Of a stretch of 64,000 nt of DNA, positions 1-64,000 are shown piece by piece (positions within the stretch are counted from its first letter, which is position 1; each line of letters starts with the position of its first letter). The DNA comes from Alkalibacterium thalassium (lineage in GTDB: Bacteria; Bacillota; Bacilli; Lactobacillales; Carnobacteriaceae_A): the NCBI RefSeq assembly GCF_900101165.1, contig NZ_FNFK01000002.1, positions 26,661 to 90,660 of the forward strand, given 5' to 3'. Made by a program: the position numbers and the translations under genes. A model generated the notes under the pieces. That model did no database searches, was not told the DNA's origin, and saw only the letters and a program-made list of their open reading frames with translations.

Positions 1-104
1 AATGATGGCAAATCTCTATTTTCAAGGGTATTAACAAATAGCCAACCTTGTTATATCAACGTTTATTCGTCATCCAAGTTAAGAACAGACATAAATGCCT
101 CTTG
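1..104. repeat. attL: Left attachment site (attL), copy of lepA 3' end
   Basis: This segment is identical to 43277-43380 except at base 96 (T here, C at 43372); identity stops at 105. The mismatch is synonymous in the lepA reading frame (GCA versus GCG, Ala), which fits one copy coming from attP and the other from the host. The repeat could extend left of the window, so 104 bp is a minimum. Bases left of the core would be the host DNA that originally followed lepA. Confidence 0.92.
63..104 (-). pseudogene. Displaced 3' tail of lepA within attL
   Basis: The complement strand encodes the last 13 residues of LepA ([13 protein letters not shown]) and its stop codon, with no start or upstream lepA sequence. 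It is the by-product of site-specific integration: the functional lepA at 43339 carries its own copy of these codons, so the gene is not disrupted. The fragment begins exactly at a codon boundary and is followed by unrelated phage sequence. Confidence 0.85.
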
Positions 105-268
105 TATGATCAGTGTTTTAAAACATGTATTATCGCTTTATATTATCCATATAAGTCTATTGATACCAACATTTTATGAGTTGCTATTTTCTATATCTTC
201 CATATATATCCATATGACTATCTAATTTTAATTATTTCAATGATGGAAGAAAGACGGAAGGCTAAAGC

Positions 269-297
269 AATAGAGCAGACTACTAATCTGCTCTATT
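269..297. other. Perfect 11-bp stem inverted repeat
   Basis: AATAGAGCAGA (269-279) and its exact complement TCTGCTCTATT (287-297) enclose a 7-nt loop. It lies downstream of the leftward small gene 376-627 and may end its transcript, but the tract after the stem on that strand is not a clean run of T, so terminator, recombination site and protein site all remain possible. The rest of the interval 105-375 shows nothing else that I can interpret. Confidence 0.5.
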
Positions 298-375
298 ATG
301 CTCCTTACTGGGCTCGATTAATAGGTTATGAAGCATTGATATGATAAGGTTCTTTTTTTATTCACTGTCTTTTAT

Positions 376-627
376 TTATTCCGTTCTTCTTATACCTTCC
401 TTCAATGCAGCTTTATATAACTCCCCCAAAGTACTGGTGTGCAATTTAACACCCATAGATCGTTGCTGCAGTATGTTAGGTATGTAGTCTTCCTGGATTC
501 CATTTATATAGTGGTCGATGTAGCTGCCATCTAAAGTGCTATAGATGATCGATACTTTACTGCCGCCTCCGTATTCAGACACTTGCTCTTTTATAGACAT
601 TATCAATCCATTTAGTTCGTTCATCAT
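376..627 (-). CDS. Small hypothetical prophage-end protein (83 aa)
   Basis: I do not recognise this protein. It is 83 residues, mixed charged and polar, without a membrane segment or cysteine motif. The start is supported by a strong AGGAGG-type site (635-641) seven bases upstream of the first ATG; a second ATG follows directly. It is the outermost gene before the left att site, transcribed leftward and divergent from the YolD-like gene, with which it shares a 148-bp AT-rich intergenic region. Position next to att suggests an accessory (lysogenic conversion) gene, but there is no sequence clue to function. Confidence 0.6.
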   Translation of the reverse strand: MMNELNGLIMSIKEQVSEYGGGSKVSIIYSTLDGSYIDHYINGIQEDYIPNILQQRSMGVKLHTSTLGELYKAALKEGIRRTE

Positions 628-702
628 ACTATTGCCTCCTCATATTATTCTACTATATATATTACCCATCTATTTTAAAACTCACGAAACTATTTAAAAT
701 AA

Positions 703-731
703 TTGACTATTTTAGTTAGTGAGTCTAAGAT
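703..731 (+). promoter_or_regulatory. Promoter of the YolD-like gene
   Basis: TTGACT (703-708), a 17-bp spacer and TAAGAT (726-731) form a good sigma-A promoter 45 bp upstream of the YolD-like start codon. The accessory gene can therefore be expressed independently of phage early or late transcription. Confidence 0.6.
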
Positions 732-775
732 TAGATTTATAAAAGGAACACATATTCGGTTTATGGGGTGTAAAC

Positions 776-1198
776 ATGGAGGAAGAAGTAGTTGTGCTTA
801 GTCCTGATCGGCTAGGCTATAAAGATAGAGGAAAGATGAAGTGGCAAGGATTAATGTTGTCTGATCACAACGCTGCTTTGAAACAGATGAAAGAAGATAA
901 CAAGAAACAATACGGCGTGGAGAAAGAACAGATGACTACCGAAGAAGTATCTGAGGTGTTATATAAGGCATACATATTGAAAAAGCCAGTTGCTATTCAA
1001 GCGAACGTATTAAGAGATGGTCATTATTATCCAGATGTAAAATGCATAGTCAAAGGGTATACCGGAGAAAATATTTATTTGCAATTGAAAGATGGCCAGA
1101 TGAAGAAGGTTAGTATTTACTTGATTAGGCATGTGGAGTACATGGACTCAGCGGAATGGTACGTTAAAAGAAAGCATAAAAAAAAGCCAACCTTTTAA
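776..1198 (+). CDS. YolD-like family protein
   Basis: This 140-residue protein carries the YolD-like signature near its N-terminus (DRG-x-MKWQGLMLSDH, about residues 18-32) followed by a beta-rich C-terminal half. YolD-like proteins (PF08863) are commonly encoded beside Y-family DNA polymerases of the UvrX/YqjW type and are thought to act with them in the response to DNA damage; no such polymerase is seen here, so this is an orphan copy. It is rightward, opposite to its neighbours, with its own promoter, and its last codons overlap the stem of a terminator serving a leftward ncRNA candidate. It sits in the accessory zone beside attL. Family assignment is fairly secure; its role in the prophage is unknown. 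Confidence 0.75.
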   Translation: MEEEVVVLSPDRLGYKDRGKMKWQGLMLSDHNAALKQMKEDNKKQYGVEKEQMTTEEVSEVLYKAYILKKPVAIQANVLRDGHYYPDVKCIVKGYTGENIYLQLKDGQMKKVSIYLIRHVEYMDSAEWYVKRKHKKKPTF

Positions 1199-1319
1199 AG
1201 AAGGCTTTAACTCTTATAATAAAACCCCTCTTTAGGGGCCAGATGGAGCGGCGTACTTAAGATACGCTTAATTTCAATAATCACTTTCATCTGTAAACAG
1301 TGTAAGTCTCCTTACCTGT
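1178..1319 (-). ncRNA. Structured small RNA candidate (about 140 nt)
   Basis: A leftward promoter (1326-1354) is followed by no convincing ORF but by a chain of hairpins on the transcribed strand: GTAAG-GAGA-CTTAC (a GNRA-type loop that exposes a GGAG-like sequence), GCGTA-N7-TACGC, CCCCT-N4-AGGGG, and a terminator (stem AAAGCC/GGCTTT, 1183-1208) ending in a run of eight U (1178-1185). The predicted RNA ends antisense to the last codons of the YolD-like gene. The only ATG-initiated reading frame is 28 codons and lies 17 nt from the nearest Shine-Dalgarno-like motif. A regulatory RNA or the RNA part of a toxin-antitoxin pair is possible; no known RNA family is recognised. Confidence 0.5.
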
Positions 1320-1325
1320 GACCAA

Positions 1326-1354
1326 ATTGTACTACACTTTATGGTAAATGTAAA
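1326..1354 (-). promoter_or_regulatory. Promoter of the small RNA candidate
   Basis: On the complement strand TTTACA (1349-1354), a 17-bp spacer and TACAAT (1326-1331) form a near-consensus promoter. It overlaps the 3' end of the DUF3800 gene (stop at 1339), so the RNA starts directly beyond that gene near 1319. Confidence 0.55.
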
Positions 1355-2025
1355 CAATTATGTTTAGAAATCTTTCTAAGTTTTCTATTTTTCAAAACAT
1401 ACGATGCTCTCAGCCTATTTGCTAAAATATCTGCAGCTTGTATTAAATAATTGTTTGAAGAATCGCAATATTCTGTTTGTATTAAACATATATCATGAAA
1501 TATTGGCTTATGTATTTTGCCATAATTAAAATTTATAATGCCCCTAGAAAACTCTTCTTTCACACTCTCAGAAAACCCGTAGAGACCATCCGTGGCAGTG
1601 CCTTGCTGATCAATTAAAAAATGAAAGCTAACGGGTTGTTCAGGATCTATAAGCTTTTCATTAATTAGATTAACGACTTTTTCTTTTATCGCTCTTTTCA
1701 ACGCATAATCTTTATATCTTGTCCTGCTCTTTTTGTCTAACATTATGGAGTCATAAATACTTTCATTTTTAATACAGACTCCAAAACTATGGCAGTCTTT
1801 CAATATATTAAATAAAGCTCTTTTATGTTTGTTTTCTAATTCTGCGGCTTTATATTCCTTGTTCCAGACTAATTCAGCATCAATTTCTTTCAATAATGTT
1901 CTGTACTTTCTTTTAGCATCTTCTTTACTTTCTTTATCTAAAAAAATGTATCCAGCATAAATAAAATACTGTTCATTTCTATGTAAAACTCCAGAATCAT
2001 CCACGTAAACAGTTATATTTTGCAA
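1339..2025 (-). CDS. DUF3800 domain-containing protein
   Basis: The 228-residue protein opens with the DUF3800 signature YVDDSG (residues 7-12) and has the second conserved block QAADILAN (196-203). Acidic residues D9, D10, D139 and D199 are spaced as in a metal-dependent nuclease-like active site, but that reading is inference; the family has no settled biochemical function. The start is TTG, with GGAAGGAA eight bases upstream; no earlier start fits. It lies downstream of the endolysin but behind a terminator (2094-2125), in the accessory zone near attL, and the promoter of a structured RNA overlaps its 3' end. Members occur in phages and other mobile elements, which suits a defence or lysogenic-conversion role without proving it. 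Confidence 0.75.
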   Translation of the reverse strand: MQNITVYVDDSGVLHRNEQYFIYAGYIFLDKESKEDAKRKYRTLLKEIDAELVWNKEYKAAELENKHKRALFNILKDCHSFGVCIKNESIYDSIMLDKKSRTRYKDYALKRAIKEKVVNLINEKLIDPEQPVSFHFLIDQQGTATDGLYGFSESVKEEFSRGIINFNYGKIHKPIFHDICLIQTEYCDSSNNYLIQAADILANRLRASYVLKNRKLRKISKHNCLHLP

Positions 2026-2093
2026 AAGAAACGTTCCTTCCTTATAAGAGTTGATATTATTATATCACAATCGCTCACACCCACCAATACAAA

Positions 2094-2125
2094 ATAAAAA
2101 TCCCCCACCGATTAAGGTGAGGGGT
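2094..2125 (-). terminator. Terminator after the phage lysis genes
   Basis: On the complement strand a stem of ACCCCTCACC pairing with GGTGGGGGA-type sequence (2101-2125) is followed by ATTTTTATTTT. It lies 13 bp beyond the endolysin stop codon and should close the late transcript, separating the accessory DUF3800 gene. Confidence 0.75.
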
Positions 2126-2137
2126 ATTTTTATACTT

Positions 2138-3295
2138 TTAGAATCTATTCTGATTTAATCTGCGCTGCAATTCTTTTACGACTGCACTGTTCGTCCTGCT
2201 GATAGCGCCAGTGACTGGTGTACCCATGCGACGCTGTAAGGCTCTTAATGTTAATGGGCCAAACAGTCCGCCACGTTGGTTAGACGGAAGATTTAAGCGT
2301 CTCTGCATCTCTCTAACGACCATTGAACCGCCAGAACCAAACCGTACAGCTGCAATATTTTCGGTTATGGCTGTGCGCTGCTGTCCACCGATTGCTCCCG
2401 TTACTTGAGTACCTAAGACTTGTTGGAGTCGCCTAGTCGTTGCCGGACCGAATGACCCATCAATGGCTAGTTGAGTAACCTGTGGTCTAGGTGCTGGCTT
2501 AGGAGTCGATGACGGCCGTACAACTGGCTGAGGTGCTGGACCACTGACAGCAATCGGAATCTCTATATCTTCGCCTACTCGAATTAAGTTAGGATCAGAC
2601 AGCTCGTTAAACTTCGCCAATTCTGCCGCTGTGGTATTGTACTTTTTAGCAATGGCGCTTAATGTGTCGCCGGCCTGCACCGTATAGCTGTGACCTAATG
2701 GCTTAGCTGGTTCTTTCGCCGGCTTAGAATCTTCAACCTTAGCGTTAATAATGGCTTCAACTAGTTTCTTAGCATACTCGTCTGTTCGCTGAAGCATAAT
2801 ATCAGCGTCTGTTCTGTTCGTTCCGAAACCTAATTCCAGTAGTCTGTATGTGATCCCGTTGTTTCTGGCCACGTTGACATTAAATAGGTTACTCCTTCCA
2901 CTGATGCCTTGGTGTCCTCTGTGAGTAAATCTAAGGCCTACCATGCTGCCGATTGCATCTCTGATGCGTAAGTCCATGTCATCTGGGGAGTAGTCAGAAT
3001 GGATAATGACATGGCCACCTCTGGCTTGGTTAGTGAAGGCATCAAAGTGGAACTCAATGACTTCATCTGCTTTGTGCTCATTAACCAATTGGACTAAGTT
3101 ACCGTGATTCGATACCTTCTTTTCATCGTAGAAAATGACTTTTGCGTCTTTCGGGACGTACTTCTTCATGAGTGGAAATAGGTTCTCCACCATGTACCGG
3201 TATTCACCCTTAGTGATAAATCCAGTTGCACCCGGATCAAACGAACCGTCTCTTTGGTGTCCGTGTCCTGCAATGATTAAATATACTTTACTCAT
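2138..3295 (-). CDS. Endolysin: N-acetylmuramoyl-L-alanine amidase with LysM
   Basis: The 385-residue lysin cleaves the bond between muramic acid and the peptide stem to release phage. Residues 1-186 form an Amidase_3-type domain with zinc ligands H11 (AGHGH), E31 and H83 (FHFDA) and catalytic glutamate E154 (LLELGF). A LysM domain follows (about 202-247, HSYTVQAGDTLSAIA), then a Pro-rich linker and two related C-terminal repeats (about 275-305 and 335-366, each with an x-FGP-x-T core and VTGAI), probably a second wall-binding module. There is no signal peptide, so export depends on the holin encoded just upstream. It is the last gene of the late lysis cassette. Confidence 0.93.
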   Translation of the reverse strand: MSKVYLIIAGHGHQRDGSFDPGATGFITKGEYRYMVENLFPLMKKYVPKDAKVIFYDEKKVSNHGNLVQLVNEHKADEVIEFHFDAFTNQARGGHVIIHSDYSPDDMDLRIRDAIGSMVGLRFTHRGHQGISGRSNLFNVNVARNNGITYRLLELGFGTNRTDADIMLQRTDEYAKKLVEAIINAKVEDSKPAKEPAKPLGHSYTVQAGDTLSAIAKKYNTTAAELAKFNELSDPNLIRVGEDIEIPIAVSGPAPQPVVRPSSTPKPAPRPQVTQLAIDGSFGPATTRRLQQVLGTQVTGAIGGQQRTAITENIAAVRFGSGGSMVVREMQRRLNLPSNQRGGLFGPLTLRALQRRMGTPVTGAISRTNSAVVKELQRRLNQNRF

Positions 3296-3298
3296 ATT

Positions 3299-3568
3299 TT
3301 ACTCCCCTTTCGCTGATTTAACACTTTTCACACTGTCGTAGAGACCCGAACTCGCTGCACCGCTCAACAGTCCGGCCAGCCCATACAGGAATAAATCGTC
3401 TCCGCCAGCTAATGCGAATACCACTCCAACGGCAATACCTAGGCCAATACTGATAAACGGTAGCCACCGCTTGTTTAGATCTGCTGTCTTAAATAGCTGC
3501 ACAAAAATAGCAATGACCGGAGCCATTACTGCTGATAGTGCTACCGCTTCATTTAGTACTGTTTCCAT
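3299..3568 (-). CDS. Holin (A118-type)
   Basis: This 89-residue protein has two to three hydrophobic segments (about residues 9-25, 36-55 and 60-74) and a charged C-terminus (KSVKSAKGE), the pattern of Listeria phage A118 holins, including a KRWLPFISI-like stretch between the first two segments. It would form membrane lesions that let the endolysin reach the wall. The gene ends three bases before the endolysin start and has an AGGAG site upstream. The family call rests on topology, position and partial resemblance. Confidence 0.85.
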   Translation of the reverse strand: METVLNEAVALSAVMAPVIAIFVQLFKTADLNKRWLPFISIGLGIAVGVVFALAGGDDLFLYGLAGLLSGAASSGLYDSVKSVKSAKGE

Positions 3569-3571
3569 TAC

Positions 3572-3799
3572 TTACATGCTCCTTTCCTTTTTCAATCGTT
3601 CAATAATTATATCCTTTTCTGCTATGATTCTGTCTCTTTCCGCCACCTGATCGTCCAACCGTTCGATTTCTTTGTAGGCCCGATCCAATAAGTTAATATC
3701 ATTGCTTTCTTTCTCGCTTACTCGGGTAAATGCACCTGATATAAGCGCCCCAATCACTGTACTACTTAGTACCATTCCAATTACTGTACTTACATCCAT
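3572..3799 (-). CDS. Small membrane protein with coiled coil, lysis cassette
   Basis: The 75-residue protein has one N-terminal transmembrane segment (about 4-24) and a charged coiled-coil C-terminus (heptad-rich, residues 35-75). Proteins of this shape (XhlA-like) often lie directly before holins and may modulate holin assembly. The start codon overlaps the stop of the upstream gene by one base, and it ends three bases before the holin. I cannot assign a specific family. Confidence 0.7.
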   Translation of the reverse strand: MDVSTVIGMVLSSTVIGALISGAFTRVSEKESNDINLLDRAYKEIERLDDQVAERDRIIAEKDIIIERLKKERSM

Positions 3800-4203
3800 T
3801 AGTCATAATTCCCCCTCAGTGATACTCGCAAACAGACGGCTAATATGAATCCATTGAACAAGTAGCCACTGTTGGGGTATCCTGACCCGAAGCTAAATGT
3901 GAGCGCCAAAACGAACAGACCACTCCATAGGCCGGATAACGCCCATATACCTACCTTTCTCATCGGCGTGTAATCCGTCAGTATACCGATCAGCTTAATT
4001 GCTCCAGCAAGTACTAACAGCGCACCAATCAATCGATTTGGTAAAGGATGGAAGTACGGCTCTGTGATTGTGATTAAATACCCTTCGACTTGTATGATAA
4101 ATTGGCCGTACAGAATACTGAATACGGCTAGAGTTGTATCGAAAAAACTAGGGCGCCTCTTTTTTGCTTTTAACATGTCTTTTTCCAGTTGCTTATTTGT
4201 CAT
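3799..4203 (-). CDS. Phage membrane protein, four predicted TM segments
   Basis: This 134-residue protein has a basic N-terminal tail and about four hydrophobic helices (roughly residues 24-45, 55-75, 83-103 and 110-126). It precedes the small coiled-coil membrane protein and the holin and is probably transcribed with them. It could be a holin-associated or superinfection-related membrane protein; no family is recognised. A hairpin at 4234-4258 lies just upstream and may modulate read-through from the baseplate genes. Confidence 0.7.
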   Translation of the reverse strand: MTNKQLEKDMLKAKKRRPSFFDTTLAVFSILYGQFIIQVEGYLITITEPYFHPLPNRLIGALLVLAGAIKLIGILTDYTPMRKVGIWALSGLWSGLFVLALTFSFGSGYPNSGYLFNGFILAVCLRVSLRGNYD

Positions 4204-4233
4204 TTTTCACGCTCCTTTCTTTGTGCATAATAA

Positions 4234-4258
4234 AAGAGCCACTCAATGAGCAGCTCTT
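4234..4258 (-). terminator. Hairpin between tail and lysis genes
   Basis: AAGAGC (4234-4239) pairs with GCTCTT (4253-4258) around an inner CTCA/TGAG stem, and on the complement strand it is followed by a U-rich tract. It may be a leaky terminator inside the late operon. The same CACTCA/TGAG core occurs in the hairpin before the scaffold gene (20275-20299). Confidence 0.5.
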
Positions 4259-4326
4259 GCTTTTTTATTCTTTTCATTTAACCGACAGTATGGTTCATCG
4301 ATTACGCAATATCACTTTCACACAAT

Positions 4327-4497
4327 TTACAGTGATTGTTCAGGTTCTAAAGCCTCATCTACTTCTCGTTTTGACATATAATTGTATCTCTTGTACTGCT
4401 CGTACAATAAAATTAAATCACCAACACTTAAACATCTGTTTTTCATTTCTCTTATAAAATCTTCAGGACTTAAATGCCCATTATTATTTTCAATCAT
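4327..4497 (-). CDS. Small hypothetical phage protein (56 aa)
   Basis: An ATG at 4497 follows a GGAG site by seven bases and opens a 56-residue frame beginning MIENNNGHLSPEDF and ending in EPEQSL. The protein is charged, probably helical and soluble. It sits between the small CD1375-like protein and the membrane protein of the lysis region. Its short length and good ribosome binding site suggest a real gene; function unknown. Confidence 0.6.
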   Translation of the reverse strand: MIENNNGHLSPEDFIREMKNRCLSVGDLILLYEQYKRYNYMSKREVDEALEPEQSL

Positions 4498-4562
4498 TTT
4501 CTTCTCCTTTCGTAATTTACAGCGATTGTTCTAAGTGGTTATTTCGTAGTTTGCTTCAACGA

Positions 4563-4754
4563 TTAGGGTTGCTCTTTTGATTTCTCTGACTGTTCTTCTT
4601 CCTCTTCGACAACCATTTTCTTTTTGTTTTCCTCTATCTCCGCCAACCGTGCCGCCACCGCTTCTCTGTAAACGGGTGGGACTTGTTCCAGTGTCATCAT
4701 GTCAATGCTTATACGTACAGCCAGGCTGTTAGTGAGTATCACGTTCAGTTCCAT
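4563..4754 (-). CDS. CD1375-like small tail-region protein
   Basis: The 63-residue product contains TLEQVPPVYREAVAARL, which matches the VPxxLREAV signature of the small phage proteins encoded just after the baseplate genes (XkdX/CD1375 neighbourhood). The start at 4754 is chosen because GAGGGGG lies seven bases upstream; an upstream in-frame start at 4811 would overlap the BppU gene by 55 bases. The C-terminus is extremely acidic (six consecutive Glu in one run). Function in the virion is unknown. Confidence 0.7.
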   Translation of the reverse strand: MELNVILTNSLAVRISIDMMTLEQVPPVYREAVAARLAEIEENKKKMVVEEEEEQSEKSKEQP

Positions 4755-4756
4755 TG

Positions 4757-7120
4757 TTAAACCCCCTCTACTGTGATTTGCGGGACCCCGTTGACAATCT
4801 TGATAGACCACTTGTAAAACTTCCCTGTCACATCATCTTTGATAGTGTAGCGTGAGTCATAGAACTTGAGTGACTTATTCCCGTTGGGTCCAGGTGCGTC
4901 AAACTCATAGGTCAGGAAGACTAAGTCTCCGTCAGATAAACCAGGGTGTGTGAAACTGTTACCGGTGATAACCGCTTTGGACACGTCCAGTTCTACCTCA
5001 TTACCTGTCATGAAGTCCACTACACTGAGTGATTCCAGTGATTTGATAGCATGCGACGTGTTAGTAGTGGTTAATCCACCAAAGTACATGCCTGCGTCTG
5101 CTTGATACTGTTCAAAGTAGACCGTTCCTTTAGGGTGAGCAATGACGTTACCTGTAGTGACATTTTTGCGGACTATTGGTTCTTCTAGTTGGTAGTAGAT
5201 TCTGGTTCCTGCTAGGGCTGTTCGGGCCGCTGCTAAGGTTGTGTTTAAGGGGAAATTAAAATCTAGTCTACCTCCATCAGCTAAGTTAGTTGCATAGAGG
5301 TTTGGAACATAATTTCCATCTATACCAAAATGTATTTCTGTCCAATTAACTACTAGAAAACTACCTTGAATGCCTGGTACAGCGTTTATTGTTCTTGAAG
5401 GCAATCTATCAAATAAGACATGGGCTTGACTGTAGTTGGTCCTAGGTAGAACACGTATAACGTCCCCCTCAACCAACGTATGCTCCCCAACCCTCTGAAT
5501 AAAGTCCCCATCTGCGGTAATCTCATCAGCTACTCCGTTAGGTAAACGGTTGAGTTTGACAGGTTCTACGTATTGGACAGTTTCTGTGTAGGGCTCATAA
5601 GGTGATGTAGACCGTACCCGTCCAGGTGTGAAAGACTTTGTGCCGTTGAAGTAGTTGTCAAAGATGATGTCACACTGTTCTTTGGTCGGTTCATTGCCTG
5701 CTCCAAAGATTTGGGTGAGGTTGATAGCTTGAATGTAATCCAGCTCGAGTACCTCTCCTACCAAAAGAGGTGCATAGATACGCATTATTGTATTGTTAGT
5801 AATAGTGCCTATACCGCTATTAATCTGCCATTGACCCGTAGACCCTGAATACGACCAACCCGCTTGACCATCATATAGTTGTAATCTAGTACCAGCAGGC
5901 GCACGGTATCTTGTACCGATGTATACTTTGGAACCTATTGGTTGGATGAATGAACGCTGAGCACCTGCTGTGGGGTTGTCAGTCACCGCCCGTACTTCTA
6001 GTATTGACCCATTTACCGTAATGGTTGAGCCGGGTCGGGCTGCAAATCCTGTAGTCCCATCACTAAAGTCACCATTCTTAATCAACTGAGTCGCTGTAAA
6101 CCCTTTAATGGTAGCGTCCAGTGCACCGTTCCCTGCGTTCACGGGTAGACTGGCAATGTTAGCGTTTGTTTCTAGCGTCTGTTTAGCTTCTTGATTGACG
6201 TTGACATTAGAGAGGGTGGCGGCAAGGTCTTTTGTTTCTTTAGACGCGCGCGTGACCGCTAATTTGTTGTTGTTGATGTCCTGCTCGGCGGTGTCTAGTC
6301 GCTCGTCCTGTTCAGCGTCTCTATCGTCTGCTTTATCTAGCCTTACTCCCAGGGTTTCTTCTTCACCACGAGCCAATATCACCTCTGAATCTTCGGTTAC
6401 TTTGCTGACCGATTCGTTAAATACCTGCTTAGTTTGTGCCAACTGTGCGGTAACTTCTGTCAACTTAGGCGCATATTCTTCTTCCAGACTTTGCAGTTTC
6501 TCGTTGATGTTCGTCTGCAAAACACCCGTTTCCAGCAACTCATGATAGAGTGCCTGCCGTGCTTCTTCATTGCTGATACGCTCATTCTCATTCGTCTGAC
6601 GTGCCGATTCATTCGCTTGAAAAGTCTGCTGGCGGTTCGATTCATTCGTTTCAAAAGTTGTCTGCCTGTCTGCTTCTGCAGCTACGAAATCGTCGATATA
6701 TCTTTGTGCCTCCGATGTGAGTGTCGTCCAATCATGGATCATAACCTCTGTGGCTACTTTTCCGTCCAACCCAGATTCGATAACAAATTCAAATTTAGGT
6801 GTCGCTAATTCTCTTTGCCCAACTGTGACGATGAGTTGTGCTTGCGCTGTACCTGAATGTTTCCCTTCGTTGTCTTTGAGAACATAGCTGAATTCAGTAC
6901 CATTTCTTGTCACGTCCGTTACCTGATAGAACGACCCATCTCGCATATATAACAGCACTTCTGCACTCGCACCTGACAAGTCACTTTCGGCCATGTCTTT
7001 CACGTCAAATATCAACTGTGCGCTGTTTATATCGTTCGTATAGACCAAAGGCCTCTTCATCGTTATAAGCCTATCTGTGGACGTTAGAAACGTCTCAAAT
7101 CGTATGTCTTTAATTGCCAC
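4757..7120 (-). CDS. BppU-type baseplate upper protein / receptor-binding region
   Basis: The 787-residue protein has an N-terminal BppU domain (about 1-140: MAIKDIRFETFL, RPLVYTND, QLIFDV), a long Q/E/N-rich coiled coil (about 145-300), and a beta-rich C-terminus (about 335-787) that contains a carbohydrate-binding-module-like stretch starting near NGDFSDGTTGF. In lactococcal and related siphoviruses BppU links the distal tail ring to receptor-binding proteins; here the C-terminal half probably contacts the host surface itself. GTG start with GGAGGAG ten bases upstream. Placement directly after the tail endopeptidase and DUF1617 genes supports a baseplate role. Confidence 0.82.
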   Translation of the reverse strand: MAIKDIRFETFLTSTDRLITMKRPLVYTNDINSAQLIFDVKDMAESDLSGASAEVLLYMRDGSFYQVTDVTRNGTEFSYVLKDNEGKHSGTAQAQLIVTVGQRELATPKFEFVIESGLDGKVATEVMIHDWTTLTSEAQRYIDDFVAAEADRQTTFETNESNRQQTFQANESARQTNENERISNEEARQALYHELLETGVLQTNINEKLQSLEEEYAPKLTEVTAQLAQTKQVFNESVSKVTEDSEVILARGEEETLGVRLDKADDRDAEQDERLDTAEQDINNNKLAVTRASKETKDLAATLSNVNVNQEAKQTLETNANIASLPVNAGNGALDATIKGFTATQLIKNGDFSDGTTGFAARPGSTITVNGSILEVRAVTDNPTAGAQRSFIQPIGSKVYIGTRYRAPAGTRLQLYDGQAGWSYSGSTGQWQINSGIGTITNNTIMRIYAPLLVGEVLELDYIQAINLTQIFGAGNEPTKEQCDIIFDNYFNGTKSFTPGRVRSTSPYEPYTETVQYVEPVKLNRLPNGVADEITADGDFIQRVGEHTLVEGDVIRVLPRTNYSQAHVLFDRLPSRTINAVPGIQGSFLVVNWTEIHFGIDGNYVPNLYATNLADGGRLDFNFPLNTTLAAARTALAGTRIYYQLEEPIVRKNVTTGNVIAHPKGTVYFEQYQADAGMYFGGLTTTNTSHAIKSLESLSVVDFMTGNEVELDVSKAVITGNSFTHPGLSDGDLVFLTYEFDAPGPNGNKSLKFYDSRYTIKDDVTGKFYKWSIKIVNGVPQITVEGV

Positions 7121-7157
7121 GGTTTATCCACTCCTCCCTGTACGTTATCTAGTGCCA

Positions 7158-7628
7158 TTATTTTTCCTCATCTGTATTTTCGTTATCATACGCATCTTCT
7201 AGCGCATCGATTAATGTTTCAAAATCTTCATCCTTCAAGTCATCACCGGCTTTAAACTCATCATTGATGACTGCGTTGTAAAACGATTTAATTTTGCTCT
7301 CATGCTCAACTAAATCAATGCCGATTTCTTCATCAAGCAATTCTTGAATCTGTTCGTTGACTTTCTTTTGAGCAGCTTTGTCATTCTTATACTTATCAAT
7401 CCAGACGACTTTGCCTTGACTGTCTTGTTTATAATTTCCATCTTCTGTCTTTTGGAAATAGTCATCACGTATAGCATTTAAATCTTCGACATATTCTTTG
7501 TCTTTTTCTTTCAGTGCCTTTTGCAGTCGTCCTTTACCGCGTCTTGGTTTATGACCTTCAACAACAATTTTATCCAAAGCATTATATACTGGCACGACAT
7601 CTTTATTTCTCAGTTTGATCGTTTTCAT
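7158..7628 (-). CDS. DUF1617-like phage protein
   Basis: The 156-residue protein starts MKTIKLRNKDVVPVYNALDKI, resembling the DUF1617 family found beside siphovirus tail tip genes. It is highly charged and ends in an acidic tail. The start overlaps the stop of the tail endopeptidase gene by one base in a TAATG-type junction, indicating translational coupling. A role in tail-tip assembly is inferred only from position. Confidence 0.65.
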   Translation of the reverse strand: MKTIKLRNKDVVPVYNALDKIVVEGHKPRRGKGRLQKALKEKDKEYVEDLNAIRDDYFQKTEDGNYKQDSQGKVVWIDKYKNDKAAQKKVNEQIQELLDEEIGIDLVEHESKIKSFYNAVINDEFKAGDDLKDEDFETLIDALEDAYDNENTDEEK

Positions 7629-10600
7629 TAGGCTACCATCCTTTTCAATTCTTCTACTTCATTTTCTAATCGTTTAATTTTTTCCTCGTTTGTTTCAGCT
7701 TTGATTAATGCTGCGCTAGCTATTGAATTATTATTCTTCTCACGTTCTGCTAATTGTTGAATCGCATGAGTGTTCATCATAATCTGCTTAGATGAATTAA
7801 TCGACCAAGTATCTGATTGAGCGTCATACAAAGCTAAATCTGGCGTATCTTGTGCGATCAAACCTAATTGACGACCCAAGCGAGCGTTTTTATCTTCATC
7901 AATCCAATTGAAACCAACAATTCTCCACGTCCGGATAGCTTCTAACGAGTTAATCGTTGTATCACTGATATCTCGCTTTAACCTTTCATCTGACTGGTTC
8001 GTGATTACATTACCTTCCATGGAGAGTGTTCGGTGCATATACGCGTGTGTGTTGTCGAACCACAAGGCAGTGTTAGTGTTGCTCGTTCTTAGATGCAGGC
8101 TCGTACCCGCATCAATTCGTAATTGGGAATTACTAGATAAAGAGTAAATACTCCCTCCATGGTTGAAATAAATCCCATAGGGATTAACTATATTCCCCCC
8201 AGATAACCGCAATTCGGCATCCACCATTACGCTACCGCTAAACCTAGCAGTTGGCAACGTGCTACCACCTGTAGCTCCAACATGACGAAAATCATTAGTT
8301 CTGACATAGGTTTCACTCGAACCTGGGAAGATATCCAACATAGTACGTCTCACATTGCTTGATGCGGTTCCTATCATAGCCGATATAGCAAAGTTAGTAC
8401 CTAGTGAGGTTTGGATGTGATAAAACGGTCTAGTTGTTTCAAAATGATACCCGATGTGGCCCAGTGTAGCTCCCGAAGGATTGCGAACACCCATTATTCC
8501 GTTCTGAATGTACACCTGACTGTTATCGGGAGCAATTGATGATATGCCACTCCCCGATATTGATACCGAACCACCTGCGGCAGAGTTCCACCCACTGCGA
8601 ATAAATTCAGATGTGTTGCCAACTAAATTGTTCACGTTCACGTTGATTAAATTAACATTCGCTGCATTTAGTGTCCCAACAGTAAATTTCGAAATGTCCA
8701 TGTTCGGGGCAAATATGGTGTCAGTGACCGTGAATGTTCCGTCTACAATCGTATTACCGTCCAAAACAACATTCTCCCCGAAAATCCGTACGCCTTGCGA
8801 ACTCGCATTGATTCCAGTAACTAAATCATCATTGCTTTTAATTCCCAACACCCAACTGTCGGCAACTTGAGTGACCGTTGTTGATAATGAATCTAATCGA
8901 TCAAAGACGCCCAATCCAGGCACGAGACTTTCGCCCCGAATAACTACGGACGATGGTGATGTGTTGCGGACGGTTAAAATGGACATATTTTGATTGGGTG
9001 TAAATTCGATTCTGTAATACGTCCTTCCGTCCAAAGTGTTGACGACTTCCGGTACGCCATCTGCCCCTTCAACTCTTACACTTGTGGCATTATCTACTGA
9101 TTGGCTCACGGAGAACGTGAACTCATATCCTGTACCTATAGCCATCGGCTTAGATAACGAGAGTGTTATTGTAGCGTTAGGTGGTATGAATCTCTGTGTT
9201 TTATCTGTTAGTGTGTCTTCAGTTCCCCGTTCTAGCTGACTAGATACTTCCGTCTGGATAATGCCACTGCTTTGCACAATGCGAGACACGTTGCTGTCAA
9301 TGTCATTTTCCGTAATCCCTATGACACGTTCGTATAAATCAGCTTGTTCAACGATGCGCTGATACCCGACTATTTCAGCCTCAGGCGTTGTCTTGATACT
9401 AGCGATTAGTTGTTCGTTTCTTTCCGCCGTTTGAACTAATGTATTGTAACCAGCAATTGTTCCCGACGGATTCGAGGTCACTTTAGCTATTTCTGTAGTG
9501 ATACTACCTTCTACTCTATTTATTTCTTGTTTGACATAGGCAACGGTCGGTAATTCGTCAACATTCGATACCAGTTCATCAATGCGGTCACCTACATTTG
9601 CCTTGATCTGATTGACGATGTTCTGATTCATCTCGGTAATCCCTTCGATGCCTAGACCAGCAAGTATGCTGTCAGCATCTAATTGCAGCAGGTTCGAATG
9701 GTCTCTTGCTTGTTCTGCTATACCTTTAGCGTCTTCGATGCGCGTGTCGATTTCACTATTAACCGCTGTCGACACAACTAATTCCCAAATGGCGCCATTC
9801 CATTGATACATTTCCATTTCGCCGTCGCCTACGGGTTTGTACCATAAGTCGCCCACTTTACGTGCAAGGGGTTCGGTCGGACCTCTAAACACTGAGTTTT
9901 TCCCGTTTGCAGCAGTTTGGATGATGTTCAGTCGAGTCGACACAGGATCTAAACGTCTTTCAATCGTCGTATCGATGCTTCTAGATAAACTCGCTCTAGA
10001 TTCGCCTACTTCTATTTCGTGATATCTTTCTAAAAGGACGTCCCAAGTAGCTGCGATTATTTTTGCCTTTCGCACGATATCTAATTTCTCAAAATATATA
10101 TCGACCCAATCACACAAATTTATTTCTTCTACGAGTTTCAAATGTTTGTAATCTAATGTTTTTGATAAATCGATAAACTTAACTTTTAAATTAACTCTAG
10201 GCACACCAACATTATTTTCCTTAATGTAACGCTGCGCCCTTGTTCTCAAGCTGTCCGCCGTCTTAATGTCTTCATCCGAGAAGTCAACGGTTAGTATTTT
10301 ACGACGTGCATAATTAGCGACATATTCGCTATCTATAAAATACTCAGGCAAGGTAATTAATTCTTCCTCGCCGTCATCGTTATAGATAACTGAATATGGA
10401 TAAACCGACGTGTAGGTTGACGCTATTTCTTCCTCTTGTTCCAGTTCGATTAAATTCTTACCGTAAGCTATCAATGCACCTGATTCGTCGCCTCTTTGAG
10501 CATATAAGCCTATATGATAGTTATCGAAGCGATACTCTCCCCCGTAAGAATCAAGTATCGAACCTTGAACGCCTCCCAACGCACGTCTGGCGTTTTCGAC

Positions 10601-11041
10601 TTTATCTATAGACCATCTGCCGCTACCTTCAGTCTGTATGTCAGAATAGACAGTAAACGGGTGGGAATCTACTAAGTTACTTCTCCATGTAGTTAAAGCA
10701 CTCTGAGCATTGCCGTTATAACTAACATCTGGCCTTAGTTGCAATTCTTCTGAATGATAAGAAACATGATTGGCGTATACCGTGACGATACCTTTTGATG
10801 GTTTAGTGATTCTTTCGATCTTGAACCGTTGATCTTTTAAGTTATTACTTGCATCAACTTTAATTACTCTATCATTTTTCAACTCATTAAAGCGTATGCC
10901 ATCAATCGGATATTGCATAATAAGATAAAATTGTCCGTTTCGTTCTTCTGTGACTAGAGCAGAAGTTGCATCTGACAAAACACCTAGTCCGAGTGTGGAG
11001 AAGTCAGCCTCATTCGCTTTATAAAGTATTGGGTAACTCAT
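7628..11041 (-). CDS. Tail endopeptidase / tail spike with S74 self-cleaving chaperone
   Basis: This 1137-residue tail-tip protein (Tal) starts with a Prophage_tail endopeptidase domain (about 1-370), continues with helical linker and beta-rich repeats (about 640-1000), and ends with a Peptidase_S74 intramolecular chaperone of about 120 residues. The S74 Ser-Lys dyad is visible in SDERLKRDI (S1017, K1022). Such chaperones trimerise fibre domains and then cut themselves off, so the mature protein should lack the last ~120 residues, which end in a coiled coil. The start at 11041 overlaps the Dit stop (ATGA); an earlier in-frame GTG lacks a ribosome binding site. Confidence 0.88.
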   Translation of the reverse strand: MSYPILYKANEADFSTLGLGVLSDATSALVTEERNGQFYLIMQYPIDGIRFNELKNDRVIKVDASNNLKDQRFKIERITKPSKGIVTVYANHVSYHSEELQLRPDVSYNGNAQSALTTWRSNLVDSHPFTVYSDIQTEGSGRWSIDKVENARRALGGVQGSILDSYGGEYRFDNYHIGLYAQRGDESGALIAYGKNLIELEQEEEIASTYTSVYPYSVIYNDDGEEELITLPEYFIDSEYVANYARRKILTVDFSDEDIKTADSLRTRAQRYIKENNVGVPRVNLKVKFIDLSKTLDYKHLKLVEEINLCDWVDIYFEKLDIVRKAKIIAATWDVLLERYHEIEVGESRASLSRSIDTTIERRLDPVSTRLNIIQTAANGKNSVFRGPTEPLARKVGDLWYKPVGDGEMEMYQWNGAIWELVVSTAVNSEIDTRIEDAKGIAEQARDHSNLLQLDADSILAGLGIEGITEMNQNIVNQIKANVGDRIDELVSNVDELPTVAYVKQEINRVEGSITTEIAKVTSNPSGTIAGYNTLVQTAERNEQLIASIKTTPEAEIVGYQRIVEQADLYERVIGITENDIDSNVSRIVQSSGIIQTEVSSQLERGTEDTLTDKTQRFIPPNATITLSLSKPMAIGTGYEFTFSVSQSVDNATSVRVEGADGVPEVVNTLDGRTYYRIEFTPNQNMSILTVRNTSPSSVVIRGESLVPGLGVFDRLDSLSTTVTQVADSWVLGIKSNDDLVTGINASSQGVRIFGENVVLDGNTIVDGTFTVTDTIFAPNMDISKFTVGTLNAANVNLINVNVNNLVGNTSEFIRSGWNSAAGGSVSISGSGISSIAPDNSQVYIQNGIMGVRNPSGATLGHIGYHFETTRPFYHIQTSLGTNFAISAMIGTASSNVRRTMLDIFPGSSETYVRTNDFRHVGATGGSTLPTARFSGSVMVDAELRLSGGNIVNPYGIYFNHGGSIYSLSSNSQLRIDAGTSLHLRTSNTNTALWFDNTHAYMHRTLSMEGNVITNQSDERLKRDISDTTINSLEAIRTWRIVGFNWIDEDKNARLGRQLGLIAQDTPDLALYDAQSDTWSINSSKQIMMNTHAIQQLAEREKNNNSIASAALIKAETNEEKIKRLENEVEELKRMVA

Positions 11042-11772
11042 GTGATTGCTTCCCACCTCGTTTCTATTTCTACATTAGTTACATTTCCTGACCATGTTAT
11101 TCTGTTCTCTCCTGGATTCAGCAGTGGGAATAACGGTCTAACTGCACTTATTACCTTATTGTTTGCTGGGCGATTACCTTTAAATGCGCTCATTGCTTCT
11201 GAATCAACCTCAATGTATTCATCGACGCTACGCAGAATCAGCCAATCTGCACCATTATTTCGTAGTGTAATATCTCCAGTACCTGTCACTCTTAGATACG
11301 GCTTAGACACTCTTTTTTCGGGGTTATACAGTGTTTCTCCATTTTCCAACGCTAAAGCAGATCCTTCCGGACGAAATTTGTAAGGTTTTAGCCGGAAATT
11401 TATAACAGTCCGTCCATATTGCTTTAATGTTTCTTGTATATTGAATTGCTCATGACAAATTGCTACATATTCATAATCAGGAGATCCGCTGAATCTCAAC
11501 TTATGCCACCCAACATCATTTCGTAGCCACTCAGAGATTTTAGTGGCCGCATCATCGACGCTCATATTGTCCGGCAAATTTATGACTACAGGGATAGGAA
11601 AAAGAACGCCTTTTAGTCGTTTATTGTCAACAGCAAGCTCTCCATCTTTGCCTAGCACCTCAACAAATTCGATATCAGATTCGGGAGATGGATAAGAAAT
11701 GTCGTAAACAATTCTCATGTACATATCAAGGCTGTTAACGCCGTTGTATTCAAACCATACCTGATTAGTCAT
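11038..11772 (-). CDS. Distal tail protein (Dit)
   Basis: The 244-residue protein matches the siphovirus Dit family (Sipho_tail): N-terminal beta-sandwich with GKDGELAVDN and a C-terminal galectin-like part ending in GENRITWSGNV. Dit hexamers form the hub joining tail tube, Tal and BppU. It lies between tape measure and Tal as in nearly all such phages, overlapping the tape measure stop by 8 bases and the Tal start by 4. Confidence 0.88.
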   Translation of the reverse strand: MTNQVWFEYNGVNSLDMYMRIVYDISYPSPESDIEFVEVLGKDGELAVDNKRLKGVLFPIPVVINLPDNMSVDDAATKISEWLRNDVGWHKLRFSGSPDYEYVAICHEQFNIQETLKQYGRTVINFRLKPYKFRPEGSALALENGETLYNPEKRVSKPYLRVTGTGDITLRNNGADWLILRSVDEYIEVDSEAMSAFKGNRPANNKVISAVRPLFPLLNPGENRITWSGNVTNVEIETRWEAIT

Positions 11773-14700
11773 CTAACCGACTCCTTTCTCGATTCATAAT
11801 CCATGCGGCTTCTTCTAGTATTCGTGGTATATCGCTATTTGATTGATTCTCAATTTTTTCAATATGGATACTGACACCGTTGTCATTCCTAATAGTCTTA
11901 GATTGACTCACTGGAGTTGACTGTACTGCGTTAGCGGAAACAGCCATTCGTGAAGTACCTAAAGCAAGTTCAGGAGTCGTTACTTTCATCATGTTGCCAG
12001 TCATTTTATTCAGAGCATCATAAACGACTTGTGCTTTGTCTTCGATTCCGTCTGCTATCCCCTCAGGAATCCATCGCCCTACATCGTCTTTCATGACTCG
12101 TGACGGACTATTGATCCGTAGGGCTCTTTGCATCGTAGACGCTACGCTTGCAGCTATATTATTAGCTGTGGCTATTACTCTGGCTCTACCGGACAGAAGA
12201 CCGGCATTCAACCCGCTCATCGCACTGACACCGATAAATCTAAACCGGCCAGGTGTACTACTAAACGGTGTGACAAGTTGAGTTGATGTCATATTCATTA
12301 ATCGTATCTGTTGAGCTGATCCTGTTCGCAATCTATCGAACATTTGTTTCATAGCGTTCTGCACTACAGGTGGCAACTGTTTGAGTGACCGCTCTATATC
12401 TTTTACCGACCGGTCATAATCTTTAGTGATGTTCTGGAAGTTACGAGCGGAATCAGTCTGAATATTCTGCAGCATTTTTTCAATAGCCTGTATGACTTTA
12501 GAAGTTCCATCGTTGATACCTAAAGCCAACCCTTCAGCGATATTCACTCCAAATTCTTTAAATACGGTAGACGGGCTGTTGATTCCTAGAGTTGCCTTAG
12601 TTGCATCTCTCACATCTTCACCCATTCGCTCGGATGCTTTTTCAGCTTCGATTGATTGCTGACTAATTCCGCCAGCCAGCCCTTCAGCTACATTTCCACC
12701 TAATCCTTCAAAGTCAGCTGATTTAATCTGATCAGCCAGAGCCGATTCAGTATCAGTCACTAAATGACCAACAGCATCCATTACTCCTGATTCTCCAATG
12801 CCTAATGACTTACTCAAGGCATCCGTGGCGACATCTCCACCCTCAGCAAAAGCAGTGCTCAGGCGTTCTAATTCCTCGTCAGAAGCATTGACTAGAGCAT
12901 TAACGTGTCCCGCTGATTCTGGCCCCGCTGCTCTCAATGTTTCAAGCAATCCTTCATCAATCCCACGATCTGCTAGAATAGCTATGTTATCTGACCAGTC
13001 AGCGATAACTCGCTGGTTCTCTTCTAAATTAGCCGCCATTTCAGAAGCTGTTATTTCAACTTCGTCATTTAAAGTATCGAACATATTAGTAGCGGCACTT
13101 TTGTAGTCTTCCCAAGCGGATTTCATAGATTCAACTGTCTGCTGTTGTGACTCGGACAGATCATCAAAGAGAATTGTTTGCCGACCAACGCTGTCTTCAG
13201 TCGCATTGGCAATATTATCCATGGCTGTAGAAAGCTGCTCTTCAGTCTGCTCATACTCTGTTCGGAGAGTTTGTTGACGTTCTTCTAGAGCCCCTTGAGA
13301 TTCATTAAGTTGATCGACTGCTTCGCTGTGCTCTTTTCCTCTAACAGTCCCTTCTTCGAGTTTCTGATTCCATTCTTCACGCAGTTTGTTTGTTTCGGCT
13401 AGTTGTTGCTCGACTTCTGACTGCTCTTTTGCAATTTCAAGTAATCGTTCTTGAGCTGCTGTTCCAGCTTCTTGTTCTTTCATCAAATCGAGTCTTGCTT
13501 GAATTTGTTCGTTAGACATGTTCATCATGTCTGCTTCTTCACTGTAAGAGAGGTTCAACCCTTCAACTTGACCATTCAACTGCTCAATATATGATGCTAA
13601 TAACTCTTTTTGAGCGGCCGACTTGTTCTCTTCTTCAGATAAGTCTGCAATTCTTTCTGCAAGATCTCTATTAGCCTCTGAATTCGACTCGATTCGTGAT
13701 TGATTCTTTTCATACTGTTTTGATGAATCATCTAAAGAACTTGTCATTGAATCAGTAGCTTCAGCAAGATTTTCAGTCTCTCCTGCTAATCGTTCGCCTT
13801 CTTCGGTAGAACGGTTCAGCCATTTGACTAGTGCGACAGCTCCTGTAGTCAGTAATCCGATCCCGGCAATCACTAGTCCTACTGGTCCAGTAAGAAATGT
13901 TAAAGCGCCTGATAGTACAGCTATTGCCTTTGTCTTAAGCGCTACTGCTACGGTGGATGCTTTAATTCCTCCAGTGAATATCCCTATGACAGCAGTTCCT
14001 ACCGATATAGCCCCGCTTTGAGCTGCTTTAGCGACCGTATCCGCATTTGTAGCGGTAGTATTAGCGACTTGTGCAGCCATTTGAGCTTTTGTGACTACTG
14101 TCAGCGCTTTTCTTGAAAAGGCAGCAACTGACAGTATCGCTTGATTGGTAGCAATAGCAGTATTTACTTTATTGATCACACTTAAAGCTACGTAAGCTGC
14201 TACTAATCCCATGATAGCCGGAGAAAGAAACTCCACTACCGGAATCGTAGACTTCACAGCATCGTAAAAGAATTTAAAGTACGGTATGGAAGCAGTAATC
14301 GCACCATTAATGACATTGAATGCGGCGGCTATAATATCTTTTGTAGCGTCCAAGTTTTCAGCAATGTTGTTTCCTGTAACCTCTTTAGAAAGATTATCCA
14401 GTGCTGTAATCGCTCCTGCGACACCGTTTGCTATCGCTGTACGAATATTAGCCATAGATGTCGCAATACCAGCACTTCCAGTCATTGCTCGTTCTGCGAA
14501 TCCATTTACTGCTCCATCTAGCTCAATAATTTTTTCGTTAAATTGTCTGAACGTAATATCTCCATTTTTGAGAGCTGCATACAAGTCGTTCTGAGCAGAA
14601 GCGCCCGCAAATCCAAATGCTTCAGCTACTTCATTGAGTGCCAGCCCCATGGTTTCTTGCAACGTTCTCCATGACTGAAGATCCACTTCTCCTTTAGATA

Positions 14701-15196
14701 GCATTTGCAGATATTGTTGCAAACCACGTTGAGCATCAGTTGTGCTGGATCCAGAAGCTAAGAACGCATTGTTAAGTGCAAGCGTGGTATCTACTGCACC
14801 ATCCAGATCCTTAGTCATGACTGCAATTCCTCTAGCAGTTGACACAACGTCTTGAAGTGGAGTAGGCAGGCCTGTGACTCCATCTCTTAAACGCTCAACA
14901 GCATCAGTTGATTCATCTACCCCGAATCCAACTTGTTCCATAACTTTAGGAAATTGATTCATCGTATCAAATCGCTTGATTGCAGTATCCATTGAAGATG
15001 CAAGTAATTGAAAAGCTGCTGCTCCAACTTTAACCAGCCCTAAAGAAATGACTAAATCCTTTATCCCTCGTTCTGTTTTCTTCGCACCTTCGCCAGCTCT
15101 GCCAGCGTCCTTTTCAAGCCCTCTTAACCCATCAGAAGCGACTTCCACCTGCTTGCCGTCAACTTCTATTGCTATTTTAACTCTACCGTCTGACAT
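11765..15196 (-). CDS. Tail tape measure protein
   Basis: The 1143-residue protein has the tape measure N-terminal domain (about 50-260: DTMNQFPKVMEQVG, GLQQYLQMLSKGEVDLQSW), a hydrophobic stretch (about 390-460) likely to interact with the host membrane at injection, long coiled coils (about 480-680) and repeated helical modules containing the INSPS motif near 900 and 1045. It sets tail length. Position between Gp15-like chaperone and Dit is canonical; the start codon directly follows the upstream TAG. Confidence 0.95.
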   Translation of the reverse strand: MSDGRVKIAIEVDGKQVEVASDGLRGLEKDAGRAGEGAKKTERGIKDLVISLGLVKVGAAAFQLLASSMDTAIKRFDTMNQFPKVMEQVGFGVDESTDAVERLRDGVTGLPTPLQDVVSTARGIAVMTKDLDGAVDTTLALNNAFLASGSSTTDAQRGLQQYLQMLSKGEVDLQSWRTLQETMGLALNEVAEAFGFAGASAQNDLYAALKNGDITFRQFNEKIIELDGAVNGFAERAMTGSAGIATSMANIRTAIANGVAGAITALDNLSKEVTGNNIAENLDATKDIIAAAFNVINGAITASIPYFKFFYDAVKSTIPVVEFLSPAIMGLVAAYVALSVINKVNTAIATNQAILSVAAFSRKALTVVTKAQMAAQVANTTATNADTVAKAAQSGAISVGTAVIGIFTGGIKASTVAVALKTKAIAVLSGALTFLTGPVGLVIAGIGLLTTGAVALVKWLNRSTEEGERLAGETENLAEATDSMTSSLDDSSKQYEKNQSRIESNSEANRDLAERIADLSEEENKSAAQKELLASYIEQLNGQVEGLNLSYSEEADMMNMSNEQIQARLDLMKEQEAGTAAQERLLEIAKEQSEVEQQLAETNKLREEWNQKLEEGTVRGKEHSEAVDQLNESQGALEERQQTLRTEYEQTEEQLSTAMDNIANATEDSVGRQTILFDDLSESQQQTVESMKSAWEDYKSAATNMFDTLNDEVEITASEMAANLEENQRVIADWSDNIAILADRGIDEGLLETLRAAGPESAGHVNALVNASDEELERLSTAFAEGGDVATDALSKSLGIGESGVMDAVGHLVTDTESALADQIKSADFEGLGGNVAEGLAGGISQQSIEAEKASERMGEDVRDATKATLGINSPSTVFKEFGVNIAEGLALGINDGTSKVIQAIEKMLQNIQTDSARNFQNITKDYDRSVKDIERSLKQLPPVVQNAMKQMFDRLRTGSAQQIRLMNMTSTQLVTPFSSTPGRFRFIGVSAMSGLNAGLLSGRARVIATANNIAASVASTMQRALRINSPSRVMKDDVGRWIPEGIADGIEDKAQVVYDALNKMTGNMMKVTTPELALGTSRMAVSANAVQSTPVSQSKTIRNDNGVSIHIEKIENQSNSDIPRILEEAAWIMNRERSRLDD

Positions 15197-15766
15197 CTAG
15201 TCCACCTCCTCTTCGTCATCATCTTCTTCTAAGCTGTACATCTCTTGTAGTCGCTTCATATTCTCTTTGTACTCTTTTGATTCGCCTTCTTTTGGTTTCC
15301 AGCTACGAATACTAATTACTTGTTTCATAATGGTATTTTCAGGCAGTCCATTCAGTAGCGCTTTGAACTCTTGCCAGTGCAGTTTTGATTGTTCGGAAAA
15401 TAAATTCATGCCGTAAGCTTGCAAAAAAGACGCATAGATTAACTCTGCGTCCTTCTCCAAACTGATGAGCTTTTTTTCTTTCTTCTTTGGCATTGGATTT
15501 CCTAAAATGTCATATTCCGTAAACTGTTCATCGACTGGATTTAAAAACGCATCATAGACATCGTTCCACACCGTCATGTACTCATCTTGCTGAATGACTC
15601 CCTCTCCAAAAAGCAAAATAAGGCAGATTTCAGCGAGTTCAAACTCGTAAAGGTTAGGAGTAGCTAAGGCATCAAAAACGTCTAAAATGTTGTCGAATGA
15701 TAGGTCTATGGGTATGTTATTACCTCTGTACTCATAGGTAGTGATTAAAGGGTCATTCAATTTCAT
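15197..15766 (-). CDS. Gp15 family tail assembly protein
   Basis: The 189-residue protein resembles the bacteriophage Gp15 family (LITTYEYRGNNIPIDLSFDN at the N-terminus; SIRSWKPKEG near the C-terminus). It occupies the second tail-assembly-chaperone slot just before the tape measure gene, where such proteins coat the tape measure during tube assembly. No frameshift site fusing it to the upstream gene is evident: an 9-bp gap separates them and this gene has its own start. It ends in an acidic run. Confidence 0.82.
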   Translation of the reverse strand: MKLNDPLITTYEYRGNNIPIDLSFDNILDVFDALATPNLYEFELAEICLILLFGEGVIQQDEYMTVWNDVYDAFLNPVDEQFTEYDILGNPMPKKKEKKLISLEKDAELIYASFLQAYGMNLFSEQSKLHWQEFKALLNGLPENTIMKQVISIRSWKPKEGESKEYKENMKRLQEMYSLEEDDDEEEVD

Positions 15767-15775
15767 AAATCACGC

Positions 15776-16240
15776 CTACTTCTGCTTTTGTTTCTTCTTA
15801 TCCAATATGGCCGCTCGTTTTGACGAGTATTGCTGGACACGTTCAGCTTCCTGCTCGTTTATTTTGTCAGCTACTGATTTCCCGACAATATCCAGAACTT
15901 TTTCCAACGCAATAATGTCTGGAATATCAGCATAAAGCTGTTTGAATGTTCCTTCTCCAAACATCAGGTCATACTGAATCGCTATGAACTCTTTATTGAC
16001 ATCAAATGCAGTATCCATGTCTTCCACATTGACTGTTTCGATCGTCTCTTCATTAATTTCTTCCGGAAAATGAACATGTTCTGCTTTTTCTCTAATTTCT
16101 TCGAGTCGTTCTTTAGCAATATCATCGATATTGAAGAACCGTTTCATGTTCTCGAATGAACTGTCAAACCACAGCTCAGTTGATCCAATCTTAACCGGAA
16201 ATCCCGTCCGTTGAATCGGTATATTAATAACTTCTGTCAT
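15776..16240 (-). CDS. Tail assembly chaperone-like protein
   Basis: The 154-residue protein is in the first chaperone slot after the tail tube gene. It is charged and helical, with a basic C-terminus (DKKKQKQK), and starts after an AAGGAGGAG site. In A118-like phages the equivalent genes gpG/gpT serve as tape measure chaperones; the assignment here is by position and composition. Confidence 0.72.
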   Translation of the reverse strand: MTEVINIPIQRTGFPVKIGSTELWFDSSFENMKRFFNIDDIAKERLEEIREKAEHVHFPEEINEETIETVNVEDMDTAFDVNKEFIAIQYDLMFGEGTFKQLYADIPDIIALEKVLDIVGKSVADKINEQEAERVQQYSSKRAAILDKKKQKQK

Positions 16241-16260
16241 GCTTTATCTCCTCCTTATGT

Positions 16261-16287
16261 AAAGAAAAGAGAGGATATTCCCCTCTT
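16261..16287 (-). terminator. Hairpin after the tail tube gene
   Basis: AAGAG-GGGA...TCCTC-CTT type stem (16267-16287) on the complement strand followed by TTCTTT. It overlaps the tail tube stop codon and probably acts as a partial terminator that sets high tail tube expression relative to downstream genes. Confidence 0.5.
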
Positions 16288-16747
16288 ATCCTGCTGGTGT
16301 CCCAGTTAAGTCAGTCGCTTCCGGAATCTTGTCGAAACGGATATTGCAGCTGAATGTTTCATCTGCTGTCGCATCACCAGCGCCTGCTACGATAGCAGAG
16401 ACCGTTGCCCGTCCGACCCATTCTTTCTTACCATCTGATCGGACCACTCTGTGCCAAATCTTACGGCCGACACCGATCTTATGTTTCAATCCTGCAATCA
16501 ATTCCTGTGCTGGATCTTCCGGATCGTAGTATCCTTCTGGTGTATAAGCTTCGGCCACTGATGTAATGGTCAACTCGGGTGTTCCGTCGCCGTCCATGAA
16601 CCCTACTTCTTCTGTTCCTTCAGTTGTTCCATCTCCAATTGTTGAGATCCATTTAGCAAGTCGCAGCCATTCTGTTCCTGGTTCTTCTACTCCGGGAGTA
16701 TACGCTTGTACATAATGTTCACGCATTGCATTTTTATTTCTAGGCAT
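16286..16747 (-). CDS. Major tail (tube) protein
   Basis: The 153-residue protein has the size, beta-rich composition and position of siphovirus tail tube proteins (after the tail terminator, before the chaperones). It ends in TGTPAG, closely matching the last residues of the capsid protein (TEPTPAG). The start overlaps the upstream gene by 8 bases. Hexameric rings would stack around the tape measure. Confidence 0.8.
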   Translation of the reverse strand: MPRNKNAMREHYVQAYTPGVEEPGTEWLRLAKWISTIGDGTTEGTEEVGFMDGDGTPELTITSVAEAYTPEGYYDPEDPAQELIAGLKHKIGVGRKIWHRVVRSDGKKEWVGRATVSAIVAGAGDATADETFSCNIRFDKIPEATDLTGTPAG

Positions 16748-17147
16748 CTTTTATTTCCTCCTCATATACTGTTATGTTCGCTTGTAAATCTAATAAAAAA
16801 ACGAACCAACCCTGATCATCAAGTTGATTGATGTAAGGCATGTTCGTTATGGTTATATCTTTAAATTCGAAACTGCCATTGCTACTATCAAGACTGTTTA
16901 AATGACTTAATTCCTTTTGCACTTTCCAAAGTACGTCGCTTATTTTCTGTTGTGACCTTGATTTCATTGCTATTTCATAATTTAAACGTTGATCAGACAC
17001 ACCGTCCATATACTCCTGCAATATAGTTGATCCTGGCAAAGGATACAGAGCAAGTGATTCGACAGCATCCAAGTATCCAAGTCTGGACTGGATAGGCATG
17101 GCCGGTATTGCGTTTATTTTGTCATTCAGTCGTTCGATAAAATCCAT
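16740..17147 (-). CDS. Tail terminator / minor capsid 3-like protein
   Basis: A 135-residue protein starting MDFIERLNDKINAIPAMP, in the slot of A118 minor capsid/tail completion proteins. The start at 17147 overlaps the previous stop in TAATG; a start 12 codons upstream is open but would overlap the previous gene by 37 bases. It probably caps the tail for joining to the head. Confidence 0.75.
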   Translation of the reverse strand: MDFIERLNDKINAIPAMPIQSRLGYLDAVESLALYPLPGSTILQEYMDGVSDQRLNYEIAMKSRSQQKISDVLWKVQKELSHLNSLDSSNGSFEFKDITITNMPYINQLDDQGWFVFLLDLQANITVYEEEIKDA

Positions 17148-17476
17148 TACCAACCAGCCCCCATCATAAATACTCGAATCCAATCATTCATAAATAACCC
17201 TGACGCTTTTAAGTCCCATCTCGGACCAGTGCCAGGCGTCGTGTAGTTTGAATGCTGATCATAAAACATCCGTTTCGCATACGGCGTGACCCATTCGATC
17301 GAGTTGTTTCCGTAAGTCACATGTCCCGTCATTCTCAAGATCCCTTCACGCATCGGGACAAAAGGATTCATATCAGCTAGCATCTGATTAGCTGCAAAAA
17401 ATTGACCCGTATTAATAGCAGAAGAACTTAACTTAGCATACGGCACTTTCAAATCCACCTCGACCCTAACCATCAA
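17147..17476 (-). CDS. Minor capsid 2-like (neck) protein
   Basis: The 109-residue product resembles the Minor_capsid_2 family of A118-like phages (basic-aromatic pattern RMTGHVTYGNNSIEWVTPYA, FYDQHSNYTTPGTGPRWD). These proteins occupy the neck between head and tail. It overlaps the upstream gene by 4 bases (ATGA) and the downstream one by 1, so the neck genes are translated as a coupled set. Confidence 0.78.
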   Translation of the reverse strand: MMVRVEVDLKVPYAKLSSSAINTGQFFAANQMLADMNPFVPMREGILRMTGHVTYGNNSIEWVTPYAKRMFYDQHSNYTTPGTGPRWDLKASGLFMNDWIRVFMMGAGW

Positions 17477-17811
17477 ACCACCTCTATTTCATATGAATAG
17501 AGTACTTTCTGGTAAGGCTCATAGATTGGAATAACCTTTATGATCGTATGCTCTGTTTCATCAAATATAACCTTTGATTGAGCCTTGAATTCTGGCAAAG
17601 GTGTGGTTATTCCTTCATAGCAGAAAATCAACGCGTTGTAGAGCAACTGCTTACCGGAAGTTGTCGAGCTGTATTCAGAACCACGGTCAATTCGACAGTG
17701 TTCAATGGATACTGGCTCTTTATACTTGGGTTCTGACCAGCTGTTTAATCCGTCATATTCCTGATAGGCGAACGAATCAATACAGAACTCTATAGGAGGT
17801 TTTGGAATCAT
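17473..17811 (-). CDS. Minor capsid 1-like (head closure) protein
   Basis: A 112-residue beta-rich protein starting MIPKPPIEFCIDSF, resembling Minor_capsid_1 proteins that close the portal vertex before tail joining. The tight arrangement (one base after the upstream stop, 4-base overlap downstream) and the A118-like order support the call. Confidence 0.75.
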   Translation of the reverse strand: MIPKPPIEFCIDSFAYQEYDGLNSWSEPKYKEPVSIEHCRIDRGSEYSSTTSGKQLLYNALIFCYEGITTPLPEFKAQSKVIFDETEHTIIKVIPIYEPYQKVLYSYEIEVV

Positions 17812-17812
17812 G

Positions 17813-18211
17813 TTACCTCACTCCCCGATACAGCAGTCCAGTGCCTTGCAAATACAAAAAAACATCCTCTGCAATCAGCGACTTACTTTCATTCGATCCA
17901 CTAGGGTTATACCGGCTTGAGTTTGAGACGCTCGTTCTCCCTGCAGAAAACGTCTGTGGTGCGCTGTTTATTCTTTCGAATGTCGTAGCACCTAAATCAT
18001 TGAAATACTCAATTTGAGAGCATAATGCCAGTTTAAACTGGTCTCTGCGAAAGGGGTTATCCTGTTCTATGTCATTGAACTTATAGTAGTTGCTGGTTTC
18101 AGCATCTAAAACGGCTGAAGCTTTTGGTAGAAGCTTCTTAAAAGCATCTGCCGTTACTTCTGTGCTTAAATCCGTCAATTGTTGATATTCAATAAACGTA
18201 AGATACGGCAT
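17813..18211 (-). CDS. Head-tail connector (adaptor) protein
   Basis: The 132-residue protein is predominantly helical and follows the capsid gene, as head-tail adaptors (gp6/gp15-like) do. The start MPYLTFIEYQQL at 18211 has GGAGGG seven bases upstream; a start five codons earlier lacks such a site. It would bind the portal ring after packaging. Confidence 0.8.
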   Translation of the reverse strand: MPYLTFIEYQQLTDLSTEVTADAFKKLLPKASAVLDAETSNYYKFNDIEQDNPFRRDQFKLALCSQIEYFNDLGATTFERINSAPQTFSAGRTSVSNSSRYNPSGSNESKSLIAEDVFLYLQGTGLLYRGVR

Positions 18212-18242
18212 GCTAGTTCCCTCCAATCAAAAAAGAGGAGGG

Positions 18243-18464
18243 CTATTTGTCGCCGTCCTCTTCGCTTTTGTCGCCGGACTTATTGTCAGCATCGTTGTCT
18301 GGACCGTCTAAGCGTTCCATGACTTCGTCAATGCCGTATTTCTCTTTGATATTCTTTTGAACTTCATCGGATCGTTTGACCGTCATTTCAAACTCTTCGT
18401 CTTTTTCAAAGGTTTTCTTCTCTTTTGTGCCTTTGAATTTGATTAATGCTTTAAATTTAGCCAT
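18243..18464 (-). CDS. Small acidic head-region protein (73 aa)
   Basis: A 73-residue protein with a basic beta-like N-terminus (MAKFKALIKFKGTKEKKTF) and an Asp/Glu/Lys-rich tail. Small genes of this kind lie between capsid and connector genes in A118-like phages and may code for a head decoration or assembly protein. Function is not recognisable from sequence. Confidence 0.65.
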   Translation of the reverse strand: MAKFKALIKFKGTKEKKTFEKDEEFEMTVKRSDEVQKNIKEKYGIDEVMERLDGPDNDADNKSGDKSEEDGDK

Positions 18465-18474
18465 TATTCACACC

Positions 18475-19491
18475 TTACCCTGCAGGAGTTGGTTCTGTTT
18501 GTGACGTCTGAGGAACAGTGTTGAAAACGAACTTAACCACACGAACGGCTTTAGGCTCGTACACTCTTTCCCAACGTGCGCCAGTATTGATTTCAGCATT
18601 AGTAGGGAACTCGTTCATCACTCCACCTTCATTCCACTTGACACCTCTAGGGTGTAGGATGAAGATTTTACGGTTGATCAACGCTTCTTCACCAGAATAA
18701 GCTAACGGATTACGATCAACTTCGGTCTGAACGATTCGAGGATGTGAACCGTTACCTAATCCAATCGCTCCCTGACCAAAGATGTACATTTCAGCTTGCC
18801 CATTGGCCGTGTTATAAGCCATAGAATCATCTACCGTCACTCGCTTACCGTTGAAGTACGGAATCGGACGACCTTGCTCTGATTGAGGGACATAATCGAT
18901 CAGATCTTGTTTACGCAGCTCCGTTTCAACAGCTGAGTGCATCATGACTCCTGTCAAAGCTTCTTTAGCATCTCCCATTAATTGAGTCGCATCTAGGAAC
19001 GTGCTCATATTAATTGTTCCAGCGTCTCCATCTCGTCCGGTAATGTCATAGACCTTCTCAGACATAGATGAGCTTTTGAACACTCCACCCAAAGTAGCCA
19101 GTAGGTTACGCTGCATATCTCTAGCCCAGTAAGCTGATACTAGGTCAGCAATTGCGTTCATCGGATCAGACCCTGCAAGTAATGCAGACAACCCGTTTGC
19201 TCCCCACGCATTAACTCGTGCATGTTTGCGTGCTACATCCGAGCTGGCAGTGATCTTCCCGATATTCATTTCGCCTTCATTACGCATAACTTGAGACTCA
19301 TCATTACCCAAATCATTCCAGAAAGGCATATTAATCAACGTGTTTGGTCCACTAGCTAAATTATCGAATTCAGCATCGTTAGTAATGATTCCACTCTGAA
19401 CTAATGCAGACAGCTCCATGGTTCGTTGAATTGTGTATGGAGTAAAAATATCCGGTTGAATTACATCTTGTAATCTTGTGATATTTAGCAT
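18475..19491 (-). CDS. Major capsid protein
   Basis: The 338-residue protein follows the scaffold gene and has the features of the A118-like capsid (HK97-type) family: N-terminal LQDVIQPDIF and TPYTIQRT, a central GDAKEALTGVMMHS, and a C-terminal INRKIFILHPRGVKW. It would form the icosahedral shell. It ends in TEPTPAG, like the tail tube protein. The protein starts without a long delta domain, consistent with a separate scaffold. Confidence 0.9.
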   Translation of the reverse strand: MLNITRLQDVIQPDIFTPYTIQRTMELSALVQSGIITNDAEFDNLASGPNTLINMPFWNDLGNDESQVMRNEGEMNIGKITASSDVARKHARVNAWGANGLSALLAGSDPMNAIADLVSAYWARDMQRNLLATLGGVFKSSSMSEKVYDITGRDGDAGTINMSTFLDATQLMGDAKEALTGVMMHSAVETELRKQDLIDYVPQSEQGRPIPYFNGKRVTVDDSMAYNTANGQAEMYIFGQGAIGLGNGSHPRIVQTEVDRNPLAYSGEEALINRKIFILHPRGVKWNEGGVMNEFPTNAEINTGARWERVYEPKAVRVVKFVFNTVPQTSQTEPTPAG

Positions 19492-19511
19492 TTTACATCA
19501 TCCTTTTATAA

Positions 19512-20204
19512 TTATTTCCCAGCTTGAGATTTGAGCTGCTTATAAAGCTCTGGGTTTTCTTTATACAGCTTGCCCTGCTCGGTTAAGTTCCAGTTTTCCT
19601 TAGAGAAAGGATTAACCGTTTGTTTGCCCCCGTTTGGATTACCAGGGCGAACAATCGTTGGTGTATCATTATCGGCTTGAGCAGAAAACTGAGGATACTT
19701 TTTAATGACTTGCTCAATGGCCTTATCCATCGTTGTATCATCAGTGACTAGTCGTTCAGCTAATGCAATCACATCCTCAACTGAATCGCCACTAACCCCT
19801 GCTTTCATTGCAGAAATCTGAGCTTCGAGTTGAGAGACTGTCTTCGTCAATGCTTCTTTTTCCCCTTGAAGCGACTGCAGAGCCTCTTGTTGTTTCTCTG
19901 CCTCAGTCTTTTGAGAATCCTGCCACTCTTTGAATTTCTGAAGACCTTCCTTAGCGTTGTCAAAGTCCTCTATGCCGAGTTCTTTAAACAGCTTTTCTTG
20001 AGCCTTCTTCGCTTCTTTAGCAGCAATGCTATTCACATCTTCTTGAGTAAAGGTCTTGCCATTCTCTGGCTTGTCTTCAGGTGTGCCAGTCCCTGTTTCT
20101 TTACTCCCGGAATTATCTGAAGCCGGGTCTCCGCTTCCTCCATTACTTCCATCATCAGCTGCAAAGTATTGAAGGTTCATTACTAATCTATCGAATAAAC
20201 TCAT
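19512..20204 (-). CDS. Scaffolding protein
   Basis: The 230-residue protein is Glu/Lys/Gln-rich with a coiled coil (about 90-150) and a basic-aromatic C-terminus, typical of phage scaffolds (DUF4355-like). Near the N-terminus it carries MNLQYFA, a motif repeatedly seen at the start of scaffold and capsid proteins in Gram-positive phages. The ATG at 20204 has GGGAGG upstream. It would guide capsid assembly and then be lost or cleaved. Confidence 0.85.
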   Translation of the reverse strand: MSLFDRLVMNLQYFAADDGSNGGSGDPASDNSGSKETGTGTPEDKPENGKTFTQEDVNSIAAKEAKKAQEKLFKELGIEDFDNAKEGLQKFKEWQDSQKTEAEKQQEALQSLQGEKEALTKTVSQLEAQISAMKAGVSGDSVEDVIALAERLVTDDTTMDKAIEQVIKKYPQFSAQADNDTPTIVRPGNPNGGKQTVNPFSKENWNLTEQGKLYKENPELYKQLKSQAGK

Positions 20205-20274
20205 TTTCGTTTCCTCCCTAATGGGTATTTGATCTTCCGTTCTTTATAGCGTCTGCGGATAAAGACAATAAAAT

Positions 20275-20299
20275 AGCCGGCACTCATTGAGTGCTGACT
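20275..20299 (-). terminator. Hairpin upstream of the scaffold gene
   Basis: GCACTCA-T-TGAGTGC (20280-20294) extends by AG/CT pairs and is followed on the complement strand by GGCTATTTTATTG. It is probably an attenuator controlling transcription into the head genes, and shares its core with the hairpin at 4234-4258. Confidence 0.5.
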
Positions 20300-20316
20300 T
20301 GTTAAGTATTATTTCG

Positions 20317-20346
20317 TTAATACAAGACGAGATAGGCTGTTTTCAC
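20317..20346 (-). other. Nine-codon minicistron in the scaffold leader
   Basis: GTG at 20346, preceded by AAAGGAG with an eight-base gap, opens a frame of only nine sense codons (MKTAYLVLY) ending 18 bases before the scaffold-leader hairpin. It has the layout of a leader peptide that could couple translation to hairpin formation, but no regulatory codon pattern is obvious. Confidence 0.3.
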
Positions 20347-20414
20347 AGCGATCAACTCCTTTCATTTGTCAGTTTTCGCTGGTTTCAAAATGAAATACAA
20401 TTCTATCACCGCCT

Positions 20415-20645
20415 TTAATCTTCCCAATGAATAGAATTATGAATCAACACAAACTTTGCATGCTCTAGTGCACCTACAACTTCTAAACTACCTCCGCCTG
20501 TGTGATTAAATGAAGATACTCCATCTTTAACGGTTACGACTAAAGCTTGATCAGCTTTCTCTACGTCTTCTTTAGCTTCTTCCCAAAATTCACTATTGGA
20601 AACGCCACGTTCTCTCTTTCGTTTAGCTTCTTCAAACTCACTCAC
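20415..20645 (-). CDS. Hypothetical phage protein (76 aa)
   Basis: A 76-residue protein with a charged helical N-terminus (EEAKRKRERG) and a small beta-like C-terminal half (ALVVTVKDGVSSFNHTGGG). It lies between the minor capsid gene and scaffold leader. Similar small proteins are present at this place in related phages, but I cannot name a family. Confidence 0.55.
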   Translation of the reverse strand: MSEFEEAKRKRERGVSNSEFWEEAKEDVEKADQALVVTVKDGVSSFNHTGGGSLEVVGALEHAKFVLIHNSIHWED

Positions 20646-20649
20646 ATCA

Positions 20650-20826
20650 TCACTCCTTATCTGGCGGCTTCTTCTGCTGATACCGAATGTACCGCTCCGG
20701 ATGTCGTTTAATATCGTTCAAAAATCGCTTAGTCAGACTTTCAAACCTCAATAAGCTAATAGCTAACATGGTTGTCTTAAATCGCAAGGTAGGCTTAATT
20801 ATCGTATAATACGGCTCATTTGGCAT
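20650..20826 (-). CDS. Hypothetical small basic phage protein (58 aa)
   Basis: Start chosen at 20826 (MPNEPYYTIIKPTLRFK) because AAGGAGG lies six bases upstream; the frame is open for seven more codons. The product is basic and contains HPERYIRYQQKKPPDKE. It sits directly after the minor capsid gene and overlaps nothing at this start. Function unknown. Confidence 0.6.
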   Translation of the reverse strand: MPNEPYYTIIKPTLRFKTTMLAISLLRFESLTKRFLNDIKRHPERYIRYQQKKPPDKE

Positions 20827-20836
20827 AACTTCCTCC

Positions 20837-22012
20837 TTAGTTGTCATAACTGAAATCTTTTAACAGTGTTTCGAGGGGAACATATACTTTTTCGCGACGA
20901 TATGACCGGCTGAGATACTCTGCATTTTCTCCTGTCAGATGGTTGCGCATCGCTTTTTGCCTTTTAGCCACCATCTGCTTCCAATAAGCCGCTCTTTCAC
21001 TTCCCATTTCTTCGGCGACCATCAAGTTCTTCTTATACTTCACTATTTGACGCTCAATATTCCGCTGCTTGGTTTGTGCTTCAGCAATCCGAGCGTTTAA
21101 CTTGCTGTCATATTGAGGCTGGTTATTCACACTTACACCAGGAATGAATATGATGTGATTATGACGGCAGTTCACACCTCTGTGCCCTCCAGCAGTGCCG
21201 TATTCAGCACCCCAGTACGGATCATAGATGCTTTTGTATACGTGGTCTTCAGTTATTTCACTTGGATACCTCAAATCAACAACATTCCCCTGTATCCTTG
21301 AACACTCCGTTCGTGCGCCGACATGAGAAGTCACAACTACAGTATGCAGTCCATATTCAGCCATACGCTCTTTTCGGAGTGTGTCAAAGGTGTTCCCAAG
21401 CGTAGACTTCAAAACGGTTCTGGTGTACCTCTCTAAGCTCCAAGAGTGACCGCCTTTGTCAATGAATGTAGACTGTATCCCTTTTTGAGCTAATTCTGTA
21501 ATGGAGCGTTCTACAGCGTCCTCAAACGAATAGAGACCGGTATTAAACATGGCAGTTGTTCGGTTTAACACATCGACATAAGCACGTTCAGCGGTTCCCG
21601 TGTAATTCGTAGTGATCAGTGTCTGATTAATATAGTTATCAATGTTACCCCATACTTGATCATGATAAGCCCTCATGATGTTATCTAGGTTGTTCGGCAT
21701 TGGTTTGGAAGCGTCAGGAACGACCTTGTCTACATCTTCGACGATAGCACCGCCTGCTTCTTCAAACATCTTGCGTATCTCGTATTCGGCGACATCAGTC
21801 ACTTCAGACAGGAGCTTAGTCACATCATTATTGAATAATCGTAGTTCAGAGAGTTTCTGAGCCTGCCATTGAGTGATGTTCGAATGTCCTTTATTCAAAC
21901 GCTTGATGAGTATCTTTATGATTTCTCCTTCAAGCGAGTTGTAAAGGTCTGACATGTTACTGGACCATAAGTCAAGCTGCGTAGGAGTAACTTTCGGAAG
22001 TCTGCGAGGCAT
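20837..22012 (-). CDS. Minor capsid protein, phage head morphogenesis (Mu gpF-like)
   Basis: The 391-residue protein corresponds to A118-type Phage_min_cap2: the C-terminal third has the gpF-like metal-binding pattern HVGARTECSRIQG and HRGVNCRHNHIIFIPG. It is packaged inside the head near the portal and may be ejected with DNA. It follows the portal gene by five bases, as in SPP1- and A118-like phages. Confidence 0.87.
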   Translation of the reverse strand: MPRRLPKVTPTQLDLWSSNMSDLYNSLEGEIIKILIKRLNKGHSNITQWQAQKLSELRLFNNDVTKLLSEVTDVAEYEIRKMFEEAGGAIVEDVDKVVPDASKPMPNNLDNIMRAYHDQVWGNIDNYINQTLITTNYTGTAERAYVDVLNRTTAMFNTGLYSFEDAVERSITELAQKGIQSTFIDKGGHSWSLERYTRTVLKSTLGNTFDTLRKERMAEYGLHTVVVTSHVGARTECSRIQGNVVDLRYPSEITEDHVYKSIYDPYWGAEYGTAGGHRGVNCRHNHIIFIPGVSVNNQPQYDSKLNARIAEAQTKQRNIERQIVKYKKNLMVAEEMGSERAAYWKQMVAKRQKAMRNHLTGENAEYLSRSYRREKVYVPLETLLKDFSYDN

Positions 22013-22016
22013 TCAA

Positions 22017-23576
22017 TCACTCCTCAATACCAAATTGACGGCTATTCCTGAATGTCTCTATTTCCATCGGGTCCATGTCTGTTCTTTCTTCGACAATCAA
22101 ATCCATCCACTCTTCTGCTGTCTTTTTAGGAACTTTAAATATACGTTGAATCGCTTCGACTGATGGAATAAATCCAAATTGCTTGGCTTGGCCGTAGAAC
22201 CTCAACAGCGCTGACCTATCCTGGAATACACCATCATCAAAATCAACCCCGATTTCCTCAAATGATGGAATTGGACCTTTATATACTTTATAGAATTTAG
22301 CCAGTTCGAGTATCGACACGACTAGACCCTTGATAAATTGCTCAACTTCATAGACGTTCTTGTTTCTGGTTCTGTAAGTTAGGTCATTTTCACTCACTAT
22401 TTCAGTGGCAGTCTTCATGCTGCGGCCATCAAACGAGAACGTACCGACTGACAACTTCAGTTCCATTTCCAGAGTACGGAGTGACTGATTAATTGCTGAT
22501 ATATACTGTTCAGTCCGGATATCATTCGTCACGTCTTTGACAGGGTCTTTGTCATCTCCCATGTGCATCGCTTTATAAACGTTCACATCCGGGTCGAATA
22601 CCTCTGTTGGAGCATTACCAGCCTCGTCGTAATGTACGTTGACCATAGCATCACTGACAAAGACTGTTCGCTGCCCCATTTTGACTTCCCACCAGAACTG
22701 ATCATATATGTCATTGATCTTTTTCAACGTGGATATTGCATTATCTGCAATACCTAGACCTAACGGACTGTGAGGATTGATGTTGTTGAAACCAGCTGGC
22801 TTTAAATAGTTGAACTGCGGTCTACTCAAGCCCTTGATATAGGTTTGTTCTTCCATCCCCTCATAAAGGTCTTCTAAAGGTACTCTTTTGCCAATCTCTG
22901 ATTGATTGTCCGATCTATATAATTCGTTAGTGATCACATACAGATCGTCTCCCGTTTCGCTTTTCTCCCATTCATGAAACTCAAGGAGTGTATAGTAGAA
23001 CGTCTTATCTCCTTCTACCTTAATAGTAGTATCCTTCATCACACCTTCAGGTATGCCGTTGCTGTTCGATCTAAGAGGAAAGAATGCATCAGCAATCGCC
23101 CAGGACAACTCTATCTCGTTGTTATCCTCGTTGAAATAAGGACGCGCAGCCAGTCCGCCTAGCGCTAACATCGGTTCCAGGTAGTCTGATAAATTCTTTT
23201 TAAATTTGTTATGCTCAAATACATGAGTGATATACTCATGAGCCTGCTTCAATGTATTCTCATTCTCATCTTCATCCGATGCATCAGAGACATAGATATC
23301 ACATTGCTCATTGAATACGAGACCAGACAGGACATCAGCGCTTAATTTACGCATGTTTAAGCTCATATAGTCTCTTTTTTTCTTGTCTCCATAAGAGTTA
23401 ACATATTCAACTTTAGGATAATCGCCTTCATATTGGCTAATATTTCGTTGAATTCGTGCTAATTCTCTTGGATCGATATTAACTTTTGGGTGTTCGTTGA
23501 TTGTCTTTAGTGATTCTCCTGCCAATGCATACCCTCCTCTCTTGAATAAATTTTTAATTGTCTCAATGAGTCCCAA
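22017..23576 (-). CDS. Portal protein
   Basis: The 519-residue protein matches the SPP1 gp6/A118 portal family in size, position after the large terminase and composition (NEHPKVNIDPRELARIQRN, GLGIADNAISTLKKINDIYD, SVGTFSFDG, TATEIVSEND). It forms the dodecameric DNA gate at one capsid vertex. The start is TTG with AGGAGG seven bases upstream. Confidence 0.93.
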   Translation of the reverse strand: MGLIETIKNLFKRGGYALAGESLKTINEHPKVNIDPRELARIQRNISQYEGDYPKVEYVNSYGDKKKRDYMSLNMRKLSADVLSGLVFNEQCDIYVSDASDEDENENTLKQAHEYITHVFEHNKFKKNLSDYLEPMLALGGLAARPYFNEDNNEIELSWAIADAFFPLRSNSNGIPEGVMKDTTIKVEGDKTFYYTLLEFHEWEKSETGDDLYVITNELYRSDNQSEIGKRVPLEDLYEGMEEQTYIKGLSRPQFNYLKPAGFNNINPHSPLGLGIADNAISTLKKINDIYDQFWWEVKMGQRTVFVSDAMVNVHYDEAGNAPTEVFDPDVNVYKAMHMGDDKDPVKDVTNDIRTEQYISAINQSLRTLEMELKLSVGTFSFDGRSMKTATEIVSENDLTYRTRNKNVYEVEQFIKGLVVSILELAKFYKVYKGPIPSFEEIGVDFDDGVFQDRSALLRFYGQAKQFGFIPSVEAIQRIFKVPKKTAEEWMDLIVEERTDMDPMEIETFRNSRQFGIEE

Positions 23577-23587
23577 ATAACCACCTC

Positions 23588-24949
23588 CTAAACTTTGAGC
23601 TTCAATTCTTTAGCATTCGCTGTACAGAAGTACTGGAATTCATCGACCGTGTGATCGTCTTCTTTAATGACTTTAGGGTCATCAGTATTAAGTGTTTTCT
23701 CGTCCCACTGGTATTTTTTATGCTCTTCGATAAATATTTCGTTGTCGTCTGCATATTTCATATCAATAGGATATGGTATTTTGAGATAATAAAAACGCCC
23801 CTGAGCCAGAAGATCATGGACGTAGTCAACCATATCTACTTTCTTTTTCTTCGCCACCGGTAACCAGTGCTGGCCATAATCGGCATAGTACTGATTTCTT
23901 AAAGCAGCTTCAGCACTATCGATGGTCCTCTTGTGGATCCTGGCTCCTCGCCAGTACTCTTGAGTTGACGTTTTCGTAATGAACTCATGGATGTCCTTGG
24001 ATAATTCGCTAGGCGCTTTCTTTCTAACTCTGCCGGCTGGACTGTAGTAATACGTATTTAATCTGATCACTTTGCCTTTAGCTGTCAGTCCATAAAATCC
24101 GCAAGTCGTCGCCGATACCGAATGCCCTGTGTCCATGGAGTAGAATAGTAAGATGATTCGATCGTCACTAGGTAGCTCGTCTAGCGGTTTGAATAAGTTC
24201 ATGTTATAGACATTCGCACCAAGACCGACTGGTTCACCTAGGTAAATATATCGGTAATAGTCATAATCATTACTTTTGATTCGTTCGATATCCTTGAGCA
24301 TCTGATCAGTTACAAATCCTAGTTCATCGTCCAGATAACTGGATATATGCACCAGGTAATCAGGCTCTCCTGTCATCCTGTCCGACCACTCATTTATCCA
24401 GTGATACGGATTCCTAGGTGGATTGTAAGACCAGAAGAACTGTACATAAGGAGCCAGCGCATGTTTCTGCCGCATGAACGTGACATTCGACTGGTCAAAG
24501 TCTTCTTCATCATTAAATTCAGCAGCTTCTTCATACCAAACCGCTATAATGTCTTCAATATCGTTTGATTTAAGCTTTTGAAAGTCATCCTGGCCATAGA
24601 AATAGAACGTGGATCCTGTTCGCTTATGAGTAATCTTAAACGGAGATACAGTCGCTTTAAATCGATTCGTCATACCAAATAATTTAATTGCCCATTGGAT
24701 CTTATTGAATACCGAGTCACGAATCGTATTCCCGACTTTTCGGACAACAACAACATTCGCTTTTTCGCCCTGCATAATGAAAGCAACCATCATGAAGACT
24801 AGCTTTAATGCAATAACAGACGATTTGAAGGAGTTACGGCCGCCCTTTAGAATGTTATACGGCTTTTTTGATGTCCAAACCTCTTTGAAATGAGGATTCA
24901 CGTTCTTTTGGACGCTAAAGACGGTTCTTTTCTTTTGTTTAAGCATCAT
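23588..24949 (-). CDS. terL: Terminase large subunit
   Basis: The protein (about 453 aa) is the packaging motor and nuclease of the PBSX/Terminase_3 family. Walker A is GGRNSFKSS, Walker B with catalytic carboxylates is IIAVWYEEAAEF, and the C-terminal nuclease acidic residues lie in FYSMDTGHS and TIDSAEAA. The ATG pair at 24949/24946 overlaps the TerS stop and is preferred to an earlier TTG at 24988, which would lengthen the overlap. It works with TerS and the portal. Confidence 0.93.
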   Translation of the reverse strand: MMLKQKKRTVFSVQKNVNPHFKEVWTSKKPYNILKGGRNSFKSSVIALKLVFMMVAFIMQGEKANVVVVRKVGNTIRDSVFNKIQWAIKLFGMTNRFKATVSPFKITHKRTGSTFYFYGQDDFQKLKSNDIEDIIAVWYEEAAEFNDEEDFDQSNVTFMRQKHALAPYVQFFWSYNPPRNPYHWINEWSDRMTGEPDYLVHISSYLDDELGFVTDQMLKDIERIKSNDYDYYRYIYLGEPVGLGANVYNMNLFKPLDELPSDDRIILLFYSMDTGHSVSATTCGFYGLTAKGKVIRLNTYYYSPAGRVRKKAPSELSKDIHEFITKTSTQEYWRGARIHKRTIDSAEAALRNQYYADYGQHWLPVAKKKKVDMVDYVHDLLAQGRFYYLKIPYPIDMKYADDNEIFIEEHKKYQWDEKTLNTDDPKVIKEDDHTVDEFQYFCTANAKELKLKV

Positions 24950-25673
24950 TATCGCCCCATTCATCGACAATAACGATTTCTTCAACATCGTCTCCTTGTT
25001 CTTTACTTATTCGATCTGCTTCAGCTTTCGTCTTATCTATTTGATGCTGCATAAGAGTCAGTTTTTGTCGTCTCTCGTCAGCTTCATCGGCCATTGATAC
25101 AAAGCGCTTGATGAGATTTGATAATGTGCTTAGCGCTCTCGACTGAGCATTCAAGAAGCGTTCTTGTTTATCCCAGGCAAATTGAACGGTTAAACTTTCT
25201 CCACCGACTCCTTGTCCCCAGGATGATCCTATTTCTTCTTTAGTCATATCGGCCTGATCATAGACATACATAATCTTCTGCGCCCGGATGATAGCCGTAT
25301 ACTGGAACATGATAGAGTCCCAAAGCATATCGGCTTCATTTCTATTTTGAATTGTCTCCATGATCTCCTGTGTTTCATCAGGCAGCCATTTAGCAAATAA
25401 ACCATGAGTCACTGCGTTTTTATTTCCTGGTGGAGCTTTACCTCCAGAATTTCCTTTTGCGTTCTTATTTCCCTTCATTGAATCGTAACGCTCCTTTTCA
25501 AACGGAGCGCTCCTTTTCGTTTCTCCATCCCAATTATCCTGTGACTTCCACTTACGGACAGATGAAGGAGAAGCACCTATTTCTTCTGCTATGTCTTTTA
25601 AAAGCTTATTCTTGTTGGACTCTATCCATAACTGGTACGCTTGATCCCGTTTCGGGTTTCGTTTTCTAGGCAC
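24939..25673 (-). CDS. terS: Terminase small subunit
   Basis: The 244-residue protein has an N-terminal helix-turn-helix (about 24-48: LLKDIAEEIGASPSSVRKWK), a low-complexity GNKNAKGNSGGKAPPGNKNA segment typical of PBSX/YqaS-like small terminases, and a helical oligomerisation region. It recognises packaging sites on phage DNA. GGAGGTGGTGGAG precedes the ATG. It starts the late operon; a DUF4145 cassette is inserted upstream of it. Confidence 0.9.
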   Translation of the reverse strand: MPRKRNPKRDQAYQLWIESNKNKLLKDIAEEIGASPSSVRKWKSQDNWDGETKRSAPFEKERYDSMKGNKNAKGNSGGKAPPGNKNAVTHGLFAKWLPDETQEIMETIQNRNEADMLWDSIMFQYTAIIRAQKIMYVYDQADMTKEEIGSSWGQGVGGESLTVQFAWDKQERFLNAQSRALSTLSNLIKRFVSMADEADERRQKLTLMQHQIDKTKAEADRISKEQGDDVEEIVIVDEWGDNDA

Positions 25674-25723
25674 ATCTCCACCACCTCCACAATCTGTGTT
25701 TGTTTTGTAAAATATGTATAAAA

Positions 25724-25745
25724 AAAGACCCCGCTAGGAGTCTTT
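25724..25745 (-). terminator. Terminator of the DUF4145 gene
   Basis: AAAGACTCC-TAGC-GGGGTCTTT on the complement strand forms a nine-pair stem (one U-G) followed by a run of T. It lies directly beyond the DUF4145 stop codon and isolates this gene from terS. Confidence 0.8.
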
Positions 25746-25748
25746 TTC

Positions 25749-26345
25749 TTACTCTGTATCTTCCATCATTGCTGGATATTCAAAATTAGTTTTTAATATC
25801 ATTTCCGTAAATTTAATAATTCTCTCAGCTTCTTCTCTCGTTGCTATATTGACTTCGTGCGTTGCTTGATTGCCGTATTTACGAATTGCATCTACCCACT
25901 TATCGCTTTTAGCTGTTATAAAGTTCTCATCTCTAAGAAAATTCACGTAATATAGGAAATTTTTATCAGTTTCAGCACCAAGCTCAACAGCGATATGCAT
26001 TAGCAACTTTCTACAGACAAGAAGAACTGCAGTATATGAATTTACAGAAAAAGCTTTTCTTGCTTCATCGTACAACTGAGATACAGTGTCAGAGACACCA
26101 GTAACAGGATTTCCAAATTTATTTCCTGGTACTTGGATGTCTCTCCACAAAAAAGTAGGCATATTACAGTAAGTACAGACATACACCCCATGGTTAAAGT
26201 GCTGATCAGAAGATCCGGGATTATCATATAGCATAAGTCCTGTATTAGATGATGTGTGGCGATTGCAGTAGCCACATGTAAAATCATTTTGCTTCATGTA
26301 ATTGTCACCTTTCCATCTATGCCCGAATTCTTTTATGTAATCCAT
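25749..26345 (-). CDS. DUF4145 domain-containing protein with zinc ribbon
   Basis: The 198-residue protein has an N-terminal zinc ribbon (CGYC about residues 24-27, CTYC about 57-60) and a helical DUF4145 domain (about 95-190) with conserved NSYTAVLLVCRKLLMHIA and NQATHE. DUF4145 domains occur in restriction enzyme subunits and in stand-alone proteins of mobile elements and defence islands; the biochemical role is unsettled. The gene has its own promoter and terminator between arpU and terS, so it is an autonomous insertion (moron) rather than part of the late operon. AAAGGA precedes the first ATG by eight bases; an internal ATG at codon 17 is also preceded by AAAGGTGA. Confidence 0.8.
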   Translation of the reverse strand: MDYIKEFGHRWKGDNYMKQNDFTCGYCNRHTSSNTGLMLYDNPGSSDQHFNHGVYVCTYCNMPTFLWRDIQVPGNKFGNPVTGVSDTVSQLYDEARKAFSVNSYTAVLLVCRKLLMHIAVELGAETDKNFLYYVNFLRDENFITAKSDKWVDAIRKYGNQATHEVNIATREEAERIIKFTEMILKTNFEYPAMMEDTE

Positions 26346-26368
26346 ATAATCATTCCTTTTTTTCTTTT

Positions 26369-26377
26369 ATTATATCA
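26369..26377 (-). promoter_or_regulatory. Extended -10 promoter of the DUF4145 gene
   Basis: On the complement strand TGATATAAT is a perfect extended -10, placed 24-32 bp before the start codon; the -35 region is weak (TTAGTC). A terminator lies immediately upstream, so this promoter should be the gene's main source of transcription in the lysogen. Confidence 0.6.
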
Positions 26378-26406
26378 AAAAAGAAGGCCATGACTAATAT
26401 AATTAA

Positions 26407-26430
26407 AGAGCCATCCTATTGGACAGCCCT
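26407..26430 (-). terminator. Terminator upstream of the DUF4145 cassette
   Basis: On the complement strand AGGGCTGTCC-AATA-GGATGGCTCT forms a ten-pair stem when G-U pairs are allowed, followed by TTAATTATATT. It would stop transcription arriving from the arpU side. Confidence 0.55.
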
Positions 26431-26532
26431 TCCTTAGGTTTGTGCAGAATCAGAGAGTACGGGTTCAGGAGGCAATCTGAGTTTGAGTTTTTCGTGTTCT
26501 ACACTTTACCATAGTATCATTATTTCACATTT

Positions 26533-26598
26533 GTCTGTTAGCGGTCTGTTGATTATCTCCGCATATCCTCCGCATAATCTCCGAGAAATCTCCATTTT
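26533..26598. repeat. Six-unit, 11-bp phased repeat array beyond arpU
   Basis: Units begin at 26533, 26544, 26555, 26566, 26577 and 26588, exactly 11 bp apart. The first two share GTCTGTT; the last four share (A/T)(T/C)CTCC, and units three to four share CTCCGCATA. One unit per helical turn suggests a protein-binding array. It lies between the arpU stop and the terminase genes, where phage packaging sites and late promoters are expected. Confidence 0.65.
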
Positions 26599-26600
26599 TT

Positions 26601-27023
26601 TCAGTCCGCCACTTCAACAAGCAACCTTCCGCTGTCATATGCTTCCGCAAATTCAATCATAGCCTCTGTTAATTCTTTATAGAAGGTCGATTCACTTAAA
26701 TTCAAATTGCTATATATCTGTATATCGCTCTTTTTTTCTCTACTTATGTACCGATCATGTAGCAGCTGTCGGTTATAAGCGTCTAACTTATTCATTGCTC
26801 GTCCTATTTTCCAAAGTTCTTGTTCCGCTACTACTCGTCTCACTACTGCCTTGCTTACATTATCGCTAATTCCCCCAGGCGCCTTTAAATCGAGTGAATA
26901 TGTGGCTGTAATTCGCGGGGTATACTCTTCATCTGCCAACCTAACCATTGTTCGGTATTGTGATAATAATCTGTCTACGTTTAGTTTAGTTAGTCCTCTG
27001 TCAACTCTTGGAAATAAGCTCAC
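26601..27023 (-). CDS. ArpU-family late regulator
   Basis: The product (about 140 aa) resembles the ArpU/RinA group of phage packaging and lysis transcription regulators: helical, with a C-terminal sigma-like helix-turn-helix (KSDIQIYSNLNLSESTFYKEL). It is the last gene of the early operon and presumably activates the late promoter before terS. The GTG at 27023 is six bases after AAGGAG; a GTG three codons upstream overlaps that site. An 11-bp repeat array follows its stop codon. Confidence 0.82.
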   Translation of the reverse strand: MSLFPRVDRGLTKLNVDRLLSQYRTMVRLADEEYTPRITATYSLDLKAPGGISDNVSKAVVRRVVAEQELWKIGRAMNKLDAYNRQLLHDRYISREKKSDIQIYSNLNLSESTFYKELTEAMIEFAEAYDSGRLLVEVAD

Positions 27024-27038
27024 ACACGTCACTCCTTG

Positions 27039-27085
27039 TGTTATAATTTAGGTGGGTGGACACGTTCGAGTGACGTGTCTTTTTT
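27039..27085 (+). ncRNA. Tiny rightward promoter-terminator module upstream of arpU
   Basis: A perfect extended -10 (TGTTATAAT, 27039-27047) is followed after about 11 bp by a 7-bp stem GACACGT/ACGTGTC (27059-27079) and six T. Initiation near 27054 would give an RNA of only about 33 nt. It runs against the leftward operon, in the leader of arpU. A near-identical layout occurs at 35620-35673. No -35 element is clear. Confidence 0.4.
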
Positions 27086-27112
27086 GTATCCCCTGCTTAT
27101 CTCGTCAGGGGT

Positions 27113-27592
27113 CTAATCAAAAGGGAGATCATCATCCGAAATATCAATACTGTCATTCTTTTCAAAAGGATCCTCATCCTGTCTCTGATATCCGTTATTT
27201 TTCCCCTGTGAGCTGTTTTGGTTGCTCTGTGAATGATTACCCTCTGAACTGTCTGAACGGCTCTCATTCGTCTTCTTTGAGTCTAAATACTGTATGTTTT
27301 CTGCAACGACTTCAGTCACAAAGACTTTCTTCCCATCATTCCCTGTGTAGTTCCTGGTCTGAATCCGCCCAGCTACTGCTACCATTGAGCCTTTACGTGT
27401 AAAGTTAGCTAGGTTCTCGGCTGGTTTCTTCCATACGACACATGAAACGAAATCTGTTTCTCTTTCACCTTGAGCATTCGTGAACGGTCGCTCTACCGCT
27501 ACTGTGAAGCTTGCAACTGCACTTCCTGATCTGGTGTATCTCAAATCAGCGTCCCTCGTTAATCTTCCTACTAAAACGACATTGTTAATCAC
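27113..27592 (-). CDS. ssb: Single-stranded DNA-binding protein
   Basis: The 159-residue protein has an OB fold (about 1-105: NVVLVGRLTRDADLRYT, VAGRIQTRNY), a Gln/Ser/Asn-rich linker and the acidic tip DDDLPFD that recruits partner proteins. It protects ssDNA in phage replication and Bet-mediated annealing. The start is GTG. It lies between small early genes and arpU. Confidence 0.93.
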   Translation of the reverse strand: MINNVVLVGRLTRDADLRYTRSGSAVASFTVAVERPFTNAQGERETDFVSCVVWKKPAENLANFTRKGSMVAVAGRIQTRNYTGNDGKKVFVTEVVAENIQYLDSKKTNESRSDSSEGNHSQSNQNSSQGKNNGYQRQDEDPFEKNDSIDISDDDLPFD

Positions 27593-27788
27593 TTATTCCA
27601 TCTTCCTCTCTGATCATTCGTGCAATACGCTCACTGGATTTCGGAAAAGTCTGTATGTTTTCGTCCGGTGGATGAGTTCGGTTCGTGAGTTCCTCTTCGA
27701 CTCTATTCCTCACAGCCATGATCCGTCTGAATGATGATTCGAATTGCTTGTAACGTTCCGCTTCTCGGTCAATGTCTTCCTTATTCAT
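27585..27788 (-). CDS. Hypothetical small phage protein (67 aa)
   Basis: A 67-residue, strongly charged helical protein (MNKEDIDREAERYKQFESSF). AAGGAGG precedes the ATG; it overlaps the upstream gene by 4 bases and ssb by 8, which supports a real, coupled gene. No family is recognised. Confidence 0.6.
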   Translation of the reverse strand: MNKEDIDREAERYKQFESSFRRIMAVRNRVEEELTNRTHPPDENIQTFPKSSERIARMIREEDGISD

Positions 27789-28027
27789 CGTACTTCCTCC
27801 TTCATCAGCTCGTCCTTCTCTAAGAAGAACAAATCCTCAATCGCTTCGATTTCTGCTTTCTTGAAGTGTTTCCGTCCAGTTATCTTCAGCTCTAAATCAA
27901 ATTGGTTAATCTCCAGTACTTCAGATAATTCTGGAATGGTGTAGCCATATTCTCTATACAGCTCCATTATCCGTTCCATGTTGACCAGTTCTTTGTCGAC
28001 ATGCTCGTCGTCCGGCATATATCCCAT
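27785..28027 (-). CDS. Small phage protein, possibly 3' half of a split gene
   Basis: The 80-residue frame codes for a charged helical protein with an HTH-like segment (GYTIPELSEVLEINQFDLELKI). Neither candidate ATG has a good ribosome binding site, and the frame overlaps the preceding gene by 61 bases, which is unusual in this compact phage. Joining the two frames near 28030 gives one continuous protein (RSYSSKSKS then DMGYMPDDEH), so a frameshift or a programmed shift is possible. Confidence 0.5.
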   Translation of the reverse strand: MGYMPDDEHVDKELVNMERIMELYREYGYTIPELSEVLEINQFDLELKITGRKHFKKAEIEAIEDLFFLEKDELMKEEVR

Positions 28028-28170
28028 ATCAGACTTTTACTCTTGCTGGAATAGCTTCTTAATGTACCTTCAGTCAGTCCGCTGACATCTGAAATCTCTT
28101 TAAACGTGCCTCTTGCGATAAATAGACCCTTTTTATACGCTCTGTATACCTTTCGCTTGCCTTTCCTCAC
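27967..28170 (-). CDS. Small HTH-like phage protein, C-terminus possibly frameshifted
   Basis: The 67-residue frame begins at GTG after GGGAGGGAG and carries a pattern common in small phage DNA-binding proteins (YRAYKKGLFIARGTFKEISDVSGLTEGTLRSY split over residues 9-40). The last ~20 residues (after SKSKS) look unlike a natural protein end and overlap the next gene. The gene may encode only the front part of a longer protein. Confidence 0.5.
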   Translation of the reverse strand: MRKGKRKVYRAYKKGLFIARGTFKEISDVSGLTEGTLRSYSSKSKSLIWDICRTTSMSTKNWSTWNG

Positions 28171-28182
28171 TGTGCTCCCTCC

Positions 28183-28443
28183 CTAATACCGGCTGCTATA
28201 ACTTCTCGTCACGTTGCCAGCTCTTGCCTTATGTCCATTAATTCCGCTGGCGTTCATTAAATGCTTCTGTCTGTTCAGTTCCTTATTCAGTTCATCTACC
28301 GTTAAATGCCCGATATAGCCTCGTCTGGACTGCAGAGTATCAAACCCTGCAATCCCATTCGTATGATCGAAATAGCTGTGTCCTGTCACGAATCGTTCGT
28401 CTGCGCAGCGGTAGAAGTGGTAGGATTTGTTATTGTAGGTCAT
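28183..28443 (-). CDS. Hypothetical phage protein (86 aa)
   Basis: A basic 86-residue protein rich in His, Arg and Tyr (MTYNNKSYHFYRCADERF). AAGGAG precedes the ATG, which overlaps the RecU-like stop by 4 bases. It may bind nucleic acid; no family recognised. Confidence 0.6.
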   Translation of the reverse strand: MTYNNKSYHFYRCADERFVTGHSYFDHTNGIAGFDTLQSRRGYIGHLTVDELNKELNRQKHLMNASGINGHKARAGNVTRSYSSRY

Positions 28444-29183
28444 GAGTCGGCTCCTTCCTGAGTGATAGTGTCTAAAAGATTCTCAAGTTCATTTCTAACT
28501 TCTAACTTAACCATTAACTGCTCTTCTCTTCGTTCAATAGAACACTCAAGTTTGTGTTCGCCATAACCTGCTTGTCCATTCCTTAACCGAAGAGTTTGCC
28601 TACCAATATATTCTTGGTATCTTTCTATCGTTTGGTTAACTTCTTTTAATCTTTGTTGTATCGCTTCCTGTGCGTTCATCCTTCCCCCCTCCTTCAACAA
28701 ATCAAGCAGTCCGCCTTTAATCTCAAGTCCAAACTCCGCTAAATCCTTCTCATTGACTGACTTCTTCCCGCTGGTGTCTTTCAGGTGCTTCCAATCAGTC
28801 CAGGGCACCGCATAGAACCGTTTGAGAGAAAAGCTAATCACAACCAGTGCCACGGCTCCCAAATGATCGTGATAGGCTAGATCTTTCTCTTGTGCTGGGC
28901 TTAATCGGTCAAAAGGGACATTAGTGGAGTCCGTGTGTTTTGCTTCGAAGACAATAGATCTTCCGCCCTTGATTGTTCCTGTAAAATCGGGTTGAGCCTT
29001 CTTCTCATAAACACCGATTGCCTGCTTCCCTTTTTTCTTCAAGAGCTTAAACGGCTCCGGAGTCTTCTGGATATGAGCCTTTCCCATATTCTTATAAACA
29101 GCACATGTCACTTCGATCAGTCGCTCAAAACCGCTTCCGTTGCGCTTGGCCTTTAGCCCTCTGTAGTTATTCGTTGTCTGCAT
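28440..29183 (-). CDS. recU: RecU-like Holliday junction resolvase with C-terminal extension
   Basis: Residues 1-165 resemble RecU: active-site motif with PDFTGTI and VFEAKHTDS (acidic residue, then E-x-K), and the FYAVPW element. RecU cuts four-way junctions formed during recombination. The protein continues for about 80 further residues (from MNAQEAIQQRLKEV) as a charged helical coil not expected in RecU, either a fusion to a neighbouring small gene or a phage-specific extension. AAGGAG precedes the ATG. Confidence 0.83.
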   Translation of the reverse strand: MQTTNNYRGLKAKRNGSGFERLIEVTCAVYKNMGKAHIQKTPEPFKLLKKKGKQAIGVYEKKAQPDFTGTIKGGRSIVFEAKHTDSTNVPFDRLSPAQEKDLAYHDHLGAVALVVISFSLKRFYAVPWTDWKHLKDTSGKKSVNEKDLAEFGLEIKGGLLDLLKEGGRMNAQEAIQQRLKEVNQTIERYQEYIGRQTLRLRNGQAGYGEHKLECSIERREEQLMVKLEVRNELENLLDTITQEGADS

Positions 29184-29219
29184 GGGATGCTCCTTCCAAA
29201 TATTGTCGTAACGTCGATT

Positions 29220-29654
29220 TTAGTCACGTTGACCTCCTAATAGTTCTGGATTCTCGTGAATATCGCCGATGACTGCCATTCTCTCATTATTCCCACCATC
29301 AAAAGTAAATTTAATTTCATCAGCTATGCAATATTTAAAAGATGCACTTTCTTGATTGTATTCAATAGTCATTTTCTTTTCTCTACCGAACAACTCGTAT
29401 TCAACAATGTCTCCTTCGTATATTTCCACACCGTTCTTGTCTTTAAGTCCTGTGTATTGCATGATATTATCTAAAGTGCCACCATCTAAAACATGTGATT
29501 CTAAAAAATCACCCTCCCACCGACACTCTAATTCACCTTTTTCGTTCATTTCGAAACCATAATAAGCATCATATAATTTTCTTGTCCTGTGATCTGAGTA
29601 AATCATGATATTAGCTTCACTATCCCACGCTCTAAATTTAATTTGTCTGTTCAT
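29220..29654 (-). CDS. YopX family protein
   Basis: The 144-residue product shows the YopX pattern: N-terminal IKFRAWD, central MQYTGLKDKNGVEIYEGDIVEY and C-terminal VIGDIHENPELL. YopX proteins are widespread in Gram-positive phages; function unknown. Its start region (GGAGCAGACGGATGAA) is one of three near-identical junctions in this part of the operon. Confidence 0.85.
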   Translation of the reverse strand: MNRQIKFRAWDSEANIMIYSDHRTRKLYDAYYGFEMNEKGELECRWEGDFLESHVLDGGTLDNIMQYTGLKDKNGVEIYEGDIVEYELFGREKKMTIEYNQESASFKYCIADEIKFTFDGGNNERMAVIGDIHENPELLGGQRD

Positions 29655-29880
29655 CCGTCTGCTCCTCTGTCAGTTCTTTGAAATACCTAGCTAAGCTCTC
29701 GTTGGCAATCTCTATCCAACCAGTATCATTTTCAAGTCTCACATCAGATAGATAGGACACTTCTTGTCTTTCCCATACTGTACCTTTCTCGACTCTTACT
29801 TCTTCGTTTTCGATTTCATTTTCATTTTCATCTAGCATAGGTAAATAAAAGCTTTCTATGCATTTATAACGATTACTCAT
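29638..29880 (-). CDS. Hypothetical phage protein (80 aa)
   Basis: An 80-residue acidic protein (MSNRYKCIESFYLPMLDENE) that ends in EEQTDEQTN, overlapping the YopX start by 17 bases. Its own start is preceded by GAGGAGCAGACGA, shared with its neighbours. It may be an SH3-like small phage protein; not recognised further. Confidence 0.62.
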   Translation of the reverse strand: MSNRYKCIESFYLPMLDENENEIENEEVRVEKGTVWERQEVSYLSDVRLENDTGWIEIANESLARYFKELTEEQTDEQTN

Positions 29881-30130
29881 TCGTCTGCTCCTCTACTTTT
29901 TCTTTCATCATTTTTCTAGACAATGTGCTTGATGAACTAACATGCAATCTATAAACACCGTTGTCCTTCCCTAATACTTCATCAGCATACTTATACAAAT
30001 CGCCAGTATGTTTCGGGCATGCAATTTCGTTAAACGCTTCTCCTTTATCCGCTATCGATATAATCCCATTTGAACAAAATCTATTTCTGCATTTAAAGCA
30101 TTCATTTGAAACGCCTGTTAACTCCATCAT
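29873..30130 (-). CDS. Hypothetical phage protein with cysteine cluster (85 aa)
   Basis: The 85-residue protein has CFKC...C (about residues 11-19) and a CPKH pair (about 38-41), a likely zinc site, and ends in EEQTNE. The start codon follows AAGGAGCAGACGA. It overlaps the next gene by 8 bases. Function unknown. Confidence 0.62.
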   Translation of the reverse strand: MMELTGVSNECFKCRNRFCSNGIISIADKGEAFNEIACPKHTGDLYKYADEVLGKDNGVYRLHVSSSSTLSRKMMKEKVEEQTNE

Positions 30131-30149
30131 TCGTCTGCTCCTTCCTCAA

Positions 30150-30323
30150 CTACAAGTAACCTAAATCGTCCTCGTCACTGTTCTTAGTCAGTTTATCCCA
30201 GCAGGACTTATGCCATGCGTGTTCTTTAAAATCGACACTTGACCACACCTCAGCAATATAGTCCTCTTCTATTGGCTTCTGACAAAATTGACAGAGCGGT
30301 TTGTTATTGCTCTCTTCACTCAT
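30150..30323 (-). CDS. Small zinc-binding phage protein (57 aa)
   Basis: An ATG at 30323 overlapping the initiator gene's stop (ATGA) and preceded by GGAG with a seven-base gap opens a 57-residue frame. It contains CQFC (residues 11-14) and HKSC (38-41), a CxxC-HxxC zinc site. The end is acidic (NSDEDDLGYL). Position and signals make this a real gene; function unknown. Confidence 0.68.
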   Translation of the reverse strand: MSEESNNKPLCQFCQKPIEEDYIAEVWSSVDFKEHAWHKSCWDKLTKNSDEDDLGYL

Positions 30324-31324
30324 TTTTCCGCTCCTTTCCTAGCCCTGATCCGTTCCAATCGTTTTTTAAATTCAGTATCGTCAATCATTTCATCCTCTGG
30401 CTCTTCATAGTCGTCTACGGCCCAGCTAGGTAATGATTCTTGACGGGCATTGCTGTTGTTCTTATTTGACCAGTCATTTTTCTTGAATTGCTTATTCCTG
30501 TTCTTTTGATATTCCCTAGCTTGCTCAACAGTCGTCACGTTATTGTCAGACCATTCTTTAATAACAGCATTTAAGAACGGTAACGCTCTGCCTTTGATTA
30601 CATCTTTGCTGCCAGCAAGTTTAATCGCCGCTGATACTAATTCATCTCCATGATTGTCTACCAACATCATTAATTCTTCCCGTTGGAATTCATTAGGGAA
30701 TAGCCAAAGTTTTTCCCATGAAGCCAGTGCCACCACTTGCTGCTTCTTTTCATTTGACGATTCGTTATACGATTCGTGATACGAATCGGGGTACGATTCT
30801 TCATTGTCATTGTCATTGTCATTGTCATTCTTATTATTATTAAATTCTTTTTCTTTTGGTTCTTTTCTTTTTCTTAACTCTTCTTCAAACAATTCTTTGA
30901 TCGTTTTATCAAACGCTCTTGAAGAAAGGAGCCAGTGATCAGTCAAGTGCTGGTAGGTAAGTTCGATCAGTTCGACATCTTCAACCTCTCCGATTTCTCT
31001 TTTGAGCAAGTCTTCGACAGGCTTGCCTCCTTTGACAATGCTATATTTTAAAGAGTTCAATACTGCTATTTCCTGGGTTGAATGGTTGTAAATAATGTTT
31101 TGGTATTTCGTTTCAAACCTATCTAAAAGCACTTTGACAGTGTCTAACGAGTAGCCCATTTCGAACGCCATTATCTTTTTCGGTAATTTGTAAATGCCCA
31201 GCTGCTTACTCTTCGGGTTAGTCATCAGATACAGAAGGAAATACTTGTCTTCGACAGAGTAGGTGTCGATCACTTTATCATCCTGCCAAAAATCTACGTT
31301 AACAATCCTTTTAATTCTACCCAT
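30320..31324 (-). CDS. Replication initiation protein, DnaD-like
   Basis: The product (about 334 aa) has an N-terminal winged-helix region (VNVDFWQDDKVIDTYSVEDKYFLLYLMTNP) and a C-terminal DnaD-like domain (about 205-260: FPNEFQREELMMLVDNHGDELVSAAIKLA) joined by a low-complexity Asn/Asp/Glu/Ser linker. It should bind the phage origin and recruit host helicase loaders. The linker DNA carries four 12-bp iterons (30756-30803) plus a hexamer repeat, so the origin probably lies inside the gene. The start at 31324 overlaps the HNH gene by 8 bases. Confidence 0.85.
   Translation of the reverse strand: MGRIKRIVNVDFWQDDKVIDTYSVEDKYFLLYLMTNPKSKQLGIYKLPKKIMAFEMGYSLDTVKVLLDRFETKYQNIIYNHSTQEIAVLNSLKYSIVKGGKPVEDLLKREIGEVEDVELIELTYQHLTDHWLLSSRAFDKTIKELFEEELRKRKEPKEKEFNNNKNDNDNDNDNEESYPDSYHESYNESSNEKKQQVVALASWEKLWLFPNEFQREELMMLVDNHGDELVSAAIKLAGSKDVIKGRALPFLNAVIKEWSDNNVTTVEQAREYQKNRNKQFKKNDWSNKNNSNARQESLPSWAVDDYEEPEDEMIDDTEFKKRLERIRARKGAEK
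30756..30803. other. Putative phage replication origin: 12-bp iterons
   Basis: TACGATTCG-type units start at 30756, 30768, 30780 and 30792, exactly 12 bp apart (GACGATTCG, TACGATTCG, TACGAATCG, TACGATTCT). They are followed by four to five copies of the hexamer ATTGTC (30802-30830) and a strongly AT-rich tract (30828-30900) suitable for unwinding. The arrangement inside the initiator gene is typical of phage theta origins. Confidence 0.65.
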
Positions 31325-32072
31325 CCCGATCACTCATCACTTCAATATAATCTTCTATTTCATTTCTAAAATCTGTCCAATTTCTAGTGTTGTAAGCTAC
31401 ATCTTTCAGTTCATCTATACTGACACCTAATTTATATGCTTCTTTTAATAAAATTATCGCCTTGGCATTATCGAAATAGTTCGAACATTTGTTTCGTGCT
31501 ATTCCACGAATATAAAACAAGTCCTGTTCCCAATCCTTTAACGGATGTTCGATGTAATAAGCTATTCTAGGGACCATAGTGAAGGCTTTTTCTAAATCAT
31601 CGTATTGGCTAGCTGCCCGTTCAATCGCTTCAAGCAGAGTAGGAAATTCGTATTTCTTCACCCATTTTTTAACATCGTTCATTCCGGTATCGTTAATCGA
31701 AGCTCCTGTCACGCTTTCAAAATGATCAGCAATCGACCGCACGGTGTCGTCTTGCAAATTCATTAATTCTTTTCTCCATTCCATCATCATTTCCAACTGT
31801 TGTTTGCGTTCATTTAGTTCAGCCAGCTGTTCGTGTTGTTTGGAAATGACAGAGTCATCATTTAATTGCCTGTCGCTTTTTCCTCTGTTGCAATCGAAAC
31901 AAGAGGTGACTAAATTCGTTATATCATTGCTTCCGCCTTTAGAAACTGGTTCTATATGATCAAGTTCAAGCGTTACTTTCGGAGCAGATTCCCCGCAATA
32001 TTGACATTGGAATGAGTCTCTTTTAAACACTTCAAATCTTATTTTTTTAGATATAGATTTTCTTTCCCCCAT
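31317..32072 (-). CDS. HNH endonuclease with helical C-terminal domain
   Basis: Residues 1-70 are a complete HNH domain: FKRDSFQCQYCG (zinc CxxC), LELDHIEPVSKGG (catalytic H), NLVTSCFDCNRGK (second CxxC). The remaining ~180 residues are helical and charged, without a known nuclease match, and may bind DNA or the adjacent initiator. It lies in the replication module between MBL hydrolase and initiator genes rather than beside the terminase, so a role in packaging is less likely. GGAGGGAATATT precedes the ATG. Confidence 0.85.
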   Translation of the reverse strand: MGERKSISKKIRFEVFKRDSFQCQYCGESAPKVTLELDHIEPVSKGGSNDITNLVTSCFDCNRGKSDRQLNDDSVISKQHEQLAELNERKQQLEMMMEWRKELMNLQDDTVRSIADHFESVTGASINDTGMNDVKKWVKKYEFPTLLEAIERAASQYDDLEKAFTMVPRIAYYIEHPLKDWEQDLFYIRGIARNKCSNYFDNAKAIILLKEAYKLGVSIDELKDVAYNTRNWTDFRNEIEDYIEVMSDRDG

Positions 32073-32083
32073 AATATTCCCTC

Positions 32084-32776
32084 CTACCCTACATATACTG
32101 GCGTGCCGGTCAGTTCCTGTATTTCTGTCTTAAACCGCTGCTCATTTGAATTGTTATTCGATAAGTGAAGCAGCCACACTTCTTCTAATTGGCTCATGTC
32201 GTTCGATTTGATGAAGCTCTTAACATTTCCTAGTTCAAAGTGACTCTTAACTACTCGATTCTTTAAAAACGCTCCTACACGCTTATTTGCTACATTCTCA
32301 TTAAGGATGTCCAGGGCATAATTGCACTCAATCATCAGATGAGTAATGCCTGGGAACTTGTACTTAATGTAGTATGTGTCAGTTGCGAATAGTATCTTAT
32401 TTCCAGCAGGTGTCTGGATGAAAAAACCTAATGGCTCTTGAACGTCATGCTGGACATCAAATGGAAGAATGGACCAGCTGCCTAATTGTTGCTGCACGAG
32501 AGCTTTCAATGGCTGTACTCGGTGTCCTGGAAGCTGTAATGCGTCCGCTGTACCTTGACTGGTATAAATGTCTACTCCTGTGCTTGATAAGAGCTTGTGA
32601 GCGTGTTTGGAATGATCTCCATGCTCATGTGAGATGAGGCAGCCAACAACTGACTGCCATTTCACATCACGCATCTTCTTCAGATCGATTCCCGCTTCAA
32701 TCATTAGTGATTCATTGCCTTCGGTTATGATGTAACTGTTGCCTGCACTGCTTGATCCGTATACTTGAATCTCCAT
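32084..32776 (-). CDS. MBL-fold metallo-hydrolase
   Basis: The 230-residue protein has the metal site HEHGDH (residues 50-55) and further ligands in FATDTYY and near LLHLSNNN. It belongs to the metallo-beta-lactamase superfamily, whose YycJ/SNM1-like members are nucleases. It is encoded three bases after the Bet recombinase and next to a Rad50-like ATPase, so a 5' exonuclease feeding ssDNA to Bet is the best guess (inference). Confidence 0.85.
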   Translation of the reverse strand: MEIQVYGSSSAGNSYIITEGNESLMIEAGIDLKKMRDVKWQSVVGCLISHEHGDHSKHAHKLLSSTGVDIYTSQGTADALQLPGHRVQPLKALVQQQLGSWSILPFDVQHDVQEPLGFFIQTPAGNKILFATDTYYIKYKFPGITHLMIECNYALDILNENVANKRVGAFLKNRVVKSHFELGNVKSFIKSNDMSQLEEVWLLHLSNNNSNEQRFKTEIQELTGTPVYVG

Positions 32777-32778
32777 GA

Positions 32779-33564
32779 TTAGAAGTCCGGTCCGTCACTG
32801 GCTACATCGTTTAGATTTTCGAACATCGTGCCTTGTTCTTGAGATTGTTCATCATTAATAGGTTCAGCTGACTTTCTAGGCTTCTGTTTAGGTTCTTCTT
32901 TAGGTTGTTCAAAATCGACGACTGTCTGATTAGCATTCTGTTTCACTTCGTCTTTTACTTCTGCTTCAATGTTTCGAGGTTGAGAGGACGGCTGCGCTTC
33001 TTCTTCGGTGTACATAGCCCCGACATTATCCGGAAACGCCTCTCTCATAGCGTTAACTACAGCTGTCTTGCGGATCATGTTAAGCGGCATATCATTCCAG
33101 GTCGCTTGACCTTTGCTGAATTCTTTCAATGAAATTTTGACGCTGACTGGTCTTTCTCGGTCTTTTCGGTAAACCTTGGCCCAACCACCAATCAATACAT
33201 CACTGTTGAGTTTGACAGCACCTTCGATTTCGACAAGTTCTTTATCTCTCTCAACAATAATTCCAGCTTCGAAGCCATCGTATTGGTTGTGAGATTCAGC
33301 TCGTTTCATGAATGCTTCTTTTGAAACAATGATTTGCGCTGGCTTGTCATAGCCGTTTTTACTTTTAAACTTAACCAGATAAGCTTCATTCAGAAATGGA
33401 TTGAGTTTCTGGTATTTACATAAATTGATAAACATCACTAACTCTTGATCAGATACTTCTCCGTTACCACTGACCAAGAAGTTTTTGACCATTGCTCCGG
33501 TAAGTTTCACTTCTTCACCATTTACTTCAAATACGGATGCTTTTTCTAGTAATTCATTCGCCAT
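32779..33564 (-). CDS. bet: Phage recombination protein Bet (RecT family)
   Basis: The 261-residue annealase shows the Bet/RecT core (about 40-190: ELVMFINLCKYQKLNPF, QIIVSKEAFMKRAE, MPLNMIRKTAVVNAMREAFP). It coats ssDNA and anneals complementary strands. The C-terminal 70 residues are a Gln/Glu/Lys-rich flexible tail. It is two bases downstream of the Rad50-like ATPase gene and three bases upstream of the MBL gene, forming a recombination cassette. Confidence 0.92.
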   Translation of the reverse strand: MANELLEKASVFEVNGEEVKLTGAMVKNFLVSGNGEVSDQELVMFINLCKYQKLNPFLNEAYLVKFKSKNGYDKPAQIIVSKEAFMKRAESHNQYDGFEAGIIVERDKELVEIEGAVKLNSDVLIGGWAKVYRKDRERPVSVKISLKEFSKGQATWNDMPLNMIRKTAVVNAMREAFPDNVGAMYTEEEAQPSSQPRNIEAEVKDEVKQNANQTVVDFEQPKEEPKQKPRKSAEPINDEQSQEQGTMFENLNDVASDGPDF

Positions 33565-33566
33565 GT

Positions 33567-35600
33567 TTAAGCCACTCCTTCTAGTGTTTTAGTTTCGATT
33601 TTTAATTCATCTTGTCCTTCAGTTACGATCAGCTGTACAGTCTGTGCTTCGGTGTCAATTAGCTTGGTAATGCTCTCGCTGTTATCAATGAATATTGGAG
33701 CGCTCACGCCTTCTAATCGGCTTAGAGTATTGATGATGTCTAACCCTGCATTAATGCGTGCAGCGCTGTTCAATCCGCTTGAGAATGGTACGCCGTTGAC
33801 CAGTGGTTCACAGACTTCTTTCAGTCCACCATTGATTTGTTCTTCAAAGAGTTTGAACTCTACTAAATCAAACTGGTCATTTATTCGATCCGTCAACATT
33901 GATACTTTTGTTCTTACAAATTCATCCAGCAGATACAGCTGGTTATCCAGTTCTCCGTAACGTGCTGCTAGAGTTTTTTCTTCTTCAATCAGCTCTTTCT
34001 TACGAGCTTCTTGTTTATCTACCAGTTTGAATTGATACAACTCATCCTGGATATTTTCTCTATCAGCTTTGAGAGTTGAAAGCTCTTCTTTCTTCTCTTT
34101 CAGTTTCTCGTCTGCTGATTCCTGCAGAGACTTAATTTCATCTTTCAGTTCAGTTATAGCGACACTAAATGTTTCATACTGAACTGTGTCTTCAAATGGG
34201 GTTGCTTTACTCTTGATCTCTTCAATCTCTTGTTTAACGGCTTCGTGTTCTTTCTTCAGGTCATCACGTTTCTTGACCAGTTTATGCATGTCGCTCTTGA
34301 CAGTTAATGCTTCTTCTTTCTCCTGAATTGCCTCTTCTAAGCTTGCTTTCTCAGCTTTAAGCTCTCTACCCTCGGCGTTGATTCCTTCCAGCTTAGCTGC
34401 CTTATTTTTGTTAAATTCAGCCTTCTCTTTCTCATAGTTCTCTTTCATTTCAACTTGCTGGTCTTCCGGATAGTCTTGGCCACATAGAGAGCATGTTGTC
34501 TTATGCTCATCAAAGTCCGGGTAAACTTCACTTTGGTTTTGCTTAAATCGCTCTCTCAGGTTGTCCATTTTAGTTAGGATGGCAGCTACTTCTTTCTTGC
34601 TAGATTCGATCTCTCGCTTGATTCCTTGCTCTTCGCTTTCTTTATCCATGACAGCGTTGTTGGCTTCAATTGCTTTTTCATATAGATCCTGTTTCTTTTC
34701 TTGCAGCTCCTGGACTGATTCGTTTTGCTTTAGTTGGTATTCACTTCTAGCGGTCTGCAAGTCAGCTGTCTTAGACTGCAGTTCTGATCGAAGCGATGTC
34801 ACTCTGCTTCCATTTGAGAACGACGCAATTTCTTCTTCTTTTGCTTGAATAGCATCAGAAGCAGCTACCAGGTCGTTATTCAATTTGACCTGGTCCAACT
34901 TACTTAGATCCGGAATAGAACGATCAACTTCATCAATCCGATCTGGAATACGGTCTAAATCTTTCTTAACGCTGCGTTTCTCTTCAACAATCAACTGGCG
35001 CTTGTCATCTACGCTACGACCGTCCAATATGGCTTCTAATGGCTTCAATTCCTTCTTGCTGTCGATTACTTCCTGATCAGTGACTTCTTCAACCAAGGAA
35101 AAGAGTAAGTCTCTACGGTCTTTCTGCTTCATTGTTTCAGCCACGTAATAAACGTTGGTTAGTTGCTTGAAGGTGTCTTCAGAGATCACTTCTTCAATTT
35201 TCTTCTTATACTTGGTTTGAGTCGTCTTGATTCCATCCAATCGGTAAGTCGTTTCGTGTCCTTCAAATGATTTAGAATCCGTTCCACGTTTACGGGTCCA
35301 TTTCTCAACAACTGTTCTAGATAGTTCTAATACTGATCCGTCAATGTCTAGGTTAAGAACAACTTCAGTTTCTAAATGATTGATCTCATTGTTCTGTTTA
35401 TCTAACGGCTTCCAGGCGAAGTTAGCAGAGTCGCTGCTGTCTTTACCAAACAAGGCCCAGGAGAAAGCATCAAAGATCGTTGTCTTTCCAGTGGCGTTCT
35501 CTCCGTAAATTTTTAGGTCATTGCCGTCTGCTTCCAGCTTAAATTCTTTAAACCCTTTGAAATTTCGTACTTCCATAGTCAATAATTTGATCTGTTTCAT
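33567..35600 (-). CDS. Rad50/SbcC-like AAA ATPase
   Basis: The 677-residue protein is an SMC-like ATPase: Walker A GENATGKTT (33-41) at the N-terminus, two long coiled coils, a zinc hook CSLC (370-373) at the apex, and the C-terminal lobe with INGGLKEVCEPLVNGVPFSSGLNSA (signature region) and APIFIDNSES (Walker B). No SbcD/Mre11 nuclease is encoded nearby; the adjacent MBL hydrolase may replace it. It heads the recombination cassette, behind a 71-bp intergenic region containing a tiny rightward RNA module. Confidence 0.88.
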   Translation of the reverse strand: MKQIKLLTMEVRNFKGFKEFKLEADGNDLKIYGENATGKTTIFDAFSWALFGKDSSDSANFAWKPLDKQNNEINHLETEVVLNLDIDGSVLELSRTVVEKWTRKRGTDSKSFEGHETTYRLDGIKTTQTKYKKKIEEVISEDTFKQLTNVYYVAETMKQKDRRDLLFSLVEEVTDQEVIDSKKELKPLEAILDGRSVDDKRQLIVEEKRSVKKDLDRIPDRIDEVDRSIPDLSKLDQVKLNNDLVAASDAIQAKEEEIASFSNGSRVTSLRSELQSKTADLQTARSEYQLKQNESVQELQEKKQDLYEKAIEANNAVMDKESEEQGIKREIESSKKEVAAILTKMDNLRERFKQNQSEVYPDFDEHKTTCSLCGQDYPEDQQVEMKENYEKEKAEFNKNKAAKLEGINAEGRELKAEKASLEEAIQEKEEALTVKSDMHKLVKKRDDLKKEHEAVKQEIEEIKSKATPFEDTVQYETFSVAITELKDEIKSLQESADEKLKEKKEELSTLKADRENIQDELYQFKLVDKQEARKKELIEEEKTLAARYGELDNQLYLLDEFVRTKVSMLTDRINDQFDLVEFKLFEEQINGGLKEVCEPLVNGVPFSSGLNSAARINAGLDIINTLSRLEGVSAPIFIDNSESITKLIDTEAQTVQLIVTEGQDELKIETKTLEGVA

Positions 35601-35619
35601 GATTAATTGCCTCCTGGTG

Positions 35620-35673
35620 TGATATAATGTAATTACATAGTTTGATCTGACACCTTGTGCGAGGTGTCTTTTT
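35620..35673 (+). ncRNA. Tiny rightward promoter-terminator module upstream of the ATPase gene
   Basis: TGATATAAT (35620-35628, extended -10) overlaps the 12-bp palindrome ATGTAATTACAT (35627-35638), and GACACC/GGTGTC (35649-35668) plus TTTTT form a terminator. The RNA would be about 40 nt, opposite to the leftward operon and filling its only sizeable gap here. It matches the module at 27039-27085 in promoter, stem sequence and position before a gene's ribosome binding site. Confidence 0.4.
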
Positions 35674-35917
35674 ATTTGTCTATATAAGCCGTTATATCTA
35701 AATTCCGGTGGTTGTCGTCGCGTCTAAATGCAATGGTGTGTGTTAGCTCCCAGATGTCCGTAACTTCTCCGAATTTGTTTATTTTTCTTATTGCTTCATC
35801 TACTGTTTGTTCTCCGCGAAAATGAATATCAATCCTGGCGCCGTTTCGATAACTGTCTATGATGATTCTTTCAATATCTGTTAGATAAAGGTCATCGTAG
35901 GTTTTCCCTTTTGCCAT
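35672..35917 (-). CDS. Hypothetical phage protein (81 aa)
   Basis: An 81-residue mixed alpha/beta protein (DLYLTDIERIIIDSYRNGAR, DEAIRKINKFGEVTDIW). It has a good GGGAGGGAG site and follows the next upstream gene by two bases. Function not recognised. Confidence 0.6.
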   Translation of the reverse strand: MAKGKTYDDLYLTDIERIIIDSYRNGARIDIHFRGEQTVDEAIRKINKFGEVTDIWELTHTIAFRRDDNHRNLDITAYIDK

Positions 35918-35919
35918 TG

Positions 35920-36120
35920 TTAATCTCCCTCCCTTTCCAGCAACCCTTCCATCTCCTCAAACATCCGCTTATTCAACTCAGCTACTTCAATTTCCAGTAA
36001 TTCATAATCACGTTCCACGTCTATTCGTGCCTGTCTTGGTGTCAGTCCGTTTCTGATTAGTCGTCTCCAGTCGTCAAAGGCATATTCGATCAAGTCTTGT
36101 CGTATAATTGGTTCTTGCAT
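35920..36120 (-). CDS. Hypothetical phage protein (66 aa)
   Basis: A 66-residue acidic helical protein (EYAFDDWRRLIRNGLTPRQA). The start overlaps the upstream gene by one base. No family recognised. Confidence 0.58.
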   Translation of the reverse strand: MQEPIIRQDLIEYAFDDWRRLIRNGLTPRQARIDVERDYELLEIEVAELNKRMFEEMEGLLEREGD

Positions 36121-36308
36121 TAATCAACACTCCAATCTGCTTTTGCAGCTGAATACGTAATAAGAATCAGTGGAAGGATAAGATATTCCCCGCCCCATGA
36201 AGGTTGTAATCCTAGTGATAAACGACGTTCAACTGCGTGTTCTCTAGCTAACAGGGTCAATACGATACCTACCAGGATCAGCAGAATTAAGGTTCTGTGC
36301 TTTTTCAC
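36120..36308 (-). CDS. Small phage membrane protein (62 aa)
   Basis: GTG-initiated, 62 residues, with two hydrophobic segments (about 6-22 and 40-56). GGAGAG lies six bases upstream of the GTG. It overlaps the upstream gene by 65 bases, more than usual, so either gene could be shorter than drawn. A membrane role (for example exclusion) is possible. Confidence 0.5.
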   Translation of the reverse strand: MKKHRTLILLILVGIVLTLLAREHAVERRLSLGLQPSWGGEYLILPLILITYSAAKADWSVD

Positions 36309-36441
36309 GGTCTTCTCTCCTTTCTATCTTTTTCAGTCCGTTTTTGACGCCTTTCACATAGTATTTCTCGAAGTCCCAATTGACCATCATGTATTCATCC
36401 AGTGCTTCCAGTATGATTTTTGCTTTTTCTTCATTAGTCAT
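36244..36441 (-). CDS. Hypothetical phage protein (65 aa)
   Basis: Start at 36441 (MTNEEKAKIILEALDEYM) with GGAG eight bases upstream; a GTG three codons earlier overlaps that site. The product is charged and helical. The last 20 residues overlap the next gene in another frame. Function unknown. Confidence 0.58.
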   Translation of the reverse strand: MTNEEKAKIILEALDEYMMVNWDFEKYYVKGVKNGLKKIERREDREKAQNLNSADPGRYRIDPVS

Positions 36442-36490
36442 TGCGATCACTCCTTTGTTTTTAAATTAAACATCTGTTCTGTGTTTAGTT

Positions 36491-36499
36491 TGATATACT
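36491..36499 (+). promoter_or_regulatory. Extended -10 promoter of the rightward inserted gene
   Basis: TGATATACT is an extended -10 placed 25 bp before the ATG of 36524-36769. It is followed by a small hairpin CCTCT-TAG-AGAGG (36500-36512) that overlaps the start of the ribosome binding site and could modulate translation. Confidence 0.5.
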
Positions 36500-36523
36500 C
36501 CTCTTAGAGAGGAGGTGATGCAT

Positions 36524-36769
36524 ATGGTTAACGCTGAATATAAGCACCCTCATTATTCAACAGACTCAGCAGTTAAAAGTGTTATCAAAAATGAGTCTCA
36601 GCACAAGATTATTAGGTTTGAATATCCAGACGAGGTAATTGTTATTTTCGATATAAAACTAAGCGGAGTAACTCTTCATTCAAACTACAATTATCATTTC
36701 AATGTAGATACGAATGTTATTACTCCAAGACTCGATAGCCCTAACAAGAACTTTACGGATGTTATCTAA
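36524..36769 (+). CDS. Rightward hypothetical accessory protein (81 aa)
   Basis: The only sizeable rightward gene inside the leftward early operon. Start at 36524 (MVNAEYKHPHY), with GGAGG eight bases upstream. The product is beta-rich (IIRFEYPDEVIVIFDIKL) without membrane segments; not recognised. It has an extended -10 promoter and a strong terminator (36800-36824), so it can be expressed from the repressed prophage. Its last 8 bases overlap the convergent gene 36762-36992. These features mark it as a moron. Confidence 0.65.
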   Translation: MVNAEYKHPHYSTDSAVKSVIKNESQHKIIRFEYPDEVIVIFDIKLSGVTLHSNYNYHFNVDTNVITPRLDSPNKNFTDVI

Positions 36770-36992
36770 TAGTGGTTTCTCCATCTAAAATTACTCTAGG
36801 TGCATTAAGATGCACGGTTTTTTTATTCGTGCTAAGTCCAACATTATTGCTTGGTAAGTTTAGAGTATCTAAATTGATGAGTGTTACATCTTTAGCGGAT
36901 AAAGTACCTCGAGTAATTTTATTTGAATCTTTCGCCTTTGTGACTGCTGCAACAGTTGCAAGGGCGATTGCTACGACTAAAAGTTTCTTCAT
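36762..36992 (-). CDS. Small exported or membrane-anchored phage protein (76 aa)
   Basis: The 76-residue product begins MKKLLVVAIALATVAAVTKA, a signal-peptide or signal-anchor sequence, followed by a polar beta-like stretch. AAAGGAG lies nine bases upstream of the ATG. The 3' part contains, on the other strand, the terminator of the convergent rightward gene. Function unknown; a lysogen surface protein is conceivable. Confidence 0.6.
   Translation of the reverse strand: MKKLLVVAIALATVAAVTKAKDSNKITRGTLSAKDVTLINLDTLNLPSNNVGLSTNKKTVHLNAPRVILDGETTIR
36800..36824 (+). terminator. Terminator of the rightward inserted gene
   Basis: GTGCAT-TAAG-ATGCAC (36800-36815), then GG and seven T. It lies within the coding region of the convergent leftward gene, an unusual location. 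Confidence 0.75.
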
Positions 36993-36996
36993 CTAC

Positions 36997-37224
36997 TTAC
37001 TCTCCTTTCTTCAATATATCGCTGTAATCTACTTGATTCTCCCAAGCCCAACGTTTAAAGCGTTTTATTTCTAAATCTGGTATCTTGTAACCTGGCATCT
37101 TATAACTTCTTAAATCGCCCCGTTTGATCAGAGCATAAACGGTATTTACATTCACGCCTAAGATGGCCGCCGTTTCTCTTACTGTGAATACTTCTTTTTT
37201 AATTGGTTCTATTTCTATTGCCAT
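36997..37224 (-). CDS. Excisionase-type HTH DNA-binding protein
   Basis: A 75-residue protein with a MerR/excisionase-type winged helix (HTH_17): EVFTVRETAAILGVNVNTVYALIKRGDL then KIPDLEIKRF in parts. It may be the phage excisionase or an early regulator; distance from int leaves this open. GGAG precedes the ATG. Confidence 0.78.
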   Translation of the reverse strand: MAIEIEPIKKEVFTVRETAAILGVNVNTVYALIKRGDLRSYKMPGYKIPDLEIKRFKRWAWENQVDYSDILKKGE

Positions 37225-37228
37225 ACGA

Positions 37229-37525
37229 TCACTCCTTGTTACGGTCGTTGTAATTATCGGTCATGCTTTCAAAAAGGATGAAGAGTGAATAAAATGCTTC
37301 CGGAGACAACTTAATTCGGTGGGTAATATTGTCGATAGTCCTGTGTACATAAATATTTTTGTCGTTCGAAAGTTCAATGAAAGTGTCTTCAGCTGTTTGA
37401 AACATCATCCCTTTTACTTCTCCGAATTCATCGTAAAACTTACCGTCGCAACAATATTCAATAGTGTCCGCAGCTAACTCGTACAACTCTTCTTTGCTTA
37501 ATTCATATGAAATTAAATCACTCAT
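37229..37525 (-). CDS. Hypothetical early phage protein (98 aa)
   Basis: Start at 37525 (MSDLISYELSKEELYEL), overlapping the Rha stop in ATGA with GGGAGG upstream. The acidic 98-residue protein has no recognised domain. It is coupled to the Rha gene. Confidence 0.6.
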   Translation of the reverse strand: MSDLISYELSKEELYELAADTIEYCCDGKFYDEFGEVKGMMFQTAEDTFIELSNDKNIYVHRTIDNITHRIKLSPEAFYSLFILFESMTDNYNDRNKE

Positions 37526-38295
37526 CGTTGTTCCTCCCATAATCCATATTTAAGCGCCATGCTTTTTACAACTGTGACGTAAATCTCTTTTAAACGGTGG
37601 TCCTCTTCAATGACATCTAACTTGTTAAGTTTCTGCACCGACGATTTACCTAACCCTTGAGCGATCATGTTCTTCTTCCTGTTCTCTAACCTCAGTGTTA
37701 GGTTGCAACGTGCCTTTCTCTCTAGCCGTTCGTAACTTTCATTGACTGTTTCGCTGAACTTATCGAATCCGCCTTGCTTGATCGCTATTCTACGAATGAT
37801 AGTGTTGACTTCTTTTCTCCAGTCTTTAGTTTCCATAGACATGAGCTCTGTAATGCCGTCCATCTTCTTCTCAATCTGCTTGGTTGCTAATTCTTGTTTA
37901 GCCAGCGCCTTACCAAGTGCGTTGAACATTTGAAGTTCTGGACTTAACTGTGATGTATCAAGCTGTTCTTTAATTTGCTGCTCCATTCGGTTGAATTGAT
38001 AGATATAAGCTAGTTTAAATTCTCTTGCTTTAGCTCCTGTGAACCCCATTACTAAGAATGAGAAGCCGTCTCTATTCATGTAGTAAACTTTCTGAGGTCT
38101 TCCGTAAGAATCAGGCTCTGTTGATTCAAAAAACATCTCCCCAAAATTGGGGCGATCTTCCAACAGCAAATTATCGATATCCCTTAACACATGATCGTGT
38201 CTTTTCTTAAAGTTCTCTGCAACGTTTCTGCTGCTAGTTACCGCCTGGTCATTATTTACGATGATTTGAATTTGATCTCTTTCTTTTGTTTGCAT
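37522..38295 (-). CDS. Rha-family phage regulator with ORF6C domain
   Basis: Residues 10-110 match the phage regulatory protein Rha (SRNVAENFKKRHDHVLRDID, KVYYMNRDGFSFLVMGFTG, AREFKLAYIYQFNRME). The C-terminal part (about 135-257) resembles ORF6C-type antirepressor domains. Such proteins modulate lysogeny or early expression. It lies third in the leftward early operon. Confidence 0.88.
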   Translation of the reverse strand: MQTKERDQIQIIVNNDQAVTSSRNVAENFKKRHDHVLRDIDNLLLEDRPNFGEMFFESTEPDSYGRPQKVYYMNRDGFSFLVMGFTGAKAREFKLAYIYQFNRMEQQIKEQLDTSQLSPELQMFNALGKALAKQELATKQIEKKMDGITELMSMETKDWRKEVNTIIRRIAIKQGGFDKFSETVNESYERLERKARCNLTLRLENRKKNMIAQGLGKSSVQKLNKLDVIEEDHRLKEIYVTVVKSMALKYGLWEEQR

Positions 38296-38296
38296 T

Positions 38297-38821
38297 TTAC
38301 TTCCCTCCTATATATTTCTTTCTTTTCCAATCCGGTATTCTCTCCTGAATGGCACTCATCATCGACATGTCGAGCTTGTCAAATACAGAAACGATGTACC
38401 GGATCTCTATAAATACTTCATCCAGATAATTCAGGGCATATTGGCGGATCGCTTCTTTGTCTTCTTCGGAGTACATGTCTTCTCTTTTGGTCATGGCTAG
38501 TTTTGCTCTGCCTCTTAATGACTCTCTTACCTCTTGCTCCATGTTTTTGATTATTTCTAATGTGAAAGTATCCATTTTGTACGTTTCTGATTCCATCGGC
38601 GGAATCCAGCTAAATACTTCATGTGTGAAATGCTGATTCAATACTGAATCGTCAATGTATGTGGCTATTTCTTCCATAGCTTCCAAAGGTGTTGAATCTC
38701 CTCTGAAATAACCGTTGATGGTTGTTTTGGCTCGATTCGTCCCTTTGGCTATAGTGACTTGTTTCAATGACTTTCTTTCCGCCGCAGCTTTTAACTGCTG
38801 GCTTATAACTTTCGTACTCAT
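38297..38821 (-). CDS. XRE-like HTH early regulator
   Basis: Start at 38821 (MSTKVISQQLK), nine bases after GGAGG; an ATG three codons earlier abuts that site. The 174-residue protein has an N-terminal helix-turn-helix (about 18-42: LKQVTIAKGTNRAKTTINGYF) and a helical C-terminal region. It is likely an early transcription regulator between Cro-like and Rha genes. Confidence 0.72.
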   Translation of the reverse strand: MSTKVISQQLKAAAERKSLKQVTIAKGTNRAKTTINGYFRGDSTPLEAMEEIATYIDDSVLNQHFTHEVFSWIPPMESETYKMDTFTLEIIKNMEQEVRESLRGRAKLAMTKREDMYSEEDKEAIRQYALNYLDEVFIEIRYIVSVFDKLDMSMMSAIQERIPDWKRKKYIGGK

Positions 38822-38901
38822 TTTCCTCATCCTCCTTCATTTAGGTACTTCTCTTGTAGAAAGTGCGGCTCCTTTTTGAATAAAATAATAGTAGATAACT
38901 T

Positions 38902-39108
38902 TTAATCACTATTAGTGATAGTTCCGTTAAAAAAAAGATACTCTACAGATTTTCCGTAATACATAGCTAATTTAACCTTGTTCTTATCTGACGGATTTCT
39001 TCTCCCTTGCTCCATTAATTGAATCATAGAGTAAGAAATGCCTGTTTCATCAGCTACTTCTTTTTGAGTCTTATTAAGCTTTTCTCTTTCATGTTTAAGA
39101 ATTGACAT
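38902..39108 (-). CDS. Cro-like XRE regulator
   Basis: A 68-residue XRE protein: LNKTQKEVADETGISYSMIQLMEQGRRNPS is the HTH_3 core. First gene of the leftward operon, opposite the repressor gene; it would favour lytic growth by binding the shared operators. The start has GAGGTG seven bases upstream. One operator copy (38905-38919) lies inside its last codons. Confidence 0.88.
   Translation of the reverse strand: MSILKHEREKLNKTQKEVADETGISYSMIQLMEQGRRNPSDKNKVKLAMYYGKSVEYLFFNGTITNSD
38905..38919. promoter_or_regulatory. Repressor operator O5, inside the Cro-like gene
   Basis: ATCACTATTAGTGAT is a perfect ATCAC-N5-GTGAT palindrome of the same class as the four sites in the switch, about 220 bp away from them. 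It encodes part of the last five residues of the Cro-like protein. Confidence 0.55.
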
Positions 39109-39128
39109 CCTTTTTCACCTCGCTTTCA

Positions 39129-39143
39129 ATTACTATCTGTAAT
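39129..39143. promoter_or_regulatory. Repressor operator O4
   Basis: ATTACTATCTGTAAT (ATTAC-N5-GTAAT), located just downstream of the -10 of the leftward early promoter. Confidence 0.75.
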
Positions 39144-39144
39144 C

Positions 39145-39173
39145 AGTATATAATCACTAAAAGTAATTGTCAA
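39145..39173 (-). promoter_or_regulatory. Leftward early promoter (PR-like)
   Basis: On the complement strand TTGACA (39168-39173), a 17-bp spacer and TATACT (39145-39150) make a near-consensus promoter for the Cro-like gene and early operon. The spacer coincides with operator O3, so repressor binding should block RNA polymerase directly. Confidence 0.85.
39153..39167. promoter_or_regulatory. Repressor operator O3
   Basis: ATCACTAAAAGTAAT lies within the spacer of the leftward early promoter. Confidence 0.75.
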
Positions 39174-39181
39174 GGAATTTA

Positions 39182-39196
39182 ATCACTGTTTGTAAT
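39182..39196. promoter_or_regulatory. Repressor operator O2
   Basis: ATCACTGTTTGTAAT lies between the two divergent promoters, upstream of both. Confidence 0.7.
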
Positions 39197-39213
39197 TATT
39201 TTTTTTATTCGGC

Positions 39214-39242
39214 TTCACTATTACTATTTGTAATAGTATAAT
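39214..39242 (+). promoter_or_regulatory. Repressor promoter (PRM-like) with operator O1
   Basis: TTCACT (39214-39219), 17-bp spacer, TATAAT (39237-39242). The spacer holds operator O1, ATTACTATTTGTAAT (39220-39234), which predicts negative autoregulation of the repressor. Confidence 0.75.
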
Positions 39243-39269
39243 CACGATATAAGAAGGCGGTGTTTTGTA

Positions 39270-39647
39270 TTGAATATTGGGCATAGATTAGCAAATTTAC
39301 GTGAAAAAAAAGGGCTCTCACAAGCTGCGCTAGCTGAAAGACTCGGCATGTCGCAAAGTAGTATAGCGATGTGGGAAACCAACAAAAGGAGAGTCCCTGA
39401 TGATGCATTAATAAAATTAGCAGATTATTACAATGTGTCTACTGATTATTTATTAGGCAGAGATGTTCCAGAATGGGCATCTACGGAAGATGTATTCGAA
39501 CTGCAAACGCTATTAGAAAACAACGTGAATATGGCTTATGGTGGCGAATCTCTAACCGAAGAAGAAAAACAAAGAGTCAAAGACATCCTTACTACCCTCT
39601 TCTGGGATAAATTGCAGAAGAAAAAAGAAGGTGGGAAACGTGAGTGA
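39270..39647 (+). CDS. CI-like XRE repressor
   Basis: The 125-residue protein has an N-terminal HTH_3 domain (LREKKGLSQAALAERLGMSQ, residues about 9-28) and a helical C-terminus without a LexA-type peptidase. Repressors of this ImmR type are inactivated by cleavage by an ImmA metalloprotease, which is encoded next. The start is TTG with AAGGCGGTG upstream. It should bind the five ATYAC-N5-GTRAT sites and hold the early operon silent. Confidence 0.87.
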   Translation: MNIGHRLANLREKKGLSQAALAERLGMSQSSIAMWETNKRRVPDDALIKLADYYNVSTDYLLGRDVPEWASTEDVFELQTLLENNVNMAYGGESLTEEEKQRVKDILTTLFWDKLQKKKEGGKRE

Positions 39648-40068
39648 ACGCATAACTGAACTTATTGAGGGGTTATATAATCAATATGGCACATTAGATC
39701 CGTTCGCGCTGGTCGAACACGCCGGTATTGATTTGCACTATGTCCCTTATCTAGATAACCCTATGGGGCAATATCTAAAATTAGTAGGTACTCCTACTAT
39801 CTTACTTAGTGACACATTAGAGGGATCCCCCGAACGATTCTTTGTATTGTCACACGAATTACATCATGCACTAGAGCATGAAGATATATGTAGTTATTAC
39901 ACACTAAATAGTTTATCCAGGTCTAAGATGGAGCAAGAAGCGAATAAGTTCGCAGCTGCAATGTGCCTGAACTTATATATAGAAGAACAAGAAAAATTGC
40001 CAGAAACCACAGTTGATTTGTTGAATGAGTACGGAGTACCGTTGCAGTTGTCGGAGATACTATTATAG
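39640..40068 (+). CDS. ImmA/IrrE-type metallopeptidase
   Basis: The 142-residue protein carries the zinc protease motif HELHH (72-76) with a downstream glutamate region (KMEQEANKFAAAM). ImmA cleaves the ImmR repressor upon DNA damage and so triggers induction. The GTG at 39640 overlaps the repressor stop by 8 bases and has AAGGTGG upstream. Confidence 0.9.
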   Translation: MSERITELIEGLYNQYGTLDPFALVEHAGIDLHYVPYLDNPMGQYLKLVGTPTILLSDTLEGSPERFFVLSHELHHALEHEDICSYYTLNSLSRSKMEQEANKFAAAMCLNLYIEEQEKLPETTVDLLNEYGVPLQLSEILL

Positions 40069-40085
40069 TAAAGGGGTTCGTGAGT

Positions 40086-40679
40086 ATGAGTGTACAAACT
40101 ATGGATACATTAGTTATTATTGGAGCATTTTTGTTAACTGTAGGTATTCCTTCCTTTATCATTTATAAATTTAAGGGGGGCTGGATGATAAATTTAATAG
40201 TTTCATCTTTACTATTCATTTGGATGGTTCCTGATTTTGGGTTCTTTAGAATTTTATTATTTTTAGGATTCGCTTCCTTTATGCTAATAATAAACGCCGT
40301 AAGTTACCAAGGAAAATCGATAACTTCCCATGATGGAAAACAATTAGCAGAAAATGTAAGTGAAAGACGGTTAACTTATGAAGAAATACGAGAACAATCA
40401 AAATCAATGACCGATGAAGAAAGATTAAAAAAGCAAGAGAAGCTAATTAAAGAGTTACAAGAAGCAGAAAACCCTCAAGCAAACACAGTTGCTTGCCCTA
40501 GCTGTTCGAGCATAGATGTCGAACATATAAGCAATAACAAAAAATCATTTTCGGTAGGCAAAGCAATCGGAGGAGGGTTATTAACTGGAGGAATTGGCAC
40601 ATTAGCTGGATTTGCTGGAAAAAAAGGCAAAACAGACAAATGGCATTGCAAGAATTGTGGGCAGGTCTTTAATAAGTAA
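40086..40679 (+). CDS. Membrane protein with zinc ribbon, lysogeny operon
   Basis: The 197-residue protein has two to three N-terminal membrane segments (about 7-27, 34-50, 53-70), a charged cytoplasmic coil (about 85-130) and a C-terminal zinc ribbon (CPSC and CKNC) flanking a Gly-rich stretch (VGKAIGGGLLTGGIGTL). Expressed with the repressor and ImmA, it would be present in the lysogen; superinfection exclusion or another membrane function is plausible but unproven. GGGG precedes the ATG at 40086 by about nine bases. Confidence 0.7.
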   Translation: MSVQTMDTLVIIGAFLLTVGIPSFIIYKFKGGWMINLIVSSLLFIWMVPDFGFFRILLFLGFASFMLIINAVSYQGKSITSHDGKQLAENVSERRLTYEEIREQSKSMTDEERLKKQEKLIKELQEAENPQANTVACPSCSSIDVEHISNNKKSFSVGKAIGGGLLTGGIGTLAGFAGKKGKTDKWHCKNCGQVFNK

Positions 40680-40691
40680 AGGAGGACAAGA

Positions 40692-41684
40692 ATGAATGCA
40701 GTAGAAATTTTAGTTTTGCATTATTTAAACGGTAAAGATGAGGCTTATGAACTTAATCAGTCTTTTTGGAAAGAAAGGTACAGCGCGAATATTAACAAAA
40801 TAGTAAATCACTTGGTAAGAAAAGGCTATATTAAGTTAGATGTTGATGCCGAGAAATCACTGAATACATTGAAAGTAGACGAACTAAAGTCTATTTTAAA
40901 GAATAATCAGCTGCCTGTATCTGGAAAAAAGAAAGATTTAATAAATAGAGTTATCGAATCAGCTGATACTGAAACTTATATTCAAAAGCTAAAAAAAGTC
41001 TGGTTACCTACTGAACATGGTAAAGAAACAATAAATACAACTGATTACCTAATGTATGCTCATAGAAATTTATCTCAGTACGTTACTGTCGTAGATGCAT
41101 ACGAATCTAAGAAGAATAACCCACAACTAAACGACAAGGAAATTCTAATTCACTGTTTAGAAAATTCGTATAACTATCAAAGAGAAACTACAAGGTTCAG
41201 CAGAAATTTAGTATTCCCTTTATGGGAAGCATCAAAAATTTGCAGAAGTTATGAAGATTATTATGGCCAATATATCTTCTTAGTTAAAAGTTGTGTATCT
41301 AACTTCAGTAGCCAAGAACAATACAGCATGGACTATTTATTACAAGACTTTGATTATTTTATGGATACATATAAAATCCCAGAAGTGATGACTAAAGATT
41401 TAAAAATAGTTTTATCTACAAATAGTGAGTACAATGATGAGTTATTTACTAATATTGATGGTGCAATTAACTCCCTTGAAATAAAATCTATATTCACACC
41501 ATCCGAAATAAAAGATTCAATACAGTTTAGTATGAATCTAGATGAAGAAAGTCTAATCAGACTATATAAAAAAGTATTTAAGCGATCTGGTGGCAACAAA
41601 ACTTCTTCAAGAAAGAGTCCGCAGAAAAGTAAGAATTCAATATTTGGTACATTAACTTCAATCTACAACAAGTTTAAGAGTTGA
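40692..41684 (+). CDS. SAP-domain protein, lysogeny operon
   Basis: The 330-residue protein has an N-terminal winged-helix-like segment (1-50), a clear SAP domain (about 58-91: LKVDELKSILKNNQLPVSGK) that usually binds AT-rich DNA, and a long alpha-helical C-terminal region ending in a basic tail. AAAGGAGG precedes the ATG. It ends the repressor operon, before a terminator. SAP proteins of this type recur in lysogeny modules of Gram-positive prophages; function unknown, with host protection a reasonable guess. Confidence 0.72.
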   Translation: MNAVEILVLHYLNGKDEAYELNQSFWKERYSANINKIVNHLVRKGYIKLDVDAEKSLNTLKVDELKSILKNNQLPVSGKKKDLINRVIESADTETYIQKLKKVWLPTEHGKETINTTDYLMYAHRNLSQYVTVVDAYESKKNNPQLNDKEILIHCLENSYNYQRETTRFSRNLVFPLWEASKICRSYEDYYGQYIFLVKSCVSNFSSQEQYSMDYLLQDFDYFMDTYKIPEVMTKDLKIVLSTNSEYNDELFTNIDGAINSLEIKSIFTPSEIKDSIQFSMNLDEESLIRLYKKVFKRSGGNKTSSRKSPQKSKNSIFGTLTSIYNKFKS

Positions 41685-41693
41685 TTGGTTTTT

Positions 41694-41717
41694 GAAAAGG
41701 CTTCGGCCTTTTCTTTT
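41694..41717 (+). terminator. Terminator of the lysogeny operon
   Basis: GAAAAGGC-TTCG-GCCTTTTC (41694-41713) is a perfect eight-pair stem with a stable UUCG loop, followed by TTTTC. It ends the repressor-ImmA-zinc ribbon-SAP operon before int. Confidence 0.8.
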
Positions 41718-41781
41718 CAACTAAAAAAGAACACAAGTTCGTACTTCTACATATAAAAGTACGGGAAAAGAGGCAAAAACT

Positions 41782-42105
41782 ATGTTTATTATCGATATGA
41801 CGACACTTGAATCGGACTTTATCATAAAAAGTCTGACTAGATCCAAAGCCAATGATATCAGGACTTATGATGTGAATCATCAGATGTCAATGTTTGCTTA
41901 TTACTATGACGATTACATCCATTTGAAAATACGACGGTACAACGACCAGCGCACTAGTTCTAGAGACTGGCAAGAGATACAAACTGCTGGGTTCATTTAT
42001 CCAGATATCGAGCTAAATAAAACAGAAGACATCTACATGGACCATGAAGACAATCAATTGCACGTTAAACTCCCCTACTCTATCTATAAAAGGAATGATA
42101 AATGA
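41782..42105 (+). CDS. Hypothetical protein coupled to integrase (107 aa)
   Basis: A 107-residue protein (MFIIDMTTLESDFIIKSL) with aromatic-rich middle (MFAYYYDDYIHLKIRRY). Its stop overlaps the int start by 4 bases, so the two are co-translated. The position suggests an accessory integration or excision factor, but no HTH is visible. GAAAAGAGG precedes the ATG. Confidence 0.6.
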   Translation: MFIIDMTTLESDFIIKSLTRSKANDIRTYDVNHQMSMFAYYYDDYIHLKIRRYNDQRTSSRDWQEIQTAGFIYPDIELNKTEDIYMDHEDNQLHVKLPYSIYKRNDK

Positions 42106-43238
42106 TGAAAGGATCTGTAAGAAAAAGAGGCAATCGATGGTATTACTTTTTTGACGCTGCACCAATAAACGGGAAACGGCAAATTATTGAGCGTGCTGGT
42201 GGTGATACCAAAGCTGAGGCTTTAGCTGCTTTAAGAAAGGCTATCAGTGAATATGAGAAATCTGGAGCGGTATTCAACGACACGAACATAAGCGTTCAAG
42301 ACTATTTAGAGTTTTGGTACGATGACTATGTATTGCGTAACCTCAAATACAATACGCATAAGAATTATAGAAACATTTTAGATAAACACATCTATCCTTA
42401 CATTGGAGGGTACCGATTAAAAAGTATACAACCTTCCACTCTTCAGAAAGTTATAGATATTAACTTTGAAAAAGGATTGTCTAAAAAAACGTTGGCCATA
42501 ATAAAAACTGTACTCAACGGAGCATTTAGACGTGCAGTGTTCCCATACCAATATATCCAACAAGACCCTACCCGTTTTATAAGTATGCCAAAATTTGATG
42601 AACGACATAAAGTAACAAAAGAAGATTTAAAGATAATAACTGTTGATGAATTCAAACGATTAAAAGATAGCGTTAGTCCAGCTAATCCGTTTTACATTCC
42701 TATGATGGTCGCCTTTTATACCGGCATGAGACGGGGAGAAGTATGCGGGCTTAAATGGAGTGATATTAACTACGAAGAACAGACTATAACAGTTAACAGG
42801 ATAGTTATCATGAACGACGAGGGTTATGAAGAAGGTACACCAAAAACTCAGGCATCCTATCGAACGATCGGAATAGGAAACGATTTGGTCAATGCTCTTA
42901 AACAGCATAGAAAAAGACAGTTAGAGAATAAATTATTTTATGGCCAGCATTATATCGATAATGAGTATGTATGTACGAAAGAAAATGGAGAATTAGTCAC
43001 CCCCTATTCAATAAACTGGCATGTTCATAAAACACGAAGAGACACTGGAATCGAATTTAATTTCCATTCTTTCCGACATACCCATGCCACACTCCTCTTA
43101 GAAGGCGGAGCGAAAATAAAAGCCATCCAGGAGCGACTAGGGCATTCCAAAATAAGCACAACAATGGATACCTATTCCCACCTAACTAAAAAGACTAAAA
43201 AGGAAACGGTCGATTTGTTTGAAAACTTGATGAAATAA
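42102..43238 (+). CDS. int: Tyrosine integrase
   Basis: The 378-residue site-specific recombinase has an N-terminal arm-binding domain (AP2-like, 1-55), a core-binding SAM-like domain (about 62-150) and the catalytic domain with R210 (TGMRRGE), K248, H322-x-x-R325 (HSFRHTHAT), H348 (LGHSK) and nucleophile Y358 (DTYSHL). All catalytic residues are present. It sits 38 bp from the right att core, which it should recombine at the lepA 3' end. Confidence 0.95.
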   Translation: MMKGSVRKRGNRWYYFFDAAPINGKRQIIERAGGDTKAEALAALRKAISEYEKSGAVFNDTNISVQDYLEFWYDDYVLRNLKYNTHKNYRNILDKHIYPYIGGYRLKSIQPSTLQKVIDINFEKGLSKKTLAIIKTVLNGAFRRAVFPYQYIQQDPTRFISMPKFDERHKVTKEDLKIITVDEFKRLKDSVSPANPFYIPMMVAFYTGMRRGEVCGLKWSDINYEEQTITVNRIVIMNDEGYEEGTPKTQASYRTIGIGNDLVNALKQHRKRQLENKLFYGQHYIDNEYVCTKENGELVTPYSINWHVHKTRRDTGIEFNFHSFRHTHATLLLEGGAKIKAIQERLGHSKISTTMDTYSHLTKKTKKETVDLFENLMK

Positions 43239-43243
43239 AAGAA

Positions 43244-43290
43244 GATTTGCCATCAATTGCCGACAGATGATGGCAAAATGATGGCAAATC
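43244..43290. promoter_or_regulatory. Integrase binding repeats beside attR
   Basis: GATTTGCCATCA (43244-43255) is inverted by TGATGGCAAATC (43279-43290), with a third, directly repeated ATGATGGCAAA at 43267-43277. These 10-12 bp sites flank the start of the att core and are good candidates for integrase arm or core sites. The attL copy retains only the TGATGGCAAATC unit (3-14) within view. Confidence 0.55.
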
Positions 43291-43380
43291 TCTATTTTCA
43301 AGGGTATTAACAAATAGCCAACCTTGTTATATCAACGTTTATTCGTCATCCAAGTTAAGAACAGACATAAACGCCTCTTG
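43277..43380. repeat. attR: Right attachment site (attR) at lepA 3' end
   Basis: It repeats bases 1-104 with a single mismatch at 43372. It spans the last 42 bases of lepA including the stop (43339-43380) and 62 bases beyond. Left of it is phage DNA (int), right of it is lepA proper. Confidence 0.92.
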
Positions 43381-45162
43381 CGGAATTTCCACGTTTCCGA
43401 CGTTCTTCATTCTCTTCTTACCGGCTTTCTGTTTCTTCAGAAGTTTCTGACGACGGGTGACGTCTCCTCCGTACAACTTGGCCGTAACGTCTTTACGGTA
43501 GGCTTTAACTGTTGAGCGGGAAACGATGTTCTGACCGATTGCAGCCTGAATTGGAATTTCAAACTGCTGTCTTGGAATCGTCTGTTTCAGCTGTTCTACA
43601 ACTGAGCGTCCTCTGGCGTAAGCGAAGTCCTTGTGCACGATAAAGCTCAAGGCATCGACTTTTTCTCCGTGAATCAGGATATCCATCTTGACCAGGTTGC
43701 TGACGCGATAGCCGGCTTCCTGATAGTCCAGAGACGCATAGCCTTTAGTGCTTGATTTCAGACGGTCGAAGAAGTCATAAACGATTTCAGACAGCGGCAT
43801 GTAGTACATGACGTTGACTCGAATGTCGTCTAGATATTCCATCGTGATGAAGTCGCCACGCTTACGCTGAGCGATTTCCATGACGGCACCAACATAATCA
43901 TTTGGTACGGTAATCGTCGCTTTGACGTAAGGCTCTTCTACTGATTCGATTTCCTGTGGTTCTGGCATATCCGCAGGGTTTGAAACAGTGATCTGTTCGC
44001 CATCGGTCTTGTTGATGTGATAAATAACAGATGGTGCTGTTGTGATCAGATCAAGGTTGAATTCACGCTCCAGACGTTCCTGGATAACATCCATGTGAAG
44101 CATGCCAAGGAATCCACAACGGAATCCGAATCCTAGAGCCTGAGACGTTTCTGCTTCGAATTTCAGTGCCGCATCGTTCAACTGCAGACGTTCAAGCGCT
44201 TCACGCAAGTCTTCATATCTTGAAGAATCCGTCGGGTACATACCGCAGAATACCATTGGTACCATTTCACGGTAACCAGGCAGTGGCTTATCTGTCGGAT
44301 TGTTGGCTAAAGTCAGCGTATCACCTACTTGGGTGTCCTTGACGGTCTTGATGTTAGCTGTGACGTATCCGACGTCTCCAACCATCAGCGCGTCTCTTTC
44401 GACTGGCTTAGGTGAATGCACACCAACTTCAGTGACTTCAAATTTCTTGCCGTTACTCATCAGCTGAATCGTATCACCTTTTTTGAGTGTACCATCCATC
44501 ACTCGGATGTTCAGGACTACCCCTCTATAGGCATCATAGGCAGAATCAAAGATCAGAGCCTTCAGCGGATTATCGATGTCCCCTTCTGGTGCAGGTACTT
44601 TCTCCACGATCTGTTCAAGGATCTCTTCGATCCCTATTCCACTTTTAGCACTGGCTGGGACAGCTTCACTTGCGTCCAGTCCAATGATGTCTTCAATTTC
44701 TTTTCTTACACGCTCAGGATCTGCAGCAGGTAAGTCGATCTTATTGATGATCGGAAGGATTTCCAGTTCATTATCCAGTGCAAGATAGACATTAGCCAGC
44801 GTCTGTGCTTCAACGCCTTGTGCCGCATCTACCACTAGAATGGCTCCCTCACAGGCAGCCAGGCTACGTGAGACTTCGTATGTGAAGTCGACGTGTCCAG
44901 GTGTATCGATCAGATGAAGGATATAAGTTTCCCCATCTTTAGCCTGATACTGTACTTCGACTGTATTAAGCTTGATTGTGATTCCACGCTCTCTTTCCAA
45001 ATCCATGGAATCAAGGAGCTGATCCTGCATTTCACGGTCAGCTACTGTATGAGTCAACTGAAGAATTCTGTCAGCCAGCGTAGATTTCCCGTGGTCGATA
45101 TGGGCAATGATCGAAAAGTTTCTGATTTTCTTCTGTCGTTCTCTTGCTTGTTTTTTATCCAT
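43339..45162 (-). CDS. lepA: Elongation factor 4 (LepA)
   Basis: The 607-residue translational GTPase has G1 [10 protein letters not shown]3 DTPGH, G4 NKID, and the LepA-specific C-terminal domain ending [13 protein letters not shown]. It back-translocates or remodels stalled ribosomes. The prophage enters at its 3' end; the last 13 codons are within the att core, so the protein stays full length. It has its own promoter and lies behind the dnaJ terminator. Confidence 0.97.
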
Positions 45163-45201
45163 TGCTATATTTTCCTCATTCCTCTAAAAACATTCCTTAC
45201 T

Positions 45202-45230
45202 ATTATACCAACGATGGCAAGAGAGTACAA
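45202..45230 (-). promoter_or_regulatory. lepA promoter
   Basis: On the complement strand TTGTAC (45225-45230), 17-bp spacer, TATAAT (45202-45207) with a TG one base before the -10 (extended). It lies 40 bp upstream of the lepA start. Confidence 0.75.
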
Positions 45231-45351
45231 TCTCTGTCTGACCTACTGAATGATCTTGGTCTCTGTTGTCACACTTTATAACCTGAATGCTTTCACATTT
45301 CTTTACTCAAATCTATAGATAATAGAATATATCATATATACGATAAAAATC

Positions 45352-45397
45352 ACGCTCTCGTTAATACAGACATACTGGCCTGCTTTAATGAGAGCGC
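45352..45397 (-). terminator. Terminator of the dnaJ transcript
   Basis: GCTCTC/GAGAGC arms (45354-45359, 45390-45395), extended by TTAA pairs, followed on the complement strand by GTGATTTTTATC. It ends the chaperone operon before lepA. Confidence 0.7.
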
Positions 45398-45405
45398 GTT
45401 TCACT

Positions 45406-46569
45406 TTATTTATTCTTATCTTTAAAGGCGTCCTTCACTCTCGAAAAAAACGAGCCATCCACCTGCTCGACCACGTCCTCATACTCGCTGGCCTGCGCAA
45501 AGTTTCTCAGATGTTTAGCTTGTTCTTCAGTGACTTTTTCAGGAACAACGACACGGACTTTGATGTGCTGGTCGCCATTACCTGTTCCTCTCAGTCTTGG
45601 TGCACCTTTGCCTCTCAGTCTGAACGTTGTACCTGGCTGAGTTCCAGCGGGGATCTTGAACTTCACTTTGCCGTGTACAGTTGGTACTTCAAGCTCATCA
45701 CCCAAAGTAGCCTGAACGATATTGATCGGTAGTTCGTAATATATTTCTGATCCTCTCCGGTCAAACAGTTCAGATGGTTCGACTCGGAATACGACATACA
45801 GGTCGCCATAAGGGCCACCGTTGACTCCGGCATCGCCCTGGTTCTGCACGCGCATCTGATTGCCGTCTTCAACACCGGCAGGTACAGTCACTTTAACAGA
45901 ATGCTGTTTTTTAGTGTGACCCGAACCGTGACAAGTCGTACATTTTTCTTTGATTTCCTGTCCAGATCCATTACATGTCGGGCAGGTCTGCTGAGTCATG
46001 ACACGTCCGAATGGTGTATTACGCTCAACGTTTACCGCACCCGCACCTTGACACTGCGAACAGGTCTGCGGGCTGGTACCTCGTTTTGCACCGGATCCGG
46101 CACACGTATCACACGTTTCTTCACGATTGTATCGAATCGTTGTTTCTTTACCAAAAATAGCTTCTTCAAACTTAAGATCCATGACATACTGCAGATCCTC
46201 ACCTTTGCGGGGTGCATTTGGGTTACGGCGTCTTGAACCGCCCCCACCAAAGAACTGGTCGAAGATATCTTCGAATCCGCCGCCGAAGCCACCCTGGCCA
46301 CCGCCGAACCCGCCACCAAAGCCGCCGCCTGCACCGAAGTTCGGATCAGTTGAGGCATGTCCATACTGATCGTATGCTGCACGCTTCTGGTCATCACTCA
46401 ACACTTCGTAGGCTTCCGAGATTTGCTTGAACTTCTCGTCGGCATCCGGAGCGTCACTGATATCCGGGTGGTATTTTTTAGAAAGCTTGCGGTAAGCTTT
46501 TTTAATTTCATCTTTAGAAGCATTTTTAGAAACTCCTAGTAGGTCATAAAAATCTTCTTTTTCAGGCAT
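45406..46569 (-). CDS. dnaJ: Chaperone DnaJ
   Basis: The 387-residue co-chaperone has a J domain with HPD (residues about 34-36), a Gly/Phe-rich linker with repeated GGGFGGG, four zinc motifs ([32 protein letters not shown]) and the C-terminal substrate-binding domain. It stimulates DnaK ATPase and delivers clients. GGAGGGAT precedes the start. It is separated from dnaK by 167 bp containing a terminator. Confidence 0.97.
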
Positions 46570-46677
46570 ACTATCCCTCCATTGCTACTGTCACGCGTCT
46601 CTGTAGAGCTGAGTCCTACGATTGTTAGGCTTCTTGCACAGCAGCTACAGGGGCTCTGTATCTCTTTTCAAAAAGAA

Positions 46678-46715
46678 AGAAAGCACTTATTTGTGGTGCT
46701 TTAAAAGTGCTTTCT
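46678..46715 (-). terminator. Terminator between dnaK and dnaJ
   Basis: AGAAAGCACTT and its complement (46678-46688, 46705-46715) form an 11-pair stem; TTCTTTTTG follows on the complement strand. It would reduce dnaJ expression relative to dnaK unless dnaJ also has its own promoter. Confidence 0.75.
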
Positions 46716-46736
46716 TCTCTTCAAATCTCACTTCAA

Positions 46737-48584
<1,848 letters not shown>

Positions 48585-48597
48585 CTATAGAATTTTT

Positions 48598-49170
48598 TTA
48601 TAATGTAACTGATACTTTGGCTGCACGTAACACACGATCGTGCAGTTTATAGCCTTTTTCAAAAACTTGAGCCACTTCATTGCTGTCCTGATCTTCATTC
48701 GCAGGTACTTGCGTATACGCTTCGTGATAGTTGGGATCAAACGGTTCTCCAACAGGATCGATTACTTCAATCCCTTCTTTTTCTAAGGCCTGCTGCAGGC
48801 TGTTGTAGACCATCTCAATACCTTTTTTCAGGTTTTCTCCTGCTTCAGTATCGACTTCGATACTTAAAGCACGTTCGATATTGTCCAGTGCAGGAAGTAG
48901 TTCTTTCGCCAGAGACTGTGAGCTGTAGCGAAGAAGTTCTTCGCGGTCCCGCTGATTACGTCTACGGATGTTTGCCAGTTCTGCCTGAAGACGATAATAT
49001 CTGTCTGTCAGGTCGTCCAGTTCTTTCTGCTTTTCTTCCAGTTCAGAAGTCCCGCTGCTCTCTTCTTCTGTGGACTTCTCATCGTTTTCAAGCTGAATGT
49101 CTTCGTCAGCTGTTTCTTCCTGTTTTGACGATACGTCTTCATTCAACTCTTTTTCATCTTTTTCATCCAC
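48598..49170 (-). CDS. grpE: Nucleotide exchange factor GrpE
   Basis: The 190-residue protein has a highly acidic N-terminal segment (about 1-48), the long dimerising helix (DRYYRLQAELANIRRRNQRD) and the C-terminal beta domain (AQVFEKGYKLHDRVLRAAKV). It releases ADP from DnaK. GTG start with GAGGAA upstream. Second gene of the operon. Confidence 0.96.
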   Translation of the reverse strand: MDEKDEKELNEDVSSKQEETADEDIQLENDEKSTEEESSGTSELEEKQKELDDLTDRYYRLQAELANIRRRNQRDREELLRYSSQSLAKELLPALDNIERALSIEVDTEAGENLKKGIEMVYNSLQQALEKEGIEVIDPVGEPFDPNYHEAYTQVPANEDQDSNEVAQVFEKGYKLHDRVLRAAKVSVTL

Positions 49171-49191
49171 GTGACATTCCTCTTTTCCTTA

Positions 49192-50220
49192 TTATTCCAG
49201 GTAGTAATTTAATAGTGTGTGTGTCAGCTGTTTTCTGAATACATCCAGCACGCCGAATGTCTCATCGTAGGACATGCTGGTCGGACCTAACACGGCAAGT
49301 ATCCCTCGGCCATGGCCGCTGACCTGATATGCTGCGGTCACCAGACTGAAGTTGGTAAACAGTTCGTTGTCGAATTCGTCACCTATCTTCACGACGAAAT
49401 CTTCATGAATCGGATCGATCAGCACATTGAGGTTTCCTTTATTGTCCAGTAGAGAATATAAGGATTTAAGCTGCTGTTTGTCCATGTCTTCAGTGAAATC
49501 CAGCAGATTCATCTTGCCGGAAACATGATAACGGTCTTCTGCAGAAGCATTGAACGCCGATTCAAGCGACAGATACATATCCATCGCATTGGACGCATAC
49601 TTTCTGATTAAGAACGGAATGTCCTGTTCCAGTTTTCTAGCGACCTCCATTAAAGGCAGGCCGACCAGATGCTGATTGAATATATTGGCCACTTTGACCA
49701 TATCAGACTCATCGATCGGTTTCGGCAGTCTGAAGACTTTATTCTCTATCAGTCCGCCATCTGTTTGAACAATTGCCATAATCAGATTATCATTCAAGGC
49801 AACTAGTCTGAATCCGGTCAGGCGACTGGACTCGGCTTTCGGCCCAAGAACGATCGCAGTATAACTGGTCAAGTCGGACAGCAGCTTGGCTGACTGATTC
49901 ATGATATCATCCATCTGCTTGACATGATTACCAAGGACTTCATTAATGATCTGCAGCTTGTCCTCAGCTACTTCCTGAGGTTTCACGAGATGATCGATGT
50001 AATACCGGTACCCCTTCATCGACGGAACACGTCCTGAAGACGAATGAGTTTTCTGGATGAATCCAAGTTTTTCAAGAAAGCTCAGTTCATTTCTGATTGT
50101 TGCGGAACTGGCATCGATAGCCGTTTCAGTCATGATTGTTTTCGACCCGATTGGATGCCCTGTAGACGTATAGAGTCTGATGAGAGCATCAAGTATATTT
50201 ATTTGCCTCTTTGTCAACAT
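49192..50220 (-). CDS. hrcA: Heat-inducible repressor HrcA
   Basis: The product (342 aa) binds CIRCE and represses the operon when GroEL keeps it folded. N-terminal winged helix (LTKRQINILDALIRLY, SSATIRNELSFLEKLG) then GAF-like and dimerisation regions. Start at 50220 (MLTKRQ) is eight bases after GGAG; starts three codons upstream overlap that site. Confidence 0.95.
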   Translation of the reverse strand: MLTKRQINILDALIRLYTSTGHPIGSKTIMTETAIDASSATIRNELSFLEKLGFIQKTHSSSGRVPSMKGYRYYIDHLVKPQEVAEDKLQIINEVLGNHVKQMDDIMNQSAKLLSDLTSYTAIVLGPKAESSRLTGFRLVALNDNLIMAIVQTDGGLIENKVFRLPKPIDESDMVKVANIFNQHLVGLPLMEVARKLEQDIPFLIRKYASNAMDMYLSLESAFNASAEDRYHVSGKMNLLDFTEDMDKQQLKSLYSLLDNKGNLNVLIDPIHEDFVVKIGDEFDNELFTNFSLVTAAYQVSGHGRGILAVLGPTSMSYDETFGVLDVFRKQLTHTLLNYYLE

Positions 50221-50306
50221 GTGCATCACTCCTTGGCACGAAGACAGACTTCAAACGTATTGATTTACTAGCTGAGCACTCACACCGCATCAATTTATTT
50301 ATTAAA

Positions 50307-50333
50307 TTAGCACTCGAACAAGCCGACTGCTAA
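50307..50333. promoter_or_regulatory. CIRCE operator
   Basis: TTAGCACTC-N9-GACTGCTAA, one mismatch from the consensus TTAGCACTC-N9-GAGTGCTAA. It lies between the hrcA promoter and start codon, so HrcA should autoregulate the hrcA-grpE-dnaK-dnaJ operon. Only one intact copy is present. Confidence 0.9.
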
Positions 50334-50342
50334 TACATCTAT

Positions 50343-50371
50343 AATTTATCAAATAGACTCTTGTCTGTCAA
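50343..50371 (-). promoter_or_regulatory. hrcA operon promoter
   Basis: On the complement strand TTGACA (50366-50371), 17-bp spacer and a weaker TAAATT (50343-50348), directly upstream of CIRCE. Confidence 0.6.
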
Positions 50372-50374
50372 CAA

Positions 50375-51331
50375 TTAAATCTGATTTATTTTGACCTTTG
50401 CCAAACTCTCTCTCGCTTCTATCTCATCCTGATCCAGTCTTTCGATTAAAGCATCGACAGAGTCGAACTTGATCTCGTCTCTCAGATATGAGACCCATTT
50501 GACTGAAACATCTTCGCCATATATCTCTTCGCTGTAATCAAAGAGATGGACTTCGATCGAATAGCTCGGCCGATGACCGAATGTCGGGTTGTAGCCTATT
50601 GAGGCCATACCATCATGCCATTTTCCATTGACTCGCATCCTGACAGCATAGACGCCACGTTTAGGTACCATGACGTACGGGTGTGGATAGATATTGGCCG
50701 TAGGATAGCCCAGTTCTCTTCCCCTTGCATCCCCGTGAATCACGAAGCCGCTGGTTTCATAGATGTATCCCAGTAGTTTGTTCGCCCGTTCGATCTGACC
50801 TTCACCGATATAACGTCTGATACGGGTGGAGCTGATCTTATCTCGTTCGTCCTGCATTTTCTCCACCTTAATAATATCAAAGCGCCCATCTGCATACTCA
50901 TGCAAGGTATCCATATTGGCTAAGTGGGCTTTTCCGTAGGTATAATCAAACCCGGCAACGACGATTTTAGCATGCCATTTCACTATATAGTCATCTACAA
51001 ACTCCTGCGGTGAGAGACGGCCGAAGCTGGATGTGAAATCGACCTCATAAAGGATATCTACTCCTAAATTTTCCATGATCTTTTCTTTTCGATCCAACGG
51101 AGTCAGATAATTATGCTTGTCCGGATCGAAGCTTCGGTAAACGAAAGCCGGATGTCTGTTGAATGTCATGACCGCCGATTTCATCCCTTTTTGAGCGGCA
51201 ATCTGTACGCCTTTTTTTATGACCGCCTGATGTCCGCGGTGTACCCCGTCAAAAAAACCCAGGATGAGAACGATATCGCCGGAATATATATCTTTTTTAT
51301 CATATGGATGATGAATCTTTATAATTTCCAT
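50375..51331 (-). CDS. ribF: Bifunctional riboflavin kinase / FAD synthetase
   Basis: The product (318 aa) has an N-terminal adenylyltransferase domain (GFFDGVHRGHQAVI, with the HxGH-like motif; SSTRIR) and a C-terminal riboflavin kinase domain (GDARGRELGYPTANIYP). It makes FMN and FAD. Start at 51331, five bases after AGGTGG; it follows truB by 12 bases and is co-transcribed. Confidence 0.96.
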   Translation of the reverse strand: MEIIKIHHPYDKKDIYSGDIVLILGFFDGVHRGHQAVIKKGVQIAAQKGMKSAVMTFNRHPAFVYRSFDPDKHNYLTPLDRKEKIMENLGVDILYEVDFTSSFGRLSPQEFVDDYIVKWHAKIVVAGFDYTYGKAHLANMDTLHEYADGRFDIIKVEKMQDERDKISSTRIRRYIGEGQIERANKLLGYIYETSGFVIHGDARGRELGYPTANIYPHPYVMVPKRGVYAVRMRVNGKWHDGMASIGYNPTFGHRPSYSIEVHLFDYSEEIYGEDVSVKWVSYLRDEIKFDSVDALIERLDQDEIEARESLAKVKINQI

Positions 51332-51343
51332 GAGTTCCACCTA

Positions 51344-52258
51344 CTATTCATTTCGTAAGACTTTTATCGGTTTGATAAACTGACTTTTACTTGGATGTGA
51401 GCCATAAATAGCGACCGCTCTGTTCTCTTTCATAAAAACAAGCCGGTCGGATTCATCCCATGCATAGTCTGCTTTATCCAGCAGTGCACCATTCTTGACC
51501 TTGGCATATTCTTCTTCCGTCAGGTCGTGTTTCTTAATTTCCGTCAGCGCACTTTCCAGTGGAAACAGCGCCGCGTCCATTTTATCGTCTTCCATAAGCT
51601 GCTTTACTTCAGCTAAAGTGAAGGCCTGTTCGCTTGAATAACCACCGCTGGAGATACGTGTAAGCTGAGACATATGTGAAGGATAACCTAAGGACTGGCC
51701 TAAATCTACAGCCAGTGTACGCACGTAAGTCCCTTTTCCGCAACGGACTTCGAAGGTAAACCGGAGAATCTGTTCCTTTTCATCAAACACTGGATCTGAC
51801 GTCCTCTGAAAATCATGAACCTCAATAGTACGCGTCGGACGTTCGACTTCGACCCCTTTCCTGGCATACTCGTAAAGTCTTTTGCCGTTGACTTTGACTG
51901 CGGAATACATTGGAGGCGTCTGCTCAATCTTCCCGGTCAGCGCAGCAAGCGCCGCATCAATTGATTCGAGAGAAAGTGCTTCTGAAACAGGTCTACGGTC
52001 GACGATGTCTCCAGAGCGGTCTTCAGTTGTAGTTGAATAGCCCAATGTAATTTCTCCTGTATAAATCTTGTCAGAGTCCATCATGTACTCGATAATCTTA
52101 GTGGCTTTTCCAATTGCTACTGGAAGCACGCCATCTACATCTGGATCCAAGGTTCCGGAATGACCCACCTTTTTTGTCTTTAAAATCTTTCTCAGTTTAA
52201 ATACCACGTCATGACTGGTCATTCCTGCTTCTTTCCATATAGGCAATATCCCTTCCAT
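51344..52258 (-). CDS. truB: tRNA pseudouridine-55 synthase TruB
   Basis: The 304-residue enzyme has motif HSGTLDPDVDGVLPV with catalytic Asp, and the C-terminal PUA-like region. It converts U55 in the T-loop of tRNAs. AAGGAGG precedes the ATG. A terminator separates it from rbfA upstream; it is paired with ribF. Confidence 0.96.
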   Translation of the reverse strand: MEGILPIWKEAGMTSHDVVFKLRKILKTKKVGHSGTLDPDVDGVLPVAIGKATKIIEYMMDSDKIYTGEITLGYSTTTEDRSGDIVDRRPVSEALSLESIDAALAALTGKIEQTPPMYSAVKVNGKRLYEYARKGVEVERPTRTIEVHDFQRTSDPVFDEKEQILRFTFEVRCGKGTYVRTLAVDLGQSLGYPSHMSQLTRISSGGYSSEQAFTLAEVKQLMEDDKMDAALFPLESALTEIKKHDLTEEEYAKVKNGALLDKADYAWDESDRLVFMKENRAVAIYGSHPSKSQFIKPIKVLRNE

Positions 52259-52302
52259 AATATCCTCCTTCTGACCCGCTTATATATGTACTGGCAAAAG
52301 AA

Positions 52303-52336
52303 AAGAGAATCGATGTTTAAAAACAAAGATTCTCTT
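52303..52336 (-). terminator. Terminator between rbfA and truB
   Basis: AAGAGAATC (52303-52311) pairs with GATTCTCTT (52328-52336); TTCTTTTG follows on the complement strand. It ends the rimP-nusA-infB-rbfA transcript. Confidence 0.8.
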
Positions 52337-52375
52337 CTTTACTGCTCAGTTGATCGCTTATTTGGTTAGAGAAAC

Positions 52376-52732
52376 TTATTCCTCATGTTCTTTTTTTATT
52401 TGATTGAGAAGTGAGTCGATCTTGTTTCCATAAGCAATCGATTCATCTCTTGAAAATTTCAGTTCAGGTGTCTTATACAGAGTCAGACGGCTGCCCAGTT
52501 CCTTACGAACCAGTCCAGTTGCTTTATCAAGACCTTCCTGAGTGCTTTTTATTTCACTCTCGTCTTCAGACAATATGCTGTAAAAAATCATAGCCTGTTG
52601 AAGATCGCCTGTGACGTCTACACCTGTTACAGTCACTCCATCAACTCTGGGATCTCTTACTCGTTTACGGAGAATGTCTGTTACTTCCTTCTGAATTTCC
52701 TGAGATACTCTACCTACTCTATAGTTCGGCAA
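52376..52732 (-). CDS. rbfA: Ribosome-binding factor A
   Basis: The 118-residue 30S maturation factor shows NYRVGRVSQEIQKEVTDIL at the N-terminus and the KH-like core with YSILSEDES. The TTG at 52732 is chosen because it gives the family-typical start M-x-NYRVGRV and follows AGGTG by six bases; a GTG three codons upstream (52741) is the alternative. Last gene of the infB operon. Confidence 0.93.
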   Translation of the reverse strand: MPNYRVGRVSQEIQKEVTDILRKRVRDPRVDGVTVTGVDVTGDLQQAMIFYSILSEDESEIKSTQEGLDKATGLVRKELGSRLTLYKTPELKFSRDESIAYGNKIDSLLNQIKKEHEE

Positions 52733-52780
52733 TGTATTCACCTGTCCTTTTTAAATAATTTCGGATCTGATGGGATATAT

Positions 52781-55246
52781 TTATTTTCTTTCGATTTCAA
52801 CCATTTCGTACGCTTCGATCACGTCATCAACCTTGATATCGTTATAGCCTTCGATCGTCAATCCACACTCATATCCGTTTCTTACTTCTTTTGCATCATC
52901 TTTGAATCGTTTCAAGCTTGAAAGTTCCCCTTCATACTGTACAATACCATTTCTGATCAGTCTAATGGAACTGTTACGCTTGATCACACCGTCAGTAACA
53001 AAACATCCGGCAATCGTTCCTACTTTAGACACATGGTAAGTTTCACGTACTTGAGCCTGACCGGTAACTTTCTCTTCGAATTCAGGATCCAGCATCCCTG
53101 TCATTGCAGCTTCGATTTCATCGATCGCATCATAGATGACACGGTGAGTACGGATATCCACTTCTTCGCGGTCTGCACTTTCTTTCGCCTGAATCGTCGG
53201 ACGAACGTTGAACCCGATAACGATGGCAGAACTTGCAGATGCCAGAGTAATATCACTTTCGTTGATGGCTCCAACTCCAGTGTGAATGATGTTGACTTTA
53301 ACGCCTTCAACTTCGATTTTTTCAAGACTGGCAGCCAGAGCTTCAACCGAACCTTGTACATCAGCTTTAACAATAACGTTAACTGATTTAAGTTCTCCCT
53401 CTTCCAGACTGTCGAATAGATTCTCAAGTGTAACTTTATTTGTAGTCGAACGCTGCGCTTCTGTTGCTGCAGACGCTCTGGATTCACCGACTTGACGTGC
53501 TGTCTTCTCATCTTCAAAGACAACGAAGCGGTCTCCGGCTTGTGGTGTTTCGTTCAATCCAGTGATTTCTACTGGTGTAGAAGGTCCAGCACTTTTTACT
53601 CGGCGCCCTTTATCGTTTGTCATAGTACGGACACGTCCGAACGTATTCCCGACAACGATTGGCTCACCTTGTCTAAGTGTTCCTTCCTGAACAAGCAGGG
53701 TAGCAATAGGTCCTTTAGCTTTGTCGAGTCTTGCTTCGATAACAGTACCGATAGCCAGACGTTCAGGATCAGCTTTCAGCTCCTCTACTTCTGCAACAAG
53801 CAGGATCATTTCGAGCAGTTCTTCCAGATTCTGGTTGAATAGTGCTGAAATCTGAACAAATATCGTATCTCCGCCCCAGTCTTCTGGAACAAGTTCGTAT
53901 TCAGTGAGTTCCTGCATCACGCGGTCCGGATTGGCACCCGGCTTATCAACTTTATTGACAGCTACAATGATCGGCACACCAGCTGCTTTAGCATGGTTGA
54001 TCGCCTCAACCGTCTGTGGCATAACCCCGTCATCAGCCGCCACAACGATGATTGCGATATCTGTGATGTCTGCTCCTCGCGCACGCATAGTAGTAAAGGC
54101 AGCGTGTCCTGGTGTATCCAGGAAAGTGATCAGCTTGCCGTTTACATCAACCTGATAGGCACCAATATGCTGAGTGATTCCGCCAGCTTCCCCTTCTGTT
54201 ACATTAGTTTCCCGAAGAGTATCAAGTAAAGTCGTTTTTCCGTGATCGACGTGTCCCATGATAGTAACAGTCGGCGGACGGGTAACAAGGTTTTCTTCTA
54301 CTGGTTCCTGGTCAAAGAAGGTATCGAAGTCAGTCAGATCGATCTGAACTTTTTCTTCTGTATCCATACCGTATTCGGCTGCAAGAAGTTCAATTGTTTC
54401 TTTATCCAGAGACTGGTTCTGAGTAGCCATGACTCCCATCATGAACAGCTTCTTGACGATTTCAGCTGGTTCACGGTGAATCTTCTTAGCCAGCTCTACA
54501 ATCGTCATGCCGTCAGTATATTCAAGAACTTTTGGAAGCTCTTTGAATTTACGTGGGGTCGGAGGTGTCTGTGACTTCTGATTCTTTTTTCCTTTACGCT
54601 TGCGTCCTGCAGGTCCGCCATGAATCCCGCGGTGCTGACGCGAGTTGCGTTTTTTCTTATTGTCGAACTGCTGTTTCTGTTTCTCGTCAGTAGTGCGTTT
54701 AGGAGCATCTGCCCCTGCACGGTTAGCGTCCGGTTTCTTATTCGTATTTCTATTTTGTGATGATGGTTTAGTATTAGACTTATTTATGTTGGATTGTCCT
54801 TTTCTATTGTTTGATTTAGTTTCTGACTTACTGCTTGGCTGGTTGTCAGAAGACTTACTGTTCGGTCGGTTATTCGGTCTGTTTGAGTTGGCAGACTGAT
54901 TCGATTTGTTCGATTGAGCCGGTCGGTTGTTCTGCTGTGACCTATTTGAACCAGTCGATTTTTTCTGCTGATTGCGGTTTGCATTCTGATTCGCCTGGCC
55001 AGTCCTGCTGTTGTTCGATCTGCTTGTATTCTGAGCAGATACTTTTGACCCAGACTGGGAAGATTCCGCTTTTTTCTGAGGTTTAACCGGTTCTTTAATT
55101 GCTTTAGCTAGCTTGTCCACATCCCCATCGTTCATTGTCGACATGTGACTGCTGTACTTGATCCCTAGACCTTCTGCTGTTTCCAGTACTTTCTTACTTG
55201 GTACACCATTTTCCTTCGCGAATTCATAGACTCTTTTTTTGCCCAT
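52781..55246 (-). CDS. infB: Translation initiation factor IF-2
   Basis: The 821-residue GTPase has an N-terminal IF2_N domain ([19 protein letters not shown]), a long low-complexity Asn/Gln/Ser/Lys-rich region (about 55-235), the G domain ([24 protein letters not shown]) and C-terminal beta-barrel domains. It recruits fMet-tRNA to the 30S subunit. Gene order with nusA, ylxR and ylxQ is classical. Confidence 0.98.
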
Positions 55247-55267
55247 TTAATCACCTTCCCATTCATT

Positions 55268-55567
55268 TTACAGCAATTTTTGAAGGGAATGCACAAATCC
55301 TTTATCTAAAAGGGCACATACTGTCCGATCCTTCCCTAAAGCATGAGAGAGCTCTTCTCTGGAGAACTCTGTTACAACTGGGATGTCGTAATGCTCACAC
55401 TTATTCAAAAATTGCTTTCTCGTGTTCTCACTTGCATTTGATGCTAAACATACTGCTTTTGCTTTTTTAGATCTGACTGCCTGAAGTACCAAGGCTTCTC
55501 CAGATATCAGCTGACCGGCTCTCTGGGACAGGCCTATCAGATTTAATGCACGTTGTTTATTGTTCAT
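55268..55567 (-). CDS. ylxQ: L7Ae-family RNA-binding protein YlxQ
   Basis: A 99-residue L7Ae-like protein (NLIGLSQRAGQLISGE, AKAVCLASNASENTRKQF). It likely binds kink-turn RNA. Start at 55567 (MNNKQRALN) overlaps the ylxR stop by 11 bases. Located between ylxR and infB as in most Firmicutes. Confidence 0.92.
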   Translation of the reverse strand: MNNKQRALNLIGLSQRAGQLISGEALVLQAVRSKKAKAVCLASNASENTRKQFLNKCEHYDIPVVTEFSREELSHALGKDRTVCALLDKGFVHSLQKLL

Positions 55568-55853
55568 TTTCAATTTCCATCCGCGCTTGTCTGTACTCGA
55601 TATACTCGATCAACTCATCATAAAACGACTGCTCGATCGTTGCGTTCAGCGCCTGGCTGATCAGTTTTTTGTCTTTCGCTTTCTGAACCAGCGCAGTGTC
55701 GAGGGAGATGTAGGCTCCTCTGCCATTCTTTTTGCCCGAAGGATCGATGGATACGGCTCCGTCCTTGCTTCGGACCAGACGTACCATCTCTTTCTTAGGC
55801 TTCATTTCTCCAGATGCAATGCATTTTCTCATTGGTGCTTTACGGTTCTGCAT
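55557..55853 (-). CDS. ylxR: YlxR / RnpM RNA-binding protein
   Basis: A 98-residue protein of the DUF448 family (KAPMRKCIASGEMKPKKEMV, KNGRGAYIS). Its orthologue RnpM binds RNase P RNA and modulates its activity. The C-terminal 30 residues are acidic. GGTGGG precedes the ATG. Confidence 0.94.
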   Translation of the reverse strand: MQNRKAPMRKCIASGEMKPKKEMVRLVRSKDGAVSIDPSGKKNGRGAYISLDTALVQKAKDKKLISQALNATIEQSFYDELIEYIEYRQARMEIENEQ

Positions 55854-55876
55854 AACTGCCCACCTTAATTGATCTC

Positions 55877-57412
55877 TTAACTTCCCAAGTTCTCATCATC
55901 AGAAAATGTGGTTTCCTGATTTTCTGGGAATGTATTTTTTTCTGTGTCAGTAAACGGCGGCTCACCTTCGCCACCATCAGATAATGTATACTCATCATCT
56001 TCTGAGAATGTCGCTTCTTCGATTTCTTCCATTGATGCTTCGGTTGCATCCTCTTCGCCTCTGCCGTCTCTTTCTTCAGCAAATTCGATCAGATCTTCTG
56101 CATCGTTTGAGTCAAGTTCACCAGACTGAAAGTCTGTTTCCATGACAGGTTCTCCCGGCTGTGCATCAGGCTGATCGTTATCTTGAGCATACACAGTAGA
56201 ATCTCCTGCGTCAGAGACTTCTTCTTCATCAAGTGCTTCAACTTCTATCGTCTCATCTTCAGAAAACAGTGTATCTGCATCAGCTAAGGCATCTGCCTGC
56301 TGCACTGCTTCTTCGCTGTCATCGTTCAAAGCATTAAAGAAAGAATCGTCTTTAAGCTCTTCTGCTTCTTTGGCAAGAGCTTCCATATCAGATTCGGATT
56401 TGATGTCGATCTTGAAGCCAGTCAATTTAGCTGCCAGACGAACATTCTGTCCACGCTTACCGATAGCCAGTGACAGCTGATAGTCCGGGACAACGATCAC
56501 ACATGAATGCTGATCTTCATCAAACTGAACATCAATGACCTGAGCCGGATTTAAAGCATTTTTGATATAGACTGAAGGGTCTTTGTCCCATTCGACGATA
56601 TCCATGTTTTCGCCGTTCAGCTCATTAACGATGGCCTGTACACGAGACCCTCTTGGTCCGACACACGTTCCGACAGGGTCGACATTTTCATCTCGGGACG
56701 ACACAGCAATCTTCGCGCGGTCACCAGCTTCTCTTGCAATCGATACGATTTCTACTATGCCATCGTAGATTTCCGGCACTTCCTGTTCAAACAGACGCTT
56801 GATCAAGTTCGGATGTGTCCGGCTGACAAAGACTTGAGGTCCTTTTGTCGAGTTCTCTACATTGCTGACGTATACTTTGATACGGTCATGTGTTGCATAC
56901 GTTTCGTTTTCAATCTGATCACGCTTAGAAAGAACAGCTTCCACTTTTCCTAAGTTGATGTAGATGAACTTGCTGTCCTGACGCTCGACGGTGCCCGTCA
57001 TCAGATCATCTTCATAGGCAATATATTCGTTGTAGATTATTGAACGCTCGGCTTCACGCATTCGCTGCATGATCACTTGTTTAGCTGTCTGAGCTGCAAT
57101 CCGTCCGAAGTTCCTAGGCGTTACTTCAAACTTGATTTTATCTCCTACTTCGTAAGCTTTGTTTCGTTCACGTGCTTCTGTCAGACTAATTTCCAGCTGA
57201 GAGTCATACACATCTTCTACCACTTCTTTAACCTGGTTGACCGTAATCGTACCGGTATCTTCGTCAAAGTTCACTTCAACGTTCTGGGACGTCCCATAGT
57301 TACGCTTGTAAGCTGAAACGAGTGCAGCTTCCAGTGCATCGATCACGATTTCTTTGGAGATGCCTTTTTCCTGTTCGAGTGTCTCAAGAGCAGCTGCCAA
57401 TTCTTTACTCAT
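55877..57412 (-). CDS. nusA: Transcription factor NusA with long acidic tail
   Basis: Residues 1-354 are NusA: N-terminal RNA polymerase-binding domain, S1 domain (GTVERQDSKFIYINLGKVEAVL split), and two KH domains (VGPRGSRVQAIV, AIGKRGQNVRLAA). It then continues for about 157 residues of very acidic, low-complexity sequence with repeated TFS-(D/E) elements (ATFSEDDEYTLSD, TTFSDDEN), making it longer (511 aa) than the usual ~350-400 in Firmicutes. The tail may aid solubility in a salt-rich cytoplasm or bind partners (inference). Confidence 0.96.
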   Translation of the reverse strand: MSKELAAALETLEQEKGISKEIVIDALEAALVSAYKRNYGTSQNVEVNFDEDTGTITVNQVKEVVEDVYDSQLEISLTEARERNKAYEVGDKIKFEVTPRNFGRIAAQTAKQVIMQRMREAERSIIYNEYIAYEDDLMTGTVERQDSKFIYINLGKVEAVLSKRDQIENETYATHDRIKVYVSNVENSTKGPQVFVSRTHPNLIKRLFEQEVPEIYDGIVEIVSIAREAGDRAKIAVSSRDENVDPVGTCVGPRGSRVQAIVNELNGENMDIVEWDKDPSVYIKNALNPAQVIDVQFDEDQHSCVIVVPDYQLSLAIGKRGQNVRLAAKLTGFKIDIKSESDMEALAKEAEELKDDSFFNALNDDSEEAVQQADALADADTLFSEDETIEVEALDEEEVSDAGDSTVYAQDNDQPDAQPGEPVMETDFQSGELDSNDAEDLIEFAEERDGRGEEDATEASMEEIEEATFSEDDEYTLSDGGEGEPPFTDTEKNTFPENQETTFSDDENLGS

Positions 57413-57451
57413 ATTTATACCCCTTTATAAAGTAGTTACTTTTTATCTGAA

Positions 57452-57922
57452 TTAAAATTCGATGGCGTATCTCGCCTTAGCGACCTGACCTTTAGACAGA
57501 ACCAATTCTTTCCGGCGTGTCTTGATCATAACTTCCATGACCAGTTCATCGCCATCGTAAGATTTCAGATGACCTTCATAGGCATCGAACCCTCCAATTT
57601 CACCATTTAATGCCACATAGATGTACTTACCGACAGCTTTCTCGAAATCTTCTTCTGTTTTTAAAGGACGTTCCGCTCCCGGTGAGGACACTTCCAGATA
57701 ATAAGCGTGCGGAATCGGGTCTGGTTCAATGGCATCCAGTGTCTCTCCAACTTTTTCGCTGAACAGGGCACAGTCATCAAGATCGACACCTGCTTCTTTA
57801 TCGATGTATAATCTTAAAAACCAGTTCTTACCTTCTTTAACGTATTCCACATCAACTAGTTCATATCCTAATTCATCTGCCAATGGCTCTGACAGTTCTC
57901 TTACTTTGTCTATTGTATTCAA
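57452..57922 (-). CDS. rimP: Ribosome maturation factor RimP
   Basis: The 156-residue protein (VRELSEPLADELGYELVDVE, RLYIDKEAGVDLDDC, EVSSPGAERPLK) matures the 30S subunit. The frame is open for 65 more codons, but those cross a terminator and do not resemble RimP; the TTG at 57922, ten bases after AGGAG, gives the family length. First gene of the nusA-infB operon. Confidence 0.93.
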   Translation of the reverse strand: MNTIDKVRELSEPLADELGYELVDVEYVKEGKNWFLRLYIDKEAGVDLDDCALFSEKVGETLDAIEPDPIPHAYYLEVSSPGAERPLKTEEDFEKAVGKYIYVALNGEIGGFDAYEGHLKSYDGDELVMEVMIKTRRKELVLSKGQVAKARYAIEF

Positions 57923-57982
57923 ACACTTCACTCTCCTCTCAAATGAGTACGATGTTGTCGCAGCATTCGTCAAGGCTGTGAA

Positions 57983-58010
57983 AAAGAGTGAGCGGATTCG
58001 CTCACTCTTT
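57983..58010 (-). terminator. Terminator after polC
   Basis: AAAGAGTGAGCG-GATT-CGCTCACTCTTT is a perfect 12-pair stem; TTTCAC continues on the complement strand. It divides polC from the rimP operon. Confidence 0.88.
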
Positions 58011-58085
58011 ACACGGTCTATCTTGCTCGATTCGTCTACTAGTGTACCACACCTGCCTAAACAAGGCAACTTTAACGGCATCAGA

Positions 58086-61000
58086 CTAGATGTCGAACAA
58101 AGAAAGCTGATTTTCATCTGGAAGTCCTTTTAAGGCATGGTTTGTTTCCAGATATTCCATTACGGTTTTTGAGACTTTCCCTCTTCTTGAAAGATCTTCT
58201 TTTGAAAGGAAAGGCTCGTCTTCTCTAGCCTCTACGATCGCTCCTGCTACACTTGCTCCAAGAGATGGGACAGCTCTGAATGGTGCAATCAGTGCATTGT
58301 CTTCAATGATAAAGTCAGTAGCGTGTGATTTGTCCAGATCGACCATCTTGAATTCAAAGCCGCGCTCGACCATTTCGTTAGCCAGTTCCAGTACCGTCAG
58401 CAGGTTCTTTTCCTTCGTGCTAGCATCCATCCCTTTATCCGTAATTTCTTTCATTCTTGACTTGATGCCGTCTTTCCCCTGGCACATCGCTTCCAGATCA
58501 AAGTCACTGGCTCTGATGGAAAAGTATGCGGCATAGTAGTAAAGCGGATAATGCACCTTGAAGTAGGCGACCCGAAGTGCCATAAGGACGTAGGCAGCTG
58601 CGTGGGCTTTAGGGAACATATACTTGATCTTCAGGCAGGAATCGATATACCATTCCGGCACGTCTTTTTCACGCATGACGGCCTGCCACTCATCCGGTAT
58701 CCCTCGACCCTTACGAACATGCTCCATGATCTTGAAGGCTATGTCATCTTCTAATCCTTGATGCTGAAGGTAGACCATGATGTCATCACGACACCCGATT
58801 ACTTCAGCGAGAGGGATGTTATGCAGTCTAATCAATTCCTCAGCATTGCCCAGCCAGACATCCGTTCCGTGTGACAGTCCGGAGATCTGAAGCAGCTCAG
58901 CAAAGGTCGTCGGATTGGTCTGCTCAAGCATCTGACGAACGAATCGTGTCCCGAACTCCGGAACACCCAAGGTCCCTGTTTTTGAGAAGATCTGTTCTTC
59001 AGTGACTCCGAGAACTTCTGTGCCGCTGAAGAGTTTCATGACGTCAGGATCGTTGACAGGGATATCCAGAGGATCGATTCCTGAAAGGTCCTGCAGCTTA
59101 CGGATCATTGTCGGATCATCGTGTCCCAGGATATCAAGTTTTAGCACATTATCATGAATAGAATGAAAATCGAAATGCGTCGTTTTCCATTTAGATTCCT
59201 GATCATCTGCTGGATACTGCACTGGACTGAAGTCGTAGACATCCATATAGTCCGGAATAACGATGATTCCACCAGGGTGCTGCCCGGTTGTCCGTTTGAC
59301 ACCTGTCAGCCCCTTGGACAGACGGTCGATTTCGGCTGATCTATAATGCAGCTGATGATCCCTCTCGAATCCTTTAACGAATCCAAAAGCAGTTCGGTCT
59401 GCAATCGTACCGATCGTACCGGCTCTGTAGACGTATTCTTCCCCAAACAACTCTTTTGTATAGTGGTGCGCTGTTGCCTGATACTCTCCCGAGAAGTTCA
59501 AATCGATATCAGGGACTTTATCTCCTTTGAATCCCAGGAAGGTTTCAAACGGAATATCCTGTCCGTCTCTGTATAAGTCAGCCTGACAGTTCGGGCAGGC
59601 TTTCTCCGGAAGATCGAACCCCGACCCTACTTCTCCTTCAGTGAAGAACTCAGAGTACTGACAGCTGTTGCATCGGTAATGTGGAGGCATTGGGTTGACT
59701 TCTGTGATCCCCGTCATCGTAGCAACGAAGCTCGAGCCGACCGACCCCCTTGAACCAACGAGATACCCATCTTCAATACTCTTATGCACCAGTTTCTGAG
59801 AAATCAGATAGATAACGGAAAACCCGTTTCCGATGATACTGTCCAGCTCTTTCTCAAGCCGGGCTCCGATGATTTCCGGAAGCGGATCACCATATAGACT
59901 GTGAGCCTTATCGTAACTCATCTGTCTGATCTCTTCTTCCGCACCTTCCATCTTAGGAGTGAAGAGATCTTTCTTCACTGGAGTGATGCCGTCTTCGATC
60001 TGACGATTGAGTAGCTGCGGGTTCTCTATAACGACTTCGCGGGCCTTGTCTTCTCCGAGGAAGCGGAACGCGTCCATCATTTCATTTGTTGTCCTGAAAT
60101 GAACAGCTGGATTATTTCCTGGTGACGAAGCAACTGATGACTGTGTCTCCATCAGGATGTCACGGTAAACAGCATCTTCCGGATGAATGTAGTGGACATT
60201 CCCAGTCGCAATGACCGGCTTGTCCAGCTCTTCACCCAGTTTGATCATGTTGGTCAGAATATCTTCCAGATCAGCATCACTTCTGACTAGCTCCCGTTGA
60301 ATCAGGTCACTGTATACTTCTTTGGGCATGATCTCCAGATAATCGTAAAACTCCGCAACCCTTCGGGCTTCTTCATAGCCTTTTTGCATCATCGCTTCAA
60401 AGACTTCCCCTTTTGAACAGCCCGATCCTACAATAATGCCTTCCCTGTGTTTTTCCAGTACAGAACGAGGCAGTCTGGGGACTCTGTAAAAATAATCCAC
60501 TAGTGACGTTGAAATCAGTTTGAATAGATTCTTCAGTCCGGACTGTGAACTTGCCCATAAGGTCACATGGCTCGGACGGGAGCGTTTATACGCATCCCCT
60601 TCACCCATGAACTGATTTAATTCATCGTGATAATGGATGTTGTGTTCTTCCTGCGCCTTCTTGACAAAGATCCAAAGTAGATTACCGGTCGTCTGCGAAT
60701 CATAGATCGCACGGTGGTGCTGTTCAAGATTGACTTTGAAGCGCTTGGCCAGCGTATTGAGTCGATGACTTTTGAATGTCGGGTTGATGAACCGTGAAAA
60801 TTCAAGTGTATCGATGACCGGAAGGGTCGATACGTCCATCTTGTGTTTCTTGTATGCCGTGTTCAGAAAGCCCATATCGAATGAGGCATTGTGAGCAACT
60901 AGAATCGCGTCTTCAGAAAAAGCTCTGAACCGCTCCAAGACATCTTTTTCGGTCTTGGATCCCCGTACCATATCATCGGTAATGCCGGTCAGCTGAACGG

Positions 61001-62417
61001 TCGTTTCTGACAGCGGATGACCCGGATCGATGAACTCCTGAAACTCTTCCACTACATTTCCTTTGTGCATTTTTACAGCCGCAAGTTCAATTATGCTGTC
61101 ATAAATAGCTGAGAGCCCTGTAGTTTCAACGTCGAATACGACATAAGTCGATTCATTCAGGTTAAGGTGGCTTTCATTATAAGCCACCGGCACTCCGTCA
61201 TCGACCAGATTTGCCTCCAGCCCGTAAATGACTTTTATATTATTTTTCTGACCGGCAGCATGGGCTTCTGGGAATGACTGACCACCTCCATGGTCCGTAA
61301 TCGCAATGGCTTCATGTCCCCACTTGGCCGCCTGTTCGATCAGTGCAGTCGCCCCGGAAATCGCGTCCATCTGACTCATATTTGTGTGGGCATGCAGCTC
61401 AATGCGCTTGCTTTCCCCTTCGAACGTATCTTCTCTTTCAGCATGGAAGGTCTGAGTAATATCCTGTACGTTCATCACAAGATCCCTCATGAATGTGTCT
61501 TCCTGAATGCTCCCTCTGACCTTTACCCAGATACCGGGTTTGATTGCATCAAAAAGAGCTTCGTCTGATTCATTGTTTGAGAACCGTTTACAGGTAAAAG
61601 ATGAAGAATAATCGGTAATCTTCATCAGAAGCAGTTTTCTTCCGGATCTCAGTTCTCTGACTTCAGAGTCGAATACATATCCTTCAAGCGTGATGCGTCG
61701 CTCTTCTTCAACAACTTCGATCATTTGCTTGACTTCTTCGTTAGCTGGGATAGCCCGTCCCAGTTTGATCGGGCCACTATGACTGTCTTCTCTGGACTGC
61801 TCTTTTTTCTTTTCGGCAGTTTCGATCATTTTCGTATACTCCTGAGCCATCAACCGGTCATTTTCTTCTTTTTTAAGTTTGAATTCATTGACCTTGTCCT
61901 GACTAGCCTGAGCATCTACTAAAGCCCTGACTGAAAAGGTTTCAGGAAATCCCAGTTTGTGATAGGCCTTGCTGATTTGAGGCAGGAATTCTTTGTCGTA
62001 TTTGTCGAAAACAAGCTCCTGGTCAATTATGAACAGCCATTTTTTATCTTTAAAAACAGGAAAACGTTCTGAAAAAACCTGGTTGCAAATTGGTGAATCC
62101 ACTCCACTTTGCTTGCACGCTTCATTCCAGTAATCTCTCACTTTTTCCACAGTGATAGTTGGCTCGCTTGTCCGGACAGTCAGGTTCACATCACAAATCG
62201 CCTTGAACGATTCTCGGATGGCGTGACTGATGGCCAGATAGAGACGGTAAGGCAGAATATTCGGAAATGTCAAAACAAGGTCCCATTTCTTCTCTCGTTT
62301 ATAGACGGTGACTGATTCAACTTCACCCTTATGTATCCATTCTTTATCTTCATCACTTAATTCGACTTTTGTCTGTTTAAGAAGTGTCTGAAACAGTTCA
62401 GTTTTATTTAAACTCAA
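58086..62417 (-). CDS. polC: DNA polymerase III PolC-type alpha subunit
   Basis: The 1443-residue replicase has the OB fold region (about 230-320), PHP domain ([20 protein letters not shown]), an inserted DEDD proofreading exonuclease ([19 protein letters not shown]), a zinc site (CNSCQ, CPNCQ), and the palm and fingers of C-family polymerases ([12 protein letters not shown]). It is the leading-strand polymerase of Firmicutes. The start is TTG with AAGGA six bases upstream. It has its own promoter embedded in the proS terminator. Confidence 0.97.
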
Positions 62418-62451
62418 AGTAAATCCTTCTTTCTCCTGTCACTTTCCTACG

Positions 62452-62480
62452 ATTATAGAACAGAAAACTGAGACAGTAAA
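62452..62480 (-). promoter_or_regulatory. polC promoter
   Basis: On the complement strand TTTACT (62475-62480), 17-bp spacer, TATAAT (62452-62457). The -35 lies in the loop of the proS terminator. Confidence 0.65.
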
Positions 62481-62493
62481 TGCCTCAGTTTTC
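62463..62493 (-). terminator. Terminator after proS
   Basis: GAAAACTGAG (62463-62472) pairs with CTCAGTTTTC (62484-62493). The U tract on the complement strand is short (TGTTCT), so some read-through into polC is likely. Confidence 0.6.
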
Positions 62494-62508
62494 ATTTTAA
62501 TCATTTAA

Positions 62509-64000
62509 TTAGTTCTGATTGTTCATCAGAATATCGATAGTCTGCAGCACTTCATCTAGTCTGGCCTCGACCATTTCACCAGTCTTGCGGATGTTTATTT
62601 CTACTATACCTTCAGCTGCTTTTTTACCAACAGTTAGCTGTACCGGAATACCGATCAGTTCTGCATCTGTGAATTTAACACCAGGACGCTCTTTGCGGTC
62701 GTCCAGAAGAACTTTATAGCCTTTAGACTTGAACTCATCATAAAGGCGGAAAGCCAGTTCTTTCTGCTCGTCATTTTTCACTTGGACAGGGATAATATGC
62801 AGATCGAACGGGGCAACAGCGGCTGGCCACACCAGTCCTTTATCATCGGCATACTGTTCAGCAATAGCTGAAAGCAGTCGGCTGACTCCGATGCCGTAGC
62901 TTCCCATAATAACTGGCGTCTGTCTGCCATTACTGTCCAGAACGGTAGCATTCATAGCGTCGCTGTAACGTGTTCCCAGCTTAAAGATGTGCCCGATTTC
63001 AATTCCCTTGGTAAATTTCAGGCTGCCTTTCCCGTCAGGAGAAGGGTCGCCTTCCTTTACAGTACGGATATCGGCGAATGTTTCAACAGAAAAGTCTCGA
63101 CCAGGATTGACATTGATCAGGTGAACCCCTTCTTTATTCGCTCCTGTCACTCCGTTGACCACATCCTGAACATGCAGGTCTGCAATAATTCGAACCTCCT
63201 CTGAGAGGTCGACCGGTCCAACGTATCCTGGTATAGTCTTGAAGATAGACTTGATCTGGTCATCCTCTGCAGGCACGACCTCTTCAGCTCCGATAGCGTT
63301 TCTAAGCTTGATATCGTTAACCTCCTGATCGCCTCTAACGATCGCAAGAACAGGCGTCTCATTATCTGCCATGTAGAGCACACTTTTGAGAAGCTGAGCT
63401 TTAGGTAAATCAAGGAACTCAGAAAGCTCCTGAATCGTTGTCGTATCGGGCGTGCCCACTTCTTTCATTTCAAGCAGAACATCTGTATTAGGTGACTGCT
63501 TGTATGCACTTGACGCCATTTCCAGGTTGGCTGCGTAGTCACTGCCGTCGGAATACACAACGGTATCTTCACCAGCATCAGCTAGAGCCATAAATTCTAC
63601 GGAGTCTTTTCCTCCCATGGCCCCTGCATCACCGATGATCGAGCGGAAATTCAGCCCGAGTCTTTCGAATGCTTTTGTATAGGCCTGGGCAATCTGATCA
63701 TAAGCTTCATCCAGACTCTCATAATTATCGTGGAATGTGTAGCCATCTTTCATGATGAATTCTCTTCCGCGCATCAAACCGAAACGGGGACGCTTTTCAT
63801 CTCTATATTTAGTCTGGAACTGATAGAGGTGAAGCGGAAGCTTCTTGTAAGATTTGATTTCTTCACTGATCAGTTTAGCAAATGTTTCTTCATGAGTCGG
63901 TCCAAGAATAAAATCACGCTCATGACGGTCTTTAAGCTTGATCAGATCTTCCCCGTATGTTTCATATCGTCCGGATTCCTTCCATAAATCTGCAGGAAGT
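62509..64000 (-). CDS. proS: Prolyl-tRNA synthetase (5' part outside window)
   Basis: The reading frame is open to the right edge; the visible part is the last ~496 residues of an enzyme of about 570. Visible class II motifs are TKYRDEKRPRFGLMRGREF (motif 2 region) and GIGVSRLLSAIAEQ (motif 3), with an inserted YbaK-like editing domain (about 230-390 of the full protein: LPKAQLLKSVLY, VRGDQEVNDIKLRNAIG) and a C-terminal anticodon-binding domain. It is the bacterial, editing-competent type. The methionine at 63777 is internal, not the start. Confidence 0.97.
   Translation of the reverse strand, partial: LPADLWKESGRYETYGEDLIKLKDRHERDFILGPTHEETFAKLISEEIKSYKKLPLHLYQFQTKYRDEKRPRFGLMRGREFIMKDGYTFHDNYESLDEAYDQIAQAYTKAFERLGLNFRSIIGDAGAMGGKDSVEFMALADAGEDTVVYSDGSDYAANLEMASSAYKQSPNTDVLLEMKEVGTPDTTTIQELSEFLDLPKAQLLKSVLYMADNETPVLAIVRGDQEVNDIKLRNAIGAEEVVPAEDDQIKSIFKTIPGYVGPVDLSEEVRIIADLHVQDVVNGVTGANKEGVHLINVNPGRDFSVETFADIRTVKEGDPSPDGKGSLKFTKGIEIGHIFKLGTRYSDAMNATVLDSNGRQTPVIMGSYGIGVSRLLSAIAEQYADDKGLVWPAAVAPFDLHIIPVQVKNDEQKELAFRLYDEFKSKGYKVLLDDRKERPGVKFTDAELIGIPVQLTVGKKAAEGIVEINIRKTGEMVEARLDEVLQTIDILMNNQN

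What the first reader, a model, noticed from the sequence alone, without database searches (positions are those of the whole stretch)
1178..1354. Candidate structured small RNA between DUF3800 and YolD-like genes
A near-consensus leftward promoter, four successive hairpins and a strong terminator with eight U define a unit of about 140 nt without a convincing ORF. The first hairpin presents a Shine-Dalgarno-like GGAG in a GNRA-type loop. Being next to a DUF3800 gene and attL, it might be a phage regulatory RNA, or the RNA partner of a toxin-antitoxin or defence pair with DUF3800.
Basis: partly seen in the sequence, partly recalled or inferred. Interest (0 to 1): 0.6.

Follow-up and report, generated by a model that had tools for sequence, protein, structure and literature searches.

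The report
Prophage small RNA beside DUF3800 nuclease
A prophage carries a short folded RNA, already catalogued as DUF3800-I, that seems to be made from its own promoter next to its partner gene for a ribonuclease-like protein; the two probably form an RNA-protein module, most likely an RNA that restrains the protein, but what they do has not been tested.

Summary
Window 1214-1326(-) matches Rfam RF02969, DUF3800-I RNA, at 72.1 bits (cut-off 44.2). Its stems covary over 29 distinct relatives. In a sample of 398 genomes of the class the RNA is in 5, and a close homologue of this DUF3800 protein in the same 5, although 47 have some DUF3800.

Three points go beyond the Rfam match. (1) A sigma-A-type promoter sits at one fixed place before the first stem in most relatives (23 of 29 score at least 9 of 12; shuffled mean 0.5), so the RNA should begin on its first paired base. 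(2) The RNA lies after, before or convergent to the gene, so it should work as a separate molecule. (3) The DUF3800 protein is predicted to fold like RNase HII.

The GGAG loop is not conserved. Best reading: prophage cargo in which the RNA binds and restrains an RNase H-fold nuclease, by analogy with AbiF/RCd22 and type III toxin-antitoxin pairs. Main rival: the RNA is a cofactor the nuclease needs. Function is untested.

The parts
1214..1319 (-). DUF3800-I RNA, predicted primary transcript from +1 to just after the first terminator (106 nt)
   Evidence: Rfam RF02969 match 1214-1326, 72.1 bits; +1 inferred from the conserved promoter
1178..1319 (-). alternative longer transcript ending at the second terminator (142 nt)
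   Evidence: eight-U run at 1185-1178 after a hairpin
1349..1354 (-). -35 box TTTACA; overlaps the end of the DUF3800 ORF
1326..1331 (-). -10 box TACAAT; its last T is position 1 of the Rfam match
1297..1319 (-). P1 hairpin, starts at predicted +1
1240..1293 (-). branched domain P2/P3 with P4 and the conserved P5 hairpin (GCGUA...UACGC)
1224..1239 (-). terminator hairpin T1 (U-rich tail 1223-1214)
1178..1208 (-). second terminator-like hairpin T2 with eight U (not listed by the scan)
1339..2025 (-). DUF3800 protein gene (228 aa, TTG start), partner of the RNA; predicted RNase HII-like fold
   Evidence: Pfam PF12686 50.1 bits; model pLDDT 89.7; RNase HII Z 14.0
2059..2087 (-). putative promoter of DUF3800, TTGGTG-17-TATAAT
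   Evidence: exact pattern once in the window, 0.02 expected; the pattern was written after seeing the site by eye, so weak
776..1198 (+). YolD-like ORF, convergent with the RNA
   Evidence: PF08863 22.9 bits, below its cut-off of 27.5
1..104 (.). attL; 99% copy at 43277-43380

Best explanation
It is a DUF3800-I RNA: a free-standing structured RNA of about 106 nt, transcribed from its own promoter and starting on the first paired base of P1, that forms a ribonucleoprotein with the DUF3800 protein encoded beside it. Shown here by comparison: family membership, covarying structure, fixed promoter, tight genetic pairing in three gene arrangements, position between the lysin gene and the attachment site. 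Predicted: the protein has an RNase HII-like fold. Inferred, not shown: transcription itself; that the RNA binds its cognate DUF3800 protein and holds its nuclease in check (type III-like antitoxin); that the pair protects the lysogen or keeps the prophage in place.
For: Family: 72.1 bits, cut-off 44.2. Structure: 91.1% of cells paired, against 72.3% in shuffles and 23-46% when slid; covariation 0.535 against 0.180. Pairing: RNA in 5 of 398 class genomes, close DUF3800 homologue (E<=1e-10) in the same 5 handles, own genome included, while 47 of 398 have some DUF3800. Of 10 phage and plasmid DUF3800 hits, 9 were fetched and 7 of these have the RNA. Arrangements among 29 distinct RNAs: 19 RNA after the gene, 7 before it, 1 convergent, 2 without the gene. 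Promoter: 23 of 29 at 9 or more of 12; purine at predicted +1 in 29 of 29. In the 6 measured RNA-first cases the gap from the RNA match to the start codon is -4 to 15 nt, too short for a separate promoter, so the gene should be read through the RNA's terminator, as reported for RCd22-abiF (PMC12373285, passages) and as recalled for ToxIN. RNA and protein distances correlate, Mantel r 0.61, p 0.0001, 25 pairs; r 0.51 within 18 RNA-last pairs. Fold: RNase HII Z 14.0, rmsd 3.3, 170 aligned. Intact RNA core beside a broken DUF3800 gene: 3 of 16 Enterococcus-type loci, and L. kisonensis.
Against: No transcript, toxicity, binding or defence was tested. Of 40 other DUF3800 loci scanned with about 0.8 kb on each side, 35 have no Rfam-catalogued RNA, so DUF3800 proteins at large need not have an RNA partner. 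The asymmetric loss is weak evidence: the gene is several times longer than the RNA, most of the 16 loci were found by the RNA, and some may be near clones. No tandem repeat typical of ToxI-like antitoxins was found. The PADLOC hit is weak and partial. Correlated distances would also follow from linked descent alone.
Confidence: 0.5

Rival explanations
1. The RNA is an essential cofactor or targeting RNA: the DUF3800 nuclease acts only as an RNP, for example against phage nucleic acid.
For: RNase H-fold proteins include RNA-guided enzymes (Argonaute rows); DUF3800 proteins accompany some Cas12 and type VI-F and V-A2 loci (PMC10910872, PMC12669027, passages); the RNA goes with one close DUF3800 subfamily.
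Against: Little room for a guide: in 29 single-sequence folds the longest unpaired run in the first 85 nt is 4-14 nt, and in the window that 14-nt run corresponds to P4 plus the conserved UUAAG, not to free variable sequence. Orphan RNAs in genomes without a DUF3800 match (L044, L048) fit a cofactor less well.
Confidence: 0.27
2. The RNA is a trans-acting small RNA that base-pairs with host or phage messengers, and DUF3800 matures or consumes it.
For: Own promoter pattern and terminator; Rfam types it as sRNA.
Against: The most conserved stretches lie in or beside stems; P1 loops vary in sequence and size; the tie to one DUF3800 subfamily is not expected of a general regulator. No target search was made.
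Confidence: 0.1
3. It is a cis-element of the DUF3800 messenger: a leader, or a 3' end with terminator.
For: In the RNA-first class the gene lies directly behind the RNA's terminator.
Against: The same RNA with the same promoter pattern is found after the gene, convergent to it, and without it.
Confidence: 0.08

Closest known systems
Rfam RF02969 DUF3800-I RNA
   Same: sequence, structure, DUF3800 linkage
   Different: nothing essential; this copy has an imperfect P4 and a second terminator-like hairpin
DUF3800-VII (RF02967) and DUF3800-VIII (RF03075) RNAs
   Same: small RNAs next to DUF3800 genes
   Different: separate models; L042 carries types I and VII, each beside its own DUF3800 gene
AbiF/Abi_2 with RNA RCd22 of C. 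difficile (PMC12373285: abstract and passages seen)
   Same: prophage-borne at the lysis module, SigA promoter, terminator, RNA of about 90-130 nt, protein read through from the RNA promoter (as expected for our RNA-first class)
   Different: the protein is Abi_2, linked to Cas13, not RNase H-like; RNA binding and toxicity were shown there, not here
Type III toxin-antitoxin ToxIN (PMC3475682: abstract seen)
   Same: RNA plus protein pair; a phage-borne RNA mimic of the antitoxin is known
   Different: ToxI is a tandem-repeat RNA; no repeat within this RNA

Membership tests
DUF3800-I RNA (RF02969) | score over Rfam's gathering cut-off over the whole model | tested here: met
   72.1 against 44.2 bits, positions 1-115
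DUF3800-I RNA (RF02969) | conserved, covarying secondary structure | tested here: met
DUF3800-I RNA (RF02969) | gene neighbour with a DUF3800 domain | tested here: met
   PF12686 50.1 bits, cut-off 21
Type III toxin-antitoxin system | antitoxin RNA of tandem repeats | tested here: not met
   TRF on 1100-1400 gives one row, 1165-1187, at the distal tail and outside the Rfam match
Type III toxin-antitoxin system | protein toxic alone, neutralised by direct RNA binding | not testable with these tools
   needs expression and binding assays
Type III toxin-antitoxin system | toxin with ToxN/CptN/TenpN-type fold | tested here: inconclusive
   best matches are RNase HII; no such toxin was compared directly
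AbiF/Abi_2 RNA system | Abi_2 domain protein | tested here: not met
   the only Pfam match at E<=0.001 is DUF3800
RNA-guided nuclease (CRISPR or OMEGA type) | variable guide segment attached to a scaffold | tested here: inconclusive
   longest unpaired run 4-14 nt in 29 folds
RNase HII | RNase HII-like fold | tested here: met
   predicted model only: Foldseek E 1.4e-6, TM-scores about 0.5; Z 14.0, rmsd 3.3, 170 aligned
RNase HII | catalytic DEDD residues in place and cleavage of RNA in hybrids | not tested
   D9, D139, D199 invariant in 14 of 14 proteins and D or E at position 10; superposition and activity not checked

The most novel reading that the evidence does not exclude
DUF3800-I is an RNA-neutralised toxin system built on an RNase HII-like nuclease, a protein type not known to me in RNA-antitoxin pairs; and the RNA also travels alone (L025, a viral fragment; L044 and L048, in whose genomes no DUF3800 match was found) as an antidote that lets its carrier survive hosts or rivals armed with the pair.
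Probability: 0.25. Interest if true: 0.75.

Novelty: new member of a known kind. Interest (0 to 1): 0.42.

Why it matters
The DUF3800 RNA families are catalogued, but none of the papers that I saw gives their function (searches; limits told in the report). A fixed promoter, an inferred 5' end on the first paired base, free gene order and a predicted RNase HII-like partner turn an orphan RNA class into a module that can be tested in a few experiments, and add a candidate to the RNA-protein modules carried by prophages.

Tried and rejected
GGAG in the P1 loop as a functional Shine-Dalgarno-like element: rejected, GGAG is in the first 38 nt of 2 of 29 relatives. Other Rfam assignments (GibS, suhB): far below their cut-offs. 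Simple 3' UTR or leader: rejected because of the three arrangements. General claim that every DUF3800 has a catalogued RNA: rejected, 35 of 40 further loci have none at the gathering score; these 40 were chosen from the 54 matches, of which 5 are the type I loci and 9 (short, interrupted or weak ones, and three picked for no strong reason) were left out. Asymmetric decay as proof of an antitoxin: not accepted; the protein-led scan of viral contigs returned 14 loci, all 14 on contigs already in the RNA-led list (names matched by eye), 3 with a partial DUF3800 and none with the gene but no RNA, too few to test. Nucleotide search of window 1150-2100 in phages: no match. PDB sequence search with the DUF3800 protein: no match up to E 1. 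PADLOC hit PDC-M04A: 20.4 bits, residues 1-56 only. Pattern hits left out because they did not reach the Rfam cut-off: L012, L016, L019, L022, L024, L035, L038, L040, L045, L049, L053, L055; L011 (same sequence as L045) and L028 (same sequence as L016 around the match) were left out without a scan of their own. Further sister loci with near-identical RNAs (such as L009, L010, L013, L018, L020, L021, L023, L026, L027, L029, L030, L032-L034) were not scanned by cmscan or counted among the 29. Before counting, 36 RNAs were cut to 29 by dropping 7 near-identical ones, among them L048 and L054. The core motif was used to find many of the loci, so conservation of P5 is partly built in; the promoter was not used to find any, though the last T of the -10 box is position 1 of the Rfam model.

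Full report
Observation. The fold of 1319-1214 is more stable than each of 200 shuffles (z -4.05). No minus-strand ORF of 30 aa or more lies in 1178-1326. The pattern scan lists the first terminator but not the second.

Identity. cmscan of the whole window gives one match over a family cut-off: RF02969, DUF3800-I RNA, 1214-1326(-), 72.1 bits against 44.2, all 115 model positions. The upstream gene 1339-2025(-) encodes a DUF3800 protein (PF12686, 50.1 bits). So this is a member of a catalogued class.

Literature. Rfam 15 lists RF02969 among families whose structure was improved by covariation (PMC11701678, passage seen). That DUF3800 is associated with putative ncRNAs is already in print (PMC10910872, passages seen). 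The paper that I recall as the original description was not held under the two ids tried. A search for DUF3800 found 11 papers, 10 listed; I opened passages of four and judged the other six by title and start of abstract. A phrase search for the RNA family found one paper, Rfam 15; a wider one listed 12 of 153. None of what I saw is a functional study of the RNA; supplements, preprints and most subscription papers were not searched.

Relatives. Pattern scans, genome searches and protein searches, checked with cmscan or found with the Rfam model itself, gave 36 RNAs over the cut-off that were taken into the count, 29 after removal of 7 near-identical ones. On a MAFFT alignment of the 29, a structure of five helices, with P1, P2, P3 and P5 from RNAalifold and P4 placed by me, has 91.1% of cells paired (shuffled 72.3%), 134 cells with both sides changed (shuffled 46.1) and covariation 0.535 (shuffled 0.180); sliding partners by 1-3 columns gives 23-46% paired. 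P4 is supported by exchanges such as UA to AU (8 cells), though its innermost pair is poor (17 of 28 cells unpaired). The placing of P4 was chosen after looking at the sequences and trying registers, so its figures flatter it.

Promoter. With the -10 box forced to end at model position 1 and a spacer of 16-18, the 29 upstream regions match TTGACA/TATAAT at 9.86 of 12 on average; 23 of 29 reach 9 and 27 of 29 reach 8. Dinucleotide shuffles give 5.40 (sd 0.26), on average 0.5 of 29 reaching 9, 3 at most in 500 rounds; other offsets from -12 to +8 give means of 3.4-6.2. In the window the site scores 10. The first Rfam model position is thus the end of the promoter, and transcription should start at model position 8, a purine in 29 of 29 and the first paired base of P1. 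No start site was measured.

Linkage. In one sample of 398 genomes of the class, the RNA was found in 5 and a close homologue of the window's DUF3800 protein (E up to 1e-10) in 5, with the same handles; one of the five is the window's own genome, leaving 4 of 397. Any DUF3800 was found in 47 of 398. In a sample of 398 genomes of the phylum the RNA was found in 3, own genome included. Of 40 other DUF3800 loci, 5 have a DUF3800-VIII RNA and 35 none at Rfam's cut-off. In phage and plasmid records 10 hits were listed, 9 fetched, and 7 of these carry the RNA; the two without it have the lowest identities of the nine (33% and 29%). Among the 29 distinct RNAs, the RNA follows the gene on the same strand in 19, precedes it in 7, is convergent in 1 (L047), and has no gene beside it in 2 (L025, L044); in two of these (L051, L046) the locus shows only part of the gene and the rest was seen in the genome search. 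In 6 of the 7 RNA-first cases the gap from the RNA match to the start codon was measured: -4 to 15 nt (start codons chosen by rule). In 18 of the 19 RNA-last cases predicted +1 lies 19-83 nt after the stop codon. RNA and protein distances correlate (Mantel r 0.61, p 0.0001, 25 pairs; 18 RNA-last pairs r 0.51, p 0.0001; 6 RNA-first pairs r 0.89, p 0.04). Linked descent alone would also give this.

Orphans. L044 (Ligilactobacillus aviarius) and its near-copy L048 (a metagenome-assembled genome) score about 70 bits, and no PF12686 match was found in either genome (completeness not given). L025 scores 70.5 bits on a 10,169-base viral record without DUF3800, which may be a fragment. In L. kisonensis (L054) only a C-terminal remnant of the gene is left beside the RNA, and the genome's one PF12686 match lies on another contig. 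Three of 16 Enterococcus-type loci have a broken gene and an unchanged RNA core and flanks. A phage-borne RNA mimic of an antitoxin is known for ToxIN (PMC3475682, abstract seen).

Protein. The AlphaFold2 model from 14 sequences has mean pLDDT 89.7, pTM 0.87. Foldseek ranks RNase HII first (1eke_A, E 1.4e-6, TM about 0.5); VIA-align gives 1eke_B Z 14.0, rmsd 3.3, 170 aligned, 17% identity, with Argonaute and endonuclease V rows lower. An RNase H fold with a catalytic rearrangement was already reported for a CRISPR-linked DUF3800 protein (PMC10910872, passages seen). D9, D139 and D199 are invariant in 14 of 14 proteins; the D-[DE]-S-G motif resembles the DEAGRG motif of RNase HII (recalled). 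The window protein has Q at 140, where E is nearly invariant; whether that matters is unknown.

Context. A 104-nt direct repeat, 99% identical, flanks the prophage at 1-104 and 43277-43380, beside an integrase-like ORF and a LepA-like ORF (these two ORF names are read from the sequence, not from a search). DUF3800 and the RNA lie between the amidase gene (PF01520) and attL. The same order, lysin then DUF3800, occurs in records L064, L065, L066 and L068, with the RNA following in the first three; in L062 the pair lies near the integrase. This is where prophage cargo genes often lie (general knowledge).

Mechanism. A structured RNA with a fixed promoter, tied to one protein subfamily but free in gene order, is best read as one half of an RNA-protein complex. 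In the RNA-first class the architecture (promoter, RNA, terminator, then gene) is that of RCd22-abiF in C. difficile, where the RNA was shown to bind and neutralise a toxic protein (PMC12373285, abstract and passages seen). I therefore favour an RNA that restrains an RNase H-fold nuclease (0.5) over an RNA that the nuclease needs (0.27). Nothing here measured expression, binding, toxicity or defence.

Novelty. Known RNA family, known domain, known association, no function that I found. New here, as far as the searches go: the fixed promoter and inferred 5' end, the three arrangements on one promoter pattern with orphan RNAs, and the RNase HII match for this subfamily. The original description, which I could not read, may already contain some of this.

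Noticed in passing
L042:5400-5490 and 5498-6235: A second RNA, DUF3800-VII, beside a second, different DUF3800 gene about 2 kb from the type I RNA: two RNA/DUF3800 pairs in one locus.
   Followed up: partly
window 776-1198: YolD-like ORF near attL, below Pfam's cut-off, convergent with the RNA; the tail of the RNA's second terminator lies inside its 3' end.
   Followed up: no
window 376-627 (-): 83-aa ORF between attL and yolD without a Pfam match at E 0.001; by offset its stop is also the first base of the IMG/VR prophage record.
   Followed up: no
L044 and L048: Near-identical orphan DUF3800-I RNA with the same downstream genes in two different genera, suggesting transfer of the RNA without DUF3800.
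   Followed up: partly
L066:5092-5157: int-alpA RNA (RF02996) on the same plasmid-borne prophage-like region as a DUF3800-I pair.
   Followed up: no
L002, L005, L014, L039 and window: In several relatives, as in the window, a second terminator-like hairpin with a T run seems to follow the first (read by eye).
   Followed up: no
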